Shown piece by piece: positions 1-64,000 of a DNA stretch of 64,000 nt. The position numbers were made by a program, and so were the translations under genes. Position 1 is the stretch's first letter. Every line of letters starts with the position of its first letter. This DNA comes from Kineococcus xinjiangensis (GTDB lineage Bacteria; Actinomycetota; Actinomycetes; Actinomycetales; Kineococcaceae). The stretch spans positions 124,001-188,000 of the forward strand of contig NZ_PTJD01000006.1 in the NCBI RefSeq assembly GCF_002934625.1, read 5' to 3'. Below the pieces are notes generated by a model, which did no database searches, was not told the origin of the DNA, and worked only from the letters and a program-made list of their open reading frames with translations.

Positions 1-99
1 GCCGTGCAGCTGTTGCAGTCGATGAGCATCCGGCACCTCCCACGCCGTCGCGGGCTGCTCGCGCCCGACCGGTCCCTCGACCAGCGATGTGCACGCTAG
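1..99 (+). CDS. possible C-terminal end of a truncated upstream gene
   Basis: Frame 1 is open from the window edge to a TAG at 97-99. It would encode about 32 residues, with a stretch AVQLLQSMSIRHLP that faintly resembles the end of a CBS motif. It would be tail-to-tail with the NYN gene. The fragment is too short to name, and it may be chance readthrough of high-G+C sequence. Confidence 0.25.
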   Translation, partial: AVQLLQSMSIRHLPRRRGLLAPDRSLDQRCAR

Positions 100-154
100 G
101 TGCAGGGTCCGACACGACTTCGCGAGCGGCGGCGGGCCCCGCCCGGGAACAGGC

Positions 155-1528
155 TCAGCCGCGGTTCAGCCGGCCCAGCAGCGCCCGCGACGACACCGGC
201 CGGGCGCCCGCGGCACGCACCCCGGAGACGACCTCCCCGTCGTCGGAGACCACCACCACGACCCGCCCCGGGGGCTCGGCCCGCACCAGCCGCCGGATCA
301 GCTCGTCCGCGGTGCGCCCCGCGGAGCTGAACAGCACCCGCACCCGGCGGGTGCTGGGCGAGGGCACGGGCCCGACCCCGTCGTTGCCGTCGAAGCAGCA
401 GGTCACCTCGACGCCCGTGCGGGCGGCGATCGCCCCCAGCCCGTCCACCAGCCGCCGCCGCTGCTCCAGCAGCGTCAGCTGGCCGAACCCGAGCTTGGTG
501 ACGTTGTAGCCGTCCACGACGAGGTGGGCCCGCGGCAGCGCCAGGAGGTGGTCGAGGGCCGCTGGGTCGGTGGCGGCCAGCGCCCGGGCACCAGGCACGT
601 CCACGGGCGCGGGGCGGGCCACGTCCTCCTCGAGGAGCTCCGCCGCGAGCAGGTCGGCGGGCGAGGACTCCACGGGCGGCAGGGCCAGCTCCCGGCGCAG
701 GGCGGCGGCGGCGTCGAGGAGGGTGTCGAGGAGGAGCCGTGCGCGGACGTCGTCGACGTCCCGGGCCCGGCGGGCGGCCTGCTGCGACTGGGCGGTGCCC
801 TCGCGCAGCTGCCGCTCCACGGCGTCGGCGCGCTCGCGCTGGCGGCCGGCGTCCTCCTGCGCGGCGGCCAGCTCCTCCTGCGCCTGCGCCACGGCCCGCT
901 CCGCGCTGCGCTGCCCCGCCCGGGCCCGGTCGGCGTCGGAGCGGGAGCGCCGCAGCTCGCGCCGGAGCGCGGTCAGCTCCTCCTCCAGGGTCGCCACCCG
1001 GGCCCGCAGCTCGGCCAGCTCCCGGGCGCGCGCCGCCTCCTGCGCCTCCAGCTGCGCCTGGTCGCGGGCCTCCCGGGCGCCGGTGCGGGCGCCGGCGCGC
1101 CGCGCCTCCTCGGCGGCGGCACCTTCCGCGGCCGCCCGGACCCGGTCCCGCCAGTCCCCGGCGCGCAGGAGGTAGGCGGCGACGGCGACGTCGAGCGGCG
1201 CCGCGGTCGGCTCCGGCACGGGGGCGCCGTTCGCGGCCGCGACCGCGGCCGCCCCCGGCCCCGCGGTGGACCACGCGTCGGCCACCGCCCGCCCGAACGC
1301 CGGGTCGGTGGCGAGGCAGGCGGTCAGGGGCTGCGCCCCGGCGCGGGCCCGGCGGGCGGGGGCGAAGGCGCGCACCCGGCGCAGCGGGGCGGGCACGTCG
1401 GCCTCGTCCAGGGCGCCCAGCGCCTCCGCGGCGACCTGGAGGGCACGGCGGAGCACGGGCTCCGGCAGGGCGCCGGGGGACGCGTTCCCGCCCCGTCCGT
1501 CGTCCTCGTGCACCGCTGCGCCTACCAC
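155..1528 (-). CDS. NYN (YacP-like) domain RNA-binding/ribonuclease-like protein
   Basis: About 457 residues. The C-terminal part, from about residue 335, is an NYN domain of the PIN-like nuclease fold. It begins LVVDGYNVTKLGF and has further acidic motifs at CCFDGNDG and VVVSDDGEV, the usual metal-binding aspartates. Before it lies a long Arg/Glu/Ala-rich heptad stretch, about residues 120-270, predicted coiled coil. The N-terminus is alanine-rich. The start is a GTG with AGGAGG four bases upstream; longer antisense readings across the exonuclease gene are shadows. This architecture is common in actinobacteria and is usually annotated only as 'NYN domain protein'. RNA processing or decay is inferred from the fold. 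Confidence 0.85.
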   Translation of the reverse strand: MVGAAVHEDDGRGGNASPGALPEPVLRRALQVAAEALGALDEADVPAPLRRVRAFAPARRARAGAQPLTACLATDPAFGRAVADAWSTAGPGAAAVAAANGAPVPEPTAAPLDVAVAAYLLRAGDWRDRVRAAAEGAAAEEARRAGARTGAREARDQAQLEAQEAARARELAELRARVATLEEELTALRRELRRSRSDADRARAGQRSAERAVAQAQEELAAAQEDAGRQRERADAVERQLREGTAQSQQAARRARDVDDVRARLLLDTLLDAAAALRRELALPPVESSPADLLAAELLEEDVARPAPVDVPGARALAATDPAALDHLLALPRAHLVVDGYNVTKLGFGQLTLLEQRRRLVDGLGAIAARTGVEVTCCFDGNDGVGPVPSPSTRRVRVLFSSAGRTADELIRRLVRAEPPGRVVVVVSDDGEVVSGVRAAGARPVSSRALLGRLNRG

Positions 1529-1636
1529 GTTCCTCCTCCGCTCCGCCCTTCCCGCGACCCGCTCCGGTGCGCTGGGGGAACCGGGGCCCGGCGCGGCCGG
1601 CGGGGGCTGTCCGCACCGGCACCTATGGTGACGGCC

Positions 1637-3559
1637 ATGGGCGCCCTTCCCCCGCGCACCGGGTCCGGCGGCTCCGCGACCGCACGTCCTCCGGTGCCGA
1701 GCCTTCCGCATCCGCCGGCCGCGCGCGGCGGCACCCCCGCGACCACGGGGCTGCGACCGGTCCCCGTGCCGGTGCAGACGAGCATCGAGGACCTCGGGCG
1801 CCCGCTGCACGCCACGACCTTCGTCGTGGTCGACCTGGAGACCACGGGCGGGGCACCGGCGGACGCGGGCATCACCGAGATCGGTGCGGTGAAGGTCCGC
1901 GGCGGGGAGGTCCTCGGGGAGTTCCAGACGCTGGTCAACCCGGGGGTGGGCATCCCCCCGTTCGTCGCGCTGCTCACGGGGATCAACGACGCCATGGTGG
2001 CGGGCGCGCCCCGGCTGGCCGAGGTGCTGCCGAGCTTCCTGGAGTTCGCGCGCGGCGCGGTGCTGGTGGCGCACAACGCGCCCTACGACGTGTCCTTCCT
2101 CAAGGCGGGGTGCGCGAAGGCGCAGCTGGCGTGGCCCGCCCCCGAGGTCGTGGACACCGTGCGGCTGGCCCGGCTGCTCGTGGGCCGCGACGAGGCGCCC
2201 GACCGCAAGCTGGGCACGCTGGCGCGCCTGTTCGGCGCGACGACCACGCCGGACCACCGGGCCCTGTCGGACGCCCGCGCGACCGTGGACGTGCTGCACG
2301 CCCTGCTGGCCCGCCTCGGTGGCAGCGGGGTGCAGACGCTGGAGGACCTGGCCACCTTCACCTCCCGGGTCTCGGCCGCGCGCCGCGCCAAGCGCCACCT
2401 GGCCCTGGGGCTGCCCTCGGCCCCCGGGGTCTACCTCTTCCGCGACGCCGCCGAGCGGGTCCTCTACGTGGGGACGTCGGTGGACCTGCGGAGCAGGGTG
2501 CGCTCGTACTTCACCGCCTCGGAGACCCGCCCGCGCATCACCGAGATGGTGCGGCTGGCCGCGTCGGTGACCCCGGTGGTGTGCACGACGGCGCTGGAGG
2601 CCGAGGTGCACGAGCTGCGGCTCATCGCCGAGCACGACCCGCCGTACAACCGCCGCTCCCGCCGACCGGAGCGCTCCCCGTGGGTGAAGCTGACGGCCGA
2701 GGCGTGGCCGCGCCTGTCGGTGGTGCGCGAGGTGCGCGGTGATGCAGGGGCGGGTGCGCAGTACCTGGGCCCCTTCTCCAGCCCGCGCGCGGCGGAGCTG
2801 GCCGTGGCCGCCCTCCACGAGGCGTTCCCGCTGCGGCAGTGCACCCGGCGCATCCCGCGGCGACCGGCCGCGGACGGGCCCGCGGCGTGCGTCCTGGCGG
2901 AGATGGGCCGTTGCGGGGCGCCCTGCCTGGGGGTGGAGCGCGGCGGTCAGGACGCCGAGGGCTACGCGCGGGTGGTGGAGTCGGTGCGGGCGGCGATGGT
3001 CGCCGACGCCCGGGACGCGGTGGCGGCGCTGCGGGCGCGGATGGGCCTCCTGGCGGAGCAGGAGCGCTACGAGGAGGCCGGCGAGCAGCGCGACCGCCTC
3101 GACGCCTACCTGCGGGCGGCCTCCGCCATGCAGCGGCGGGCGCCGCTGGCGGCCTGCCCCGAGCTCGTCGCGGCGCGGCGCTGCACGGCCCGTCCGGGGT
3201 GGCCCAGCGGGGGCTGGGAGGTGGTGCTGGTGCGCCACGGCCGCCTCGCGGGCACCACGGTGACCCCCGCGGGCGCCGATCCGATGCCGTACGTGGCGGC
3301 GCTGCGGGCCACGGGTGAGGCGGTGGCGGCTCCGGTGCCGCCGGCGACGGCGGCGCTGGCGGCCGAGACGGAGCGGGTGCTGGCGTGGCTGGAGCAGCCG
3401 GGCGTGCGGCTGGTGGACGTCGTGGGCGCCGAGGACGCGCCGTGGGCGTCTCCCGTGCACGGTGCGGCGGGGGCCCGCCACCGCTGGACGTCGGGCGAGC
3501 CGTCCGGTGCGCGGGGACCCGAGACGGCGGGGCCCGGCCCGGCTACGCTGCCCGCGTGA
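1637..3559 (+). CDS. DEDDh exonuclease / GIY-YIG (UvrC-type) endonuclease fusion
   Basis: About 640 residues. Residues ~60-225 are a DnaQ-like DEDDh 3'-5' exonuclease: VVDLETTGG supplies the first Asp/Glu, and the last acidic/His pair is in DHRALSDARATVD. Residues ~260-340 are a GIY-YIG nuclease domain (GVYLFRDAAERVLYVGTS) as in the UvrC N-terminus. A UVR-like helical hairpin (EQERYEEAGEQRDRLDAYL) lies near 470-500. UvrC's C-terminal RNase H-like domain is absent. Such fusions are known in actinobacteria and are thought to act in DNA repair. A TATGGT hexamer at 1624-1629 precedes ATG 1637 by 7 nt, and the alternative ATG 1625 lies inside that hexamer, so 1637 is preferred. The stop overlaps the next start (GTGA). 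Confidence 0.87.
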   Translation: MGALPPRTGSGGSATARPPVPSLPHPPAARGGTPATTGLRPVPVPVQTSIEDLGRPLHATTFVVVDLETTGGAPADAGITEIGAVKVRGGEVLGEFQTLVNPGVGIPPFVALLTGINDAMVAGAPRLAEVLPSFLEFARGAVLVAHNAPYDVSFLKAGCAKAQLAWPAPEVVDTVRLARLLVGRDEAPDRKLGTLARLFGATTTPDHRALSDARATVDVLHALLARLGGSGVQTLEDLATFTSRVSAARRAKRHLALGLPSAPGVYLFRDAAERVLYVGTSVDLRSRVRSYFTASETRPRITEMVRLAASVTPVVCTTALEAEVHELRLIAEHDPPYNRRSRRPERSPWVKLTAEAWPRLSVVREVRGDAGAGAQYLGPFSSPRAAELAVAALHEAFPLRQCTRRIPRRPAADGPAACVLAEMGRCGAPCLGVERGGQDAEGYARVVESVRAAMVADARDAVAALRARMGLLAEQERYEEAGEQRDRLDAYLRAASAMQRRAPLAACPELVAARRCTARPGWPSGGWEVVLVRHGRLAGTTVTPAGADPMPYVAALRATGEAVAAPVPPATAALAAETERVLAWLEQPGVRLVDVVGAEDAPWASPVHGAAGARHRWTSGEPSGARGPETAGPGPATLPA

Positions 3560-3837
3560 TCACCGCCATCGTGCACGTGCAGACCGACGGCCGTCGCATC
3601 CCCGAGGTGGCGGAGGCGCTGGCAGAGGTGCCGGGCGTCTCCGAGGTGTACTCCGTGACCGGCGACGTGGACCTCGTCGCGATGGTCCGGGTGCGCCGCC
3701 ACGAGGAGCTGGCCGACGTCATCGCCGGGCAGGTCAACAAGGTCGACGGGGTGGTGAGCACCGTGACGAACATCGCGTTCCGGGCCTACTCCCGCCACGA
3801 CCTGTCCAGCGCCTTCTCACTCGGCCTGGAGGACTGA
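3556..3837 (+). CDS. stand-alone Lrp/AsnC ligand-binding (RAM) domain protein
   Basis: 93 residues forming one Lrp/AsnC C-terminal alpha-beta domain (VITAIVHVQTDGRRIPEV, then SEVYSVTGDVDLVAMVRV), with no helix-turn-helix. This small family is common in actinobacteria; it may bind amino acids or modulate full-length Lrp proteins. GTG 3556 overlaps the exonuclease stop by GTGA, suggesting coupling. A TACGCT hexamer at 3544-3549, 6 nt upstream, could also give a leaderless transcript. Longer readings of this frame run over the exonuclease C-terminus and are not favoured. Confidence 0.85.
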   Translation: MITAIVHVQTDGRRIPEVAEALAEVPGVSEVYSVTGDVDLVAMVRVRRHEELADVIAGQVNKVDGVVSTVTNIAFRAYSRHDLSSAFSLGLED

Positions 3838-3931
3838 GGACCCCTCCCGGGGCCGCCCGCCGGAGCCGCCCGTCCCGCGGGGCGCGGGCAGCTCCGTGCT
3901 GCACTGACGGGTCCCGCCGGAGCTGACGCCC

Positions 3932-5038
3932 TCAGCCCGCGCTGGCCTCGACCCAGCGCTCGAGGACGCCTGCCGCGGCGCCGGAGTCGAGGGACTCCTC
4001 CGCCCGCCGCACCCCCTCCGCCAGGTGCGCCGGCAGGTCGTCCAGCACCTCCTGCCCCCCGGCCCCGGGTGCCCGCACGCCCGCGGCGAGCATCGCGGCG
4101 GCGGCGTTGAGCACGACGGCGTCGCGGACGGGACCCCGCGTGCCGTCGAGGAGCCGACGGGCCACCGCGGCGTTGTGGGTGGCGTCGTCGCCCCGCAGGT
4201 CCTCCAGGACGGCGGGCGCCATGCCCAGCTCGGCGACGGCGTCGAGGCGTCCCTCGCGGACCCCACCGCCGGGGGTGGCGGACCAGACCCGCGCCGGGGA
4301 GACCGTCGTGAGCTCGTCGAGGCCGTCGTCGCCGCGGAAGACCAGGGCGGAGACGTCCCGGCGGGCGAGGACCCCGGCGACCAGGGGCGCCATGGCCGCG
4401 AACGCGACGCCGATCGCCGCGGCCTGCGGGCGCGCGGGGTTGGTGAGCGGGCCCAGGACGTTGAACGCCGTCGGGATGCCGAGGGCGCGGCGGGTGGGGG
4501 CCGCGTGGCGCATCGCGGGGTGGAAGACCTGGGCGAAGCAGAACGTGATGCCGGCTTCGACGGCGACCTCCGCGACCCGCGCCGGCGGCAGGTCCAGGCG
4601 CACCCCGAGGGCCTCGAGGACGTCGGCGGAGCCGGAGGCGGAGGACGCGGCCCGGTTGCCGTGCTTGACGACGCGGTGCCCGGCCCCGGCGAGCACGAGC
4701 GCGGCCATGGTGGAGATGTTGACGGTGCGCGCCCCGTCGCCGCCGGTGCCGACCAGGTCGACGGCCGGGCCGGGGACGGTGATCGGCACGGCGTGGTCGA
4801 GCATCGCCGCGGCCAGCCCCTCCAGCTCCGCGACCGTCTCGCCCTTGGCGCGCAGGGCGACGAGGAAGCCCGCGAGCTGCACCTCGTTCGCCTCCCCGGC
4901 CATCACCTGGTCCATGGCCCACGAGGTGCTCGCGGCGTCCAGGTCCTCGCCGGCGACGAGGCGGGCGATCAGGTCGGTCCACGTGCGGCGGCCGGCACCG
5001 GGGGTGGCGGGGGCGGGGGGCTGCGCGGAGCTCGTCAT
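3932..5038 (-). CDS. trpD: anthranilate phosphoribosyltransferase
   Basis: 368 residues, close to the family norm. It transfers phosphoribose from PRPP to anthranilate, the second step of the tryptophan branch. The glycine-rich PRPP site [15 protein letters not shown] is intact, followed by [21 protein letters not shown] and the LGPLTNPA motif. The ATG at 5038 has GGAAGG seven bases upstream; the reading frame extends further upstream but is antisense to other sequence. It stands alone, divergent from ctaE, with no other trp genes in the window. Confidence 0.95.
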
Positions 5039-5335
5039 GGTGCCTTCCGGCCGCTGGCGGAGCGGGAGCGGGCGCGTCCCGGCGGCGCCGAGCGTACCGA
5101 CGTCGCCGGCGCGCGGGCAGACCGCTCCGGACCCCTCCTCCGTCGTGCCCGCGCAGACCTCTGCGGGCGCTCCTGCGGGGCCGTGGCACCGGTGTCCGCC
5201 GGCGCCCGGGACCGCACCGGCGGAGGGGCTGCGCGGCGGCTGCCGGGCGGCTGTGGGGCGTCTCACCCTCCCCCGCGGCGCGTTGAGCCGGGGCGGGCGG
5301 GGCGTCGCCACCCGCTTGGGGCAATAATGACGGTC
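5039..5335. promoter_or_regulatory. divergent promoter region between trpD and ctaE
   Basis: About 300 bp with no gene. Next to ctaE is a conspicuous AT-rich AATAAT at 5323-5328, a good -10 candidate in this G+C-rich background, lying 7 nt before GTG 5336. No clear -35 was found, and no T-box or trp attenuator was recognised on the trpD side. Confidence 0.4.
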
Positions 5336-5983
5336 GTGGCGAGCGCACAGGCAGTCCAGAGCAGCACACCCAGTCCGGCGCACGGGTCGGTGAACCGGCC
5401 CAACGTGGTGTCGGTCGGGGTGATCGTGTGGCTCTCCAGCGAGCTGATGTTCTTCGCCGGCCTCTTCGCGATGTACTTCACGATCCGGGCCGTCGCTCCC
5501 CAGATGTGGGAGACGGGACCGACGCTGCTGAACATCCCCTTCTCCAGCGTGAACACGGCGATCCTCGTGGTCTCGTCGCTGTGGTGCCAGTTCGGCGTCT
5601 TCGCCGCCGAGCGGTTCCAGCCCCGGCGCACGGGCGGGCTCCTCGACTTCAAGCGCTGGGGAATGATCGAGTGGTTCGTGCTGACGTACATCTTCGGCGC
5701 GATCTTCGTCGCCGGGCAGGTGCTGGAGTACGCGGAGCTGATCCACAAGGGGCTCTCGATCAGCACCAACGGCTACGGCTCGGTGTTCTACCTGACGACC
5801 GGCTTCCACGGCCTCCACGTGGTCGGCGGCCTCATCGCCTTCCTCATGGTCATCGGCCGCGCCTTCGCCGCCCGCCGCTTCGGCCACGCGGAGGCGACCA
5901 GCGCGATCGTGGTCAGCTACTACTGGCACTTCGTGGACGTGGTCTGGATCGGCCTGTTCGCCGTGATCTACATCCTCAAGTGA
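5336..5983 (+). CDS. ctaE: cytochrome c oxidase subunit III
   Basis: 215 residues (218 if ATG 5327 is used). Five hydrophobic segments give the short actinobacterial-type subunit III without the two N-terminal helices of longer forms. Diagnostic stretches are [32 protein letters not shown] and [14 protein letters not shown]. It is a membrane part of the aa3 oxidase and is followed by qcrCAB, the usual supercomplex arrangement. The start is uncertain: ATG 5327 overlaps the AATAAT promoter-like hexamer, whereas GTG 5336 lies 7 nt after it, matching many other genes here, so GTG is preferred. Confidence 0.93.
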
Positions 5984-6044
5984 CCGGCTGCCCGCGACCA
6001 GCGCACCCGCCAGCCCAGCAACGACGGAAGCGAGCTCGACGACC

Positions 6045-6890
6045 GTGACCAGGACCCTCTCCGCGCTCAGCGCGCGCCGCCGCCACCCCCTGGCCGTCGT
6101 GCTGCTGATCGCACTGGCCCTGACCCTGACCGGCGGCCTGTACGCCGCCCTCGTGCCCCAGCCGGCCAGCGCGCAGCCGGAGCAGTCGGCGTCGGCCACC
6201 GACATCGCCGAGGGCGAGAAGCTCTTCATCGCCAACTGCGCGACCTGCCACGGCTTCAACGGCGAGGGCGGCGACCCGCAGCCCACCGGGTGGGGCTACG
6301 GCATCACCGGCCCCTCCCTCGTCGGCGTCGGCGCCGCGGCGGTCGACTTCCAGGTCGGCACCGGGCGCATGCCGCTGCCGTACCAGGGCCCGCAGGCCGT
6401 GCCCGCGGAGCGGATCCGCTTCTCCCAGGAGCAGATCAACCAGATGGCGGCCTACGTGGCCTCCCTGGGCCCCGGCCCGGCCATCCCGGCGGAGGAGTTC
6501 CTGGACATCACCGCCCTCACCGAGGAGGAGATCTCCCGGGGGTCGAACATCTTCCGCACCAACTGCGCGATGTGCCACAACTTCGCCGGGGCCGGCGGGG
6601 CGCTGACGAAGGGCAAGGAGGCACCCGCCCTCTTCAACGTGACCGAGCGGCACATCTACGAGGCGATGACCACCGGCCCGCAGTCGATGCCGGTGTTCAA
6701 CGACAACACCATCGCGCCGGAGGACAAGAAGGCGATCATCGGCTTCCTGAAGTCGATCCACAGCCAGCCGGACCCGGGCGGTCTGCCGCTGGGCTACCTC
6801 GGGCCGGTGAGCGAGGGCCTCTTCGCGTGGGTGGCCGGGATCGGCCTCCTCATCGGCTGCGCGGTGTGGCTGGGGATGAAGTCCTCGTGA
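6045..6890 (+). CDS. qcrC: cytochrome bc1 complex diheme cytochrome c subunit
   Basis: 281 residues. An N-terminal hydrophobic segment (about 15-37) is followed by two c-type heme sites, CATCH at 65-69 and CAMCH at 174-178, and a C-terminal anchor near 255-278. Met ligands are plausible in [11 protein letters not shown] and [11 protein letters not shown]. In actinobacteria the diheme QcrC replaces both cytochrome c1 and soluble cytochrome c, passing electrons directly to CuA of CtaC. The start is GTG. It sits between ctaE and qcrA in one operon. Confidence 0.96.
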
Positions 6891-6960
6891 GCGGCCGCCG
6901 GATGCGGAACGTGCAGGTGCAGGCGACGGAACAGCCCCGCGCAGGGACAGGACAGGAACG

Positions 6961-8034
6961 ATGACCCAGCAGATCCAGCCGGCTGAGCAGCCGCCGAACC
7001 CGGCACACGGCTCGAGCACCGCCGTCAGCTCCGTGTCGGAGGCGAACTCCGCCGAGCGCTTCACCGACCCGGGGCTGCCGCCGCACCGGCACCGCCTCGT
7101 CGACGTCGACCCGCGCGCGGCCAAGCGCGCGGAGCGGCAGGTCGCGACGCTCTTCATCCTCTCGATGATCGGCACCCTCGGGACGCTCGCCGCGATCATC
7201 GGCATCGAGTACGAGGGCCACAACGAGTACTTCGACCGCCTGGCCGCGGTCAGCCTCTCGACCAAGGCCATCGGCTTCGCGCTGTTCGTGTCGCTGTTCT
7301 GCCTCGGCGTGGGCGCGGTCCACTGGGCCAAGACCCTCATGCCCGACGAGGAGCGCGTGGACTACCGCCACCGCCAGCGCGGCACGGACGCCGAGCGCGC
7401 CCGGGCCGTCGCCATCCTCAAGGACGGCGTGGCGGAGACGGGCCTCGGCCGTCGCCCGCTCATCCGCAACACCCTGATCGGCGCGGCTGCCCTGCTGCCG
7501 CTGTCTGCGCTCTTCTTCTTCCGCGACACCGGTCCTCTGCCGGGCACGGCGCTGGAGCAGACGTGGTGGGACGAGGGCGAGTACCTCATCAAGGACCCCG
7601 AGGGCGGTCGCATCCTCGCCGCGGACGTGCAGCTCGGCTCGATCGTCCACGTCATGCCCGAGACGATCGAGGAGGCCGGTCACGACCTCCTCGCCGAGAA
7701 GGGCAAGGCCGCGGTCATCCTGCTGCGTCTGAAGCCCGAGGAGCTCAACCCGCCGGCAGGCCGGGAGGACTGGGCGGTCGACGGGATCGTCGCCTACTCC
7801 AAGATCTGCACCCACATGGGATGTCCGGTCGCTCTGTACGAGCAGACGACCCACCACCTGCTGTGCCCGTGCCACCAGTCGACCTTCGACGTGACGCAGG
7901 ACTGCAAGGTCATCTTCGGACCGGCCAAGAGGCCGCTCCCCCAACTGCCGATCATGGTCGACGAGGACGGATACTTGGTGGCCAGGGCTGGCTTCCAGGA
8001 GCCCGTCGGACCGAGCTTCTGGGAGCGCGGATGA
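6961..8034 (+). CDS. qcrA: cytochrome bc1 complex Rieske iron-sulfur subunit
   Basis: 357 residues. The actinobacterial N-terminal extension has three hydrophobic segments between about 60 and 185. The C-terminal Rieske domain carries the [2Fe-2S] ligand boxes CTHMGC (283-288) and CPCH (302-305). It accepts electrons from menaquinol at the outer face and passes them to QcrC. The SD AGGACAGGAACG precedes ATG 6961. The stop overlaps the qcrB start by ATGA, indicating translational coupling. Confidence 0.96.
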   Translation: MTQQIQPAEQPPNPAHGSSTAVSSVSEANSAERFTDPGLPPHRHRLVDVDPRAAKRAERQVATLFILSMIGTLGTLAAIIGIEYEGHNEYFDRLAAVSLSTKAIGFALFVSLFCLGVGAVHWAKTLMPDEERVDYRHRQRGTDAERARAVAILKDGVAETGLGRRPLIRNTLIGAAALLPLSALFFFRDTGPLPGTALEQTWWDEGEYLIKDPEGGRILAADVQLGSIVHVMPETIEEAGHDLLAEKGKAAVILLRLKPEELNPPAGREDWAVDGIVAYSKICTHMGCPVALYEQTTHHLLCPCHQSTFDVTQDCKVIFGPAKRPLPQLPIMVDEDGYLVARAGFQEPVGPSFWERG

Positions 8035-9722
8035 GCACCACTGCAAGCCGCCCGGCGTCGCGCCAAGACAAGGCCGCTGCGGGCGTCGCGAACTTCGCCG
8101 ACGACTCCGTCGGCGCCAGCAAGATCGTCAACGGCTTCGCCCGCAAGGTCTTCCCGGACCACTGGTCCTTCATGCTCGGGGAGATCTCGCTCTGGACGTT
8201 CGTCATCCTGCTGCTGACGGGCACGTTCCTGACCTTCTTCTACGTGCCGAGCATGGGCGAGATCCCCTACGAGGGCGTCTACGCCCCCCTGCACGGGCAG
8301 ATCGTGTCCGAGGCGTACGCCTCGTCGCTGGCGATCTCCTTCGACGTCCGCGGCGGTCTGATCATCCGGCAGATCCACCACTGGGCGGCGCTGATCTTCG
8401 TCGCGTCGACCGTGGTGCACATGTTCCGGGTGTTCTTCACCGGCGCGTTCCGCAAGCCGCGTGAGATCAACTGGGTCATCGGTGCGCTGCTCGCCATCCT
8501 GGCCGTCTTCGAGGGCTTCACCGGCTACTCCCTCCCCGACGACCTGCTCTCCGGCACCGGCATCCGCATCGCCCAGGCGATCATGCTCGCGGTGCCCGTG
8601 GTGGGCACCTACCTGAGCTTCTTCTTCTTCGGCGGCGAGTTCCCGGGTCACGTGCTGATCCCGCGCTTCTACGTCATCCACATCCTCCTGCTGCCCGCGA
8701 TCATGCTGGCGCTCATCGCGGCGCACATGTTCCTGCTGGTGCTGCACAAGCACACCCAGTTCCCCGGCCCGGGCCGGACGAACGACAACGTGGTGGGCTT
8801 CCCGCTCTTCCCCGTCTACATGGCGAAGATGGGCGGCTTCTTCTTCATCGTGTTCGGCGTGATCGCGCTGATCTCCGCGTTCGTGGGGATCAACCCGATC
8901 TGGGCCTACGGCCCGTACGACCCCTCCCCCGTGACCGCCGGCTCCCAGCCGGACTGGTACATGGGCTGGCTCGACGGCGCCGTGCGACTGACACCGGGCT
9001 GGTGGGAGTTCACGCTCTGGGGCTTCACGTTCTCGATGAACATCTTCATCCCCACCACGGTGATCATCCTCGTGGTGATGGCGGTGCTCGTCGCCTACCC
9101 GTGGATCGAGCAGATCGCGACGGGTGACTACCGCGAGCACCACCTGCTGGACCGCCCCCGCAACCAGCCGACCCGCACGGGTCTCGGCGTGATGGCGCTG
9201 ACGTTCTACGTCATCCTGCTCATCAGCGGCGGCAACGACATCATCGCCCACATGCTGAACCTCAGCATCAACGACCTCACCCGGGGTCTGCGCCTGCTGC
9301 TGTTCGTCCTGCCGCCGATCGCGTTCTGGGTCACCAAGCGGATCTGCCTCGGCCTCCAGCGCCGCGACCGCGAGAAGGCCCTCCACGGGCGCGAGACGGG
9401 CCGCATCGTCCGCCTCCCCCACGGTGAGTTCATCGAGGTCCACGCGCCCCTCGACGAGTACGAGCGGTGGATGCTCGTCCAGCACGAGAGCCAGCGTCCG
9501 CTGGAGCTGCAGCCGGCCGCGGGGGCGAACCCCGACACCCTGTTCGGCAAGGTGCAGCACGCCCTGTCGCGCTTCTACTTCGACGACCGGGTGGAGCCCG
9601 TCACCCCGGCGGAGCTGGAGGCGGCGCACCACCACCACGGTCACGGTGGTGAGCACGCGGCGATCGACCCCTCGGAGAAGGGCAGCGCCAAGACCACCAA
9701 CTCGCTGACCACCCAGGGCTGA
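8031..9722 (+). CDS. qcrB: cytochrome bc1 complex cytochrome b subunit
   Basis: 563 residues with multiple membrane segments. The heme-ligand histidines fall in RQIHHWAALIFVASTVVHMF and in IHILLLPAIMLALIAAHMF. The quinol-site motif appears as a PDW variant in GSQPDWYMGWLDG. It has the long actinobacterial C-terminal extension, ending in a His-rich stretch (AAHHHHGHGGEH). It forms the menaquinol oxidation/reduction sites of the complex. It is the last gene of ctaE-qcrCAB and is followed by a strong hairpin. Confidence 0.96.
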   Translation: MSTTASRPASRQDKAAAGVANFADDSVGASKIVNGFARKVFPDHWSFMLGEISLWTFVILLLTGTFLTFFYVPSMGEIPYEGVYAPLHGQIVSEAYASSLAISFDVRGGLIIRQIHHWAALIFVASTVVHMFRVFFTGAFRKPREINWVIGALLAILAVFEGFTGYSLPDDLLSGTGIRIAQAIMLAVPVVGTYLSFFFFGGEFPGHVLIPRFYVIHILLLPAIMLALIAAHMFLLVLHKHTQFPGPGRTNDNVVGFPLFPVYMAKMGGFFFIVFGVIALISAFVGINPIWAYGPYDPSPVTAGSQPDWYMGWLDGAVRLTPGWWEFTLWGFTFSMNIFIPTTVIILVVMAVLVAYPWIEQIATGDYREHHLLDRPRNQPTRTGLGVMALTFYVILLISGGNDIIAHMLNLSINDLTRGLRLLLFVLPPIAFWVTKRICLGLQRRDREKALHGRETGRIVRLPHGEFIEVHAPLDEYERWMLVQHESQRPLELQPAAGANPDTLFGKVQHALSRFYFDDRVEPVTPAELEAAHHHHGHGGEHAAIDPSEKGSAKTTNSLTTQG

Positions 9723-9743
9723 GCCCGGACCAGCGCACGCGAG

Positions 9744-9773
9744 GGGCCCGGCAGGATTCGTCCTGCCGGGCCC
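9744..9773 (+). terminator. terminator of the ctaE-qcrCAB operon
   Basis: A perfect 13-bp stem with a TTCG tetraloop (GGGCCCGGCAGGA / TCCTGCCGGGCCC), 22 bp after the qcrB stop. A T-rich tail is nearly absent, as is usual in high-G+C actinobacteria. Confidence 0.85.
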
Positions 9774-9834
9774 TTCGCGTTCCCGCCCCAGGCCCCGGGA
9801 AGGCCATCGACCCGGACGCCGCTAGCGTGCCGGT

Positions 9835-10566
9835 GTGAGGCCGTTCCTCCTGCTCGCCACCCGCGCGGACGACACCGTCGCCGATGCCGAGTACGCCGCT
9901 GTCCTGCGCTACGGCGGCCTGCACCCCGAGGAGCTGGTGCGGGTGCGTCTCGAGCAGGCGCCGATGCCCGAGGTGGACCTGGAGGCGTTCTCCGGGATCG
10001 TGGTCGGGGGAAGCCCCTACTGCACCAGCGATCCGGAGTCGTCGAAGTCGGAGACCCAGCGCCGCGTGGAGCAGGAGCTGGCGGTGCTGCTCGACCGGGT
10101 GGTGGCCGCGGACATGCCGTTCCTCGGCGCCTGCTACGGGGTCGGCACGCTCGGCGTCCACCAGGGCGGGGTCGTGGACGGCACCTTCAGCGAGCCCATC
10201 AGCACCGTGCCGGTGACCCTGACGGAGGCGGGCTGCGCCGATCCGCTGTTCGGTGCGCTGCCGGTCACCTTCGACGCCTTCGTCGGCCACAAGGAGGCGA
10301 TGCGCGTCCCGCCCCCGCACGCGGTGGTGCTGGCCTCCTCCCCCGCCTGCCCGGTGCAGGCCTTCCGCGTCGGCCGGAACCTCTACGCGACGCAGTTCCA
10401 CCCCGAGCTGGACGTCGAGGGGATCATCGGGCGCGTCACCGTCTACCGGCAGGCCGGCTACTTCCCGCCCGAGGAGTACGACGAGGTCGTCGCCCGGCTG
10501 CGCCGCTCGCGGGTCGAGATGCCCTCGCTGCTCCTGCGCCGCTTCGTCGAGAGGTATCGGCGCTGA
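9835..10566 (+). CDS. class I glutamine amidotransferase-like protein
   Basis: 243 residues. A GATase1 fold of the GMP-synthase-like stand-alone type: the nucleophile elbow is GACYGVG, with the Cys near residue 101, and the His-x-Glu of the triad is in QFHPELD. No synthetase domain is attached, so the ammonia acceptor or hydrolysed substrate is unknown; GMP synthase-like and gamma-glutamyl hydrolase-like proteins share this form. GTG 9835 is preceded 6 nt earlier by a TAGCGT -10-like hexamer (9823-9828), so it may be leaderless. It is a single gene after the qcr terminator. Confidence 0.82.
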   Translation: MRPFLLLATRADDTVADAEYAAVLRYGGLHPEELVRVRLEQAPMPEVDLEAFSGIVVGGSPYCTSDPESSKSETQRRVEQELAVLLDRVVAADMPFLGACYGVGTLGVHQGGVVDGTFSEPISTVPVTLTEAGCADPLFGALPVTFDAFVGHKEAMRVPPPHAVVLASSPACPVQAFRVGRNLYATQFHPELDVEGIIGRVTVYRQAGYFPPEEYDEVVARLRRSRVEMPSLLLRRFVERYRR

Positions 10567-10614
10567 GAAGGGCGCGCCCGCTCTCCACGCGCAGGGCGCC
10601 GTCCGACCGGGGGT

Positions 10615-11139
10615 TCAGAGGTCGCGGGCGAAGCGGGTGCGGACGGGCTCGAAGCCCAGGCCGCGGAAGAAGGCGTGGGCGCCGTCGTTGAACAGCCAGC
10701 TGTCCAGCCGGAGGCCGCTCAGCCGGTGGGCCCTGGCGTGGTCCTCCGCTGCCGCGAGCAGGGCGGAGCCCACGCCCCGCCGGCGGGCGGCCGGGTCGAC
10801 GCCGAGGTGGTGGACGAAGAGCACGTGCTCGTCCGCGGTGAAGGGACCTGCGGCCCGGTGGACCTCCACCGCGTAGAGGTAGCCGGCCGGGCGACCGGCG
10901 AGGTCGGCGATCCACACGAGGCCGTCCCCGGCCACCTGCGTGGCGAAGAAGCCCGCCACCGCTGCGGGGTCGTGGGGCGCGAACCGCCCCGGGGCGGCGT
11001 CTCGGTGCAGGTGCTGCACCGGCTCGTTCAGCGCAGCGACCACGGCGGCGTCGGCGGCGGTGGCGCGGCGCAGCCGCACCGCCGCCTCGGGGATCGTCAC
11101 GAGGGGTGACCCTGCCGCAGCGCCACCCGGGCGGTCCAC
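10615..11139 (-). CDS. GNAT-family N-acetyltransferase
   Basis: 174 residues from GTG 11139, or 161 from GTG 11100 (VTIPEAAVRLRRATAAD). The acetyl-CoA loop VDPAARRRGVGSALL is the GNAT motif A (R/QxxGxG/A), followed by LRLDSWLFNDGAHAFFRGLGF. The substrate cannot be read from sequence. A GGAAAG sequence precedes GTG 11139, while the shorter form is more typical for the family, so the start is unsure. It lies tail-to-tail with the amidotransferase. Confidence 0.82.
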   Translation of the reverse strand: MDRPGGAAAGSPLVTIPEAAVRLRRATAADAAVVAALNEPVQHLHRDAAPGRFAPHDPAAVAGFFATQVAGDGLVWIADLAGRPAGYLYAVEVHRAAGPFTADEHVLFVHHLGVDPAARRRGVGSALLAAAEDHARAHRLSGLRLDSWLFNDGAHAFFRGLGFEPVRTRFARDL

Positions 11140-11209
11140 TGCTTTCCGCTCCCGGCCGCGGAGAGCCCTGGAGGGCTGCGCTGCCCCGGCGCGGCCCTCG
11201 GGTGGGTCC

Positions 11210-12097
11210 TCAGGCCGGCTGGGCGGCGGGAAGGGCGGATCCGGCCTTCCACTCCTCGTACGGCAAGCTCCAGGTGGTGTAGCCGTTGCCGGGCTCCATC
11301 CCCCCCTCGGAGCCGACGAACTCGACGACGTCGCCGACCGTGGAGTGCTCGAAGAGCCAGCGGGCGTCCTCGGTGCTCATGCCGGTGCAGCCGTGGCTGA
11401 CGTTCGCGGAGCCGTGGGACGCGGCGGACCAGGGAGCGGCGTGCAGGAACTCGCCGGAGTTGGTCAGGCGCATCGCGTACTTCACGTCGAGGGCGTAGTA
11501 CTCGGGGTCGTCCTCGCTGACCCCGGTGGTCTCGGCGTCCATCCGCCGCTCCGCCTCGCGGCTCATGATGACCTTCACTCCCCCGCGGGTGAGGTACCTC
11601 CCGCCGTTGCCGCCCTTCCCCGTCGTCACGGGGATCGTCCTCACGACCTGCCCGTCCTCCCGGACGGTGAGGGTGTGGGCGTCGACGTCCACGGTGCTGA
11701 CCACCGCCGATCCGACCTGGAAGTCGATGTCGCGGTCGGCCTTGCCCCAGACGCCGGGCGCAACCTCGACGCCGGCGAGGTCGACGTCCACGTGCACGGC
11801 CGTGCCGGCGGGCCAGTACTCCCGTGGACGCCTGTCCACCCGCCGGCCGGAGACCCAGCGCCAGGAGCCCTGAACCGCTGCCGGCCGGGTGCTCACGTCC
11901 AGCCGTTCCTCGACGGCCGCGCGGCGATCGTCGGCGACCTCCTCGTCGAGCAGGCCGAGGACGGGCATGCCGACGCCCACGGTGGACCCGGCCAGCGGCG
12001 CGACGCTGGCGCTGACGAGCGCGGTGGGTTCCACGGTGCTGAGGCTGCTCGTCCGCTCGGTGCGCAGGCCCGAGTCGCTGAGGGCGGTGACGTGCAC
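11210..12097 (-). CDS. L,D-transpeptidase, C-terminal catalytic part (frame-disrupted gene)
   Basis: This open frame encodes the end of an immunoglobulin-like domain and a complete YkuD (L,D-transpeptidase) domain. The catalytic motif is SHGCTGMS, with the upstream His in EFLHAAPWS. Such enzymes form 3-3 cross-links in peptidoglycan and are anchored outside the membrane. Taken alone, this frame lacks a signal peptide. The matching N-terminus, with lipobox, lies upstream but is reached only through two reading-frame changes (see the 12098-12409 entry). The internal GTG at 12097 is therefore probably not a real start. The family is certain; whether the product is made is doubtful. Confidence 0.75.
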   Translation of the reverse strand: MHVTALSDSGLRTERTSSLSTVEPTALVSASVAPLAGSTVGVGMPVLGLLDEEVADDRRAAVEERLDVSTRPAAVQGSWRWVSGRRVDRRPREYWPAGTAVHVDVDLAGVEVAPGVWGKADRDIDFQVGSAVVSTVDVDAHTLTVREDGQVVRTIPVTTGKGGNGGRYLTRGGVKVIMSREAERRMDAETTGVSEDDPEYYALDVKYAMRLTNSGEFLHAAPWSAASHGSANVSHGCTGMSTEDARWLFEHSTVGDVVEFVGSEGGMEPGNGYTTWSLPYEEWKAGSALPAAQPA

Positions 12098-12409
12098 GGT
12101 GTAGGTGGTGGCCTGGGAGGCCGTTGAGCGGGGCGCCGGCGGGGTCGGTCACCTCCACGGCCTGCAGGGAGCCGTCGGTGACGGCGACCCGGATGCGGGC
12201 GTCGAGGGGCACCCCGGCCGCCGCGTCGGCGGGTGAAACGTGCACCGCCGCGGGCGTCGGCGCCGGGGTGGTGCCGCTCGGGGTGGCGTCAGGGGTGGCG
12301 CCTCGCGCCTCGGGGCGGCACTACCCGCACCGCCCTGGCAGCCGCTGACTGCGAGGACGGCCCCCACCACCGCGACGGCGATGCCCCACCGGCTCGTGCT
12401 GCTCCTCAC
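12098..12409 (-). pseudogene. N-terminal lipoprotein/Ig-domain part of the L,D-transpeptidase, separated by two frameshifts
   Basis: GTG 12409 opens a lipoprotein signal (RWGIAVAVVGAVLAVSGC), with lipobox Cys near residue 21. About 50 bp later the frame ceases to make sense, while another frame encodes a Thr/Pro linker and a typical Ig-like start (VHVSPADAAAGVPLDARIRV) as far as GAPLNG. From there the homology continues in the original frame (ASQATTYTVHVTAL). The first shift lies near the C run at about 12311-12320. The second, near 12120-12130, also appears to lack about 15 residues expected between GAPLNG and ATTYTV. It is either a decayed gene or a sequencing/assembly error. Family comparison is from memory. 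Confidence 0.65.
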
Positions 12410-12720
12410 GCGTCCCCTGCCTCCGCTTCCGCTGCTGCTCGTCGGTCGTCGGCTCACACCGACCATCGATGCCCGCAGCAACCACTCTCGGCGGCATGAC
12501 GCGCACAGGGGCCATTCCGTTGCAGCCCCGCGACGATGCCCCCTGGGGCGAGGCGGGACCAGGCGGGGCGGGACCAGGCGGGGCGGGACCAGGCGGGGCG
12601 GGACCAGGCGGGGCAGGACCGGGCGCGGCCGGTCCGGGCGGGTGGACCGGCCCGGCCCCGTGGTCCAGGTAGCTGTGGCGCCGGGCACCTGCGCCGAGCG
12701 GTCGACGCACCGCGGACATG
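12410..12720. other. gene-free spacer with a 15-bp tandem repeat
   Basis: Spacer between the ctaF terminator and the L,D-transpeptidase start. It contains four copies of a 15-bp unit (listed separately). A short plus-strand ORF at 12496-12672 would encode GPGGA repeats but has no ribosome site or promoter-like hexamer at the right distance, so I see no supported gene. Confidence 0.5.
12556..12615 (+). repeat. minisatellite, four copies of GGACCAGGCGGGGCG
   Basis: Four head-to-tail 15-bp units; the first three are identical and the fourth differs at its last base. A diverged fifth unit follows. The period is a multiple of three, so the repeat stays open in frame (GPGGA on the plus strand). 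It is intergenic and probably arose by slippage. Confidence 0.85.
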
Positions 12721-12769
12721 CCGAAGGGCCGGCCACCGGGGCTTCCGCCCGCGGTGACCGGCCCTTCGG
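12721..12769 (-). terminator. terminator of the ctaC-ctaD-ctaF operon
   Basis: A 12-bp perfect outer stem (CCGAAGGGCCGG / CCGGCCCTTCGG), extended by five more pairs after one mismatch. It lies just after the ctaF stop on the minus strand. Confidence 0.75.
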
Positions 12770-12786
12770 CTCAGCCGGTCCGAACG

Positions 12787-13188
12787 TCAGTGCGCGTGCT
12801 CGCCCACGAAGTACTCGAACACCCAGCCGATGAGGAAGACGATCGAGAAGGCGACGCCGATGATCGACAGCCACCACCCGATGGCGGCACCGGCGAAGAC
12901 CAGCGCGGCGCCGAAGGACAGGGCCAGCGGCCACCAGCTGTGCGGGCTGAAGAAGCCCTGCTCCCCCGCGCCCTCGGTGATGTCGGCCCGCGGGTTGTCC
13001 TCGGGCCGCTCGTCGATGCGGGCACCCGTGACGGCCAGATAGCCGCCCACGAGGACCGCCAGCCCCGCGGTGAGCAGGAGGCAGACGAAGCCGACGGGCT
13101 CGTTCCACTGCGTCAGCAGGCCGTAGACGAAGGCGATGGGGAGGAAGAAGAGCAGTCCCCCGCTGAACAGCCAGATCTCGGACTTCAT
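12787..13188 (-). CDS. ctaF: cytochrome c oxidase subunit IV (actinobacterial type)
   Basis: 133 residues with four hydrophobic segments: SGGLLFFLPIAFVYGLL, GFVCLLLTAGLAVLVGGYL, and a C-terminal pair around WPLALSFGAALVFAGAAIGW and FSIVFLIGWVFEYFVG ending GEHAH. This is the small actinobacterial CtaF, an accessory membrane subunit of the aa3 oxidase. ATG 13188 is one base after the ctaD stop and has GAAGGGTGG upstream; a GTG four codons earlier (13200) is less likely. Confidence 0.92.
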   Translation of the reverse strand: MKSEIWLFSGGLLFFLPIAFVYGLLTQWNEPVGFVCLLLTAGLAVLVGGYLAVTGARIDERPEDNPRADITEGAGEQGFFSPHSWWPLALSFGAALVFAGAAIGWWLSIIGVAFSIVFLIGWVFEYFVGEHAH

Positions 13189-13189
13189 G

Positions 13190-14965
13190 TCAGTGGCCAC
13201 CCTTCCGCGGCAGGTCTTCCTGGCGACCGGTCAGGTCGGCCTCGCCGTACACGTGGTCGAGGAGGTTCTTGTCGCTCGTCGGCGTGTCGTGGCCCGGCAC
13301 CTCGGGGTGGTGCAGGTCGAAGGCCGGCCGCTCGGAGCGGATGCGCGGCAGCGAGGTGAAGTTGTGCCGCGGCGGCGGGCAGGAGGTCGCCCACTCCAGG
13401 GAGTTGCCGTAGCCCCAGGGGTCGTCGACCTCGACCTTGGGCGCCTTGACCGCGGTCTGCCACACGTTCCAGAGGAACGGCAGGGTGGAGGCGCCGAGCA
13501 GGAAGGCACCCACCGTGGAGACCTGGTTCATCAGCGTGAACCCGTCCTCGGGCAGGTAGTCCGCGTAGCGGCGCGGCATGCCGGAGGCCCCCAGCCAGTG
13601 CTGGATGAGGAAGGTCGTGTGGAAGCCGATGAAGAGCAGCCAGAAGTGGATCTTGCCGAGGCGCTCGTCGAGCATCTTGCCGGTGAACTTCGGCCACCAG
13701 AAGTAGAAGCCGGCGAACATCGCGAAGACGACCGTGCCGAAGACGACGTAGTGGAAGTGGGCCACCACGAAGTACGAGTCGGACAGGTGGAAGTCCAGCG
13801 GGGGCGAGGACAGGATGATCCCGGTCAGGCCGCCGAAGAGGAACGTCACCAGGAAGCCGATGGCCCACAGCAGCGGCGTGTCGAAGGTCAGCGACCCGCG
13901 CCACATCGTGCCGATCCAGGTGAAGAACTTCAGGCCGGTGGGCACCGCGATCAGCATGGTCATGAGCGCGAAGAACGGCAGCAGGACCTTGCCGGTGACG
14001 TACATGTGGTGCGCCCACACCGACACCGAGAGACCGGCGATCGAGATCGTCGCGAAGACCAGGCCCTTGTAGCCGAAGACGGGCTTGCGGCTGAAGACGG
14101 GGATGATCTCGGTGATGATCCCGAAGAAGGGCAGCGCGATGATGTAGACCTCGGGGTGCCCGAAGAACCAGAAGAGGTGCTGCCACAGGATCGGTCCGCC
14201 GTGCGCGGCGTCGTAGACGTGGGCACCCATCACCCGGTCCGCGCCGAGGGCGAGGAGGGCCGCCGCGAGCACCGGGAAGGCCATCAGCACCAGGACGCTG
14301 GTGATGAGGATGTTCCAGGTGAAGATCGGCATCCGGAACATCGTCATGCCCGGGGCGCGCATGCAGAGGATCGTCGTCACGAAGTTGACGGCGCCGAGGA
14401 TCGTCCCGAAGCCGCCGAAGGCGAGGCCGAAGACCCACAGGTCCCCGCCGAGGCCGGGGCTGTGGACGGCGTCCGACAGCGGCGTGTAGGCGAACCAGCC
14501 GAAGCTGGCCGCGCCCTGCGGGGTGAGGAAGCCGGCGCCGGCGATGATCCCGCCGAACAGGTAGATCCAGTAGGACAGCATGTTCAGCCGCGGGAACGCG
14601 ACGTCCGGCGAGCCGATCTGCAGCGGCATGATCGCGTTCGCGAAGGCCGCGAAGAGCGGCGTCGCGAACAGCAGCAGCATGATCGTGCCGTGCATGGTGA
14701 AGAGCTGGTTGTACTGGTCCTTCGAGTTCACGACCTGGATGCCGGGCTCGAAGAGCTCGGCCCGGATCAGCAGCGCCATGACGCCGCCGATGAGGAACCA
14801 GATGAAGGAGGTGATGAAGTAGAGGTTGCCGATCACCTTGTGGTCGGTGCTGGTGACCCACTTGGTGACCACGCTGCCCCGGGACCGGGGCACGCTCACG
14901 CCGGCCGGCTGCCTGGTGGTGGTGCGCGCGGCGAAGCCGGGCGGGAAGGTGCTCTCAGTGGCCAT
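13190..14965 (-). CDS. ctaD: cytochrome c oxidase subunit I
   Basis: 591 residues, twelve-helix heme-copper oxidase. Key sites are present: the heme a ligand in [12 protein letters not shown]; the CuB His and cross-linked Tyr in [19 protein letters not shown]; the His pair in [10 protein letters not shown]; and the heme a3/a ligands in [10 protein letters not shown]. It catalyses O2 reduction and proton pumping. The start ATGGCCACTGA overlaps the end of ctaC by 11 bp, so the genes are coupled in the order ctaC-ctaD-ctaF. Confidence 0.98.
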
Positions 14966-15905
14966 CGGGGGTCAGCTCCTCTGCGGCCTCGGACTCGCCC
15001 TCGGGCTGAGGGGTGGCGGCCTCGCGCTCCAACGCGCCGGCGAGCTCCGTGATGAGCTGGCCGGTGTTGCCCTGGTCGCGCAGGCTCTCGATGAAGGCTT
15101 CGTACTCGTCCTGCTCGACGACCTGGACGTTGAAGAGCATCTCCGAGTGGTACTCACCGCACAGCTCGGCGCACTTGCCCTGGAACATCCCGATCTTGGT
15201 CGGGGTGACGTGGAACTCGTTGGGCGCACCCGCGATGGCGTCCATCTTGAACAGCCAGGCAGGCACCCAGAAGGAGTGGTTGACGTCGATGCCGTAGACC
15301 TCGACCTCGACCGTCTGGTCGACCGGGAGGACGAGGGTGGGCAGCGTCTCCTCGACGCCCTCCACGCCCGTCAGGACGGCCTGGCGGCCGGCGACGTAGA
15401 CGTCCTCGTCGTTGTAGTTGAAGTCCCAGCCCCACTTCTTGCCGATGACGTCGATCTTGACGTCGACGGGGCCGTCGTTCTCCAGGATCGCCGCCTCGTC
15501 ACGGGCGGTGTAGAAGAACAGGACGCCGACCATCATCACGGGCAGGACCGTGTAGAGGATCTCGATCGGCATGTTGTAGCGGACCTGCGGCGGCAGCTGC
15601 GGGTCCCCCTTGCGGCGGCGGTAGGCCACCACGCACCACAGGGTGAGGCCCCAGACCACCAGGCCCACCAGCAGCGCCGCGATCCAGGAGCCGTTCCACA
15701 GCGTCTGGATGCGGGGCGTCATGTTCGTCGCGCCGTCGCTCACGATCGGCAGGTAGCCGTGGGCGAAGTCGCTCTCGGCCTGCCGCTCACCGCAGGCGGC
15801 GAGGAAGAGCGTGGCTCCCACCGCCGCGGACGCGCGCAGCGCCCAGGACGAACGGCGGCGCCGTACTGCGTACGAGTCTCGCGTGCCCAACGTCGGCCTC
15901 TCCAC
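14955..15905 (-). CDS. ctaC: cytochrome c oxidase subunit II (CuA lipoprotein)
   Basis: 316 residues. The N-terminus is a lipoprotein signal with lipobox LAAC (Cys38). Two transmembrane segments follow, around [19 protein letters not shown] and [17 protein letters not shown]. The periplasmic cupredoxin domain carries the CuA site CAELCGEYH, giving Cys245, Cys249 and His253, with Trp-rich KKWGWDFNY for electron entry. It receives electrons from QcrC. GTG 15905 is supported by GAGGGAC five bases upstream. Confidence 0.96.
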
Positions 15906-15986
15906 GTCCCTCGATCGGATCCGGCCGGGCGGTCGGGGCCGGCCCTCGAAGGGTCGTCACCACGCGCACGGCACTCGGTCCTGAGA

Positions 15987-16736
15987 CTACCCCCCGCTCT
16001 CCGGCGGGGACTGGTCGGGGCGCGCGGCGAAGGCGCGTGGCGCCGGGAGGGCCAGCGCGGGGCCGAGGGCGGCCAGGTAGTCGACGCGCGCGACCTCCTC
16101 CACGCCCAGGGTGGCCAGGTGGTCCGTGCGCCACTGCACGTCGACGAGCCGGCCCCGCACGCCGTCGGCCATCAGCCCGGCGAGGGCCACGACCGCGGCC
16201 TTGGAGGCGTCCGTGGTGCGGTGGAACTTCGACTCCGCCGCGAACAGACCACCGAGGGCGACCCCGTACAGGCCGCCGACGAGCTCGCCGTCCTCCCACG
16301 TCTCCACGGAGTGGGCCCAGCCCAGGTGGTGCAGCCGCGCGTACGCCGCAGCGACGGCCGGCGTGATCCACGCTCCGGGGCGTCCGGGGTCGGCGCAGCC
16401 GGCGACCACGTCCTCGAAGGCGGTGTCCACACGCACCTCGAAGCGGCGCAGGGAGCGGCGCAGGGACCGGGAGACGTGCAGCCGCTCGGGCCGCAGGACG
16501 CCGCGGGGGTCGGGCGACCACCAGCCGACGGGCCCCCGTCCGCGACGGCCCAGGCCCATGGGGAAGTAGCCGGCCCGGTAGGCGGCCAGCAGCGTCGCGG
16601 GACGCAGGTCCCCGCCCGCACCCACCAGGTCCTCGCCCGGCAGGGGGCGCAGCGACGCGAAGTCGAACCGCGACGGTCCCGGGTCGACCGGCCGGGCCGC
16701 GGGCGCGGCGGACGGCCGGTCGACCGGGAGCGTCAC
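15987..16736 (-). CDS. aat: leucyl/phenylalanyl-tRNA--protein transferase
   Basis: 249 residues. It adds Leu or Phe from tRNA to N-terminal Arg/Lys of proteins in the N-degron pathway. Family signatures are AAYRAGYFPMG, WWSPDPRGVL, the EDGELVGGLYGVALGGLFAAESKFHR core and LVDVQWRTDHLATLG. GTG 16736 has GAGGAC upstream. It starts 24 bp after erpA and probably shares its transcript. Confidence 0.94.
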   Translation of the reverse strand: MTLPVDRPSAAPAARPVDPGPSRFDFASLRPLPGEDLVGAGGDLRPATLLAAYRAGYFPMGLGRRGRGPVGWWSPDPRGVLRPERLHVSRSLRRSLRRFEVRVDTAFEDVVAGCADPGRPGAWITPAVAAAYARLHHLGWAHSVETWEDGELVGGLYGVALGGLFAAESKFHRTTDASKAAVVALAGLMADGVRGRLVDVQWRTDHLATLGVEEVARVDYLAALGPALALPAPRAFAARPDQSPPESGG

Positions 16737-16760
16737 GGCGTCCTCAGCAGGAGCCGCGGC

Positions 16761-17114
16761 TCAGCTGAAGGAGTCCCCGCAGGCGCAGCTGCTGCCGGCG
16801 TTGGGGTTGTCGATCGTGAAGCCCTGCTTCTCGATGGTGTCCGCGAAGTCGATGGTCGCGCCCTCGAGGTAGGGGACGCTCATCTTGTCCACCACGACGC
16901 CCACGCCGCCGAAGTCGCGCAGCGCGTCACCGTCGAGCTCGCGCTCGTCGAAGTAGAGCTGGTAGATGAGGCCGGAGCAGCCGCCCGGCTGCACCGCGAT
17001 CCGCAGGCGCAGGTCGTCGCGCCCCTCCTGCTCCAGCAGGGCCTTGACCTTGGCCGCTGCGACCTCGGTGAGCTCGACCCCGTGGGTCGCGGTGGTTCCG
17101 TCCTGGACGGTCAT
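16761..17114 (-). CDS. erpA: iron-sulfur cluster insertion protein (A-type carrier)
   Basis: 117 residues, HesB/IscA/ErpA family. The three conserved cysteines are present: Cys46 in GGCSG, and Cys110 and Cys112 in SSCACGDSF. A-type carriers deliver [Fe-S] clusters to enzymes. Several clients are encoded in this window, such as the Rieske subunit and LipA, though no specific partnership can be read from sequence. ErpA versus IscA cannot be separated with certainty. It precedes aat on the minus strand. Confidence 0.93.
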   Translation of the reverse strand: MTVQDGTTATHGVELTEVAAAKVKALLEQEGRDDLRLRIAVQPGGCSGLIYQLYFDERELDGDALRDFGGVGVVVDKMSVPYLEGATIDFADTIEKQGFTIDNPNAGSSCACGDSFS

Positions 17115-17280
17115 CGGTGTCGTCTCCGCTCCGCTCGACAGCTCGTGGGCACGTCCGGGGGCACTCCCCGGACCGCCTCTTGCGAGAACCAGCGCGCGGC
17201 CCGCGCTGTTCCCGCCGTCCTGCTCGCCCGCCGCCGTCCGCCGTGGCGGCGCCGCGCGGGCGGGACCAGGGTACGGCGCC

Positions 17281-18747
17281 TCAGCCGGCCCGGGCGCCGT
17301 CCGCGGCCGGCACCGGTCCGGCGGGCCCGCCCGCCAGGGAGTCCAGCAGCAGGGCGTGGGCCAGGCAGGCGCGGGCGAAGTCCTCCAGGTGCAGGGACTC
17401 GTCGGCGCCGTGGGCGCGGGAGTCCGGGTCCTCCACCCCCGTCACCAGGATCGCCGCGTGCGGGTAGACCGCCGCCAGCTCGGAGATGAAGGGGATGGAG
17501 CCGCCCATCCCCATCTCCACGACCTCCACGCCGTAGGCCTCGGTGAACGCGCGGCGGGCGGTGGCGTGGGCGGCCGTGGAGGTGTCGGCTGCGAAGGGCG
17601 CGCCCAGCTCCCCCTCCTCGACGGTGACGCGCGCACCGAAGGGCGCCCGCTCCTCCAGGTGCGCGCGCAGGGCGGCCATCGCGGCGGCCGGGTCCTGGCC
17701 GGGGCCCAGCCGCACGCTCAGCTTGGCCCGCGCCGTGGGCAGCAGGGTGTTGCTCGACAGCTCGACCGACGGGGCGTCGAGGCCGATGACGGACAGCGCC
17801 GGCTTCGTCCACAGCCGCGACTCCAGGGAGCCGGTCCCCGCCAGCCGCACCCCGTCCAGGACGCCGACGTCGGCCCGGAAGCGCTCCTCCGTCAGGTCCG
17901 TCTCCGGTGCCCGCCCGCTGAGCAGGCCGGCGACCGCGACGTCCCCGGCCTCGTCGTGCAGGGTGGCCAGGAGGCGGCAGAGGCAGGTCAGGGCGTCGAC
18001 GACCGGGCCGCCGTTGATGCCCGAGTGCACGGCGTGGGTGAGGACGTCGACGCGGACCACGCAGTCGACGAGCCCGCGCAGGGTGGTGGTCAGGGCGGGC
18101 ACGCCGACGCGCCAGTTGGCGGAGTCGGCCACGACGATGACGTCGGCGGCGAGCACGTCGCGGTACTGCGCCAGGAACGCGGAGAAGGTGGGCGAGCCGA
18201 TCTCCTCCTCCCCCTCGACGAAGACGGTCACCCCGACCCCGTCGCCCGGGCCCCACTGCGGCAGGAGGGCGCGCAGCGCGGCGACGTGGGCCATCACCCC
18301 GGCCTTGTCGTCGGCCGCCCCGCGCCCGTAGAGGCGCCCGCCGCGCTCGGTCGGCTCGAAGGCCGGGCTCGTCCAGTCCGCGGGCGCCCCCGGCGGCTGC
18401 ACGTCGTGGTGGGCGTAGAGGAGGACGGTCGGGCGGCCGGGGGGCGCCGGCCGGCGGCCGACGACGGCGGGCGCGCCGGTGCGCCCGTCCTGCTCGGCGG
18501 TGAGGATGCGCACGTCGTCCAGGCCGGCGTCCCGCAGCAGCCCGGCGACGGCCTCGGCGCCGGCCGCCACGTGCCCGGGGTCGAAGGCGGGCGCGGACAC
18601 GCTGGGGATGCGGACCAGGCGCTCCAGGTCCGCCCGCAGGCCGGGCTGCAGCTCGGCCAGCCGCGCGCGCAGCTCCCCGCTGCGCGCGCTGCCACCGGGG
18701 CCCTGCGGGGCGGGGACGGGCTGGGGGGACGGCTGCTCCGGCGTCAT
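17281..18747 (-). CDS. M20-family metallopeptidase (dipeptidase)
   Basis: 488 residues. The zinc-ligand set of M20 dipeptidases is complete: YAHHDVQPPG, GRGAADDKAGV with the bridging Asp, VEGEEEIGSP with the catalytic Glu pair, an Asp in VVADSANW, and the late His in AHGADESLHLEDF. A dimerisation lid domain sits between about 200 and 330 (HAVHSGINGGP). The closest functional description is a broad cytosolic dipeptidase. ATG 18747 is preceded 6 nt upstream by TAGCGT. It is divergent from the DUF3043 gene. Confidence 0.9.
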   Translation of the reverse strand: MTPEQPSPQPVPAPQGPGGSARSGELRARLAELQPGLRADLERLVRIPSVSAPAFDPGHVAAGAEAVAGLLRDAGLDDVRILTAEQDGRTGAPAVVGRRPAPPGRPTVLLYAHHDVQPPGAPADWTSPAFEPTERGGRLYGRGAADDKAGVMAHVAALRALLPQWGPGDGVGVTVFVEGEEEIGSPTFSAFLAQYRDVLAADVIVVADSANWRVGVPALTTTLRGLVDCVVRVDVLTHAVHSGINGGPVVDALTCLCRLLATLHDEAGDVAVAGLLSGRAPETDLTEERFRADVGVLDGVRLAGTGSLESRLWTKPALSVIGLDAPSVELSSNTLLPTARAKLSVRLGPGQDPAAAMAALRAHLEERAPFGARVTVEEGELGAPFAADTSTAAHATARRAFTEAYGVEVVEMGMGGSIPFISELAAVYPHAAILVTGVEDPDSRAHGADESLHLEDFARACLAHALLLDSLAGGPAGPVPAADGARAG

Positions 18748-18753
18748 GGGCAG

Positions 18754-18759
18754 ACGCTA
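18754..18759 (-). promoter_or_regulatory. -10-like hexamer TAGCGT for the M20 peptidase
   Basis: Lies 6 nt upstream of ATG 18747, so a transcript would begin at or next to the start codon. No clear -35 was seen. Confidence 0.5.
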
Positions 18760-18825
18760 ACGCGCGCGCCTGACCCGTCCGACGGACCCTCCGCCGCCTC
18801 GGCCCGCAGCGCCCCGGCGAGACCG

Positions 18826-18831
18826 TAGGCT
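18826..18831 (+). promoter_or_regulatory. -10-like hexamer TAGGCT for the DUF3043 gene
   Basis: Lies 6 nt upstream of GTG 18838, the leaderless spacing seen repeatedly in this window; there is no Shine-Dalgarno sequence. Confidence 0.5.
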
Positions 18832-18837
18832 TCGTGC

Positions 18838-19449
18838 GTGTTCGGTCGCGCGAAGGAGAAGCAGGCATCCCCCGTCCCGGGCGAGGTGGCGCAGACGGCC
18901 CCGGCCGGCTCGCACCCGGTGAAGCCGACGGGCAAGGGGCGCCCCACGCCCAGCCGCGCCGAGGCGCAGGCCGCCCGGCGCCGTCCCCTGGTGCCGGCCG
19001 ACCGCAAGGCCGCCCGCACGGCCGCCCGGGCGGCCGTGCGCGAGGAGCGCGCACGCATGCACCACGCGCTGCTGACCGGCGACGAGAAGCACCTGCCGGC
19101 CCGTGACAAGGGGCCCCAGAAGCGGCTGGCGCGCGACATCGTCGACTCCCGGCGCAACGTCGGCGAGTACTTCCTCATGATCGCCCTGGTGGCGCTGGTG
19201 CTGTCGTTCATCGCGCCCACGCTGGGCAGCCCGGAGGTGCTCTTCGCCTCCACCGTGCTCATCTACTCCACCCTCGTGGTCGTGGTGGTGGACAGCATCG
19301 TCGTCAGCCGCAGGGTCAAGCGCGAGGCCGCGGAGCGCTTCGGGACGGTCGAGCGGGGCCTGGGCGGCTACGCCGTCTCCCGCGCCCTGCAGGTGCGCAG
19401 GCTGCGTCGGCCCGTGGTCATGGTCCGGCGCGGCGCACCGCCGCGCTGA
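18838..19449 (+). CDS. DUF3043 membrane protein
   Basis: 203 residues. The N-terminal half is basic and Ala/Arg-rich and probably cytosolic (KGRPTPSRAEAQAARRRP). Two adjacent transmembrane segments follow at about 118-155 (YFLMIALVALVLSFIAP and VLIYSTLVVVVVDSIVVS), then a basic tail. Matches the actinobacterial DUF3043 family, whose function is unknown. GTG 18838 has no ribosome site and a TAGGCT hexamer 6 nt upstream. Divergent from the M20 peptidase. Confidence 0.85.
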   Translation: MFGRAKEKQASPVPGEVAQTAPAGSHPVKPTGKGRPTPSRAEAQAARRRPLVPADRKAARTAARAAVREERARMHHALLTGDEKHLPARDKGPQKRLARDIVDSRRNVGEYFLMIALVALVLSFIAPTLGSPEVLFASTVLIYSTLVVVVVDSIVVSRRVKREAAERFGTVERGLGGYAVSRALQVRRLRRPVVMVRRGAPPR

Positions 19450-19536
19450 GTCGCGGAACCCGCCGCGGCGGAGCCCGGCGGCTTCGGATTCCGCGATCGA
19501 TCGTCCTTCGGTCCGCCGATCCCACGGGTCGTGCCC

Positions 19537-19566
19537 TTGTCTGGCCGCGGACCGGCGTGCGATAAC
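19537..19566 (+). promoter_or_regulatory. promoter of the class III aminotransferase gene
   Basis: TTGTCT (19537-19542), an 18-bp spacer, then GATAAC (19561-19566). The -10 ends 6 nt before ATG 19573, so the predicted start site coincides with the start codon (leaderless). This is the clearest two-box promoter seen in the window. Confidence 0.65.
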
Positions 19567-19572
19567 TGAGGC

Positions 19573-20967
19573 ATGACCGCGACCCCCCAGCTCGTCCCGG
19601 AGCCCCGGAGCGGGAGCCTGGCGTCCAGCGCCCGCGACCACCTGTGGCTGCACTTCTCCCGGATGTCCACCTACCAGAGCAGCGACGTCCCCGTGATCGT
19701 GCGCGGCGAGGGCCCCTACGTCTACGACGACGCGGGCAGGCGCTACCTCGACGGCCTCGCGGGCCTCTTCGTCGTGCAGGCCGGGCACGGGCGCCGCGAG
19801 CTGGCCGAGGCCGCGGCCCGGCAGGCGGAGACGCTGGCCTTCTTCCCGCTGTGGTCCTACGCGCACCCCGCCGCCATCGAGCTGGCCGAGCGCCTGGCCG
19901 GCTACGCCCCGGGGGACCTCAACCGGGTCTTCTTCACCACCGGCGGCGGCGAGGCCGTGGAGACGGCGTGGAAGCTGGCCAAGCAGTACTTCAAGCTCAC
20001 CGGCCGGCCCTACAAGCACAAGGTGATCAGCCGGGCGATCGCCTACCACGGCACCACGCAGGGAGCGCTGTCCATCACCGGCATCCCCGACGCCAAGAAG
20101 TACTTCGAGCCGCTCGTGCCCGGCGCGCACAAGGCCCCGAACACGAACTTCTACCGGGCCCCCGAGCACGGCGACGACCCCGAGGCGTTCGGCCGCTGGG
20201 CGGCCGACCAGATCGAGGTCGCGATCCTCGCCGAGGGCGCCGAGACGGTGGCGGCGGTGTTCCTGGAGCCGGTGCAGAACTCCGGCGGCTGCTTCCCCCC
20301 GCCGCCCGGCTACTTCCAGCGCGTCCGCGAGATCTGCGACCGCCACGACGTGCTGCTCGTCTCCGACGAGGTCATCTGCGCCTTCGGGCGCCTGGGCACG
20401 ATGTTCGCCTGCGAGCGCTACGGCTACCAGCCGGACATCATCACGTGCGCCAAGGGCATGACGTCGGGCTACTCCCCCATCGGCGCCATGATCGCCACCG
20501 ACCGCCTGATGGAGCCGTTCCTGCAGGGGACGAACTACTTCCCCCACGGATACACCTTCGGCGGGCACCCGGTGTCCTCGGCGGTGGCGCTGGCGAACCT
20601 CGACATCTTCGAGCGCGAGGGCCTCAACGAGCACGTGCGCTCCACCGAGGGCGCCTTCCGCTCGACGCTGGAGAAGCTGCTCGACCTGCCGATCGTGGGC
20701 GACGTCCGCGGCGACGGGTTCTTCTACGGCATCGAGCTGGTGAAGGACAAGGCGACGAAGGAGACGTTCAGCGGGGACGAGGCGGAGCGGCTGCTGCGCG
20801 GTTACCTGTCCTCGGCGCTGTACTCCAACGGCCTCTACTGCCGCGCCGACGACCGCGGCGACCCCGTCATCCAGCTCGCCCCTCCGCTGGTGTGCGACCA
20901 GTCGCACTTCGACGAGATGGAGCAGATCATCCGCGCCGTGCTGGAGGGGGCCTCGGCCCACCTCTGA
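19573..20967 (+). CDS. class III pyridoxal-phosphate aminotransferase
   Basis: 464 residues of the omega-aminotransferase type. The PLP lysine is Lys294 in CAKGMTSGYSPIGA; the PLP phosphate/ring contacts include TTGGGEAVE and LLVSDEVICAFGR. The sequence is of the type often annotated 'aspartate aminotransferase family' or putrescine/beta-alanine:pyruvate transaminase; the amino donor cannot be fixed from sequence. It is tail-to-tail with an Lrp/AsnC regulator (30 bp apart), and an aldo/keto reductase follows. An amine catabolic role is inferred only. A leaderless promoter is listed separately. Confidence 0.9.
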   Translation: MTATPQLVPEPRSGSLASSARDHLWLHFSRMSTYQSSDVPVIVRGEGPYVYDDAGRRYLDGLAGLFVVQAGHGRRELAEAAARQAETLAFFPLWSYAHPAAIELAERLAGYAPGDLNRVFFTTGGGEAVETAWKLAKQYFKLTGRPYKHKVISRAIAYHGTTQGALSITGIPDAKKYFEPLVPGAHKAPNTNFYRAPEHGDDPEAFGRWAADQIEVAILAEGAETVAAVFLEPVQNSGGCFPPPPGYFQRVREICDRHDVLLVSDEVICAFGRLGTMFACERYGYQPDIITCAKGMTSGYSPIGAMIATDRLMEPFLQGTNYFPHGYTFGGHPVSSAVALANLDIFEREGLNEHVRSTEGAFRSTLEKLLDLPIVGDVRGDGFFYGIELVKDKATKETFSGDEAERLLRGYLSSALYSNGLYCRADDRGDPVIQLAPPLVCDQSHFDEMEQIIRAVLEGASAHL

Positions 20968-20996
20968 GCGGGTGCGCCGAGCGGGTCGCGGCGGGG

Positions 20997-21512
20997 CTAC
21001 TGCTCCGCCGCGATCCGCTCGACCGGGCCGCCGCCCCAGGCGTAGGTCTGCTTGACCAGTTCCAGGTAGAGGAACGTCTCGGTGCTGCGCACGCCGGGGA
21101 TGCTGCGGATCTGGCTGTTCAGCAGCTCCAGGAGCTGCTCGTCGTCGGCGCAGGTCAGCTCGCAGAGCACGTCGAAGGACCCGGCGCAGAGGACGACGTA
21201 GTCCACCTCCGGCACCTCCGCCAGGCGCGCGGCCACCTGGCGGGTGTCGCCGTCGACGCGGATGCCGATCATGGTCTGGCGCATCAGGTTGACGGTCATG
21301 GGGTCGGTGACGGCCACGACCTGCATGACGCCGCCCTCGAGGAGGCGCTGGACGCGCTGGCGCACCGCGGCCTCGGACAGGCCCACGGCCTTGGCGAGCG
21401 CCGCGTAGGACATCCGGCCGTCGTCCTGCAGGTGCTGGATGAGCTCCCTGTCGACCGCGTCGACGCGGGAGCGGCGGGCGCGGGCGGTCGTGGCTCGCAG
21501 GTCCTTGGGCAC
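20997..21512 (-). CDS. Lrp/AsnC family transcriptional regulator
   Basis: 171 residues. An N-terminal helix-turn-helix (about 20-65, VDRELIQHLQDDGRMSYAAL then GLSEAAVRQRVQRLLEGG) is joined to an AsnC ligand-binding domain (VVLCAGSFDVLCELTCADDE). It probably controls the neighbouring aminotransferase or the divergent aldo/keto reductase in response to an amino acid or amine; this is inferred from position. GTG 21512 has TAGGCT (21519-21524) 6 nt upstream. Confidence 0.9.
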   Translation of the reverse strand: MPKDLRATTARARRSRVDAVDRELIQHLQDDGRMSYAALAKAVGLSEAAVRQRVQRLLEGGVMQVVAVTDPMTVNLMRQTMIGIRVDGDTRQVAARLAEVPEVDYVVLCAGSFDVLCELTCADDEQLLELLNSQIRSIPGVRSTETFLYLELVKQTYAWGGGPVERIAAEQ

Positions 21513-21518
21513 GAGCGG

Positions 21519-21588
21519 AGCCTAGTTCCCGCAGGGCCACCCTCAGCCGCACCTCCGGGGCGAGAGCGCTCCCAGACCCCGTTACGGT
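21519..21588. promoter_or_regulatory. divergent promoters of the Lrp regulator and aldo/keto reductase
   Basis: TAGGCT on the minus strand (21519-21524) lies 6 nt before GTG 21512. TACGGT on the plus strand (21583-21588) lies 6 nt before ATG 21595. Both fit leaderless transcription. The 60 bp between them would be the natural place for an Lrp operator, but no clear palindrome was recognised. Confidence 0.5.
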
Positions 21589-21594
21589 CTCGCC

Positions 21595-22605
21595 ATGGAG
21601 CACCGGTACCTCGGCAACAGCGGACTGAAGATCTCGGAGATCACCTACGGCAACTGGCTCACGCACGGGTCGCAGGTCGAGAACGAGGCGGCCCGCGCGT
21701 GCGTGCGCGCCGCCCTCGACGCGGGCATCACCAGCTTCGACACGGCCGACGTCTACGCCAACACCGCCGCGGAGACCGTCCTCGGCGAGGCCCTGCGGGG
21801 CGAGCGGCGGGAGAGCCTGGAGATCTTCACGAAGGTCTACTGGCCGACCGGGCCGAAGGGCCCCAACGACGTCGGCCTGTCCCGCAAGCACATCATGGAG
21901 TCGATCAACGGGTCGCTGCGGCGGCTCGGCACCGACTACGTCGACCTCTACCAGGCGCACCGCTTCGACGCGGAGACGCCGCTGGAGGAGACGATGCAGG
22001 CCTTCGCCGACGTCGTGCGGCAGGGCAAGGCCCTCTACATCGGCGTCAGCGAGTGGACGGCGGAGCAGATCCGCGCCGGGCACGCCCTCGCGCGGGAGCT
22101 GGGCGTGCAGCTGATCTCCAGCCAGCCGCAGTACTCCATGCTCTGGCGGGTCGTCGAGGCCGAGGTCGTCCCCACCAGCCGCGAGCTGGGCGTGTCCCAG
22201 ATCGTGTGGTCGCCCATCGCGCAGGGCGTGCTGACCGGCAAGTACCGGCCGGGGCAGCCGCCGCCCGCCGGCTCCCGCGCCACGGACGAGAAGGGCGGCG
22301 CGGACATGGTCAAGCGATTCCTGCGCGACGACGTCCTCACCCGCGTGCAGGACCTCGCGCCCGTGGCGGCGGAGCTGGAGCTGACGATGGCGCAGCTCGC
22401 CGTGGCGTGGGTGCTGCAGAACGACAACGTCGCCGCCGCCATCATCGGCGCCTCCCGGCCGGAGCAGGTCACGGAGAACGTGAAGGCGTCGGGGGTGCGC
22501 ATCCCGGCGGAGGTGATGGAGCGCATCGACGGGGTGCTCGGCGACGTGGTGGAGACCGACCCGGCGCGGACGGCGGAGAACGCCCCGAAGCGGCGCCCCG
22601 CCTGA
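21595..22605 (+). CDS. aldo/keto reductase
   Basis: 336 residues, (beta/alpha)8 NADPH-dependent AKR of the KCNAB/YghZ-like branch. The catalytic tetrad Asp-Tyr-Lys-His is visible as TSFDTADVYANTAAE, IFTKVYWP and YQAHRFD; NADPH binding is in the C-terminal IIGASRPEQVTENV. The physiological carbonyl substrate is unknown. Divergent from the Lrp regulator; a strong hairpin follows the stop. Confidence 0.9.
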   Translation: MEHRYLGNSGLKISEITYGNWLTHGSQVENEAARACVRAALDAGITSFDTADVYANTAAETVLGEALRGERRESLEIFTKVYWPTGPKGPNDVGLSRKHIMESINGSLRRLGTDYVDLYQAHRFDAETPLEETMQAFADVVRQGKALYIGVSEWTAEQIRAGHALARELGVQLISSQPQYSMLWRVVEAEVVPTSRELGVSQIVWSPIAQGVLTGKYRPGQPPPAGSRATDEKGGADMVKRFLRDDVLTRVQDLAPVAAELELTMAQLAVAWVLQNDNVAAAIIGASRPEQVTENVKASGVRIPAEVMERIDGVLGDVVETDPARTAENAPKRRPA

Positions 22606-22612
22606 GTCCGGC

Positions 22613-22654
22613 CGCCGCAGGGGCGGCACCCCACGGGGTGCCGCCCCTGCGGCG
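22613..22654. terminator. 20-bp hairpin terminator between aldo/keto reductase and the small protein gene
   Basis: A perfect 20-bp inverted repeat (CGCCGCAGGGGCGGCACCCC and its complement) around a 2-base centre. It lies between convergent genes and can serve both. Confidence 0.85.
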
Positions 22655-22693
22655 CTCCTGCGGAGTGCGGCGGGACGGTTCAGCGGCGAGGTC

Positions 22694-22912
22694 TCACTCC
22701 ACGGTGCGCAGGCTCAGCGGCCCGTAGACCTGCTCCCCGTCGGCGAAGAGCCGCACCGCGTCGACGCCGCGCTCGCGCAGGCTGCGCCACGTCTCCCCGA
22801 TCCAGGACTCGGCGTCGGCCTGGGTGGGGAACTGCGCGGACGCCTCCTCCACCCCGACCTGCCTGCCGTCGGCATCCTCGAAGCGCCACGTCCAGCTCGT
22901 CGGTGGGGTCAC
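22694..22912 (-). CDS. small conserved actinobacterial protein of unknown function
   Basis: 72 residues, acidic and soluble: SWTWRFEDADGRQVGVEEA, then FPTQADAESWIGETWRSL and VRLFADGEQVYGPLSL. I recognise it as a small protein seen across actinobacteria without assigned function; there is no membrane segment. GTG 22912 lies 7 nt after a TAGCGT hexamer (22920-22925). The earlier GTG at 22921 overlaps that hexamer and is not favoured. Confidence 0.75.
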   Translation of the reverse strand: MTPPTSWTWRFEDADGRQVGVEEASAQFPTQADAESWIGETWRSLRERGVDAVRLFADGEQVYGPLSLRTVE

Positions 22913-23036
22913 CCCGCCCACGCTAGCCGCCGGGCGGAGCGGGTGCCCGTGACAGCCCGCCTGCGGGCAGCGCGCGACACGCCGCTCGCGGAGGGGCCGA
23001 CGCTCCGGCCGGGCGGCGCCGCCCGCAGACCCGCTG

Positions 23037-24131
<1,095 letters not shown>

Positions 24132-24217
24132 CGTGGTCCTCCGGGGTGCGGGGCGCTGGCCGGCGACCGGCGCGGACTCGGCAGCAGGTTACCGAGTCCG
24201 CGCCGGGAGCCGCGGCG

Positions 24218-25495
24218 TCAGAGGCGGCGCTGGACGACCTCGGTGGGGGCCCACGGGTCGAAGCGGGCACCGGCGATGAGGAGACCCGTCCCGTCGACCA
24301 GCACGTCACGGGCCAGGAACTCCCCGAGTTCCACGGTCCCGCCCACGCCGAAGGAGGTCACCGGGGCCCCGCTGCGTGCGCGGACCTCGTGCAGGCGTGA
24401 CGTGAAGGGCCCGTCGCCGACCCTGCGGACGACGAGGAGCGTGTCGCGCGGGGTGAGGAACACCCCGGCTCCCTCCTCCTGGCCGGGCTCGTCGAGCAGG
24501 AGGTGGCCCCGCGCCCCGAAGGCGTTCTCGACCCGGCCCTGGAGGGACAGGCGGGTGACGAGAGCAGCCGACTCGGAACCGCCCCGGACGCGTGCCGTCC
24601 CCCCGACCGCGAGGCTGCGCCCGGACACCACCGCACCGCCTGTGACGACGTCGCGCCCGGCCGGGGCGAAGCGGACCGCGCCACCGCTGCCGAAGCGCCG
24701 GTCGAGCGTCCCGTCCGCGCGCAGGCGGGCCAGCACGCCCTCCTGCCTCCCGGCCGCCGCGCTGAAGCCGACGGCGAACAGCTCCCCGGACGGACCACGA
24801 ACCAGGTCCGTGAGGTGATCGTCGCCACCGACGTCGAGCAACCGCACGCCACCGGTACCGAAGGTCGGATCCAGCCGCCCGTCAGCGCGGAAGCGCGCGA
24901 GGGCGAAGTCGCTCGTCCCGCGACCGTCCTGGTCGAAGCCCACCAGGAGCCCTCCGCCCGCGTCGGCGAGCAGGGCGGTCGGGCTCAGCGCCGGCGCGGC
25001 CGGATCCACCACGACAGGCGCGCCGCTGCCGAAGGCCGGCACGGGCGAGCCGTCTCGCGAGAGCATCGCCAGGCCGGTCTGGACCTCCTCGTACGCGCCC
25101 CCTCCCACGGCGGCGAGCACGGCGATCTCGTCGCCCGCGAGAACGGCCGTCTCCCGCAGGACCGCCGGGCGGCCGAAGTCCACCAGCGCCGCCCCACCTG
25201 CGCCGAACCGCGGGTCGAAGCGCCCGGCGGCATCCAGGCGTCCCAGCTGGACGCGGGCGGAGTAGGTCCACGTGGTCTCGTCGTAGCGTGAACTGGTCGA
25301 CGCGACCACGGTGCCGACGGACTGGCGGGCCAGTTCCGAGCCGACGAGCTGGTCTCCCGCAGCGGCAGGGGCGACGTCGACGCTGCCCTGCTGACCCCAG
25401 GTCCGGTCGAGGTCCCCGGCCGCGGCGAGCGCCGCCGGAGCGGAGAGCACGAGGGCGGTCAGGGACGCGGCGGCGGTCAAGGGCAGGCGGAACAC
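24218..25495 (-). CDS. secreted delta-60 repeat protein
   Basis: 425 residues. The Sec-type signal peptide FRLPLTAAASLTALVLSAPA ends at ALA-AAG. The rest is a beta-propeller-like array of delta-60 repeats, recognisable as LDRTWGQQGSV, RFDPRFGAGGAALV, RLDPTFGTGGVRLL, TLDRRFGSGGAVRF and ENAFGARGHLLL. No anchor or catalytic motif is visible. Delta-60 proteins are exported proteins of unknown role. GTG 25495 has AAAGG upstream; longer readings of this frame are antisense to other sequence. Confidence 0.87.
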   Translation of the reverse strand: MFRLPLTAAASLTALVLSAPAALAAAGDLDRTWGQQGSVDVAPAAAGDQLVGSELARQSVGTVVASTSSRYDETTWTYSARVQLGRLDAAGRFDPRFGAGGAALVDFGRPAVLRETAVLAGDEIAVLAAVGGGAYEEVQTGLAMLSRDGSPVPAFGSGAPVVVDPAAPALSPTALLADAGGGLLVGFDQDGRGTSDFALARFRADGRLDPTFGTGGVRLLDVGGDDHLTDLVRGPSGELFAVGFSAAAGRQEGVLARLRADGTLDRRFGSGGAVRFAPAGRDVVTGGAVVSGRSLAVGGTARVRGGSESAALVTRLSLQGRVENAFGARGHLLLDEPGQEEGAGVFLTPRDTLLVVRRVGDGPFTSRLHEVRARSGAPVTSFGVGGTVELGEFLARDVLVDGTGLLIAGARFDPWAPTEVVQRRL

Positions 25496-25692
25496 GTCGG
25501 TGCCTTTCTCGGGGGTGCCGCAGCGGAGTGCCGGCGCCTGCCGGAGCTGCTGCGCGAGACTAGCCCGCACGCCCGGCGCTGCGGGAGCGATCGGTGGAAA
25601 CGACGGCCGCGGGTCACTGCTCCGGCCGCGCGGCAGACCACCGGGTCCGCGCCCGCGCTCCGCCCGCTGCGTCCGCCGGCTGCGCGTCGCGG

Positions 25693-26649
25693 TCAGGCCG
25701 GTGCGCCCGGGAGGCGCCGTTGCCGGTCCCGCAGCTCCCGCCGCGTCCAGGCGCGGTGCACCCAGACTGCGAAGAGGGTGGTGGCGACGACGTCGGTGAC
25801 CAGCAGCAGCGGCGTGGCCGGCGGCTGCTCGGCCCACACGTCCGGAACGCCCTGCGTGCCGGCGATCAGCATGATCAGCACGTTGAGGGTGGTGTGCAGC
25901 ACGATCGCCGCCTCCAGCCCACCGGTGCGGAAGGTGAGCCAGCACGCGACGAGGGCGAAGTACACGAAGTAGGCCATCGACAGCGGGTCGAAGAGGCCGT
26001 GCAGGGAGGCGAACAGCAGGGACGTGAGGCCGGCCGCGACCCAGCGGTAGCGCACCCACGTCACCAGCGTCTGCAGCAGCCACCCGCGGCAGAGCTACTC
26101 CTCCGCAGCGGCCTGGAACGGGATGACCGCCACGACGACCGCGGCCAGCGCCAGGTACGTGCCCCACCCCGGCCAGCCCGGGGCGTCGAGGGAGACGGGC
26201 TCCCCGTGGACCGCGCCGAAGACGGCGACCACCGCGAGCTGGGCGCCGACCACCACGACCGCGGCGGGCACGCACGAGAGCATCCACCGCCACCGCAACC
26301 GGCCCACCACGCTGGACACGGTGCCGAAGGGGCGCCTGCCGCCCCAGCGGACCGCGAGCGCGATCAGCGGCAGCAGCAGCGCGAGGGAGCCGAAGACGAT
26401 CACCACCCCCAGCAGCGGCGACCCGAAGCTGACCTCCTCCGCCCCGCCGAGCAGGGCCTGGACGACGCCCACCACCAGCACCAGCAGGGCCAGCACCGCC
26501 AGCAGGCCCAGGAAGATGCCCAGCTCCGCCAGCGGACGCCACCACTGCGTCCGGCCCCGCCGCGCCAGCAGGTGGTACGGCAGATCGGGACCGGCCGCGC
26601 AGGCATCGGCGGCGGGGGCGGCCACCGGAGGGCTGCTCTCCCCGCTCAC
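25693..26649 (-). pseudogene. CPBP (Abi) intramembrane metalloprotease interrupted by one in-frame TAG
   Basis: GTG 26649 (VSGESSPPVAAPAADACAAG) opens a multi-membrane protein of about 318 codons. The frame is broken only by TAG at 26095-26097. The stop falls inside the family's first catalytic motif: the sequence reads AAEE-stop-LCRGWLLQ where EExxxR (EELLxRG) is expected. TTG to TAG is a single base change. Beyond the stop the same frame continues with the second and third motifs, LLFASLHGLF and VLHTTLNVLI, and a basic tail. As it stands only the N-terminal half would be made. A sequencing error or true nonsense mutation cannot be told apart here. It follows the HbpS-like gene by 19 bp. Confidence 0.8.
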
Positions 26650-26668
26650 ACGGACCGCCCTCGGCGGA

Positions 26669-27148
26669 TCACTGCGCCAGCTGCCGTCGCAGCACGTCCA
26701 CCACCAGGGCGTGGTCCTCCAGCTGCGGCAGGCCGGAGACGGCGACCGAGCCCACCACGCCCGTCCCCGCGACGGTGAGGGGGAAGGCGCCGCCGTGGGC
26801 GGTGAACTCCCGCTCGGGGACCATGAACATCTCCTCCAGCCCGAGCCCCGCCTCGGCGCAGAGCCGGCCCACCGCCAGGGAGCTGCGGTGGAAGCGCGCC
26901 ACCACCCGCGACTTGCGCTCCAGCCACGCGTCGTTGTCGGGCACGCTCCCGGGCAGGGCAGCCGCGAAGAGCCGCTGCCCGCCGCGCTGCACGAGCACCG
27001 CGATCGGCAGCTCCCGCCGGCGGCCCTCCTCGACGAGCGCACACCCGAGGCGCCAGGCGTCCTCGAAGCCGAACGCCGGCCACACCAGCTCCCGCTCCTG
27101 CGCCTGCAGCTCCTCCGCAGTGGGCCAGGCGTCGTCCTCGCTCGTCAT
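26669..27148 (-). CDS. UPF0303 / HbpS-like heme-degrading domain protein
   Basis: 159 residues of the DUF336 (GlcG/HbpS) fold, UPF0303 branch: VWPAFGFEDAWRLGCALVEE, DNDAWLERKSRVVARFHRSS and EFTAHGGAFPLTVAGTGVVG. Relatives bind heme or corrinoids, but the ligand here is unknown. ATG 27148 lies 6 nt after TAGCCT (27155-27160, minus strand), suggesting a leaderless message. The broken CPBP gene follows closely and may have shared its transcript. Confidence 0.85.
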   Translation of the reverse strand: MTSEDDAWPTAEELQAQERELVWPAFGFEDAWRLGCALVEEGRRRELPIAVLVQRGGQRLFAAALPGSVPDNDAWLERKSRVVARFHRSSLAVGRLCAEAGLGLEEMFMVPEREFTAHGGAFPLTVAGTGVVGSVAVSGLPQLEDHALVVDVLRRQLAQ

Positions 27149-27217
27149 GGTCGGAGGCTACGGCCCCCGCCCGACGCGGCCCCCGCCGGTGAGCACGGGA
27201 CGGCGGGCACGGGAGGG

Positions 27218-28510
27218 TCAGTGCGAAGGGGTCAGCGGCACAGCGGCAGGCGGCACAGCGGCAGGGCACGGAGCAGCTGCCGCACCCGGTGCATGCCCCA
27301 CGTCGAGGGCCCACCCGGGGCAGCCGGTCTTGTCGAAGCGGCCCTTGGCCCGGTACATCGCGCGGTCGGCGCGGTTGAGCAGCCCGTCGGGGTCCTCCGG
27401 GCCGGTCGCCACGGCCACCCCCACGCTGCCGCCCACCTGGACGCTGGCGCCACCGGGCACCGTGTCGGAGTCCAGGTGCAGCTCGAAGCGGAGGTCTGCG
27501 GCGAGCGACTCCGCCCACCGGCCGGCGTCCTCACGGCAGGCCATCCCCGGCAGCAGCACCGCGAACTCGTCACCACCCAGGCGCGCCACCGCGTCGCACG
27601 AGCGCACTCGCCGTCGCAGCAGGTCGGACACGGCGACGAGGACCGCGTCCCCGGCCGCGTGGCCGTGGGTGTCGTTGACGGCCTTGAAGGCGTCGAGGTC
27701 GATCAGGGCGACCCCGGCGCCACCGGCCCGGGGCTCCTCCAGGCTGCGCCGGAACCCGGCGCGGTTGAGCAGCCCCGTCAGCGGGTCGTGCAGGGATGCG
27801 CGCTCGTGGCTGCGCGCCTCGGCGTGCACGCGCCGGGAGAAGCGCAGCAGCATCCGCAGCACCACGGCGACGATGAACCCGGTCACCAGGCCGCCGATGC
27901 TCTGCACGGTCCGGCTGAGGTCGTGGACGCGGCGCAGCTCGGTCAGGCGCTGCTGCGCGTCGACCTGGTAGCCGGCGGCGAAGGCCTCCAGCCGGACGCT
28001 CAGGACGCGGTGCGTCGGAACCAGCTCCACGTCCGCGATCCTGCTCGCGGACGGGCTGTCCGCCTCCGCGAGCAGGAGGAAGTCGCGGGCGCGGTCGGCG
28101 AAGTGCTGCTGCTGGTGGCTGAGCACCTCGCTGTCCTGGGCGCCGTACTGCTCCGCGAGCACGAGCGCCGTGGCGAGGTCCTCGGTCGCGGTGCGCAGGG
28201 TGCGCGTGAGCCGCTGGGCGTTCACCGGTGAGGGCTCGACCCGGTAGTCGCGCACGGCGATGGCCTCGTTGGCCACCGAGATCTGCGCCCGGGTGAAGGC
28301 GGCGTCGAGGCCGAGAGCGGCGTCCTGCTTCACCAGGGCGGTGGCGACGCGGTGGTCGGCCGTGACCACCAGGGCGCCCATGGCGAGGAGGGTGCCGACC
28401 AGCGCCAGGGAGGCCAGCAGGGGGGACCGGGGAGGTCCCTCCTGACTGCCCAACCACCTGGAGAACGTCATGGGAGCTTCCTCGGCCGCCGATCGATGCG
28501 ACTTGACCAT
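27218..28510 (-). CDS. membrane-anchored diguanylate cyclase (GGDEF)
   Basis: 430 residues from ATG 28510. A first membrane segment (LLASLALVGTLLAMGALVV, about 32-50), an extracytoplasmic helical domain of about 160 residues, a second segment (SIGGLVTGFIVAVVLRMLL) and a cytosolic GGDEF domain. GGDEF at 312-316 is intact, and the substrate site DLDAFKAVNDTHGHAAGD is present, so c-di-GMP synthesis is expected. No RxxD inhibitory site is obvious before it. An alternative ATG 28471 also has a good ribosome site (GAGGAAG), so the N-terminus is uncertain by 13 residues. No EAL/HD-GYP partner is nearby. Confidence 0.9.
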   Translation of the reverse strand: MVKSHRSAAEEAPMTFSRWLGSQEGPPRSPLLASLALVGTLLAMGALVVTADHRVATALVKQDAALGLDAAFTRAQISVANEAIAVRDYRVEPSPVNAQRLTRTLRTATEDLATALVLAEQYGAQDSEVLSHQQQHFADRARDFLLLAEADSPSASRIADVELVPTHRVLSVRLEAFAAGYQVDAQQRLTELRRVHDLSRTVQSIGGLVTGFIVAVVLRMLLRFSRRVHAEARSHERASLHDPLTGLLNRAGFRRSLEEPRAGGAGVALIDLDAFKAVNDTHGHAAGDAVLVAVSDLLRRRVRSCDAVARLGGDEFAVLLPGMACREDAGRWAESLAADLRFELHLDSDTVPGGASVQVGGSVGVAVATGPEDPDGLLNRADRAMYRAKGRFDKTGCPGWALDVGHAPGAAAAPCPAAVPPAAVPLTPSH

Positions 28511-28865
28511 GGATGCTCCCTTCCACCGCCCGGGTGCACCCCGTCGAGTGATGCGCCGCGGTCGGGCCCCGAGCACCGGTGGAGGAGCGACCACTGCGTC
28601 GCCCTCCCCCGCCGACCGGCGGAGCCCACCACGACGCCGCGCCGAAGCCGGTCCTCGCCGCGCTCACCGCGGTGCAGGTGCTGACGACCTGCCGTCCCGG
28701 CGAGCTGACCACAGTAGGGGCTGCCGCACCGCGCCGGCCCGCATCGGGGCACCGGACCCCCGATCGGCGGTGGCGCGGCACCGGCCGCCCGGCACCGCGC
28801 CACCCGGGAGGACCGCGCCCCCGCACGGCCCCCACCCCCGCCGACGGTTCACCCCCGTCGCCGGT
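28511..28865. other. 355-bp intergenic region upstream of the GGDEF gene
   Basis: No supported gene. It holds the 5' region of the GGDEF gene and the 3' end of the aldehyde dehydrogenase operon, including one hairpin (28769-28804). I see no riboswitch-like conserved core, although a c-di-GMP-linked leader cannot be excluded by eye. Confidence 0.5.
28769..28804 (-). terminator. candidate terminator downstream of the DUF779 gene
   Basis: A 10-bp perfect stem, GGTGGCGCGG / CCGCGCCACC, around a G+C-rich loop, about 60 bp after the DUF779 stop on the minus strand. Confidence 0.5.
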
Positions 28866-29282
28866 TCACCCCCGCTCGGCCCCGAGCAGCCGGGAACGGA
28901 CCAGGAACCGCACCCCCTCCGGCGCCTCCAGCGAGAAGCCGGCGCCCCGGCCCGGGACCACGTCGATCGTCAGGTGGGTGTGCGCCCACCGCTCGAACTG
29001 CTCCCGGGACATCCACACCGGCACGGTGAACCCCTCCCCCACCGCGACGCCCCCGTCGTCGGTCCCGTCACCGCCCGCGGTCCGCGGAACCCGCAGCTCC
29101 CCCAGGCGGACGTCGGCGTCGGAGGTGAGGAACTCCCCGTCCGGGTAGCACATCGGGGAACTGCCGTCGCAGCAGCCGCCGGACTGGTGGAACATCAGCT
29201 CCCCGTGCAGGGCCCGGAGCCGGCGCAGCACCGCCGCCGCCGCCGGGGTCAGCGCGACGCGCTCGATGTCCGCGGGCACCAC
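28866..29282 (-). CDS. DUF779 protein paired with aldehyde dehydrogenase
   Basis: 138 residues. Characteristic of DUF779 is HQSGGCCDGSSPMCYPDGEF, with four closely placed cysteines and aspartates suggesting a metal or cluster site, followed by LGELRVPRT and SREQFERWAHTHLTIDVVPG. DUF779 genes regularly sit next to acetaldehyde-type dehydrogenases; their role is unknown. GTG 29282 has GGGGGAGGG seven bases upstream and starts 29 bp after the dehydrogenase stop. A GTG at 29309 is possible but less well placed. Confidence 0.85.
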   Translation of the reverse strand: MVPADIERVALTPAAAAVLRRLRALHGELMFHQSGGCCDGSSPMCYPDGEFLTSDADVRLGELRVPRTAGGDGTDDGGVAVGEGFTVPVWMSREQFERWAHTHLTIDVVPGRGAGFSLEAPEGVRFLVRSRLLGAERG

Positions 29283-29311
29283 GGCGTCGCCCTCCCCCAC
29301 CCCGCGCACGG

Positions 29312-30835
29312 TCAGAAGAACCCGAGCTTGTTCGGGGAGTAGCTGACGAGCAGGTTCTTCGTCTGCTGGTAGTGGTCGAGCATCATCCGGTGGTTCTCCC
29401 GGCCGATGCCGGAGCCCTTGTACCCGCCGAACGCCGCGTGCGCCGGGTAGGCGTGGTAGTTGTTCGTCCACACCCGTCCGGCCTGGATCCCCCGTCCCAT
29501 CCGGTAGGCCAGGTTGATGTCGCGCGACCACACCCCCGCCCCGAGGCCGTAGAGCGTGTCGTTGGCGATCTTGAGGGCGTCGTCGGGGTCGTCGAACCTC
29601 GTCACGGAGACCACCGGCCCGAAGATCTCCTCCTGGAAGATCCGCATGTGGTTGGAGCCCTCGAAGATGGTGGGCGTCACGTAGTACCCGCCGGACAGCT
29701 CTCCGCCGAGGTCGGCACGCTCGCCGCCGGTGACGAGGCGGGCGCCCTCCTGCTTCCCGATGTCGATGTAGGAGAGGATCTTCTCCAGCTGGTCGTTGCT
29801 CGCCTGCGCACCGATCATCGTCTCGGTGTCCAGGGGGTCGCCCTGCTTGACGGCCCGTGTGCGGGCGGTCGCGTCGGCGAGGAACCCGTCGTAGATCGAG
29901 GACTGGATCAGCGCCCGGGAGGGGCAGGTGCACACCTCGCCCTGGTTCAGCGCGAACATCGTGAAACCCTCGAGCGCCTTGTCGTAGAACTCGTCGCGGG
30001 CCGCGGCGACGTCGGCGAAGAACAGGTTGGGGCTCTTCCCCCCGAGCTCCAACGTCACGGGGATCAGGTTCTGGCTGGCGTACTGCATGATGAGGCGCCC
30101 GGTCGTCGTCTCACCGGTGAAGGCGATCTTCCGGATCCGGTTCGAGGAGGCCAGCGGCTTGCCCGCCTCCACCCCGAACCCGTTGACCACGTTGACGACC
30201 CCCGCGGGCAGCAGGTCCGCGATGAGTTCCATCAGCACCATGATCGAGGCAGGGGTCTGCTCGGCGGGCTTGAGGACCACCGCGTTGCCCGCCGCGAGGG
30301 CCGGTGCCAGCTTCCAGACCGCCATGAGCAGCGGGAAGTTCCACGGGATGATCTGCCCCACCACTCCCAGCGGTTCCTGGAAGTGGTACGCGATGGTGTT
30401 CTCGTCGATCTCCGAGATGCCGCCCTCCTGCGCCCGCACCACCCCCGCGAAGTAGCGCAGGTGGTCGACGACCAGCGGCAGGTCCGCCGCGAGGCTCTCG
30501 CGCACCGGCTTGCCGTTGTCCCACGTCTCAGCGACCGCCAGCATCTCGAGGTTCGCCTCGATGCGGTCCGCGATCCGGTTGAGGACCTGGGCTCGCTCCG
30601 CCACCGACGTGCGGCCCCAGGCGCCGGCGGCGGCGTGCGCGGCGTCCAGTGCCCGCTCGACGTCGTCGCCGGTGCCGCGGGCGATCTCGCAGAACACCTC
30701 GCCGGTGACGGGGCTGGGGTTCTCGAAGTACTGCCCCGACGCGGGGGGCGAGGACTCCCCGCCGATCCAGTGGTCGTAGCGGGGGGCGTAGCGCGCGGGG
30801 CTGCCCTCGCGCCCGGGAGCCTGGTAGACCGTCAT
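29312..30835 (-). CDS. NAD-dependent aldehyde dehydrogenase (acetaldehyde type)
   Basis: 507 residues. Catalytic Cys in [11 protein letters not shown], general-base Glu in [14 protein letters not shown]-binding [20 protein letters not shown] and the [11 protein letters not shown] turn. The sequence resembles the ExaC/AldB-type enzymes that oxidise acetaldehyde from ethanol. ATG 30835 is the natural start. It forms an operon with the downstream DUF779 gene and is preceded by a GAF-type regulator on the same strand, a common arrangement in actinobacteria. Confidence 0.94.
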
Positions 30836-30951
30836 GCGGCACCTCCGTGCGACTCGTCACCGGCGCCACCTCGTCGTGGCGCCGCGGCGGCGACGCTAGG
30901 CGGGCGGACGTTGCAGGGACGTTGCAGCGGCACCGGGTAGCACTCGGGGTC

Positions 30952-32313
30952 TCAGCCGCGCAGCCGCTCCAGGCGCGCCCGGGCCTCACCGCGGGCGGGG
31001 TCCCCGGGCGCGGCGCACCGCAGCAGCCGCTCCCAGACCTCCTCGTCGTCGCGCCCGGCGACCGAGCGGCCCCACTGCAGCAGCAGCGCCGGATCACGCG
31101 ACACCAGCACGGCGGTGCGCAACCCGAGGGTCAGCTCCTCCCGCAGTTCCACCACGCCGGGCGCCACCGAGCGCGGCAGCACCGGGCCCGCGTGCAGGGC
31201 CAGCGCCGCCGCCACCCGGCCCGCCCGCAGCTCCCGCCGCACCGCCAGGGCGTCGCACTCCACCGCCCCGCTCAGCCGGTACGGCCGGGTGCCCACCCCG
31301 AGGCGCCCGGCGGTGGCGCGCTCCAGCACCGCCCGCAGCCGGGTCAGCTCCGCCCGCACGGTCACGGGCGCCAGGTCCTCCTCTGCCAGCGCCACGGCCA
31401 GCTCCGCGGCGCCCCACCCCTCGGGCCTCGCCGCCAGGAGCAGCAGCAGCTCGCCGTGGCGCAGGCCGAGCCCCGCCGCGCCGGACGCGGCCGGTGGGCC
31501 GGCAGCCCCGGGCGGCTCCAGCAGCGCCCCCGCCCGCCCCAGGACCCGCAGCCGCGCCGGGGCGCGGGTCGCCGCGGGCGCGGCGCCGCCGGGCAGCAGC
31601 AGCCCGGAACCGGCCGCGGGGGCCGTGAGGGCCCGCACCCTCAGCTCCGCCTCCGCCACCGCCGCGACGGCCTGGACGAGGTCGAGGGCCCGCTGCCGGC
31701 CGAGCTCGTCGCCGCCGGTCACGTCCAGCACGCCCAGCAACCGCCCTGTGCCGGGGTCTCGCAGCGGCGCCGCCGAGCAGCTCCAGCGGGCCACGGCGCA
31801 GGCGTAGTGCTCCCCCGCCACCACCCGCACGGGCCGCCCGAGGTGCAGAGCCGTGCCGGGGGCGTTCGTGCCCGCCGCGTCCTCGCTCCAGCGCGCTCCC
31901 TCCACGAAGCGCATCTCCTCCGCCGCCGCGCGCAGCGAGGAGTCCCCCTCCACCCACAGCAGGTGCCCGTCCTGGTCGCTCAGCGCCACCAGGACCGGCA
32001 CCCCCAGCGGCTGCTCCAGCAGCAGCCGGCGCACGGCGGGCAGCACGAGGCGCAGGGGGTGCTCCCGGCGCAGGGAGCGCACGTCCGCGGCGTCGAGGGG
32101 GACCGGCGCCAGCAGCCGCTCGGGGTCGAGGCCGCCGAGGACGCTGCGGCCCCAGGAGTCCGCCACCACGCGACGCGCCCCCGGCAGCTGCGGGCGGGCA
32201 CCGGCTCCGAGGCAGCGGCGGCTGCGCTCCAGCCAGTCCTCGCGGCGCTCGTGCGGGTCGGCGCGATGCCCGGCCGGGAGCACCGGCTGCGACCGCGACC
32301 CCGCGCTGCCCAT
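30952..32313 (-). CDS. GAF-domain transcriptional regulator of the AcoR/aldehyde dehydrogenase-linked type
   Basis: 453 residues. The N-terminal region matches sensor regions of AcoR-like activators (SWGRSVLGGLDPERL, LVALSDQDGHLLWVEG, then WSEDAAGTNAPGTALHLGRP and CSAAPLRDPGTGRLLGVLDV). There is no AAA+ sigma-54 domain. The C-terminal half has winged-helix-like stretches (LGLRHGELLLLLAARPEGWG, VTVRAELTRLRAVLE). Such proteins are usually found beside aldehyde dehydrogenases and presumably activate them; the inducer is unknown. ATG 32313 is chosen; upstream codons are antisense to cobT. Confidence 0.8.
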   Translation of the reverse strand: MGSAGSRSQPVLPAGHRADPHERREDWLERSRRCLGAGARPQLPGARRVVADSWGRSVLGGLDPERLLAPVPLDAADVRSLRREHPLRLVLPAVRRLLLEQPLGVPVLVALSDQDGHLLWVEGDSSLRAAAEEMRFVEGARWSEDAAGTNAPGTALHLGRPVRVVAGEHYACAVARWSCSAAPLRDPGTGRLLGVLDVTGGDELGRQRALDLVQAVAAVAEAELRVRALTAPAAGSGLLLPGGAAPAATRAPARLRVLGRAGALLEPPGAAGPPAASGAAGLGLRHGELLLLLAARPEGWGAAELAVALAEEDLAPVTVRAELTRLRAVLERATAGRLGVGTRPYRLSGAVECDALAVRRELRAGRVAAALALHAGPVLPRSVAPGVVELREELTLGLRTAVLVSRDPALLLQWGRSVAGRDDEEVWERLLRCAAPGDPARGEARARLERLRG

Positions 32314-32505
32314 CGGCTCCGCTCCCGTCGACGTCGTCGTCGCTGCCCCGCTCGGCACCCGCCGGCGCGGGGCAGCACGGAGCGTAGGGCGCCGCACCGC
32401 CCCGGGAACAGGGAACGCGGCGACGGGCGTGCTCCGGCGCCCTCCCCCGCCCGGGCGCACCGCGCGGTGGGACGATGCAGGCCCCCACCGCACGGAGGCA
32501 GGACG

Positions 32506-33756
32506 TTGAGCGAGCAGGACTCCCCGACCACCGCGACCGCAGCGGGAGCCGAGGCGGAGCGCGGCGCCCACGGCGCGCTGCACGACGTCGGACACAACGC
32601 CTGGCACGACGCGCAGCTCGACGCCGGGGAGGACGACGCGCGGCACGACGCCGACGACGCGTCCGGCGGCGCGGACTCCGGCGGCCTGGACCTGCGGCGG
32701 CTGGGCACCGCGGTCGCCGTGCCCGACCGCGCCGCGGCGGCCGCCGCGGAGGAGTCCCTCGCCGCACTGGCGGCCCGCCACGGCGGGATCGGGCGCCTCG
32801 GCGAGCTCGCGTCCTGGCTGGCCGCCGTCCGCGGCCCCGACGCGCACCGCCCGCTGGAGCGGATCCGGCTGGTCGTCCTGGCCGCCGACGCAGGGATGGC
32901 CGCGGTGGGCCTGTCCCGGCACCCGGCCGGCTGGACGGCGGAGGAGGTGCGCGCCCTGCACACGGGGACCGCCCCGGCCGCCGTCCTGGCGCGGGAGGCG
33001 GGCGTCGGCCTGCGCGTGCTCGACGTGGGCGTCGACGCCGACCTGGGCGACCTGCCCCCCGAGGTGACCGCGTGGAAGGTCCGCCCCGGCTCCGGCGACG
33101 CCCGCACCGGCGATGCGCTGACGCTGGAGCAGGCGGCGGCCGCCTTCCGGGCGGGGGCGACCGCCGTGGACGAGGAGGTGGACGCCGGGGCCGACCTGCT
33201 CCTGCTCGGTGAGACGGGCGTGGGCGGCTCGGCCGTGGCCGCCGTCGTCGTCGGGGCCTGCCTGCGCAACGGGCCGCTGGAGGTCCTGGGCCGCGACGTC
33301 GGCCTGCTCGACGACGCCACGTGGATGCGCCGCACCGCAGCCGTGCGCGACGCCCTGCGCCGCAGCCGCCCGGTGGCGCACGACCCGCTCGCCCTGCTCG
33401 CGGCGGTGGGCGGGACGGCCGCCGCCGCCGCGACGGGCTTCCTCGTGCAGGCCGCCGTGCGCCGCACCCCCGTCCTCCTCGACGGCCTCGGCCCCGTGGC
33501 GGCGGGGCTGGTCGCGATCCGGATCTCGCTGACGGCGAAGGAGTGGTGGCGGGTGGGTTCGCGCTCGGCGCAGCCCGCGCAGGCGCTGGCGCTCAACCGC
33601 CTCGGCTCGGAGCCGCTGACGGACCTGGGCGTCGCCGCGGGCTCGGGGGTCGGGGCCCTGGCGGCGCTGCCGCTGGTCCGGGCGGGACACGCCCTGCTGC
33701 AGGCGGCGGCGACGGACCCGCTGTCGGGGACGTTCGACGGGAGCGCCGCCGGGTAG
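32506..33756 (+). CDS. cobT: nicotinate-nucleotide--dimethylbenzimidazole phosphoribosyltransferase-like protein
   Basis: 416 residues. It makes alpha-ribazole phosphate for the lower ligand of cobalamin. Family stretches are LVVLAADAGMAAVGLSRHP, DLLLLGETGVGGSAVAAVVV and PVLLDGLGPVAAGLVA. The start is TTG 32506, with GGAGG upstream. The first ~55 residues are an unusual His/Asp-rich extension (HGALHDVGHNAWHDAQLDAG). Several family glycine-loop residues are replaced compared with classical CobT (from memory), so a specialised actinobacterial CobT-like role is possible. No other cob genes are in the window. Confidence 0.82.
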   Translation: MSEQDSPTTATAAGAEAERGAHGALHDVGHNAWHDAQLDAGEDDARHDADDASGGADSGGLDLRRLGTAVAVPDRAAAAAAEESLAALAARHGGIGRLGELASWLAAVRGPDAHRPLERIRLVVLAADAGMAAVGLSRHPAGWTAEEVRALHTGTAPAAVLAREAGVGLRVLDVGVDADLGDLPPEVTAWKVRPGSGDARTGDALTLEQAAAAFRAGATAVDEEVDAGADLLLLGETGVGGSAVAAVVVGACLRNGPLEVLGRDVGLLDDATWMRRTAAVRDALRRSRPVAHDPLALLAAVGGTAAAAATGFLVQAAVRRTPVLLDGLGPVAAGLVAIRISLTAKEWWRVGSRSAQPAQALALNRLGSEPLTDLGVAAGSGVGALAALPLVRAGHALLQAAATDPLSGTFDGSAAG

Positions 33757-33828
33757 GGGGTTCGATGCTCGCCGCGGAACGGCAGCGCGGGCCCGCGCTC
33801 CTTCCGCGGGCGTCGCTCGGCCCTCGCC

Positions 33829-34953
33829 TCAGCTCGCCGCGGAGGGCTGCACGAACGGCGGGCGCTGCACGGCGCAGCGCAGGAACCGCCCGCGCACCTC
33901 CAGCAGGACCTCGTCGCCCGCCCCGACCGACGGCGCCAGCAGCGCCAGCGCGACGCCCTCGCCCAGCGTGGGCGAGTAGGTGCCGGACGTGGTCGTCCCC
34001 AGCACCTCCCCGGGCCCGTCCGCCGTCGCCGCCCGCACCGGCATGCCCGCGCGCGGCACCCCGCGCTCCAGCGCCCGCAGCCCCCACGCGCGCCGCGCCG
34101 CGCCGGCCTCGCGCTCCCGCAGGAGGACGTCCCGGCCCCAGAAGGCGGGCTTGTCCCAGGCGACCGCCCAGCCCAGCCGCGCCTGCACCGGCGTGACGTC
34201 CAGGCTCAGCTCGTGCCCGTGCAGGGCGTAGCCCATCTCCGTGCGCAGGGTGTCGCGGGCACCGAGGCCGGCGGGGCCACCGCCCGCCTCCGCCGCGGCG
34301 GCGAGCAGGGCGTCCCACAGCTCCCCCGCCTCCTCCCAGCGCGGCAGCAGCTCGTAGCCGCGTTCGCCCGTGTAGCCGGTGCGGCAGACCACGACCGGGG
34401 CGCCGCGCCAGGTGGCCTCCACGAACGAGAGGTACTCGTGCCCGCTCGGCAGCCCCAGCGCCTGGAGCACCTCGTCGGAGCGGGGCCCCTGCACGGCGAG
34501 CACCGCGTGGTCGGTGTGCGCGTCGCGGACCTCGACGTCGCCGGGGGCCACCTCGCGCAGTCGGCGGGCGACCTCGCCGGCGTTGGCCGCGTTCGGCACC
34601 AGCAGCACGTCCTCGTCGCCGCGCACGTAGACGAAGAGGTCGTCGACGACGCCGCCGGTCGCGTCGTCGCAGCAGAGCGAGTACTGCGCGCGGCCCGGGC
34701 CGAGCCGCCCCACCGCGCTGGTCAGTGTCGAGTCGAGGAGGGCGCGGGCGCCGGGGCCGGTGACGGACAGCTTGCCGAGGTGGCTGACGTCGAAGACGCC
34801 GACCGCCGTGCGGACGTCCTCGTGCTCGCGGCGCACCCCCCGCCCGGCGTGCTCCAGGGGCATGCTCCAGCCGGCGAAGTCGGCCATCTTGGCGCCGGAC
34901 GCGACGTGGCGGGAGTGCAGGGGCGAGGTGCGGATCTCGTCGTCGAGGGCCAT
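33829..34953 (-). CDS. gcvT: glycine cleavage system aminomethyltransferase (T protein)
   Basis: 374 residues. It transfers the methylene group from the lipoyl-H protein to tetrahydrofolate. Signatures are GVFDVSHLGKLSVTGPGA, LVPNAANAGEVARRL, VLAVQGPRS, RTGYTGERGYELL and DTLRTEMGYALHGHELS. ATG 34953 is preceded by TAGGGT, 8 nt away. It is a single gene, divergent from pepA; gcvH and gcvP are not in the window. Confidence 0.95.
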   Translation of the reverse strand: MALDDEIRTSPLHSRHVASGAKMADFAGWSMPLEHAGRGVRREHEDVRTAVGVFDVSHLGKLSVTGPGARALLDSTLTSAVGRLGPGRAQYSLCCDDATGGVVDDLFVYVRGDEDVLLVPNAANAGEVARRLREVAPGDVEVRDAHTDHAVLAVQGPRSDEVLQALGLPSGHEYLSFVEATWRGAPVVVCRTGYTGERGYELLPRWEEAGELWDALLAAAAEAGGGPAGLGARDTLRTEMGYALHGHELSLDVTPVQARLGWAVAWDKPAFWGRDVLLREREAGAARRAWGLRALERGVPRAGMPVRAATADGPGEVLGTTTSGTYSPTLGEGVALALLAPSVGAGDEVLLEVRGRFLRCAVQRPPFVQPSAAS

Positions 34954-35040
34954 GGGCGCGCACCCTATCCAGACCTTCGCGGGGCTCCGGGGCGCGAGGG
35001 CGCGCGGCGCTCCAGCGGTCGCCGTCGGGCGGTGGCTGGC

Positions 35041-35046
35041 TAGCAT
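35041..35046 (+). promoter_or_regulatory. -10-like hexamer TAGCAT for pepA
   Basis: Exactly 6 nt upstream of GTG 35053, with no ribosome site between them: leaderless arrangement. Confidence 0.5.
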
Positions 35047-35052
35047 GCGACC

Positions 35053-36579
35053 GTGGTCGAGCTGATGCTGTCCGGCAAGAACCCCAAGAGCTACGCGGGC
35101 GACGCCCTGGTCGTGGGCGTTGCGCAGCGCGACGGCGCGGCGGTGGTGGTGGCCGACGGCCTGCCCCGTGCCGTGCGCGCCGCGCTCGGCGAGGCGGCCG
35201 CCCGGTTGCGGGTGAGCGGTGCCGCCGACTCCGTGGACCTGGTGCCGGGGGTGGAGGGCGTGAGCGCCGGCGTCGTCGCCCTCGTGGGCCTCGGTGCGGC
35301 CGCCGAGGGCGGCCGTTACGACGCGGAGGTCCTGCGCCGGGCCGCCGGCCGCGCAGCGCGGGCCCTGGCGGGGCGTGCCAGCGCGGGCTTCCTGCTGCCC
35401 GCCGGCGACGCCGCCGGGGTGGGGGCGGTCGCCGAGGGCGCTGCGCTCGGGGCCTACGCCTTCACCCGCTTCCGCTCCTCGGCGGGCGCGGAGGGCGCCT
35501 CGGCGTCGCAGCCGCTGGCGGAGGTCACGGTGCTCGGCGCGAAGCCGCGCGACGAGGACGTCGCCGCCGCGGTCGAACGCGCCGGGATCCTGGCCCGCGC
35601 CGTGGCCGTCACCCGAGACCTGGTCAACACCCCGCCCGGCCACCTGCCCCCCGCCGACTTCGCCGCGGCTGCGGTGGAGCACCTGGCGGGCACCTCCGTG
35701 GGCGTGCGGGTGCTCGACGAGGAGGACCTCTCCGAGGGCGGCTACGGGGGGCTGCTCGGGGTCGGGCAGGGCTCCTCGCGCCCGCCGCGGCTGGTCGTCC
35801 TCGACTACGCCCCCAAGGGCGCCACCGGCCACCTCGCACTGGTGGGCAAGGGCATCACGTTCGACTCCGGCGGGCTGTCGCTGAAGCCAGCCTCGGGCAT
35901 GGAGACGATGAAGTGCGACATGGCCGGCGCGGCCGCCGTGCTCGCCGCCGTGCGCGCGGTGGCCGACCTCGGCCTGCCGCTGCGGGTCACGGGCTGGCTG
36001 GCGATGGCGGAGAACATGCCCTCCGGCACCGCGCAGCGCCCCTCCGACGTGCTCACCACCTACGGCGGCAAGACGGTGGAGGTCCTCAACACCGACGCCG
36101 AGGGCCGGCTCGTGCTCGCCGACGCGCTGGTGGCGGCCGGGGAGGAGGAGCCGGACCACATCGTGGACGTGGCGACCCTCACCGGCGCGCAGATGGTCGC
36201 CCTCGGCAACCGGGTGTCCGCGGTGATGGGCAACGACGATGCCCTCCGGGAGCGCTTCCTCGCGGCCTCGGCCGCCGCCGGGGAGCAGTTCTGGCCGATG
36301 CCGCTGCCGGTGGAGCTGCGCTCGAGCATGGACTCGCAGGTGGCGGACATCGCGAACATGGGCGACCGCTTCGGCGGGATGCTGGTGGCGGGCCTGTTCC
36401 TGCAGGAGTTCGTGCCTGCCGGACCGGAGGGCCGGCCGCGCCCGTGGATCCACCTGGACATCGCGGGCCCGGCCTTCAACAGCGGCTCCCCGCACGACTA
36501 CACGCCCAAGGGCGGCACCGGCGTCGCCGTGCGAAGCCTGGTCGCGCTGGCCGAGTCCCTGGCAGGTTCGAGTACTTAG
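35053..36579 (+). CDS. pepA: leucyl aminopeptidase (M17)
   Basis: 508 residues. A two-metal cytosolic aminopeptidase. The M17 signature NTDAEGRL starts at residue 346; the metal site VGKGITFDSGGLSLKPASGM and the MKCDMAGAAAVLAAVRA helix are intact. An N-terminal alpha/beta domain of about 170 residues precedes the catalytic domain. GTG start, leaderless-type promoter. Followed by the EWPRA-repeat gene on the same strand. Confidence 0.95.
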   Translation: MVELMLSGKNPKSYAGDALVVGVAQRDGAAVVVADGLPRAVRAALGEAAARLRVSGAADSVDLVPGVEGVSAGVVALVGLGAAAEGGRYDAEVLRRAAGRAARALAGRASAGFLLPAGDAAGVGAVAEGAALGAYAFTRFRSSAGAEGASASQPLAEVTVLGAKPRDEDVAAAVERAGILARAVAVTRDLVNTPPGHLPPADFAAAAVEHLAGTSVGVRVLDEEDLSEGGYGGLLGVGQGSSRPPRLVVLDYAPKGATGHLALVGKGITFDSGGLSLKPASGMETMKCDMAGAAAVLAAVRAVADLGLPLRVTGWLAMAENMPSGTAQRPSDVLTTYGGKTVEVLNTDAEGRLVLADALVAAGEEEPDHIVDVATLTGAQMVALGNRVSAVMGNDDALRERFLAASAAAGEQFWPMPLPVELRSSMDSQVADIANMGDRFGGMLVAGLFLQEFVPAGPEGRPRPWIHLDIAGPAFNSGSPHDYTPKGGTGVAVRSLVALAESLAGSST

Positions 36580-36675
36580 TGCGATCTAGTGACTACAGAC
36601 CGTAGAGTGACGGTGGCGTCCCGGCGCCACCCCTCGACCCGCCCCTCGCACGGCGGCCGAACCGCAGGAGGAACC
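36580..36675 (+). promoter_or_regulatory. upstream region of the EWPRA-repeat gene
   Basis: The segment around 36566-36608 is unusually AT-rich for this genome and contains TAGAGT (36603-36608), a possible -10, with no clear -35. The would-be leader carries a 7-bp hairpin, GGTGGCG / CGCCACC (36612-36631), before the AGGAGG ribosome site at 36667. Confidence 0.35.
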
Positions 36676-36927
36676 ATGTCGCTCTCGTCGACCGCACGTC
36701 GCGCCGCCCTCGCCACCGCCGCGACCGCACTGGCGGCCGTCTCCCTCGTCGCCGCGGCGGGAACGGCCTCCGCCGACACCTCCTCCGCGATCTCCCTCGA
36801 GAAGAGCAGCGCCTCGACGGCGGAGTGGCCCCGTGCCATGGAGTGGCCCCGCGCGACGGAGTGGCCCCGCGCGACGGAGTGGCCCCGCGCCATGGAGTGG
36901 CCCCGTGCCATGGAGTGGCCCCGCTGA
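36676..36927 (+). CDS. small secreted protein with six EWPRA(M/T) repeats
   Basis: 83 residues. A Sec signal peptide (RRAALATAATALAAVSLVAA, cleavage predicted after ASA near residue 35) is followed by a short Ser-rich linker (DTSSAISLEKSSASTA). The rest is a C-terminal array of the hexapeptide EWPRA(M/T): five full units plus a final EWPR ending at the stop. The mature product would be about 48 residues. The start is firm: AGGAGG lies four bases before ATG 36676. It sits between pepA and lpdA with its own hairpin terminator. I do not recognise the family. No peptide-modifying enzyme, protease or transporter gene is next to it. There are no cysteines, so no disulfides. Confidence 0.8.
   Translation: MSLSSTARRAALATAATALAAVSLVAAAGTASADTSSAISLEKSSASTAEWPRAMEWPRATEWPRATEWPRAMEWPRAMEWPR
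36823..36924 (+). repeat. 18-bp tandem repeat encoding EWPRA(M/T)
   Basis: Five 18-bp units and one partial 12-bp unit, starting GAGTGGCCCCG. Units differ only at positions that alter Met/Thr or are synonymous (CGT/CGC, GCC/GCG), so the Glu-Trp-Pro-Arg-Ala core is invariant. Confidence 0.95.
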
Positions 36928-36964
36928 CCTCTCCCAGGCGTGCACCTGACACGCACCAGCCCCT

Positions 36965-37001
36965 GACGGCGGCGCCGCGGACTTCCCGCGGCGCCGTCGT
37001 C
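36965..37001 (+). terminator. terminator after the EWPRA-repeat gene
   Basis: A 16-bp stem with one G-T pair (GACGGCGGCGCCGCGG / CCGCGGCGCCGTCGTC) and the loop ACTTC, 38 bp after the stop. Confidence 0.8.
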
Positions 37002-37140
37002 GTGCGTCGCGCCCCGCCACGACGACGCCCGCCGCGGCGACACCTCCCACGCCGAGGTCGTCCCCCACTGGGGCGTGCGTGAGCAGAGGTGACAGGATGT
37101 CGAGCGACCAAGAGCTGGACGAAGAGCGAGGGAGCCTCCA

Positions 37141-38514
37141 GTGGCCGATGCGCCGGAGTACGACGTCGTCATCCTGGGCGGGGGCAGCGGTGGGTACGCC
37201 TGCGCGCTCCGCGCCGCGGAGCTCGGCATGTCCGTGGCCCTCATCGAGAAGGACCTGCTGGGCGGCACCTGCCTCCACCGGGGCTGCATCCCGACCAAGG
37301 CCCTGTTGCACGCCGCCGAGGTCGCGGACTCCACGCGCGAGAGCGAGCACGTCGGCGTCCGGGCGACCTTCGAGTCGATCGACATGGCGGGGGTCAACAA
37401 GTACAAGGACGGTGTGATCGCCCGCCTCCACAAGGGCCTGCAGGGACTGGTGAAGTCCCGCAAGGTCACCCTCGTGGAGGGCGAGGGCCGTCTGGTGGCA
37501 CCGAACGCGGTCGAGGTCGCCGGCACCCGCTACACCGGCAAGAACGTGGTGCTCGCCTCCGGCTCCTACTCCCGCTCGCTGCCCGGCCTGGAGATCGGCG
37601 GGCGCGTCGTCACCAGCGAGCAGGCGCTCGGCCTGGACCACGTGCCCGACCGGGTCGTCGTCCTCGGCGGCGGCGTGATCGGCGTGGAGTTCGCCAGCGT
37701 CTGGAAGTCCTTCGGCGCCGAGGTCACCGTCGTCGAGGCCCTGCCGCGCCTGGTCCCGCTGGAGGAGGAGTCCATCAGCAAGGCGCTGGAGCGGGCCTTC
37801 CGCAAGCGGGGCATCAAGTCCAGCCTCGGCGTGCGCTTCGCCGGAGTGGAGCAGAACGACTCCGGCGTCGTCGTGAAGCTCGAGGACGGCAAGACCTTCG
37901 AGGCCGACCTCCTGCTCGTGGCGGTCGGGCGCGGCCCCAACACCGCCGGCCTCGGCTACGAGGAGCAGGGCGTCACCATGGACCGCGGCTTCGTCCTCAC
38001 CGACGAGCGCCTGCGCACCAACGTCGAGGGCGTCCGCGCCGTCGGTGACATCGTGCCCGGCCTGCAGCTGGCCCACCGCGGCTTCCAGCAGGGCATCTTC
38101 GTCGCCGAGGACATCGCGGGCCTCAACCCCGTGCCGATCGACGAGACCGGCATCCCCAAGGTCACCTACTGCGACCCCGAGATCGCCTCCGTCGGGCTGA
38201 CCGAGGCGAAGGCGCGCGAGCAGTACGGCGACGTCGACGTCGTCGAGTACAACCTCGGCGGCAACGGCCGCAGCCAGATCATCGGCACCCAGGGCTTCAT
38301 CAAGCTCGTCCGGCGCAAGGACGGCCCCGTCGTGGGGGTCCACATGATCGGCACCCGCATCGGCGAGCAGGTCGGCGAGGCCCAGCTGATCGTGAACTGG
38401 GAGGCGTACCCGGAGGAGGTCGCGAACCTCGTCCACGCCCACCCGACGCAGAACGAGGCGCTGGGCGAGGCGTTCCTCGCGCTCGCGGGCAAGCCGCTGC
38501 ACTCGCACGCCTGA
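37141..38514 (+). CDS. lpdA: dihydrolipoyl dehydrogenase (E3)
   Basis: 457 residues. It reoxidises dihydrolipoyl groups with NAD. FAD-binding ILGGGSGGYACALRAAELG, the redox-active pair Cys44/Cys49 in GGTCLHRGCIPTKAL, NAD-binding VVVLGGGVIGVEFASVW, and the C-terminal His-Glu of the active site in HAHPTQNEA are all present. GTG 37141 has GAGGGAG upstream. It is followed by sucB, forming the usual E3-E2 pair. Confidence 0.96.
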   Translation: MADAPEYDVVILGGGSGGYACALRAAELGMSVALIEKDLLGGTCLHRGCIPTKALLHAAEVADSTRESEHVGVRATFESIDMAGVNKYKDGVIARLHKGLQGLVKSRKVTLVEGEGRLVAPNAVEVAGTRYTGKNVVLASGSYSRSLPGLEIGGRVVTSEQALGLDHVPDRVVVLGGGVIGVEFASVWKSFGAEVTVVEALPRLVPLEEESISKALERAFRKRGIKSSLGVRFAGVEQNDSGVVVKLEDGKTFEADLLLVAVGRGPNTAGLGYEEQGVTMDRGFVLTDERLRTNVEGVRAVGDIVPGLQLAHRGFQQGIFVAEDIAGLNPVPIDETGIPKVTYCDPEIASVGLTEAKAREQYGDVDVVEYNLGGNGRSQIIGTQGFIKLVRRKDGPVVGVHMIGTRIGEQVGEAQLIVNWEAYPEEVANLVHAHPTQNEALGEAFLALAGKPLHSHA

Positions 38515-38645
38515 TAGCCGGTGGGGAGGATGCCCGCAGGTCGTCCCGACGGCGGCCGCACGCCTCCCCGCCGCTGACCCCCCAGCAACCCGGCGTTCCC
38601 CCGGAGCGCTGAGCTAGCCCGTCGTCCGTGAGGAGAACGAAGCAG

Positions 38646-40556
38646 ATGTCGAACTCGGTGCAGATGCCGGCGCTCGGTGAGAGCGTCACCGAGGGCACCG
38701 TCACGCGGTGGCTGAAGCAGGTCGGGGACACCGTCGAGGTCGACGAGCCCCTGCTGGAGGTCTCCACCGACAAGGTCGACACCGAGATCCCCTCCCCCGT
38801 CGCCGGGGTGCTGGAGGAGATCCTCGTCGGCGAGGACGAGACCGTCGAGGTCGGCACCGACCTCGCCCGCATCGGCGACGGCAGCGGCGGCGGCCAGCAG
38901 GACTCCGGACAGGACGACGCCGGCCAGGACGCCGGGCAGGACGACGCCGGCCAGGACGAGGCGCCCCAGCAGGACGCGCAGGAGCAGGACTCCGACCAGG
39001 ACTCGGGGCAGCAGGAGAAGCACGAGGCACCGCAGGCCGAGGCGAAGCCAGCCTCCGGCGGTGGCACCGCCGTGCAGATGCCGGCGCTCGGTGAGAGCGT
39101 CACCGAGGGCACCGTCACGCGGTGGCTGAAGCAGGTCGGGGACACCGTCGAGGTCGACGAGCCCCTGCTGGAGGTCTCCACCGACAAGGTCGACACCGAG
39201 ATCCCCTCCCCCGTCGCCGGGGTGCTGGAGGAGATCCTCGTCGGCGAGGACGAGACCGTCGAGGTCGGCACCGACCTCGCCCGCATCGGCGACGGCAGCG
39301 GCGGCGGCCAGCAGGACTCCGGACAGGACGACGCCGGCCAGGACGAGGCGCCCCAGCAGGACGCGCAGGAGCAGGACTCCGACCAGGGCGAGACCCTCGC
39401 CGACGAGGTGGAGGAGCGCGCACAGGCGCACGAGCAGGCCGCCAGCGCCACCTCGCCCGACGCCCAGCAGGAGCACACCCGCCAGACCCAGGAGACGGGC
39501 AGCGCGGACTCGGCCCCGGAGGAGGAGACGGAGCCCGCGCCGCAGTCGGGCGGGGCGCCCGCCACCGGCGGCACGACCTACGTCACCCCGCTCGTGCGCA
39601 AGCTGGCCGCCCAGCACAACGTCGACCTCAACACCCTGCAGGGCACCGGGGTCGGGGGACGCGTCCGCAAGCAGGACGTCCTCGAGGCCGCCGAGCGCGC
39701 CGCGAAGGAGGCGAAGGCCGCCGCCAAGCGGGCCAAGGACGCCAAGGACGCCGAGGCGAAGGCCAAGGCGAGCCAGCCCGCGGCGGCCGCGCCCGCGCCC
39801 GCCGCCGGTGGCGCTCCCGCCCACCCGGCCGCCTCCGCCAAGCGCGGCACGACCGAGAAGATGTCCCGCCTGCGCAAGGTCATCGCGCAGCGCATGGTGG
39901 AGTCGCTGCAGACCTCCGCGCAGCTGACCACCGTCATCGAGGTGGACATCACCCGCATCGCGAAGCTGCGGGCGAAGGCGAAGAACGGCTTCGAGGCCCG
40001 CGAGGGCGTGAAGCTGTCCTTCCTGCCGTTCTTCGTCAAGGCGGCCATCGAGGCCCTCAAGCAGCACCCGGTGCTCAACGCGAGCGTCGAGGGCGACTCG
40101 ATCGTCTACCACGGCAGCGAGAACGTCAGCATCGCCGTGGACACGCCGAAGGGCCTGATCGTCCCCGTCATCAAGGACGCCGGGGACCTCAACCTGGCCG
40201 GCATCTCCCGCAAGATCGCCGACCTGGCGGACCGCACCCGGTCCAACAAGATCACGCCGGACGACCTGGCCGGTGGCACCTTCACCATCACCAACACCGG
40301 CAGCGTCGGCGCTCTCTTCGACACGCCGATCATCAACCAGCCGCAGGTCGCCATCCTCGGCACCGGTGCCGTCGTCAAGCGTGCGGTCGTCGTCCCCGAC
40401 GCGGACGGCAACGACTCCATCGCGATCCGGTCGATGATCTACCTGGCACTGTCCTACGACCACCGCATCGTCGACGGGGCCGACGCCGCCCGCTTCCTGC
40501 ACACCGTGAAGCAGCGGCTGGAGGCCGGCGAGTTCGAGGGCGAACTCGGCCTCTGA
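38646..40556 (+). CDS. sucB: 2-oxoglutarate dehydrogenase dihydrolipoyl succinyltransferase (E2) with two lipoyl domains
   Basis: 636 residues. Two lipoyl domains (about 4-80 and 142-218), with the lipoylated lysines Lys43 and Lys181 in VSTDKVDTE, are identical in protein and DNA over 274 bp. Acidic Gln/Asp linkers ([18 protein letters not shown]) follow each. An E1/E3-binding domain lies at about 311-350 ([20 protein letters not shown]) and the catalytic acyltransferase domain ends with [16 protein letters not shown] (His606, Asp610). Actinobacterial E2 proteins serve as the succinyl- and often acetyl-transferase core. ATG 38646 is chosen over GTG 38628; GAGGAG lies ten bases upstream. Confidence 0.94.
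38658..38931 (+). repeat. 274-bp direct repeat, copy 1 (first lipoyl domain of sucB)
   Basis: Identical base for base to 39072-39345, at an offset of 414 bp. Beyond the exact block, the downstream linker also matches after a 27-bp insertion in copy 1. Confidence 0.95.
39072..39345 (+). repeat. 274-bp direct repeat, copy 2 (second lipoyl domain of sucB)
   Basis: Exact copy of 38658-38931, including synonymous positions, which points to recent duplication or ongoing gene conversion. Confidence 0.95.
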
Positions 40557-40565
40557 CGCCGAAAC

Positions 40566-40611
40566 CCGCAGCGGCGGGTCGCCCCCGGAGGGGGGTGGCC
40601 CGCCGCTGCGG
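40566..40611 (+). terminator. terminator after sucB
   Basis: A 13-bp perfect stem CCGCAGCGGCGGG / CCCGCCGCTGCGG enclosing a second C-run/G-run pairing, 10 bp after the sucB stop. Confidence 0.8.
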
Positions 40612-40679
40612 CGCTCCCGTCCCGTGCCGTCGGGGGCCGTCCGATCGCGCGCTGCCCCACCACTGGGCAGGATGACGGG

Positions 40680-41579
40680 GTGAAGATCGTCGTCAGCGGC
40701 GCCAGCGGGCTCATCGGCACGGCCCTCGTGGACCACCTGCGCGCCCACGGGCACGGGGTGCTGCGCCTGGTGCGGCGCCCACCGCGAGCCGCCGACGAGA
40801 TCGGCTGGAACCCCGGCGCAGGCCTGCTGGACCCGCGCTCGCTGCGCGGGGTGCAGGCGGCCGTGAGCATGTCCGGGGCGGGGGTCTCCGACCGGCGCTG
40901 GACGCGCGGCTACCGCGACGTGATCCTCCGCTCGCGGGTGGACTCCACGGCGACGCTGGCACGGGCCCTGGCGGCGCTGGACCCGGTCCCGGAGGTCTTC
41001 GTCTCCGGCTCCGCGATCGGCTACTACGGCCACCGGGGCGACGAGGTGCTGACGGAGTCCTCCGCCGCCGGGGACGGTTTCCTCGCCGACGTGGTGCGGC
41101 AGTGGGAGGCCGCCACGGCCCCGGCCGAGGCGGCGGGCATCCGGGTGGTGCACGCGCGCACCGGTCTCGTCGCCAGCCGCTCCGGCGGCGCGTTCGGGCG
41201 GATGCTGCCCCTCTTCCGGGCCGGGGTGGGCGGTCGCCTGGGTTCGGGCAGGCAGTGGTGGAGCCTGATCTCCCTGCCCGACGAGGTCGCCGCCCTCGCC
41301 TTCCTGCTGAGCGCGGACGTGCAGGGGCCGGTGAACCTCACGGCCCCGAGCCCGGCTCACAACGCGATCGTCACCGAGGCCCTGGCCTCGGCGCTGCACC
41401 GCCCTGCCCTGGTGCCGGTGCCGGCGCCGGCGTTGCGGGCGGCGCTCGGCGGGTTCGCCGGGGAGGTCCTCGCCAGCCAGCGGGTGCTGCCCGAGGTGCT
41501 GCTGCGGGCGGGGTTCACGTTCCGGCACCCCGAGGTCACGAGCATCGCGCAGTGGGCCGCCGACCCCTCGCTGCCCTGA
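40680..41579 (+). CDS. TIGR01777-family NAD(P)-dependent epimerase-like protein
   Basis: 299 residues. Extended short-chain dehydrogenase fold with the nucleotide motif VVSGASGLIGTALVDHL at the N-terminus, GSAIGYYGHRGDEVLTE in place of a classical YxxxK, and a C-terminal DUF1731-like tail (ALGGFAGEVLASQRVLPEVL, then GFTFRHPEV). YfcH/TIGR01777 proteins are widespread but their substrates are unknown. The start is GTG. In actinobacteria they are often found near the sucB/lip genes, as here. Confidence 0.88.
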   Translation: MKIVVSGASGLIGTALVDHLRAHGHGVLRLVRRPPRAADEIGWNPGAGLLDPRSLRGVQAAVSMSGAGVSDRRWTRGYRDVILRSRVDSTATLARALAALDPVPEVFVSGSAIGYYGHRGDEVLTESSAAGDGFLADVVRQWEAATAPAEAAGIRVVHARTGLVASRSGGAFGRMLPLFRAGVGGRLGSGRQWWSLISLPDEVAALAFLLSADVQGPVNLTAPSPAHNAIVTEALASALHRPALVPVPAPALRAALGGFAGEVLASQRVLPEVLLRAGFTFRHPEVTSIAQWAADPSLP

Positions 41580-41615
41580 CCCGCGCCTCGACCGGCGGGC
41601 GCACGGGGAGCCGCC

Positions 41616-43511
41616 TCAGCCGATCGCGCTGACGCGCCACTCCCCTTCGACCCGCACCAGTGTCACGCGGGAGCGCCGCGGGTCCGTCGCGGCCACCTCC
41701 TCGACCGCGCCGTGGCGGTCCACCCGCTGGTGCGCCCTCGTCACGACGTCGGCGAGCAGCACCGTCCGCTCCGGGCCGGCCACCTCCACCTGCACCGAGC
41801 GCACGTCGAAGCTCAGGCCCCGCCAGGAGGTGCCCTGCTCGCGGTGCGCAGCCAGCAGTTCCACGTCGGCGGCCAGCGCGGGCGATCCCGGGGAGTCCAC
41901 CGCGGTGAGCAGCTCGGAGTCGCCGGCCTCCAGGGCGTGAGCCCGCCGCTGCGCGAGTTCCACGACGACCGCGTGCAGGTCCTCGTCGGCCGGCGCCGCC
42001 GCGGGCGGCGGGTCGAGCGCGGGAGCGGCGTCCACCGCAGGGAGTGCGCCTGCCTCCGGGGTCGTGCGGGCTGTGGCGGGGGACGTCGCGTCGGGCGGTG
42101 TGCCTCCGGGCTCGGTGGGCGCATCGCGGTCCGGACTGGCGGCTCCGGCCCTCCCGCCGGGTGCCGCGGTGCTCCCCGCGGCCGCGTCGCCCGTCTGGGG
42201 CAGCAGGAGCACTGCGGTCGCGGCGAGCAGCGCGAGCACCGCACCGCCGCCCAGCAGGCGCCCGGTCCGGCGGGAACGGGCGCCGTCCGCGGAGCGGCGC
42301 CGGCGCGCGGGGGCGTCCCCGCCCGCCCGCGCACCGCGGCGGCCGGCTCGTCCCTCCGCGCCGAGGCGGCGGGTGCGACGGCCGTCCGGGCCGGGCTCGC
42401 CGGTGGGTGCGGCCTCGGCCGGGCCCACAGCGAGCGCCCGCAGCCGCCGGGTGACGGCGTACTCGTCCGGGGCGGCGGGCTCCGGCCCCGCAGCCGAGGC
42501 CACCACACCCGAGGCCACCGCACCCGGGACCACGGCACCCGACGGAACGTCACCGGGGGCTGGCCGCTCCCCGCCGGCCGCGACGGCGCCGAACGGGTCG
42601 GGTCCCCTCGACGGGTCCGGGTACGGGGCGGGGCCGGCGGCGACCACGCGCAGGGGGCGCGCCGGGGCGGCCTCGGAGGCGCCCACGGCCAGCTCCACGG
42701 GCGCGGGGCGGCGGTTCGGCGGGGGGTCGAGGGCCTGCAGGAGCAGGTCGGTCAGCTCGGCGGGCACCCCCTCCGGCAGCGCGCGCCCTGCCCGGCGGCG
42801 CCCGAGCCGGCCAGCGGCCGGCGGCGGGGAGCCGGTGAGCGCGAACCACGCCACCGCCGCCAGGCCGTAGACGTCGGACGCGGCACCCGGGCTGCCTCCC
42901 GCCGCGACGGCGGGGTCGCAGTAACCGGTGGTGGCGTGCAGCCACCCGCCCGCCTCCCCCAGCACCCGCGCGACGCCCAGGTCGGCGAGCAGCGGGGTGC
43001 CGTCGGCGCGGAGCAGGACGTTGCCCGGGGAGATGTCGGCGTGCACGACGCCGGTGGCGTGCAGGTCCTCCAGCGCCGGGCCGAGCTCCAGCAGCAGCGT
43101 GACGACCTCGCCGACCACCAGGCGCCGGCGACGGACGAGCGCGGCGAGGCTGCCGCCCGCCGCCAGGTCGAGGACGAGCACGGGCCTGCCCTCGGCGGTG
43201 GTGCTGATGTCGCGCACCGCCACGACGCTCGGGTGGCGCACCCGGCGCAGCAGGGACAGCTCCCGCAGGAGCGGGTCGGCGGCACCGGCCGCGGCGGGGG
43301 TCTCCTCCAGCACCTTCAGGGCGCAGGGCAGCCCGTCGGGCCCGGTGCCCTCCCACACGCTCGCCGAGCCCCCGGCGCCCAGCATGCGCCCGACGGCGTA
43401 GCCGTCCACCTGCGGCGGCGGGGCGCCGGGGCGGTCGGGAGCCGTGGCCGCCGGGCCCGGCTCCGCGGTCCCGCGGTGGCGCCCGCGCCGGGTCTGGTCG
43501 CGTTCCTGCAT
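41616..43511 (-). CDS. transmembrane Ser/Thr protein kinase-like protein with extracytoplasmic domain
   Basis: About 631 residues. N-terminal kinase domain (about 35-285): Gly loop GAGGSASVWEG, ATP-binding Lys in CALKVLEE, catalytic loop HADISPGNVLL in place of HRDxKxxN, and ADLGVAR in place of DFG. Catalytic Asp, Asn and metal Asp are kept, so activity is likely. A Pro/Ala-rich linker leads to one membrane segment (about 416-443, GGGAVLALLAATAVLLLP). The ~120-residue C-terminal domain resembles SnoaL/NTF2-like folds (LTAVDSPGSPALAADVELLA, VRVEGEWRVSAI). The regulated pathway is unknown. The start ATG 43511 is tentative; GTG 43529 is also open. Confidence 0.85.
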   Translation of the reverse strand: MQERDQTRRGRHRGTAEPGPAATAPDRPGAPPPQVDGYAVGRMLGAGGSASVWEGTGPDGLPCALKVLEETPAAAGAADPLLRELSLLRRVRHPSVVAVRDISTTAEGRPVLVLDLAAGGSLAALVRRRRLVVGEVVTLLLELGPALEDLHATGVVHADISPGNVLLRADGTPLLADLGVARVLGEAGGWLHATTGYCDPAVAAGGSPGAASDVYGLAAVAWFALTGSPPPAAGRLGRRRAGRALPEGVPAELTDLLLQALDPPPNRRPAPVELAVGASEAAPARPLRVVAAGPAPYPDPSRGPDPFGAVAAGGERPAPGDVPSGAVVPGAVASGVVASAAGPEPAAPDEYAVTRRLRALAVGPAEAAPTGEPGPDGRRTRRLGAEGRAGRRGARAGGDAPARRRRSADGARSRRTGRLLGGGAVLALLAATAVLLLPQTGDAAAGSTAAPGGRAGAASPDRDAPTEPGGTPPDATSPATARTTPEAGALPAVDAAPALDPPPAAAPADEDLHAVVVELAQRRAHALEAGDSELLTAVDSPGSPALAADVELLAAHREQGTSWRGLSFDVRSVQVEVAGPERTVLLADVVTRAHQRVDRHGAVEEVAATDPRRSRVTLVRVEGEWRVSAIG

Positions 43512-43579
43512 GCACGGAGCGAACCGCACGCCGGGGAGGCGCCGCGTGCGTTGTCCACAGCGTCGATAGTCTTCCCCGG

Positions 43580-44881
43580 GTGAGCTCTGGATCTCCGTCG
43601 GCCGGGCTGCCGACCTCCGTCGACGTCACCGTGATCGGTGCGGGCACCGCGGGGCTGGCCTGCGCCCGCCACCTCGTCGCGGAGGGCCTGCACGTCGTGG
43701 TCCTCGAAGCCGAGGACACCGTGGGTGGCCGCATCCGCAGCGAGGAGGTCGGGGGCTTCCGCCTCGACCGGGGGTTCCAGGTCCTCAACCCCGCCTATCC
43801 GGAGGTGCGGCAGGTCCTCGACGTCCCCGCCCTGCGGCTGCAGCACTTCGACGCGGGCATCGCCGTGCAGCGCGCCGGGGAGGTCGTGCAGGTGCGCGAC
43901 CCGCGCCGGCACCCGACCGCGGCGCTGGAGGCGCTGCGCTTCCCGATCGGCACGCTGCGCGAGAAGCTGGCGGCCGCGCGCTGGGCGCTCGGCACGGAGT
44001 CCGCGGCCGCGCTGAAGGGCCCGGACACCGGCTGGCGCGAGTCGCTGGACGCCGCCGGGGTCACCGGCGAGCTGCGCACCGCGGTGGTCGAGCCCTTCCT
44101 CGCCGGTGTCATCGGCGAGGCCGCGGGCACCACCTCCGCCAGGTTCGTCAACCTCCTCGTCCGCAGCTTCCTGCGCGCCACCCCCGGCCTGCCCGCCGCC
44201 GGGATGGGCGCGGTGACCGCGCAGCTGGCCGCCTTCCTGCCCCCGGGCACCGTCGTCACCGGCGCCCGGGCCGAGCACCAGTTCCGCGGCCCGCGCGAGC
44301 TCCTCGTGCAGACCACGGCCGGCGGGGTCGCGACCCGGGCGGTGGTCGTGGCGACGGACCCGGTGAACGCCGCGCACCTCACCGGCCTGCCCGAGCCGGA
44401 GATGCACCCGCTGACGACCTTCTGGTTCGCGGCGCCGTCCTCCCCCGCGCCGCCCTCCCGGGCGAAGCTGATCCACGTCGACGGCGACCGCAACGGCCCG
44501 GTCATCACCAGCGCCGTCGTCAGCGAGGTCGCCCCGAGCTACGCGCTGCAGCGCTTCGACGAGCGCGCGCTGGTCTCGGCGCTGGTGCTCGGCGACCGCG
44601 GCGACACCCTCGTGCAGCAGGACGTGCGCGCCCACCTGAGCCGCATCTACCGCACCGGCACCCGCGACTGGGAGCTGCTGGCCGTGCACGCCCTGCCGCA
44701 CGCCCTGCCCGCGCTCGGTGCCCCCTTCACCGGTCCGCAGCCGGTGGCGCTGGGCGACTCCGTCTACGTCTGCGGCGACCACCGCGACAACGCCTCCCAG
44801 CAGGGGGCGCTCGTCTCCGGGCGGCGCGCCGCGCTGGCCGTGCTGCGCGACCTCGGGGTGCTGCCCGCCCGTGCCCGCTGA
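43580..44881 (+). CDS. FAD-dependent oxidoreductase (amine oxidase/phytoene desaturase-like)
   Basis: 433 residues. The Rossmann FAD motif VIGAGTAGLACARHLVAEG is followed by EAEDTVGGRIRSEEVGGFRLD, a signature of the NAD(P)-binding/amine oxidase (PF01593) family. The C-terminal FAD motif is VYVCGDHRDNASQQGALVSG. The substrate is unknown. GTG 43580 lies 7 nt after TAGTCT (43567-43572). The stop overlaps the start of the S51 peptidase by 11 bp, so the two are probably coupled. Divergent from the kinase. Confidence 0.88.
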   Translation: MSSGSPSAGLPTSVDVTVIGAGTAGLACARHLVAEGLHVVVLEAEDTVGGRIRSEEVGGFRLDRGFQVLNPAYPEVRQVLDVPALRLQHFDAGIAVQRAGEVVQVRDPRRHPTAALEALRFPIGTLREKLAAARWALGTESAAALKGPDTGWRESLDAAGVTGELRTAVVEPFLAGVIGEAAGTTSARFVNLLVRSFLRATPGLPAAGMGAVTAQLAAFLPPGTVVTGARAEHQFRGPRELLVQTTAGGVATRAVVVATDPVNAAHLTGLPEPEMHPLTTFWFAAPSSPAPPSRAKLIHVDGDRNGPVITSAVVSEVAPSYALQRFDERALVSALVLGDRGDTLVQQDVRAHLSRIYRTGTRDWELLAVHALPHALPALGAPFTGPQPVALGDSVYVCGDHRDNASQQGALVSGRRAALAVLRDLGVLPARAR

Positions 44882-45605
44882 CGCCCCCACGATCGTCGCC
44901 ACCTCCGGCGGGTGGCGGCGGGGGGTGCGGGGCCTCCTCGACGCCGGCCCGCTGCTCCACCACGCCGTGGAGCTGTCCGGTGCGGCCGGGCGGGCCCGGG
45001 TGTGCCACCTCGGCACGGCGGGCGGCGACCAGCGCTGGTTCACGGCCGAGGCGGTCGACGCGGGGCAGCGGGCCGGCTTCGACGTCGCGCCGCTGCACCT
45101 GTTCCCGATGCCGTCCGTCGACGACGTGTCGGAGCACGTCCTGTCCTGCGACGTGGTGTGGGTGGAGGGCGGCTCCGTCGTCAACCTGCTCGCGGTCTGG
45201 CGCGCGCACGGCCTCGACGCGGTGCTGCGCCGCGCCTGGGAGGCCGGGGTGGTGCTGGCGGGGGTGTCGGCCGGGTCGATCTGCTGGTTCCGCGGCGGCA
45301 CGACCGACTCCTTCGGCCCCGAGCTGCGACCGGTGACGGACGCGCTGGGGCTGCTGCCGTACGGCAACGGGGTGCACTACGACTCCGAGGCGGGCCGCCG
45401 CCCCCTGGTGCACCGGCTGGTCGCGGCCGGCACCCTCCCCGAGGCGCACTGCACCGACGACGGGGTCGGCCTGGTCTACCGGGGCACGCGGCTGGTCGAG
45501 GCGGTGCGGGAGGTGGACGGCGCGGCGGCGGCCTACGTGGTGCGCCGCGAGGACGGCCGCGCCGTGGAGGAGCGGCTCCCCACCCGGCGGCTGCCCCTCG
45601 CCTGA
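44871..45605 (+). CDS. peptidase S51 (peptidase E / cyanophycinase-like)
   Basis: 244 residues with a class I GATase-like fold. The nucleophile Ser lies in [12 protein letters not shown] and the partner region in [31 protein letters not shown] is also typical. Peptidase E cleaves Asp-X dipeptides; the actinobacterial homologues are uncharacterised. GTG 44871 overlaps the preceding oxidoreductase gene by 11 bp. Confidence 0.87.
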
Positions 45606-45661
45606 GCCGCCCGTCCGAGGTCGCTCCGGGCGGGCGCGGCGCGCGGCGTACCGTGGCGGGC

Positions 45662-46372
45662 GTGAGCACCACCACGCACGGCGGCTCCGCCCACGGCCCG
45701 GTCGACGGCACCGCCCGCGAGCCGCTCGCCGTCGAGCGCGTCCGGCTCGGGGAGGGCCTCGTCCCCTACGCGGAGGCGTGGGAGCTGCAGCGGCGGCTGC
45801 ACGCCGAGCGGGCGGCCGGCGAGCGCGGGGACGTCCTGCTGCTGCTGGAGCACGAGCCGGTGTACACGGCGGGCCGGCGGACGAACTCGTGGGAGCGCCC
45901 CACCGACGGCACCCCGGTGGTGGACGTCGACCGCGGTGGGCGCATCACCTGGCACGGGCCGGGGCAGCTCGTCGGCTACCCGATCGTGGGTCTGGCGGAG
46001 CCGGTGGACGTGGTGCGCTACGTGCGGCGGGTGGAGCAGCTGCTCATCGACGTGTGCGCGGAGCTGGGCGTCGAGGCGGTGCGGGTGGCAGAGCGCACCG
46101 GGGTGTGGGTGCCCCAGGACGGGCAGCGGCCCGCGCGGAAGGTCGCGGCCATCGGCGTGCGGGTCGCCCGCGGGGTGACCATGCACGGCTTCGCGCTGAA
46201 CTGCGACACGGACCTGGCGGGGTTCTCCACGATCGTGCCGTGCGGGATCACGGACGCCGGGGTGACGTCGCTGACCGCGGAGGTGGGCCGCCGGGTCGGG
46301 GTGGCGGAGGCAGCGGACCTGCTCGCGCGGCGGGTGCCGGACGCCGACCTGCCCGGGCTGCTCCCCCGCTGA
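45662..46372 (+). CDS. lipB: octanoyl-[acyl-carrier-protein]:protein octanoyltransferase
   Basis: 236 residues. It moves octanoate from ACP to lipoyl domains such as those of SucB and GcvH. Family motifs are [30 protein letters not shown], the catalytic Lys in [19 protein letters not shown], and the catalytic Cys in [17 protein letters not shown] 45662 lies 7 nt after TACCGT (45649-45654), leaderless type. lipA follows 2.5 kb downstream on the same strand, after two unrelated genes. Confidence 0.96.
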
Positions 46373-46387
46373 GCACCCCCACCCCCG

Positions 46388-46442
46388 GGCGGGGACGTCG
46401 CGCAGGCGACACGCCGGTGCCGCCCGGCCGAACGTCCCCGCC
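46388..46442. terminator. inverted repeat between lipB and the LLM oxidoreductase gene
   Basis: GGCGGGGACGT (46388-46398) pairs with ACGTCCCCGCC (46432-46442), and a second copy of the right arm begins at 46443. It lies between convergent genes and probably terminates both. Confidence 0.55.
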
Positions 46443-46459
46443 ACGTCCCCGCCGAGGGC

Positions 46460-47401
46460 TCAGCGCAGCTGCGGGGCGACCTCGGCGGCGACCAGCTCGA
46501 CGTGGTCCAGGTCGGCGATGTCGAGGACCTGCAGGTACACCCGCTGCACCCCCGCCTCCGCGTACGCTCCGATCTTCTCGACGACCTCCGCGGGCGTCCC
46601 GGCGAGGCCGTTGCGGCGCAGCTCGTCCGGCTCCCGGCCGATGGCACCGGCGCGGCGGCCCAGCTCCCGCTCGTCCCGGCCGCAGCAGAGCACGAGGGCG
46701 GCGGAGTACACGAGCTCCTCGGGGTCGCGGCCCTCGGCGGTGCAGGCGTCGCGGACGCGGCCGAACTGGGTGCGGACGCCGTCCAGCGGCTGGAAGGGCA
46801 CGTTGAACTCGGTGGCGTAGCGGGCCGCCAGTTCGGGGGTCCGGCGCTTGCCCATGCCGCCGATGATGATCGGCACCCGGCGCTGCGCGGGCTTGGGCAG
46901 GGCCGGGGAGTCGCGCAGCTGGAAGTGCTCACCGTGGTGGTCGAAGGTCTCCCCGACGGGCGTCGACCACAGGCCGGTGATGACGGCGAGCTTCTCCTCG
47001 AAGCGGTCGAAGCGCTCGCGCGTCGGGGGGAAGGGGATGCCGTAGGCGGTGTGCTCGGCCTCGTACCAGCCGGCCCCGAGGCCCAGCTCGACGCGGCCGC
47101 CGGACATCTGGTCGACCTGCGCGACCTGGATGGCGAGGACCCCGGGGTGGCGGAAGGTGGCGGAGGTGACGAGGGTGCCCAGCCGCAGCCGGGTGGTGTC
47201 GCGGGCGAGGCCCGCCAGGGTGGTCCAGGCGTCGGTGGGACCGGGCAGCCCGGCCTCGGGCCCCGTGGACTCGCCCATGACGAGGTAGTGGTCGGAGCGG
47301 AAGAAGGCGTCGTAGCCGGCGTCCTCCGTGGCCACGGCGAGCCGCAGCAGGTCGTCGTAGGTCGCGCCCTGCTGGGGCTCGGTGAAGATGCGCAGGTCCA
47401 T
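46460..47401 (-). CDS. LLM-class F420-dependent oxidoreductase
   Basis: 313 residues, luciferase-like TIM barrel: DAFFRSDHYLVMGE near the N-terminus, LRLGTLVTSATFRHPGVLA, GGRVELGLGAGWYEAEH and PIIIGGMGKRRTPELAARYA. These are the signatures of the actinobacterial 'TIGR03560-like' F420 branch. The cofactor is inferred from family, and the substrate is unknown. ATG 47401 (MDLRIF) has AGGA about nine bases upstream; ATG 47410 is also possible. Convergent with lipB and divergent from the beta-lactamase-like gene. Confidence 0.88.
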   Translation of the reverse strand: MDLRIFTEPQQGATYDDLLRLAVATEDAGYDAFFRSDHYLVMGESTGPEAGLPGPTDAWTTLAGLARDTTRLRLGTLVTSATFRHPGVLAIQVAQVDQMSGGRVELGLGAGWYEAEHTAYGIPFPPTRERFDRFEEKLAVITGLWSTPVGETFDHHGEHFQLRDSPALPKPAQRRVPIIIGGMGKRRTPELAARYATEFNVPFQPLDGVRTQFGRVRDACTAEGRDPEELVYSAALVLCCGRDERELGRRAGAIGREPDELRRNGLAGTPAEVVEKIGAYAEAGVQRVYLQVLDIADLDHVELVAAEVAPQLR

Positions 47402-47474
47402 GCCGCCCATCCTGCCGAGGGCCGCCCACGGGGTGCCCGCCGGTCCCGTCCGCCCCCTCTGGCAGCCTCGGGGG

Positions 47475-48917
47475 GTGACCACCGCGCCCGCCTCCCCCGA
47501 CCTCCCCGCCGCCGTCCTGCCCGGCACCGCGCGCCGGCTCACGGCGCTGCTGGCGAGCGCGCAGGCCGAGCACCGGCTCCCCTCGGTGGCGGTGGGGCTG
47601 GTCCGCGACGGCGAGCTGGTCTGGTGGGCCTCGCGGGGCCTGGTCGCCGGTGCGCGGCCCACGCCCGCGACGCAGTACCGCATCGGCTCGATCACGAAGA
47701 CCTTCGTGGCGGCGGCGGTGCTGCGGGCGGTGCAGGACGGCCTGGCCGGCCTGGACGACCCGGTCGGCGCGCACCTGCCGGAGCTGACCGGCACCGGCGC
47801 CCTGACCGTCGGGCAGCTGCTGGCGCAGTCCTCCGGCGTCCGTGCCGAGACGGAGGGCCCGTGGTGGGAGCGGACGCCCGGCGGGGACTGGAGCACGCTG
47901 CTGCCGCAGCTGGGCGAGGAGGCGGTGCGGCTGCGCCCCGGCACGCGCTTCCACTACTCCAACGTCGGCTACGCGATCCTCGGCGAGCTGGTGGCGCGGC
48001 TGCGCGGGCGGGGCTGGGCAGAGGTCGTGGCGGAGCAGTTCCTCCGCCCGCTCGGGATGCGGCGCACCACGCTGCGCCCGAGCGGTGAGCACGCGCCGGG
48101 CCTGGCGGTGCACCCGTGGGCGGACGTGGTGCTGCCCGAGCCGGAGCACGACGCGGGCGCGATGGCGCCGGCGGGGCAGCTGTGGTCGACCGTCGGCGAC
48201 CTCGCCCGGTGGGCGGGCGCGCTGGCCGGGCGGGAGCCGGGCGCGCTGGACCCGGCGGTGGCGGCGTCGATGCGGGAGCTGCAGGCCGCCGACGACCAGC
48301 CGGGCGGGGGCTGGAGCTCCGGCTACGGGCTGGGCCTGCAGCTGTGGAACGAGGGCGGGCGGCTGCACGCCGGGCACTCCGGCTCGATGCCCGGGTTCGT
48401 CGCGATGCTGCGCGCCGACGTCTCCAGCGGCGACGCGGTGCTGGCGCTGACGAACTCCACGACCGGCTTCGGGGACCTGCCGGCGCGGCTGCTGGCGGCC
48501 TACGCCGAGGCGGAGCCGCCGCTGGCCGCGGAGTGGCAGCCGCAGCGGGTGGACGCGGACGTGCTGGAGCTCGTCGGCCCCTGGTACTGGGGACCGGCGC
48601 CGCTGGTGCTGAGCGCCACCGCCGACGGCGGGCTGCGGCTGGCGGGCATGCAGCAGCGGGCGCGGGCCTCGCGCCTGCGCCGCGCCCGCGCCGGGGAGCA
48701 GGGCGACTGGGTGGGGCTGGACGGCTACTACGCCGGGGAGCCGCTGCGGGTGCTGCGGGGGCCGGACGGGGCCGTGCGGGCCCTGGACCTGGCCAGCTTC
48801 CGCATCACCCGCAGCCCGTACCCGCTGGAGGAGGCGGACCTGGTGCCCGGCGGTGTGGACCCGGCGGGGTGGCGGCCGGGCACCCCCGGTGGACGTCGGA
48901 GCGGAGACGTACTCTGA
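47475..48917 (+). CDS. beta-lactamase-fold serine hydrolase (class C/D-alanyl-D-alanine carboxypeptidase-like)
   Basis: 480 residues. The catalytic set is complete: SxxK as Ser72-Lys75 in GSITKTF, YxN at Tyr161 in [11 protein letters not shown], and the third motif as [13 protein letters not shown]-terminal domain of about 120 residues ([20 protein letters not shown]) follows. No signal peptide is seen, so it is probably cytosolic and more likely an esterase or peptidase than a resistance enzyme. GTG 47475 start. lipA begins four bases after its stop. Confidence 0.87.
48910..48915 (+). promoter_or_regulatory. -10-like hexamer TACTCT for lipA
   Basis: Located in the last codons of the upstream gene and 6 nt before GTG 48922; it would give lipA an independent leaderless transcript. 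Confidence 0.45.
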
Positions 48918-48921
48918 GCCG

Positions 48922-49935
48922 GTGACGATCGCACCGGAAGGCCGCAGGCTCCTGCGCGTGGAGGCCCGCAACGCGGAGACGCCCATCGAGCGCAAGCCGT
49001 CGTGGATCCGCACGAAGGCGCGCACCGGTCCCGACTACACCGAGCTGAAGGGCCTGGTGAAGCGGGAGGGCCTGCACACGGTGTGCGAGGAGGCGGGCTG
49101 CCCCAACATCTACGAGTGCTGGGAGGACCGCGAGGCCACCTTCCTCATCGGCGGCAGCGACTGCACGCGCCGCTGCGACTTCTGCCAGATCGACACGGGC
49201 AAGCCGGCGCCGCTGGACACCGACGAGCCGCGCCGGGTGGCGGAGAGCATCCGCACGATGGGCCTGCGCTACGCCACCATCACCGGCGTCGCCCGTGACG
49301 ACCTGCCCGACGAGGGCGCGTGGCTGTACGCCGAGACGATCCGGCAGGTGCACGGGCTCAATCCCGGCACCGGCGTGGAGATCCTCGTGCCGGACTTCTC
49401 CGGGACCCCGGAGCTGCTGGGCCAGGTGTTCGACGCTCGCCCGGAAGTCTTCGCGCACAACGTGGAGACCGTGCCGCGCATCTTCAAGCGGATCCGCCCG
49501 GCGTTCCGCTACGACCGCTCCCTCGACGTGATCACCCAGGGGCGCGACGCGGGTCTGGTCACGAAGTCGAACCTCATCCTGGGCATGGGTGAGACGGACG
49601 AGGAGGTCGTGGCCGCGCTGCAGGACCTGCGCGACGCCGGCTGCGACATCATCACGATCACCCAGTACCTGCGGCCGTCCCCGCGCCACCACCCGGTGGA
49701 GCGCTGGGTGAAGCCGGAGGTCTTCGTGGAGCTGTCCGCGGAGGCGGAGCGGATGGGCTTCGCCGGGGTGATGTCCGGGCCGCTGGTGCGCTCCTCCTAC
49801 CGGGCCGGACGGCTGTGGGCGCAGGCGATGCGCCGCCGCGGCCGGGAGGTCCCGGCAGAGCTCGCGCACCTGGACAAGGAGTCCCCGGCCAGCCAGGAGG
49901 CCTCCAGCGTCCTCGCCCGGCTCAGCCGCGCCTGA
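48922..49935 (+). CDS. lipA: lipoyl synthase
   Basis: 337 residues. Radical-SAM enzyme that inserts two sulfurs into octanoyl groups. The auxiliary cluster ligands are in [12 protein letters not shown] and the radical-SAM ligands in CTRRCDFC; the C-terminal RSSY motif for the auxiliary cluster is present (LVRSSYRAG). GTG 48922 is four bases after the hydrolase stop. Works with LipB on SucB; cluster supply may involve ErpA, which is inference. Confidence 0.97.
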
Positions 49936-50000
49936 GGAGCGCTCCGCGGCCCGCGCGAGGGGGCCTCTGGGGCACACGCGCCGGACGTATCCTGTCCGGC

Positions 50001-50759
50001 ATGGCCCGCACGAAGTCGTCCCCCGAGCCCGCCCCGACCGCCAAGCCCCGCTGGCGCCGGGGCCGCGGGTCCTCCCCCGCACCGGGGCGCCGCCAGGGCC
50101 GGCTGAAGCAGATCCGCGCCGTCTACCGGATGACGGTCAAGGCGGACCCGGCGACCCGCTGGTGGCTGCTGCTGGCGTTCGGCCTGCCGCTGGTGCTGTC
50201 GATCGTCATCGGGATCCTCTCCGGGCACTGGATCTACTTCCCGCTGCTGGGCCTCATGATCGGCTTGCTGGCCGCGACCTTCGTGCTCTCGCAGCGCGCG
50301 CAGAAGGCGGCGTTCCGGCAGATCGAGGGCCAGCCCGGCGCCACGGGGGCGACCCTGAGCACGCTGCGGCGCGGGTGGAACTTCGAGCAGGAGCCCGTCG
50401 CGATGAACCCGCGCACCCGGGACATGGTGTTCCGGGCGGTCGGGCGCCCTGGTGTCGTCCTCGTCGGCGAGGGCCCCGCGCCGCGGGTGCGCCGGCTCGT
50501 GGAGGACGAGCGGCGCAAGGTGAACCGCCTCGTCCCCAACGTCGAGGTGCACACCATCTACGCCGGTGACGGGGAGGACCAGGTCCCCCTGCGCAAGCTC
50601 CCCCGGACCCTCACCCGCCTGCGGCCGAAGCTGACCAAGCAGGAGGTCGAGCACGTGACCAAGCGGCTGCGGGCGATGGGTGCGGTGAAGCCCCCGATCC
50701 CCAAGGGCATCGACCCGATGCGGGCGCGCCCCGACCGCAAGGCCACCCGGGGCCGCTGA
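50001..50759 (+). CDS. DUF4191 membrane protein
   Basis: 252 residues. A basic N-terminus (KPRWRRGRGSSPAPGRRQGR) is followed by two membrane segments around 54-95 (WWLLLAFGLPLVLSIVIGIL, IYFPLLGLMIGLLAATFVL) and a cytosolic domain ending in a Lys/Arg-rich helical tail. It matches DUF4191, which is commonly adjacent to lipA in actinobacteria and whose function is unknown. ATG 50001 lies 7 nt after TATCCT (49988-49993). Confidence 0.88.
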   Translation: MARTKSSPEPAPTAKPRWRRGRGSSPAPGRRQGRLKQIRAVYRMTVKADPATRWWLLLAFGLPLVLSIVIGILSGHWIYFPLLGLMIGLLAATFVLSQRAQKAAFRQIEGQPGATGATLSTLRRGWNFEQEPVAMNPRTRDMVFRAVGRPGVVLVGEGPAPRVRRLVEDERRKVNRLVPNVEVHTIYAGDGEDQVPLRKLPRTLTRLRPKLTKQEVEHVTKRLRAMGAVKPPIPKGIDPMRARPDRKATRGR

Positions 50760-50771
50760 CGCCCGGGCCGC

Positions 50772-50798
50772 CCGCCACGGCCGCCGGGGCCGTGGCGG
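50772..50798. terminator. bidirectional terminator between DUF4191 and RDD genes
   Basis: An 11-bp perfect stem CCGCCACGGCC / GGCCGTGGCGG with a 5-base loop, between the two convergent stops. Confidence 0.75.
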
Positions 50799-50803
50799 CT
50801 CCC

Positions 50804-51229
50804 TCAGCGGCGCACGATGACGGTCCCGGCCGCGCGGTCGTGCAGGCCGCGCTGGTCGGGGTCGGAGACGACCGCCGGGATCACCAGGCACAGCAGTGCG
50901 GTGCGCAGCAGCGCCCGCAGCGGCCCCACGAAACCACCGTCGGCCCGGCGCACGACGAGGCCGGCCAGGAAGTGGCCGATGGTGAAACCCGTCGTCCCCA
51001 CCAGCACCACGTGCATCAGGGCGAACACGGCCAGCGGTCCCAGCTCCCGGCCGAGCGTGGCGTTGACGAAGGCGTGGGCGATGACCGAGGCCACCGCCCA
51101 GTCGATGCACAGCCCGACGATGCGGCGACCCCAGCCCCCGATCGAGCCGGGCCCCTCCGCCGGCAGTCCGAGACCGGCACCGGGGTGGCTGTCTGGTTGC
51201 GGGGCCGGGACGCGGGCAGCTCGGGGCAC
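50804..51229 (-). CDS. RDD-family membrane protein
   Basis: 141 residues. Three membrane segments (GRRIVGLCIDWAVASVIAHA with the Arg-Asp signature, LAVFALMHVVLVGTTGFTIG, LRALLRTALLCLVIPAVVS), ending with the typical QRGLHDRAAGTVIV. RDD proteins are of unknown or ion-exchange function. GTG 51229 lies 6 nt after TAGCCT (51236-51241, minus strand). Divergent from glnA, a conserved arrangement in actinobacteria. Confidence 0.87.
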   Translation of the reverse strand: MPRAARVPAPQPDSHPGAGLGLPAEGPGSIGGWGRRIVGLCIDWAVASVIAHAFVNATLGRELGPLAVFALMHVVLVGTTGFTIGHFLAGLVVRRADGGFVGPLRALLRTALLCLVIPAVVSDPDQRGLHDRAAGTVIVRR

Positions 51230-51321
51230 CCTGGCAGGCTAGCCGCGCTCCCCCCGCCCCTCGCACCGCGCACCGCCGCCCGGGTGAACCTCCCGGCGTC
51301 CCCGCGGGCGCGACCAGCCGG

Positions 51322-51359
51322 GTAACGTGCCGGAAACACGACAGTCACCGATGTGAAAC
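51322..51359 (+). promoter_or_regulatory. GlnR box upstream of glnA
   Basis: Reads GTAAC-n6-GAAAC-n6-GTCAC-n6-GAAAC: two full copies of the actinobacterial GlnR half-site pair (GTnAC-n6-GAAAC) in phase at 22 bp. It ends 11 bp before the glnA -10 candidate, so it overlaps the -35 position. GlnR control of glnA by nitrogen status follows from the known consensus. Confidence 0.88.
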
Positions 51360-51369
51360 GGCCGGCGCC

Positions 51370-51375
51370 TAGCGT
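51370..51375 (+). promoter_or_regulatory. -10-like hexamer TAGCGT for glnA
   Basis: Lies just downstream of the GlnR box. It predicts a start near 51382 and a leader of about 47 nt with GGAGGTT before ATG 51429, so unlike many neighbours glnA has a normal leader. Confidence 0.6.
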
Positions 51376-51428
51376 CAGCGCGTCCACGGCGGCCCCGAGC
51401 AGGGGTCGGTCCCGTCCCTGGAGGTTGG

Positions 51429-52853
51429 ATGTTCAGCAACTCCGAAGAGGTCCTGAAGTACATCCGCGATGAAGGCGTGAAGTTCGTCGACATCCGCTTC
51501 TGCGACCTGCCCGGCGTCATGCAGCACTTCAACGTGCCTGCCGAGTCGGTGACCGCCGACGCGCTGACCGAGGGCCAGATGTTCGACGGCTCCTCCATCC
51601 GCGGCTTCCAGGCCATCCACGAGTCCGACATGAAGCTCGTGGCGGACCCGACCTCGGCGTTCATCGACCCGTTCCGGGCCGAGAAGACCCTGGTCATCAA
51701 CCACTCGATCGTGGACCCGTTCACGGACGAGCCCTACAGCCGCGACCCGCGCAACATCGCGGCCAAGGCCGAGGCGCACCTGAAGAGCACCGGCATCGCC
51801 GACACCGTCTTCTTCGGTGCCGAGGCCGAGTTCTACATCTTCGACGACGTGCGCTTCCAGACGAGCCCGCAGTCGAGCTTCTACCACATCGACTCGGTCG
51901 AGGCGGCCTGGAACTCCGGGCGCGAGGAGGAGGGCGGCAACCGCGGCTACAAGACGCGGTTCAAGGGCGGTTACTTCCCCGTCCCGCCGGTCGACCACTT
52001 CGCGGACCTGCGCGACGAGATGTGCGTGGAGCTGGCGAAGGCCGGCCTGCAGGTGGAGCGCTCGCACCACGAGGTCGGCACCGCCGGCCAGGCGGAGATC
52101 AACTACCGCTTCGACACGCTGAAGAACTCGGCCGACCAGGTCCTGCTCTTCAAGTACATCATCAAGAACGTGGCGTGGCGCAACGGCCGCACGGTCACCT
52201 TCATGCCGAAGCCCCTCTTCGGCGACAACGGCTCGGGCATGCACTGCCACCAGTCGCTGTGGAAGGACGGCGAGCCCCTCTTCTACGACGAGCGCGGCTA
52301 CGGCGGCCTGTCCGACATCGCCCGCTGGTACATCGGCGGCCTGCTGCACCACGCGCCGTCGCTGCTGGCGTTCACCAACCCGACGGTGAACTCCTACCAC
52401 CGCCTGGTCCCGGGCTACGAGGCGCCGGTGAACCTGGTGTACTCGGCCCGCAACCGCTCCGCGTGCATCCGCATCCCGGTCACCGGCAACTCGCCCAAGG
52501 CCAAGCGCATCGAGTTCCGCGTGCCGGACCCGTCGGCGAACCCGTACCTGGCGTTCTCCGCGCAGCTCATGGCGGGCCTCGACGGCATCAAGAACCGCAT
52601 CGAGCCGGCGGAGCCGATCGACAAGGACCTCTACGAGCTCCCGCCGGAGGAGCACGCGAACATCAAGCAGGTCCCGTACTCCCTCCCCGAGGTGCTCGAC
52701 CGCCTCGAGGCGGACCACGAGTACCTGCTCGACGGCGGCGTGTTCACGTCCGACCTCATCGAGACGTGGATCGACTACAAGCGCACCCACGAGGTGGACC
52801 CGATCCGCCTGCGCCCGCACCCCCACGAGTTCGAGCTGTACTTCGACATCTGA
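51429..52853 (+). CDS. glnA: glutamine synthetase type I
   Basis: 474 residues. It makes glutamine from glutamate, ammonia and ATP. Signatures are [17 protein letters not shown], the metal site [31 protein letters not shown], and [10 protein letters not shown]. The adenylylation Tyr402 lies in [10 protein letters not shown], so the enzyme should be switched by GlnE, whose gene is 9 kb downstream. GlnR box and promoter are upstream. Start ATG with GGAGGTT. Confidence 0.98.
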
Positions 52854-52889
52854 CGGTCGGCGCCCCGCGCCTGCCGCTGCACCACCTCG

Positions 52890-52935
52890 GGGCCGTCGCC
52901 CGTCCGCGCTCACCGCGCGGCACGGGCGGCGGCCC
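52890..52935 (+). terminator. terminator of glnA
   Basis: A long G+C hairpin, GGGCCG...CGGCCC outside with CGCCCGT / ACGGGCG and CCGCGC / GCGCGG inside, interrupted by one G-T pair and a single bulge, about 37 bp after the stop. Confidence 0.75.
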
Positions 52936-52965
52936 TCGTGCTGTCGGCCGGGCAGGGGCGTCGAG

Positions 52966-53508
52966 GTGGAACGCACGGGCGGTCCCCGGCGTCTGAGGGC
53001 TGTGCGTGCCCATGTCCTCGCCGCGAGCGGCGCTGCCCTGCTGCTGCTCGCCACCGCCTGCGCGGGCCCGCTCCCCGGGGTCGCGTGCACCTCCGTCGGC
53101 CCGCCGTTCGGGCTGACCTTCGACATGACGGCGCTGAACGGCCCGCCCCAGCCGGCCGACAGCCCTATCGTGGCCGACTACTGCGCCGACGACGCCTGTC
53201 AGGGCACCTACGTGCGCCTCTTCAGCGCCGATCCGGCGGTCACCGGCGGAGGCGACATGCGCAGCGCCTTCATCTTCGACCCGGACATGACGGCCACGCC
53301 CACCGCGCACCTGCGCCTGCACGACGAGGGCGGCCCGGTCACCCGCGCGGCCAGCACTGCGGTCGCTGCTCGTGCGGTCAGCTCCGACGTCAACGGCCCC
53401 GGCTGCATCGCCGAGGGCCACTGGGGAGCCGTGCGCGTCGAACCCGACGGCAGCCTGACCGACGTCACCGCCACCACACCGCTTCCGGAGTCGCTGCAGC
53501 CCCGCTGA
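52966..53508 (+). CDS. putative lipoprotein of unknown function
   Basis: 180 residues from GTG 52966. The N-terminus has basic residues then a hydrophobic stretch ending in a lipobox (ASGAALLLLATAC, Cys near 32). The mature part is beta-rich, with cysteine pairs (YCADDACQGTYVRL, NGPGCIAEGHWG) that could form disulfides, and no recognised domain. AGGGG lies upstream of GTG 52966; GTG 53002 would also include the signal. Single gene after the glnA terminator. Confidence 0.75.
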   Translation: MERTGGPRRLRAVRAHVLAASGAALLLLATACAGPLPGVACTSVGPPFGLTFDMTALNGPPQPADSPIVADYCADDACQGTYVRLFSADPAVTGGGDMRSAFIFDPDMTATPTAHLRLHDEGGPVTRAASTAVAARAVSSDVNGPGCIAEGHWGAVRVEPDGSLTDVTATTPLPESLQPR

Positions 53509-53691
53509 ACCGGCGGGCCCTCCCCGCCGGCCCGTGCCGCCTCGCGGCAGGCTCGCCCGGTCGACCGACGCCTCCCAGGTGGTGCGGGAGTCCTGCTGGC
53601 TGCTCCCGTCGCCCTCGCGTGGAGGAAGGCGGCCGCCCGGCGCCAGGCGGGACCCTCGGTCTGAGCAGGGCACGCCCTAGTGTCGCCGGGC

Positions 53692-54126
53692 ATGCAGCGC
53701 CTGATCCCCGAGCTGATCTGCTCCGACCTCTGCGCGAGTCTCGCCTTCTACCGCACGCTCGGCCTGACGGTGCTCTACTCCCGGCCGGAGGAGCGCTTCG
53801 CGTACCTCGTGCGCGACGGCGTGGACCTGATGCTCGAGGAGCGGGATCCCAGTGACCGCCTCCATCCCCGTGCCGAGCTCGTCCACCCCTACGGCCGGGG
53901 CATCAACCTCTCGATCGACGTGGACGACGTCGACGAGGTGCACGCCGCGGTGGCGCAGGCCGGCTACGAGCTCTTCCGGCCGATGGAAGAGCGCTGGTAC
54001 GAGCGCGCCGAGGACGCCGTCGGTGTCCGGGAGTTCGCCCTCCAGGACCCGGACGGGTACCTCCTGCGCATCACCCAGGACATCGGCACCCGCCCTCGCC
54101 GCGAGGTCCCGGCGACGGGACGCTGA
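53692..54126 (+). CDS. VOC-superfamily protein (bleomycin-resistance-like)
   Basis: 144 residues. One glyoxalase/bleomycin resistance module: LIPELICSDLCASLAFYRTL at the start, VDLMLEERDPSD, INLSIDVDDVDEVHAAVAQAG, and the ending VREFALQDPDGYLLRITQDI. The pattern is like Ble-type drug-binding proteins, but sequence alone does not show resistance. ATG 53692 has a TAGTGT hexamer 8 nt upstream; GTG 53680 is in frame but overlaps it. Confidence 0.83.
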   Translation: MQRLIPELICSDLCASLAFYRTLGLTVLYSRPEERFAYLVRDGVDLMLEERDPSDRLHPRAELVHPYGRGINLSIDVDDVDEVHAAVAQAGYELFRPMEERWYERAEDAVGVREFALQDPDGYLLRITQDIGTRPRREVPATGR

Positions 54127-54218
54127 CCCCGTCGGGTGCCGAGGGGAGAGCTGCCGGGCGCGCGCGGCGGTCCGCGGACTCAGCCCGTGCGCCGTTCCGG
54201 CGGGCGGTGCCGCGCCGC

Positions 54219-54224
54219 TAGCGT
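54219..54224 (+). promoter_or_regulatory. -10-like hexamer TAGCGT for the PEP mutase-like gene
   Basis: Exactly 6 nt upstream of ATG 54231, leaderless spacing. Confidence 0.5.
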
Positions 54225-54230
54225 CGCGCC

Positions 54231-55004
54231 ATGACGCCCCAGGAGAAGGCAGCCGAGCTGCTGCGCCTGCACACCGACCCGGAGCTGCTGGTCCTCGTCA
54301 ACGTGTGGGACGTGGCGAGCGCCACCACCGTGGCGGCGCTGCCGGGGACGCGGGCACTGGCGACGGCGAGCCACTCGATCGCCGCGACGTTCGGCTACCC
54401 CGACGGGGAGCAGATCCCGCTGGAGACGATGCTGGACATGGTGGGCCGGATCGCGGCGGCGGTCGAGCAGCCGGTCAGCGCCGACCTGGAGGCCGGCTAC
54501 GGGGATGCGGGCGAGACGGTCCGCCGCGCCATCGGGGTGGGCGTCGTCGGTGCCAACATCGAGGACCGCATGGCGCCGCTGGAGCAGGCCGTGGCCGCGG
54601 TGCGCGCCGTCGTGGCCGCCGGCGAGGCGGAGGGCGTGCCGTTCGTCCTCAACGCCCGCACCGACGCGTTCCTGCTGGCCGGGGAGGAACCCCTCGACGT
54701 GCTCGTCGCCGAGGCGGTGGAACGGGGCCGGGCGTTCCTCGACGCGGGCGCAGCCTGCGTGTTCGTGCCCGGCAGGCTGGACGAGGACACCGTCGCCCGG
54801 CTGGTGGAGGGCATCGGGGAGCGCCGGGTCAGCGTCGTCGGCGTGCCGGGGACCCCGCCGCCGTCTCGGCTGGCTGCGCTGGGCGTCGCCCGCGTCTCCT
54901 ACGGCCCGTGGCCGCAGCGCGTCGCCCTGACGGCGCTGGCCGAGGCCGGGGAGTCGATCCTCGCGGGCGGCGCGCTGCCGGAGGGCACGCGCCTGCTCAC
55001 CTGA
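54231..55004 (+). CDS. isocitrate lyase/PEP mutase family protein
   Basis: 257 residues. TIM barrel of the ICL/PEPM superfamily: LVLVNVWDVASATTVAAL, PVSADLEAGYGD, VGANIEDRM, and VPFVLNARTDAFL carry the Mg-binding acidic residues. The isocitrate lyase KKCGH signature is absent, so it is a C-C or P-C bond lyase of unknown substrate (2-methylisocitrate, oxaloacetate and phosphonopyruvate hydrolases are relatives). Convergent with copA. Confidence 0.88.
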   Translation: MTPQEKAAELLRLHTDPELLVLVNVWDVASATTVAALPGTRALATASHSIAATFGYPDGEQIPLETMLDMVGRIAAAVEQPVSADLEAGYGDAGETVRRAIGVGVVGANIEDRMAPLEQAVAAVRAVVAAGEAEGVPFVLNARTDAFLLAGEEPLDVLVAEAVERGRAFLDAGAACVFVPGRLDEDTVARLVEGIGERRVSVVGVPGTPPPSRLAALGVARVSYGPWPQRVALTALAEAGESILAGGALPEGTRLLT

Positions 55005-55036
55005 GGCGGCAGGCGGCTGCCCGGGCGCGAACGCAG

Positions 55037-55068
55037 CGGCGCCGGTGCGGGATCCCGCACCGGCGCCG
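55037..55068. terminator. perfect 32-bp palindrome terminator between convergent genes
   Basis: CGGCGCCGGTGCGGGA is followed directly by its complement, centred on GATC-type bases. It lies between the stops of the PEP mutase-like gene and copA and can serve both strands. Confidence 0.8.
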
Positions 55069-55107
55069 CACCCGCCGGGCCGGGTGTCCCCGGCCCGGCG
55101 TCCCCCG

Positions 55108-57435
55108 TCAGACCCGCGCGGGGGTGAAACCGCGCAGCCGCAGGCTGTTCGTCACGACGAAGACGGAGGAGAACGCCATCGCCGCGCCCGCCAGCAGCGG
55201 GTTCATCAGAGCCGCCACCGCCAGCGGCAGGACCGCCAGGTTGTAGGCGAAGGCCCAGAACAGGTTGCCCTTGATGGTGCCCAGCGTGCGCCGGGACAGC
55301 CGGACCGCGTCCACGACGGAGGTGAGGTCGCCGCGCACCAGGGTGATGTCGCTGGCCTGGATGGCCACGTCGGTGCCGGTGCCCATCGCGATGCCGAGGT
55401 CGGCCAGCGCCAGGGCCGCGGCGTCGTTCACGCCGTCACCGACCATCGCCACGACCCGGCCCTCCTGCTGCAGCCGCCGCACCTCCGCGACCTTCCCCTC
55501 GGGCAGGACGTCGGCGACGACCTCGGTGATGCCGACCTGCTCGGCCACGGCCCGCGCCGCCGCGGCGTTGTCGCCGGTGAGCAGGACGGGGCGCAGCCCG
55601 AGGCCGCGCAGGGCCTCCACCGCCGCGGCGCTCGTCGGCTTCACCGTGTCCGCGACGACCAGGACACCGCGGGCGGCGCCGTCCCAGCCGACGGCGATCG
55701 CGGTGCGGCCCGCGGCCTGCGCGCGCTCGGCGGCGGCGCGCAGGTCCGCGTCGAGGTGCTGCGACCACTGCTCCACCAGCCAGGAGGGGCGCCCGGCGAC
55801 GACGGCGTGCCCGTCCACGACGCCCGCCACCCCCAGGCCGCCGGTGGAGGCGAAGGAGCCCACCGGCGCCAGCGCGCCGAGCTCCGCGCGGGCCCCGGCC
55901 GCCACCGCCCGGGCGACGGGGTGCTCCGAGGCGTCCTCCAGCGCACCGGCCAGGCGCAGCACCTCCGCGGTGCTCGTCCCGGCCGCGGGCACGACCTCGA
56001 CCAGGCTCATCCGCCCGGTGGTGACGGTGCCGGTCTTGTCCAGCACCACCGTGTCGATGCGGCGGGTGGACTCCAGCACCTCGGGGCCGGAGATGAGGAT
56101 GCCGAGCTGGGCGCCGCGGCCGGTGCCCACGAGCAGCGCGGTGGGCGTGGCCAGGCCGAGGGCGCACGGGCAGGCGATGATCAGGACGGAGACCGCGGCG
56201 GAGAAGGCCACCTCCGGCCCCGCCCCGGCGAGCAGCCAGCCCGCCAGCGTCGCCGCCGCCAGGAGCAGCACGACCGGCACGAACACCCCGGAGACGCGGT
56301 CGGCGAGGCGCTGCACGGGGGCCTTGCCGGACTGGGCGTCCTCCACCAGGCGCGCGATCTGCGCGAGCTGGGTGTCGGCGCCGACGCGGGTGGCGCGCAC
56401 GACGAGCCGGCCGCCGGCGTTGACGGTCGCGCCGGTGACGGCGTCCCCCACGCCCACCTCCACGGGCACCGGTTCCCCGGTGAGCATGCTGGCGTCGACG
56501 GCGCTGGCGCCCTCGACCACCTCCCCGTCGGTGGCGATCTTCTCCCCGGGGCGGACGACGAACAGGTCGTCGACGGCCAGCGACTGGGCAGGCACGCGCT
56601 GCTCGGTGCCGTCGCGCAGCACGGTGACGTCCTTGGCGCCCATCTCCAGCAGGGCGCGCAGGGCGGCGCCGGAGCGCTTGCGGGCGCGCGCCTCGGCGTA
56701 GCGGCCGGCCAGGACGAAGACGGTCACGACGGCCGCGACCTCGAGGTAGATCTCGCCCGCCCCGGAGGAACCGGGCTCGGGCAGCAGGTGGAACTCCATC
56801 CGCATCCCGGGCATGCCGGCGTGGCCGAGGAAGAGGGCGTAGAGCGACCAGCCGAACGCGGCCAGCACGCCGATGCTGATGAGGGTGTCCATGGTCGCCG
56901 CGCGGTGGCGGGCATTGGTCCACGCCGCCCGGTGGAAGGGCCAGGCCCCCCAGACGACGACGGGGGCGGCGAGGGTGAGCGCGAGCCACTGCCAGTTCGG
57001 GAACTGCCAGACGGGGACCATCGAGAGCACCAGGACGGGCAGGGACAGGGCGGCGGAGATCAGGAGGCGGCGGCGCAGGGTGAGGAGTGCCTCGTCCTCC
57101 CGGGCGTCCCCGCCGCCGTCGCCCTCGCCGCGGTCCGGGCCCTGCTCGGGCCGCGCGGGCGCGGGGGGCGCCGGCGGCGTGGCGGTGTAGCCGGTGGCCT
57201 CCACCACGGCGATGGCGTCGGCGACGTCGGTGCCGGCGGGCAGTTCCACCCGCGCCTTCTCGGTGGCGTAGTTGACGGTCGCGCTGACGCCCGGCATCCG
57301 GTTGAGCTTCTTCTCCACCCGTGCGGCGCAGGAGGCGCAGGTCATCCCGCCGATGAGCAGTTCCACGGCCTGCGCGGGCTGGACCGGCGCGGACGCCGCG
57401 GCGGTGGGCTCGGACGGGGTTCGGCGGGTCGACAC
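55108..57435 (-). CDS. copA: copper-translocating P1B-type ATPase
   Basis: 775 residues. N-terminal heavy-metal-associated domain with GGMTCASC (Cys33, Cys36), eight membrane helices, transport motif CPC (Cys422, Cys424) in [13 protein letters not shown], phosphorylation Asp466 in [12 protein letters not shown] motif in EHPVARAV, and [13 protein letters not shown]. The C-terminal membrane helix ends [20 protein letters not shown], the Met/Ser-containing pattern of Cu(I)-type pumps. Exports Cu(I) from the cytosol. Last gene of csoR-copZ-copA. Confidence 0.95.
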
Positions 57436-57493
57436 GCTTCCTCCAGGGGCTCGGTGCGGCCCGGCCGGCGGCCGGGGCGGGTGGGGCTGCCCG

Positions 57494-57730
57494 TCAGGCG
57501 AGCGGGCCGGTCAGCTCGTAGCCGGCCTCGTCGACGGCGGCGCGCACGGACTCCTCCGGGAGCGGGGCGTCGGAGGTGACGGTGACGGTGGACGTCCCGC
57601 CGGTGACGAGTTCCACGTCGACGGCGCGGACGCCGTCCAGGGCGGAGACCTCCTCGCGCACGGCGCTCACGCAGTGCCCGCAGGTCATGCCGGTGACGCC
57701 GTAGCGGCTGGTGCTGGTCTGCTCGGTCAT
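57494..57730 (-). CDS. copZ: heavy-metal-associated copper chaperone
   Basis: 78 residues, a single HMA domain with [14 protein letters not shown] (Cys17, Cys20). Delivers Cu(I) to CopA. ATG 57730 has GGGAGGACC upstream. It lies between csoR and copA in the same operon. Confidence 0.93.
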
Positions 57731-57780
57731 GGGGTCCTCCCGGGATGTGTCGGATGTGTCGGGGTCGGTGGGGTGCCCGC

Positions 57781-58092
57781 TCAGGAGCGGACGAGGCGGG
57801 CGATCGCGTCGGCGGCCTCCCGCACCTTGGCGTCGGCCTCCTCCCCGCCGGTGGTGGCGGCGGCGACGACGCAGTGGCCGAGGTGGTCCTCCAGCAGCCC
57901 GAGGGCCACCGACTGCAGGGCCTTCGTCACCGCGGAGACCTGGGTGAGGATGTCGATGCAGTACTGCTCCTCCTCCACCATGCGCTGCAGCCCCCGGACC
58001 TGCCCCTCGATGCGGCGCAGCCGCTTGAGGTAGGCGTCCTTCTCCTGGATGTAGCCGTGGGGCCCTGCTGCGGGGGTGCTGGCGTCGGTCAC
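57781..58092 (-). CDS. csoR: copper-sensing repressor of the CsoR family
   Basis: 103 residues, all-helical DUF156 repressor. The Cu(I) ligand set is present as Cys45, His70 and Cys74, with the same 25- and 4-residue spacing as the C-H-C triad of M. tuberculosis CsoR. Copper binding releases the operator. GTG 58092 has CAGGAGGACG upstream; the candidate operator lies 45 bp further up. First gene of the copper operon. Confidence 0.94.
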   Translation of the reverse strand: MTDASTPAAGPHGYIQEKDAYLKRLRRIEGQVRGLQRMVEEEQYCIDILTQVSAVTKALQSVALGLLEDHLGHCVVAAATTGGEEADAKVREAADAIARLVRS

Positions 58093-58136
58093 GGCGTCCT
58101 CCTGGTTCGGCTCGTTCGGTCACCCGAGTGAACCAG

Positions 58137-58153
58137 GTACCCCCAGGGAGTAT
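58137..58153 (-). promoter_or_regulatory. candidate CsoR operator
   Basis: An imperfect inverted repeat TACCCCCAGGGAGTA (58138-58152). It is flanked by GG and TT and resembles the C-tract/G-tract pseudopalindromes of CsoR sites. It sits between csoR and the divergent DUF305-like lipoprotein gene, so it could control both. Confidence 0.65.
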
Positions 58154-58257
58154 TCCGCCGGGCGTGTCCGCACGGAACCCGCCCCACCCGCCCCACCCGT
58201 GTGCCACAGTTCGACCGGCACCGGGACGTGGCCCGGCCCACGGCTCCGGGAGCACCC

Positions 58258-58851
58258 ATGACGATCACCCCCCGACTCCTGGGCGCGGGCGCAGCCCTGC
58301 TCGCCGGTGCGCTGCTCACCGGGTGCGGGACGGCCTCCCCGGAACTGCCTCCCCTGCCCGCACCCGCACCCGCCGCGCCGGTGGCCGCCGCCCCGTCGGG
58401 CCCCGTCGCGGCCGTCTCCCCGGCGGACACGGAGTTCGTGCAGCAGGTCCTCGCCCGCCACCAGCGGGCCGTCGACCTCGCGGGACTGGCCGTCGCCCGC
58501 GCGTCGGACCCGCAGACCCGCGCACTCGCGGAGGACCTCGTCCGCGTCCACGGCTGGGAGATGACGGAGGCCGCCACCTGGCTGCAGACCCAGAACGCGC
58601 TCGCGGCGGCCCCCGTGGACGAGGACCCCGCCGCCGGCACGGCCGTGGGCGCTCTGCTGGAGGTGGAGGGCGAGGCCTTCGACCGGCTGTTCCTCGACCT
58701 CGTCGCCGAGCACCACCGCGCCACGATCGAGCTGGCGCAGGCGCAGCAGAAGCACGGGCGCGACGCCGACGCGCGCAACCTGGCCTGGCTCGTCGACGAG
58801 GGCCGCACCGGCGAGCTCCAGCGCATCACCGCCCTGCAGCAGGCCTCCTGA
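58258..58851 (+). CDS. DUF305/DUF4142-type lipoprotein
   Basis: 197 residues. Lipoprotein signal MTITPRLLGAGAALLAGALL ends at lipobox LTGC. A Pro/Ala linker is followed by a helical ferritin-like domain with FVQQVLARHQRAVDLAGLAV and FLDLVAEHHRATIELAQAQQ. The paired His residues are the hallmark of DUF305-like proteins, often found near copper or stress genes. Divergent from csoR with a shared regulatory region, so a role in copper handling outside the membrane is plausible but inferred. Confidence 0.83.
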   Translation: MTITPRLLGAGAALLAGALLTGCGTASPELPPLPAPAPAAPVAAAPSGPVAAVSPADTEFVQQVLARHQRAVDLAGLAVARASDPQTRALAEDLVRVHGWEMTEAATWLQTQNALAAAPVDEDPAAGTAVGALLEVEGEAFDRLFLDLVAEHHRATIELAQAQQKHGRDADARNLAWLVDEGRTGELQRITALQQAS

Positions 58852-58918
58852 GCCGGGCGCGAGCCGCCGGGTCGCGCTCCGCCTGGCGCGGCGGGCGGCC
58901 CGAGCGGAGGATCCGGGA

Positions 58919-59374
58919 GTGCCCGCCCGCCCCCGCCTGAGCCCCGCCGACGTTGCCTGCTGGGTGCTCAAGAGCGCCGTGCCCCTGGGGCAGGTGGCGC
59001 CCGGGTGGGAGGCCGGCGCGACGAGGACCCTGAGCCGCTGCGTGCGGCCCTCCTACCGCCTGGGGCTCCTCACCCCCGGGCAGCCCTGCCTGCTGTGGCT
59101 GAGCGGGCGCCCCGTCCCCGGACGCCACGAGCCCGGCGTGCACGCCCTGGGGGTCGTGGCGAGCGGCGCTGCGGCGCAACCGGGCGGCGGCGGCGACGCC
59201 GTGGACGTCGACCTCCGGCGGCTGCCGGCGCCGGTGCCGCGCGCCGCCCTGCTGGCGGACGCCGCCTTCGCCGACGCGGAGGTGCTGCGGATGCCCGCCG
59301 GCAGCAACCCGTCCTACCTGACACCGCGGCAGTACGCGGCGCTGCTGCGGCACCTGGGGGACGAGCCGCGGTGA
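58919..59374 (+). CDS. uncharacterised PUA/EVE-like protein
   Basis: 151 residues. ADVACWVLKSAVPLGQVAPG, YRLGLLTPGQPCLLWLSGRP and GVHALGVVASG follow the order of motifs in EVE/PUA-like domains, which bind modified bases or RNA. No exact family was recognised, so this is a weak structural guess. GTG 58919 has GGAGG eight bases upstream. The stop lies inside the left arm of a long inverted repeat. Confidence 0.7.
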   Translation: MPARPRLSPADVACWVLKSAVPLGQVAPGWEAGATRTLSRCVRPSYRLGLLTPGQPCLLWLSGRPVPGRHEPGVHALGVVASGAAAQPGGGGDAVDVDLRRLPAPVPRAALLADAAFADAEVLRMPAGSNPSYLTPRQYAALLRHLGDEPR

Positions 59375-59440
59375 TCCCCACGGGATCGACGGACGCGACA
59401 CCGCAACGTCGCATCCGTCAATCCCGTGGGGATCACCGCG
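59367..59440. terminator. 74-nt long inverted repeat between convergent genes
   Basis: A perfect 20-bp outer stem, CGCGGTGATCCCCACGGGAT, with its complement at 59421-59440. Inner pairing follows (GACGGA-GCGAC with GTCGC-TCCGTC) with one mismatch. It covers the stop of the PUA-like gene and ends two bases before the stop of the DUF6297-like gene. Likely a bidirectional terminator, but longer than usual. Confidence 0.75.
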
Positions 59441-59442
59441 CC

Positions 59443-61008
59443 TCAGCGCGGGCGGGAACTCCCGGTCGCCGCGGCCACCAGCAGCGCCAGCACCGTGAGC
59501 ACCGCCTGCACGGGCACCAGCAGCGGGGACGGCCCGGAGCCCACCAGCGCCAGGAGCATCGGCAGCGCGCCCACCAGCGCCACGTCGGGCCCGGTGGCGA
59601 GGGCCGCCCCCAGCCCCGTGGGCACCGCCCCCATCGGCGTGGCGATCAGCGGGCGGGCGAAGTCGGGAGCGGGTCGCCGCGCCGCCCGCACCGCCGCCGC
59701 CCCCCACACCGGGCCGGCCAGCGCCCCCAGCAGCACCCACTCCCCCACCCCGCCGGTGGAGAGGCCAAGGAGCGCGCCCGCGGCCGCCCCCCACAGCGCC
59801 GTCGCCGCCACCGGCACCACCATCCGGTGCGCCCGCACCGCCGCGTCCCCCAGCGGCAGCAGCGCATCCAGCGCCGGGCACAGCTGCGCCGCCCGCACGG
59901 CCGCCGCCGTGGGCGCAGCCCCCGCGTAGCCGCCCACCAGGACCGCCAGCACCACCGGCCACGGCGAGGGCGCCGCCAGGGCAGCCACCGGCAGGCACGC
60001 GGTGACGGCGAGCCGCAGCAGCGCCCGCGGGGTGCGCAGCAGGAGCAGCAGGTCCGCGCAGACCAGCGCCGCGGGGGCCCGCCACCGCGCAGTCGGCCAC
60101 CGGGACGCGGCCAGCAACCGCGAGACCGGGCGCACCCGGACGCGGCGCTGCGCCGACAGCGCCGCCGACAGGCCCCCGAGGTCCAACGACAGCAGCGCCA
60201 GGTGCGCCTGCCCCGTGGTGTCACCGTGCTCGCGGAGGCTGCGGTCCCGCACCATCGGACTGAGCACGTCCACCGCGAACGCGGCCCCGCAGGTGGCGAG
60301 CACGACGAGCACCGGCAGGGCCGGCGGGACCGACAGGACCAGCCGGGGCACCGCCAGGACGGCGACGAGCACCCCGGCCAGGGGCAGTGCCGCCAGTGCG
60401 GTGTCCGCGACCCGGCGGGCGGCCTGCTCGGCCCCCGCCGTCTGCGCGAGCGCGGGGAGCAGGACGGCAGCGGCGGCCGTCGCGGCGCCCAGCACCGCAC
60501 CGCAGGCGAGGGCCGTCGCATCGGGACGGGCTGCGAGCACGAGGACGAGCCCGGCCCCCGGGGCGGCGCCGAGCACCGCCGCCACGGCCGGCCAGCGCAG
60601 CGCCGCTGGGCGCAACAGCGTGCGGCGGTCGACCGGCAGCGGCAGCCACCACGCCGACTGCGCCCAGGTCAGCGACACCGGGCCCGTCCGGGCGGCCAGC
60701 CCCGCCAGCGCCACAACCCCGGCCGCCGCCAGCAGCACGGCGATCCAGCCGGGGTCGAGGAACGGCCCGTCGACCACGGGGGCGCCCCGCCCCACGCGCA
60801 GGTCCGCGCCGAGGTCCTCCGCCACCGAGAGCAGGGAGGCCGCCGTCATGGCGAACGCCAGCAGGGCCGTGTAGAGGTCCTCCAGCAGGGCACCGAGGCC
60901 GTGGACGGAACGGGCCCGGGCACGGCGGCGGGTCCAGCCACGCACGGCCCGCCCCGACGGAGGGCCCGACCGCCCCGGCGACGGACGGGTGAGCGGCGCG
61001 ACGCTCAC
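59443..61008 (-). CDS. DUF6297-type ABC exporter membrane protein
   Basis: 521 residues with about 12 hydrophobic segments (GWIAVLLAAAGVVALAGLAA, AVAAVLGAAPGAGLVLVLAA, LAALPLAGVLVAVLAVPRLV and others). Charged loops are short. It is recognised as an actinobacterial membrane protein that pairs with an ABC ATPase; its cargo is unknown. GTG 61008 overlaps the ATPase stop by GTGA, so the two form a transporter. Confidence 0.8.
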   Translation of the reverse strand: MSVAPLTRPSPGRSGPPSGRAVRGWTRRRARARSVHGLGALLEDLYTALLAFAMTAASLLSVAEDLGADLRVGRGAPVVDGPFLDPGWIAVLLAAAGVVALAGLAARTGPVSLTWAQSAWWLPLPVDRRTLLRPAALRWPAVAAVLGAAPGAGLVLVLAARPDATALACGAVLGAATAAAAVLLPALAQTAGAEQAARRVADTALAALPLAGVLVAVLAVPRLVLSVPPALPVLVVLATCGAAFAVDVLSPMVRDRSLREHGDTTGQAHLALLSLDLGGLSAALSAQRRVRVRPVSRLLAASRWPTARWRAPAALVCADLLLLLRTPRALLRLAVTACLPVAALAAPSPWPVVLAVLVGGYAGAAPTAAAVRAAQLCPALDALLPLGDAAVRAHRMVVPVAATALWGAAAGALLGLSTGGVGEWVLLGALAGPVWGAAAVRAARRPAPDFARPLIATPMGAVPTGLGAALATGPDVALVGALPMLLALVGSGPSPLLVPVQAVLTVLALLVAAATGSSRPR

Positions 61009-61694
61009 AGCGCCTCGATCGCGGCGGCCGCCTGCTCCGGAGCGCACGAGCGGACGTCGTCCTCCGCCAGCACCAGCGCCGACGTGGCGCAGCCGCGCAC
61101 GAGGTCACCGTCGTGGGTGGCGACGAGGACGGCACCGCCGCCGTCCCGCTCGGCGCGCAGCCGGGCCGTCACCGCCCGGCGCATGCCCGGGTCGAGGCGC
61201 TGCTCGGGCTCGTCGAGGAGCAGCAGCGCGCGCGGGCGCGCGAACGCCGCGGCCATCAGCAGACGGCGGCGCTGTCCCGACGAGACCGCCGTCGGCGGGG
61301 CGTCGGCGCGGTCGGTGAGCCCGAACTCGGCCAGCAGCCGCTCGCAGACCGCGACGGGGTCCGGCACGGCGTGCCCGGAGGCGACGAGCAGCAGGTGCTC
61401 GCGCACGGTGAGCCCGGGCAGGAAGGCGTCGTCGCCGAGGTCGGTCGCCACCGCCGCGCGGAAGGACCGGGAGCGCGCGTCGAGCGGCGCCCCCAGCACC
61501 CGCACCTGCCCGGCCAGCGGCGGCAGCAGGCCCGCGACGGTCCGCAGCAGCGTGGACTTGCCCGAGCCGTTGGCCCCCACCACGGCGAGGACCTCCCCTG
61601 CCGCGAGGTCGAAGGACAGCGGCGGGCCGAGGGGCGTGCCGTGGCCGACGACGAGGTCGGTGACGGAGACGACGGCGGGCGCGGGGCGGTGCAC
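61005..61694 (-). CDS. ABC transporter ATP-binding protein
   Basis: 229 residues. Walker A GANGSGKST, signature loop VSSGQRRRL (SSGQ in place of LSGGQ), Walker B LLLLDEPEQRLD, and switch His in VATHDGDLV. It powers the membrane protein encoded immediately downstream. GTG 61694 lies 7 nt after TAGCGT (61702-61707, minus strand). Confidence 0.92.
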   Translation of the reverse strand: MHRPAPAVVSVTDLVVGHGTPLGPPLSFDLAAGEVLAVVGANGSGKSTLLRTVAGLLPPLAGQVRVLGAPLDARSRSFRAAVATDLGDDAFLPGLTVREHLLLVASGHAVPDPVAVCERLLAEFGLTDRADAPPTAVSSGQRRRLLMAAAFARPRALLLLDEPEQRLDPGMRRAVTARLRAERDGGGAVLVATHDGDLVRGCATSALVLAEDDVRSCAPEQAAAAIEAL

Positions 61695-61781
61695 GGCCGC
61701 GACGCTAGTGAGCCGGCGCCCGGCACCGGATCCGCCGACCGGCGCCCACCACCCTCGACGAACGGCGGCTGCGCGTCCTCC

Positions 61782-64000
61782 TCAGTCGCCGTAGAAGACG
61801 CGTTGCACGACGGCGCGGGCGTGCCGGGTGACGCGCAGGTACTCCTCCTCGAACTCCCGGGCCGAGCCCGGCGGCCAGCCCATGATCCGCGCCACGCCGT
61901 CCAGGGCGCTGCGCTGCGCGGGCAGGGAGTCCTTCGCCTTGCCGTGCCAGAGCACCACGGCGTTGCGCACCCGCGAGGTGAACTCCCACGTCGCGCGCAG
62001 CTCCGCCCCGTCGGCGGCGTCCAGCAGGCCCGCCTCCACGGCGGCGGCCAGCGCGGGCACCGTCGACGTCGTGCGCAGCCCCGGGTGCTCCGCCGCCCCG
62101 GCCAGCTGCAGCACCTGCACCGTCCACTCCACGTCCGCGATGCCGCCGCGGCCGAGCTTGATGTGGCGCAGCGGGTCCGCCCCGCGCGGCAGCCGCTCCC
62201 CCTCCACGCGCGCCTTGATGCGGCGCACCTCCCGCAGGTTCGCCTCCGACAGCCCGGCCGCCGGCCAGCGCAGCGGGTCCACCAGCTCCCGGAACCGCGC
62301 GCCGAGGCCCGCCACGTCACCGGCCACGGGTCGCGCGCGCAGCAGGGCCTGCGCCTCCCACGGCGCGGACCAGCGCGCGTAGTAGGCGCGGTAGGACTCC
62401 AGCGAACGCACCAGCGGTCCCTGCCTGCCCTCCGGGCGCAGGTCCGCGTCCACGTCCAGGCCCGGCTCCGGGCCCGCCTCGGACAGGGAGCGGCGCAGCT
62501 CCGCCACCACGGCCTGCGCGGCGGCCTGCGCCTGCCCCTCGTCCGCGCCCGGCACCGGCTCGTGCACGAACAGCACGTCGGCGTCGCTGCCGTAGCCGGT
62601 CTCCCGCCCCCCGAGCCGGCCCATGCCGACGACGAGGAGCCGGGTGGGCAGGGGCCGCTCCTCGCGCCGCTCCACCGTCCGCACGGCGGCCCGCAGTGTC
62701 ACCTCCAGCAGGGCGTCGTCGGCGTCGGCCAGCGCACGGCCCACCCCGTCCAGGTCGCGCAGGCCCACGAGGTCGGCCACGGAGGTGCGCAGCAGCTCCC
62801 GGCGGCGCACGCCCCGCGCGGCGAGGACCGGTGAGGGCCCGGCGGCCGACCCGGCCGGGGTCTCCGGGCGGCGCTGGACCGCCGCCTCCATCGCCTCCAC
62901 CACCTGCTCGCGGTCGTAGGGCGCCAGCCGGTCGTCGTCGGCGAAGACGGCCACCGACTCGGGGCTGCGCAGCAGCAGCTCCGCCGGCAGCTCCGCCGCG
63001 GAGAGGACGTGGGCGAGGCGCTCGGCGGCCGCGCCGGAGTCGCGCAGCATCGTCAGGTACCACTGGCTGCCGCCGAGGTGGTCCGACACCCGCCGGTAGG
63101 CCAGCAGCCCGGCGTCGGGGTCGGCGCCGTCGGCGAACCACTGCAGCATCACCGGCAGCAGGGTGCGCTGGATGCTGGCGCGCCGGCTGACCCCGCTCGT
63201 CAGCGCCTCCAGGTGCCGCAGGGCGCCCGCGGGGTCGCGGTAGCCCAGCGCCGCCATCCGCTCCCGGGCCGCCTCGGGGGTCAGCCGCACGTCGAGGCCC
63301 GCGTCCGCCACGGACAGCCGCGCCACCGCCGACAGCAGCGGCCGGTAGAAGAGCTTCTCGTGGAGGCGGCGCACGTCGCGCCGGGTGCCGCGCAGCAGGT
63401 CCTCCAGCTGCTGCACCGGCGTCGCGCGCAGCCCCAGGGCCCGCCCGAGGCGGCGCAGGTCCGCCTCCGCCGTCGGCAGCACGTGGGTGCGGCGCAGCCG
63501 GTGCAGCTGGAGGCGGTGCTCCAGGGAGCGCAGCAGGCGGTAGTGGCGGTCCAGCTCGGCGGCGTCGTGGCGGCCGATGTAGCCGTAGGCCGTCAGCTCC
63601 TCCAGCGCCTCCAGGGTGTTGGGGCTGCGCAGCCGGGAGTCGGCGCGCCCATGCACCATCTGCAGCAGCTGCACGCTGAACTCGACGTCGCGCAGGCCGC
63701 CGGGGCCGAGCTTGAGCTGGCGCCCGGCGTCCTTGGCGGGGATGTGCGACTCCACGCGGCGGCGCATCGCCTGCACGTCCTCGACGAAGCCCTCGCGCTC
63801 GCTGGCGCTCCACACCATGGGCCGCAGCGCCTCGACGTAGGCGCGGCCCAGCTCGGCGTCGCCGGCGACGGGGCGGGCCTTCAGCAGCGCCTGGAACTCC
63901 CAGGTCTTCGCCCAGCGGCGGTAGTACTCGAGGTGGCTGTCGAGGGTGCGCACCAGCGGCCCGTTCTTGCCCTCCGGGCGCAGGCCGGCGTCGACCTCCC
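61782..64000 (-). CDS. glnE: bifunctional glutamine synthetase adenylyltransferase/adenylyl-removing enzyme, 3' part
   Basis: The frame is open to the window edge, so the N-terminus is missing; about 739 residues are present. The remaining N-terminal removase half shows the end of its active site (RPEGKNGPLVRTLDSH, with a preceding EVDAGL at the edge) and LKLGPGGLRDVEFSVQLLQM. The C-terminal adenylylating half has GRETGYGSDADVLFVHEP with the nucleotidyltransferase acidic residues, and LKLGRGGIADVEWTVQVLQL. It modifies Tyr402 of GlnA in response to nitrogen. It is intact as far as visible. Confidence 0.96.
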   Translation of the reverse strand, partial: EVDAGLRPEGKNGPLVRTLDSHLEYYRRWAKTWEFQALLKARPVAGDAELGRAYVEALRPMVWSASEREGFVEDVQAMRRRVESHIPAKDAGRQLKLGPGGLRDVEFSVQLLQMVHGRADSRLRSPNTLEALEELTAYGYIGRHDAAELDRHYRLLRSLEHRLQLHRLRRTHVLPTAEADLRRLGRALGLRATPVQQLEDLLRGTRRDVRRLHEKLFYRPLLSAVARLSVADAGLDVRLTPEAARERMAALGYRDPAGALRHLEALTSGVSRRASIQRTLLPVMLQWFADGADPDAGLLAYRRVSDHLGGSQWYLTMLRDSGAAAERLAHVLSAAELPAELLLRSPESVAVFADDDRLAPYDREQVVEAMEAAVQRRPETPAGSAAGPSPVLAARGVRRRELLRTSVADLVGLRDLDGVGRALADADDALLEVTLRAAVRTVERREERPLPTRLLVVGMGRLGGRETGYGSDADVLFVHEPVPGADEGQAQAAAQAVVAELRRSLSEAGPEPGLDVDADLRPEGRQGPLVRSLESYRAYYARWSAPWEAQALLRARPVAGDVAGLGARFRELVDPLRWPAAGLSEANLREVRRIKARVEGERLPRGADPLRHIKLGRGGIADVEWTVQVLQLAGAAEHPGLRTTSTVPALAAAVEAGLLDAADGAELRATWEFTSRVRNAVVLWHGKAKDSLPAQRSALDGVARIMGWPPGSAREFEEEYLRVTRHARAVVQRVFYGD

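Follow-up and report, generated by a model that had tools for sequence, protein, structure and literature searches.

Gene content and reading signals at the pepA-lpdA locus

The window (the whole 64-kb stretch of DNA analyzed here) contains, between pepA (leucyl aminopeptidase, 35053–36579, named from its sequence motifs) and lpdA (dihydrolipoyl dehydrogenase, 37141–38514), a small open reading frame on the same (+) strand at 36676–36927. Its translation is an 83 amino acid exported repeat protein that consists of a signal peptide, MSLSSTARRAALATAATALAAVSLVAAAGTASA, and a linker, DTSSAISLEKSSASTA, followed by EWPRAM, EWPRAT, EWPRAT, EWPRAM, EWPRAM and EWPR with the stop codon. The Glu-Trp-Pro-Arg motif is thus present in six copies, five EWPRA[M/T] units and a final EWPR. 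The signal peptide is of the Sec type and occupies residues 1–33 (36676–36774), ending in ASA before D, with the cleavage site after AxA read by eye. The linker of 16 residues (36775–36822) leads into the tandem array (36823–36924), and the last EWPR and the stop codon make up a C-terminal box at 36913–36927. A ribosome binding site, AGGAGG, lies at 36666–36671, 4 nt 5′ of the ATG, and the GC3 of the frame (0.93) is the value expected for a gene of a GC-rich genome. The first-pass annotation, made from the letters alone, had described a small exported repeat protein, and the open frame, the Shine-Dalgarno sequence, the signal peptide of Sec type and the array of 18-bp units in frame are all there.

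Tandem Repeats Finder reports the 18-bp array at 36822–36924 (5.7 copies, 91% matches, score 164) as the top-scoring tandem array of the 64-kb window. The exact pattern GARTGGCCNCGNGCNNNNGARTGGCCNCG, DNA of the EWPRAxEWPR type, is present five times in the window, and 395 other genomes of the order contain no exact copy of it, so the array is not a product of chance, and we regard it as confirmed. Its only variable sites are CGC/CGT, GCC/GCG and ATG/ACG. Two other repeats were seen in the window: a 15-bp tandem repeat, GGCGGGGCGGGACCA, in 6.4 copies at 12547–12642, apparently intergenic, and, in the lipoyl-domain acyltransferase gene at 38628–40556, short tandem repeats in Asp/Gln-rich linkers that follow two near-identical lipoyl domains.

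Upstream of the gene, a promoter-like region of lower G+C content (36570–36611) ends in GTGACGG and in part resembles a conserved block, TATGCT...GTGACG, of the sister genus Kineococcus. There a promoter-leader stretch of 117 bp is common to six genomes (L094–L099) at 81–100% identity, with strong matches at this gene only; the resemblance of the window's promoter and leader to it is partial, and the short promoter pattern lacks the specificity needed to trace other targets. The leader hairpin and terminator of the first-pass annotation each stand in part. A leader stem, GGTGGCG...CGCCACC, is present at 36612–36631, but the leader folds no more stably than shuffled sequences (z -1.1). Downstream, a strong 16-bp inverted repeat lies at 36965–37001, but it has no U-tract; it is plausibly a terminator, and several Kineococcus loci also show GC-rich stems at this place. 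Independent transcription of the gene is plausible. The Kineococcus leaders likewise fold no better than shuffles, and a candidate RNA switch in them, in which GTGACG would pair with either of two CGTCAC segments, one beside the Shine-Dalgarno sequence, was rejected, its consensus fold containing no compensatory change.

Searches for relatives of the EWPRA array

Comparison of the protein with 59 relatives gave compositional matches only and no sequence relative, and neither Pfam nor NCBIfam gave a match above the curated cut-offs, in line with the earlier statement that no described family is like it. Rfam gave no meaningful match, a phage search found no EWPRA match, and the literature search found no paper on the EWPRA motif, the gene or its kind. 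The one plasmid match, in Priestia, proved to be unrelated (its annotated frame encodes an NTPMPP repeat). The sole locus among the matches listed in a GTDB-wide contig scan (L054) has a stop just upstream in frame and unrelated ATGWPH repeats; the scan covers the matches listed only and may miss near relatives, so it is not proof of absence. Within the searchable genomes the EWPRA array appears, by sequence, to be private to this genome, in a set that holds no second genome of the window's genus, so that absence outside the species is not proven. We also asked whether EWxR before a stop is a general C-terminal signal in this genome; there are five pattern matches, and the other four are not convincing genes.

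Counterparts in Kineococcus

With lpdA as an anchor, ten genomes of Kineococcus could be read upstream of that gene, and every one of them has a small exported repeat protein in the pepA-lpdA slot on the same strand as the window gene. One of these genomes (G003) is K. radiotolerans, its 6,000 compared bases being 100% identical to the K. radiotolerans plasmid NC_009806.1. The repeat units are of RKES or KKE[A/S] type, 5–8 amino acids long and in 6–16 copies. RKES-type heptads occur in K. radiotolerans (RKESVTA), G004 (RKESTVA, 16 units), G006, G007, G010 and G011; G001 and G009 have KKEAAPL and AKKESxTL-type units, and G002 and G008 have mixed unit spacings. In a search of 149 genomes of the order, no strong match to this RKE/KKE-type protein fell outside the family to which Kineococcus belongs. 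Two of the arrays pass a Pfam cut-off (RNase_Y_N, 37.0 against 32; bZIP_1, 27.7 against 27.6). We judge these to be low-complexity helix matches, because the score for RNase_Y itself is 23, where the cut-off is 454, and other members stay below the cut-offs; the NCBIfam matches of the Kineococcus arrays are of the same nature.

The window protein has no [RK]KE in its EWPRA[M/T] unit, and so it is a divergent positional counterpart outside the RKE/KKE subgroup. Several features tie it to the Kineococcus proteins. They share locus, strand, signal peptide, Shine-Dalgarno sequence and a tandem body, and the GGAGG of the ribosome binding site is unchanged at all 11 loci. All 11 proteins end in E-x-x-R and TGA (GAG-NNN-NNN-CGC-TGA in DNA), the window's terminal EWPR being the counterpart of EWLR, EKER and ERER before the stop in Kineococcus. 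G001 and G009 end in TEWLR; their DNA, GAGTGGCTGCGCTGACC, agrees with GAGTGGCCCCGCTGACC of the window at 15 of 17 bases including the stop. In a background of 4577 ORFs, an HMM of the N-termini from the ten Kineococcus proteins picks out the window gene with E = 2e-4, ahead of every other ORF that is not the Kineococcus gene. This match deserves less weight, since its compositional correction is large and two distant ORFs come close to it in score. The linker plus first box, LEKSSASTAEWPR, is more like LKKESTPTEWLR of G001 than most shuffled sequences are (77 of 5000 do as well), and the linker may be a relic of one KKES-type unit; both are suggestive only. The Kineococcus proteins differ from it in having RKES, KKEA or KKES units of 5–8 amino acids, mostly more copies, higher charge and a leader only partly alike.

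From shared position, strand, signal peptide and C-terminal E-x-x-R, the window gene appears to be homologous to the Kineococcus slot genes, and it is very probably the local version of an exported repeat protein which evolves fast and lies between pepA and lpdA in the family including Kineococcus. The first-pass statement that the family is unknown therefore needs to be divided: the EWPRA sequence is private in the searched set, but positional counterparts are found in every readable Kineococcus genome, and a search with the EWPRA(M/T) pattern misses them because the Kineococcus repeat differs. Two observations that were to count against the gene, no homologue in related genomes and lost frames or stops in sister arrays, were not made; at the level of the positional family there are counterparts at all ten loci, and all 11 arrays, the window's included, are open and in frame.

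These findings also bear on whether the frame might be no working gene but a by-product, a minisatellite that expanded recently in a frame which is decaying or arose by chance. The absence of EWPRA from the other genomes searched would fit such an origin, as would the minimal variation of the array, which is what recent expansion leaves behind; but the signal peptide, Shine-Dalgarno sequence, intact frame, GC3 of 0.93 and C-terminal box are retained, and in ten relatives the locus has kept an intact gene for an exported repeat protein, so we consider it very improbable.

In other families of the order (L057, L059 and L066) a different exported protein lies upstream of lpdA; it contains an [NS]HGxYVS...VSEAAR segment, and its tail is of low complexity. 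In L066 it is directly 3′ of pepA, and the one of these proteins that was tested has no Pfam family. The slot may hold exported low-complexity proteins across several families.

Origin and evolution of the repeat body

The relatives' slot holds an exported protein with a quite different repeat, which suggests that one repeat took the place of another in the course of evolution. The signal peptide and the C-terminal box are kept, and the body between them is very probably exchanged through tandem duplication. Most likely the window array is an amplified C-terminal box that displaced an older KKE/RKE array. In the simplest history, whose direction is inferred, the ancestor had a KKE/RKE body and an EWxR end, and the window lineage lost the body and amplified the last 18 bp.

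A total of 102 Kineococcus units were compared; they were found through [RK]KE, so that their common core is partly a matter of construction. Seven arrays are strictly regular in spacing, however, and can therefore have no interior unit that lacks [RK]KE. The Glu and Lys codons show silent changes, and a Ser follows [RK]KE in 83 of the 102 units, encoded by TCC, TCG or AGC. Units are more alike within species than between them (0.83 against 0.64 in DNA, 0.87 against 0.58 in protein; none of 2000 label permutations reaches this), which indicates homogenization by repeated duplication. Purifying selection on the core, which had been proposed for the window array, cannot be judged there, because recent duplication explains both its silent and its Met/Thr variation; the comparison does support such selection on the core of the Kineococcus arrays.

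Possible function of the exported chain

Our preferred reading, held tentatively and at somewhat less than even confidence, is that the mature protein works extracellularly, as an elongated repetitive chain that owes its specificity to the E-x-x-R end. After Sec export and removal of the signal peptide, a chain of 50 residues would remain outside the membrane, extended, largely unfolded and multivalent, and each unit would present one short motif to a partner in the wall or matrix. The Kineococcus proteins would make this contact through one C-terminal box at the end of a long charged spacer, and in the window protein the contact itself would be sixfold. A common partner is not assured, because the units are chemically unlike and vary in length (6, 7 and 8 amino acids; 32% charged residues in the window array against 38–54% in Kineococcus). 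Structure predictions by AlphaFold without an alignment leave the window array unstructured at low confidence and make the (STVARKE)16 array one long helix at high confidence, the latter being weak evidence because idealized repeats often give such helices; the two models would argue against a single common fold for all arrays.

Another possible function is that of a secreted, disordered, charge-rich bulk polymer which acts by its composition, in hydration, charge, wall or matrix filling or protection against drying, so that the exact unit is irrelevant. This accords with the Kineococcus arrays, where unit sequence, length and copy number vary freely while the charge pattern stays, but it agrees poorly with a window array in which only 32% of the residues are charged, the net charge is 0 and each unit has one Trp, and composition leaves the invariant E-x-x-R at the C-terminus unaccounted for; we think it rather unlikely, at perhaps one chance in a few.

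Other known proteins invite comparison at the level of architecture. In the yeast alpha-factor precursor a signal peptide is followed by short repeats that are almost identical and each contain a basic residue. Multi-core RiPP precursors of bacteria are ribosomal peptides with repeated short segments behind a RiPP leader; the window protein differs in that a Sec signal peptide replaces this leader and that no modifying enzyme or dedicated transporter is adjacent, its neighbors being pepA, lpdA and the lipoyl-domain acyltransferase gene, as the first-pass annotation had said of modifying enzymes. The closest described architecture is that of the fungal KEX2-processed repeat proteins (PMC6339444), which like the window protein have a signal peptide followed by near-identical short repeats with a basic residue in each; they are eukaryotic, however, and their cores are parted by KEX2 dibasic sites, whereas the window array has none of these and a single Arg per unit. 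We file the window protein with the exported low-complexity repeat proteins.

A further reading is a multi-copy peptide precursor, an exported chain that would be cut after each Arg in the window protein, or at the basic pair in Kineococcus, to yield many copies of one short, species-specific signal or effector peptide. Each array does have one basic site per unit, the last residue of all 11 proteins is Arg, as expected of a cut unit, and units are near-identical within species and different between them; yet no gene for a processing protease, transporter or receptor is adjacent, and the last unit of the Kineococcus proteins differs from the repeated ones. We regard such cleavage as unlikely. 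Its specific form, a bacterial counterpart of the fungal repeat-peptide precursors, in which a homogenized polyprotein would be cut at each Arg into hexapeptides and the unit swapped from lineage to lineage with no change of locus, export signal or C-terminal box, strikes us as distinctly improbable. If the repeats are cut into peptides, bacteria would have their own version of a strategy that is described in fungi.

The 11 genomes make up a natural series at one locus, an exported protein with constant ends and a swapped repeat body, and since the C-terminal box is the likely source of the new unit, the birth and replacement of protein repeats may be traceable here. The series also points to an exported protein, not described so far, in the cultured and radiation-resistant K. 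radiotolerans.
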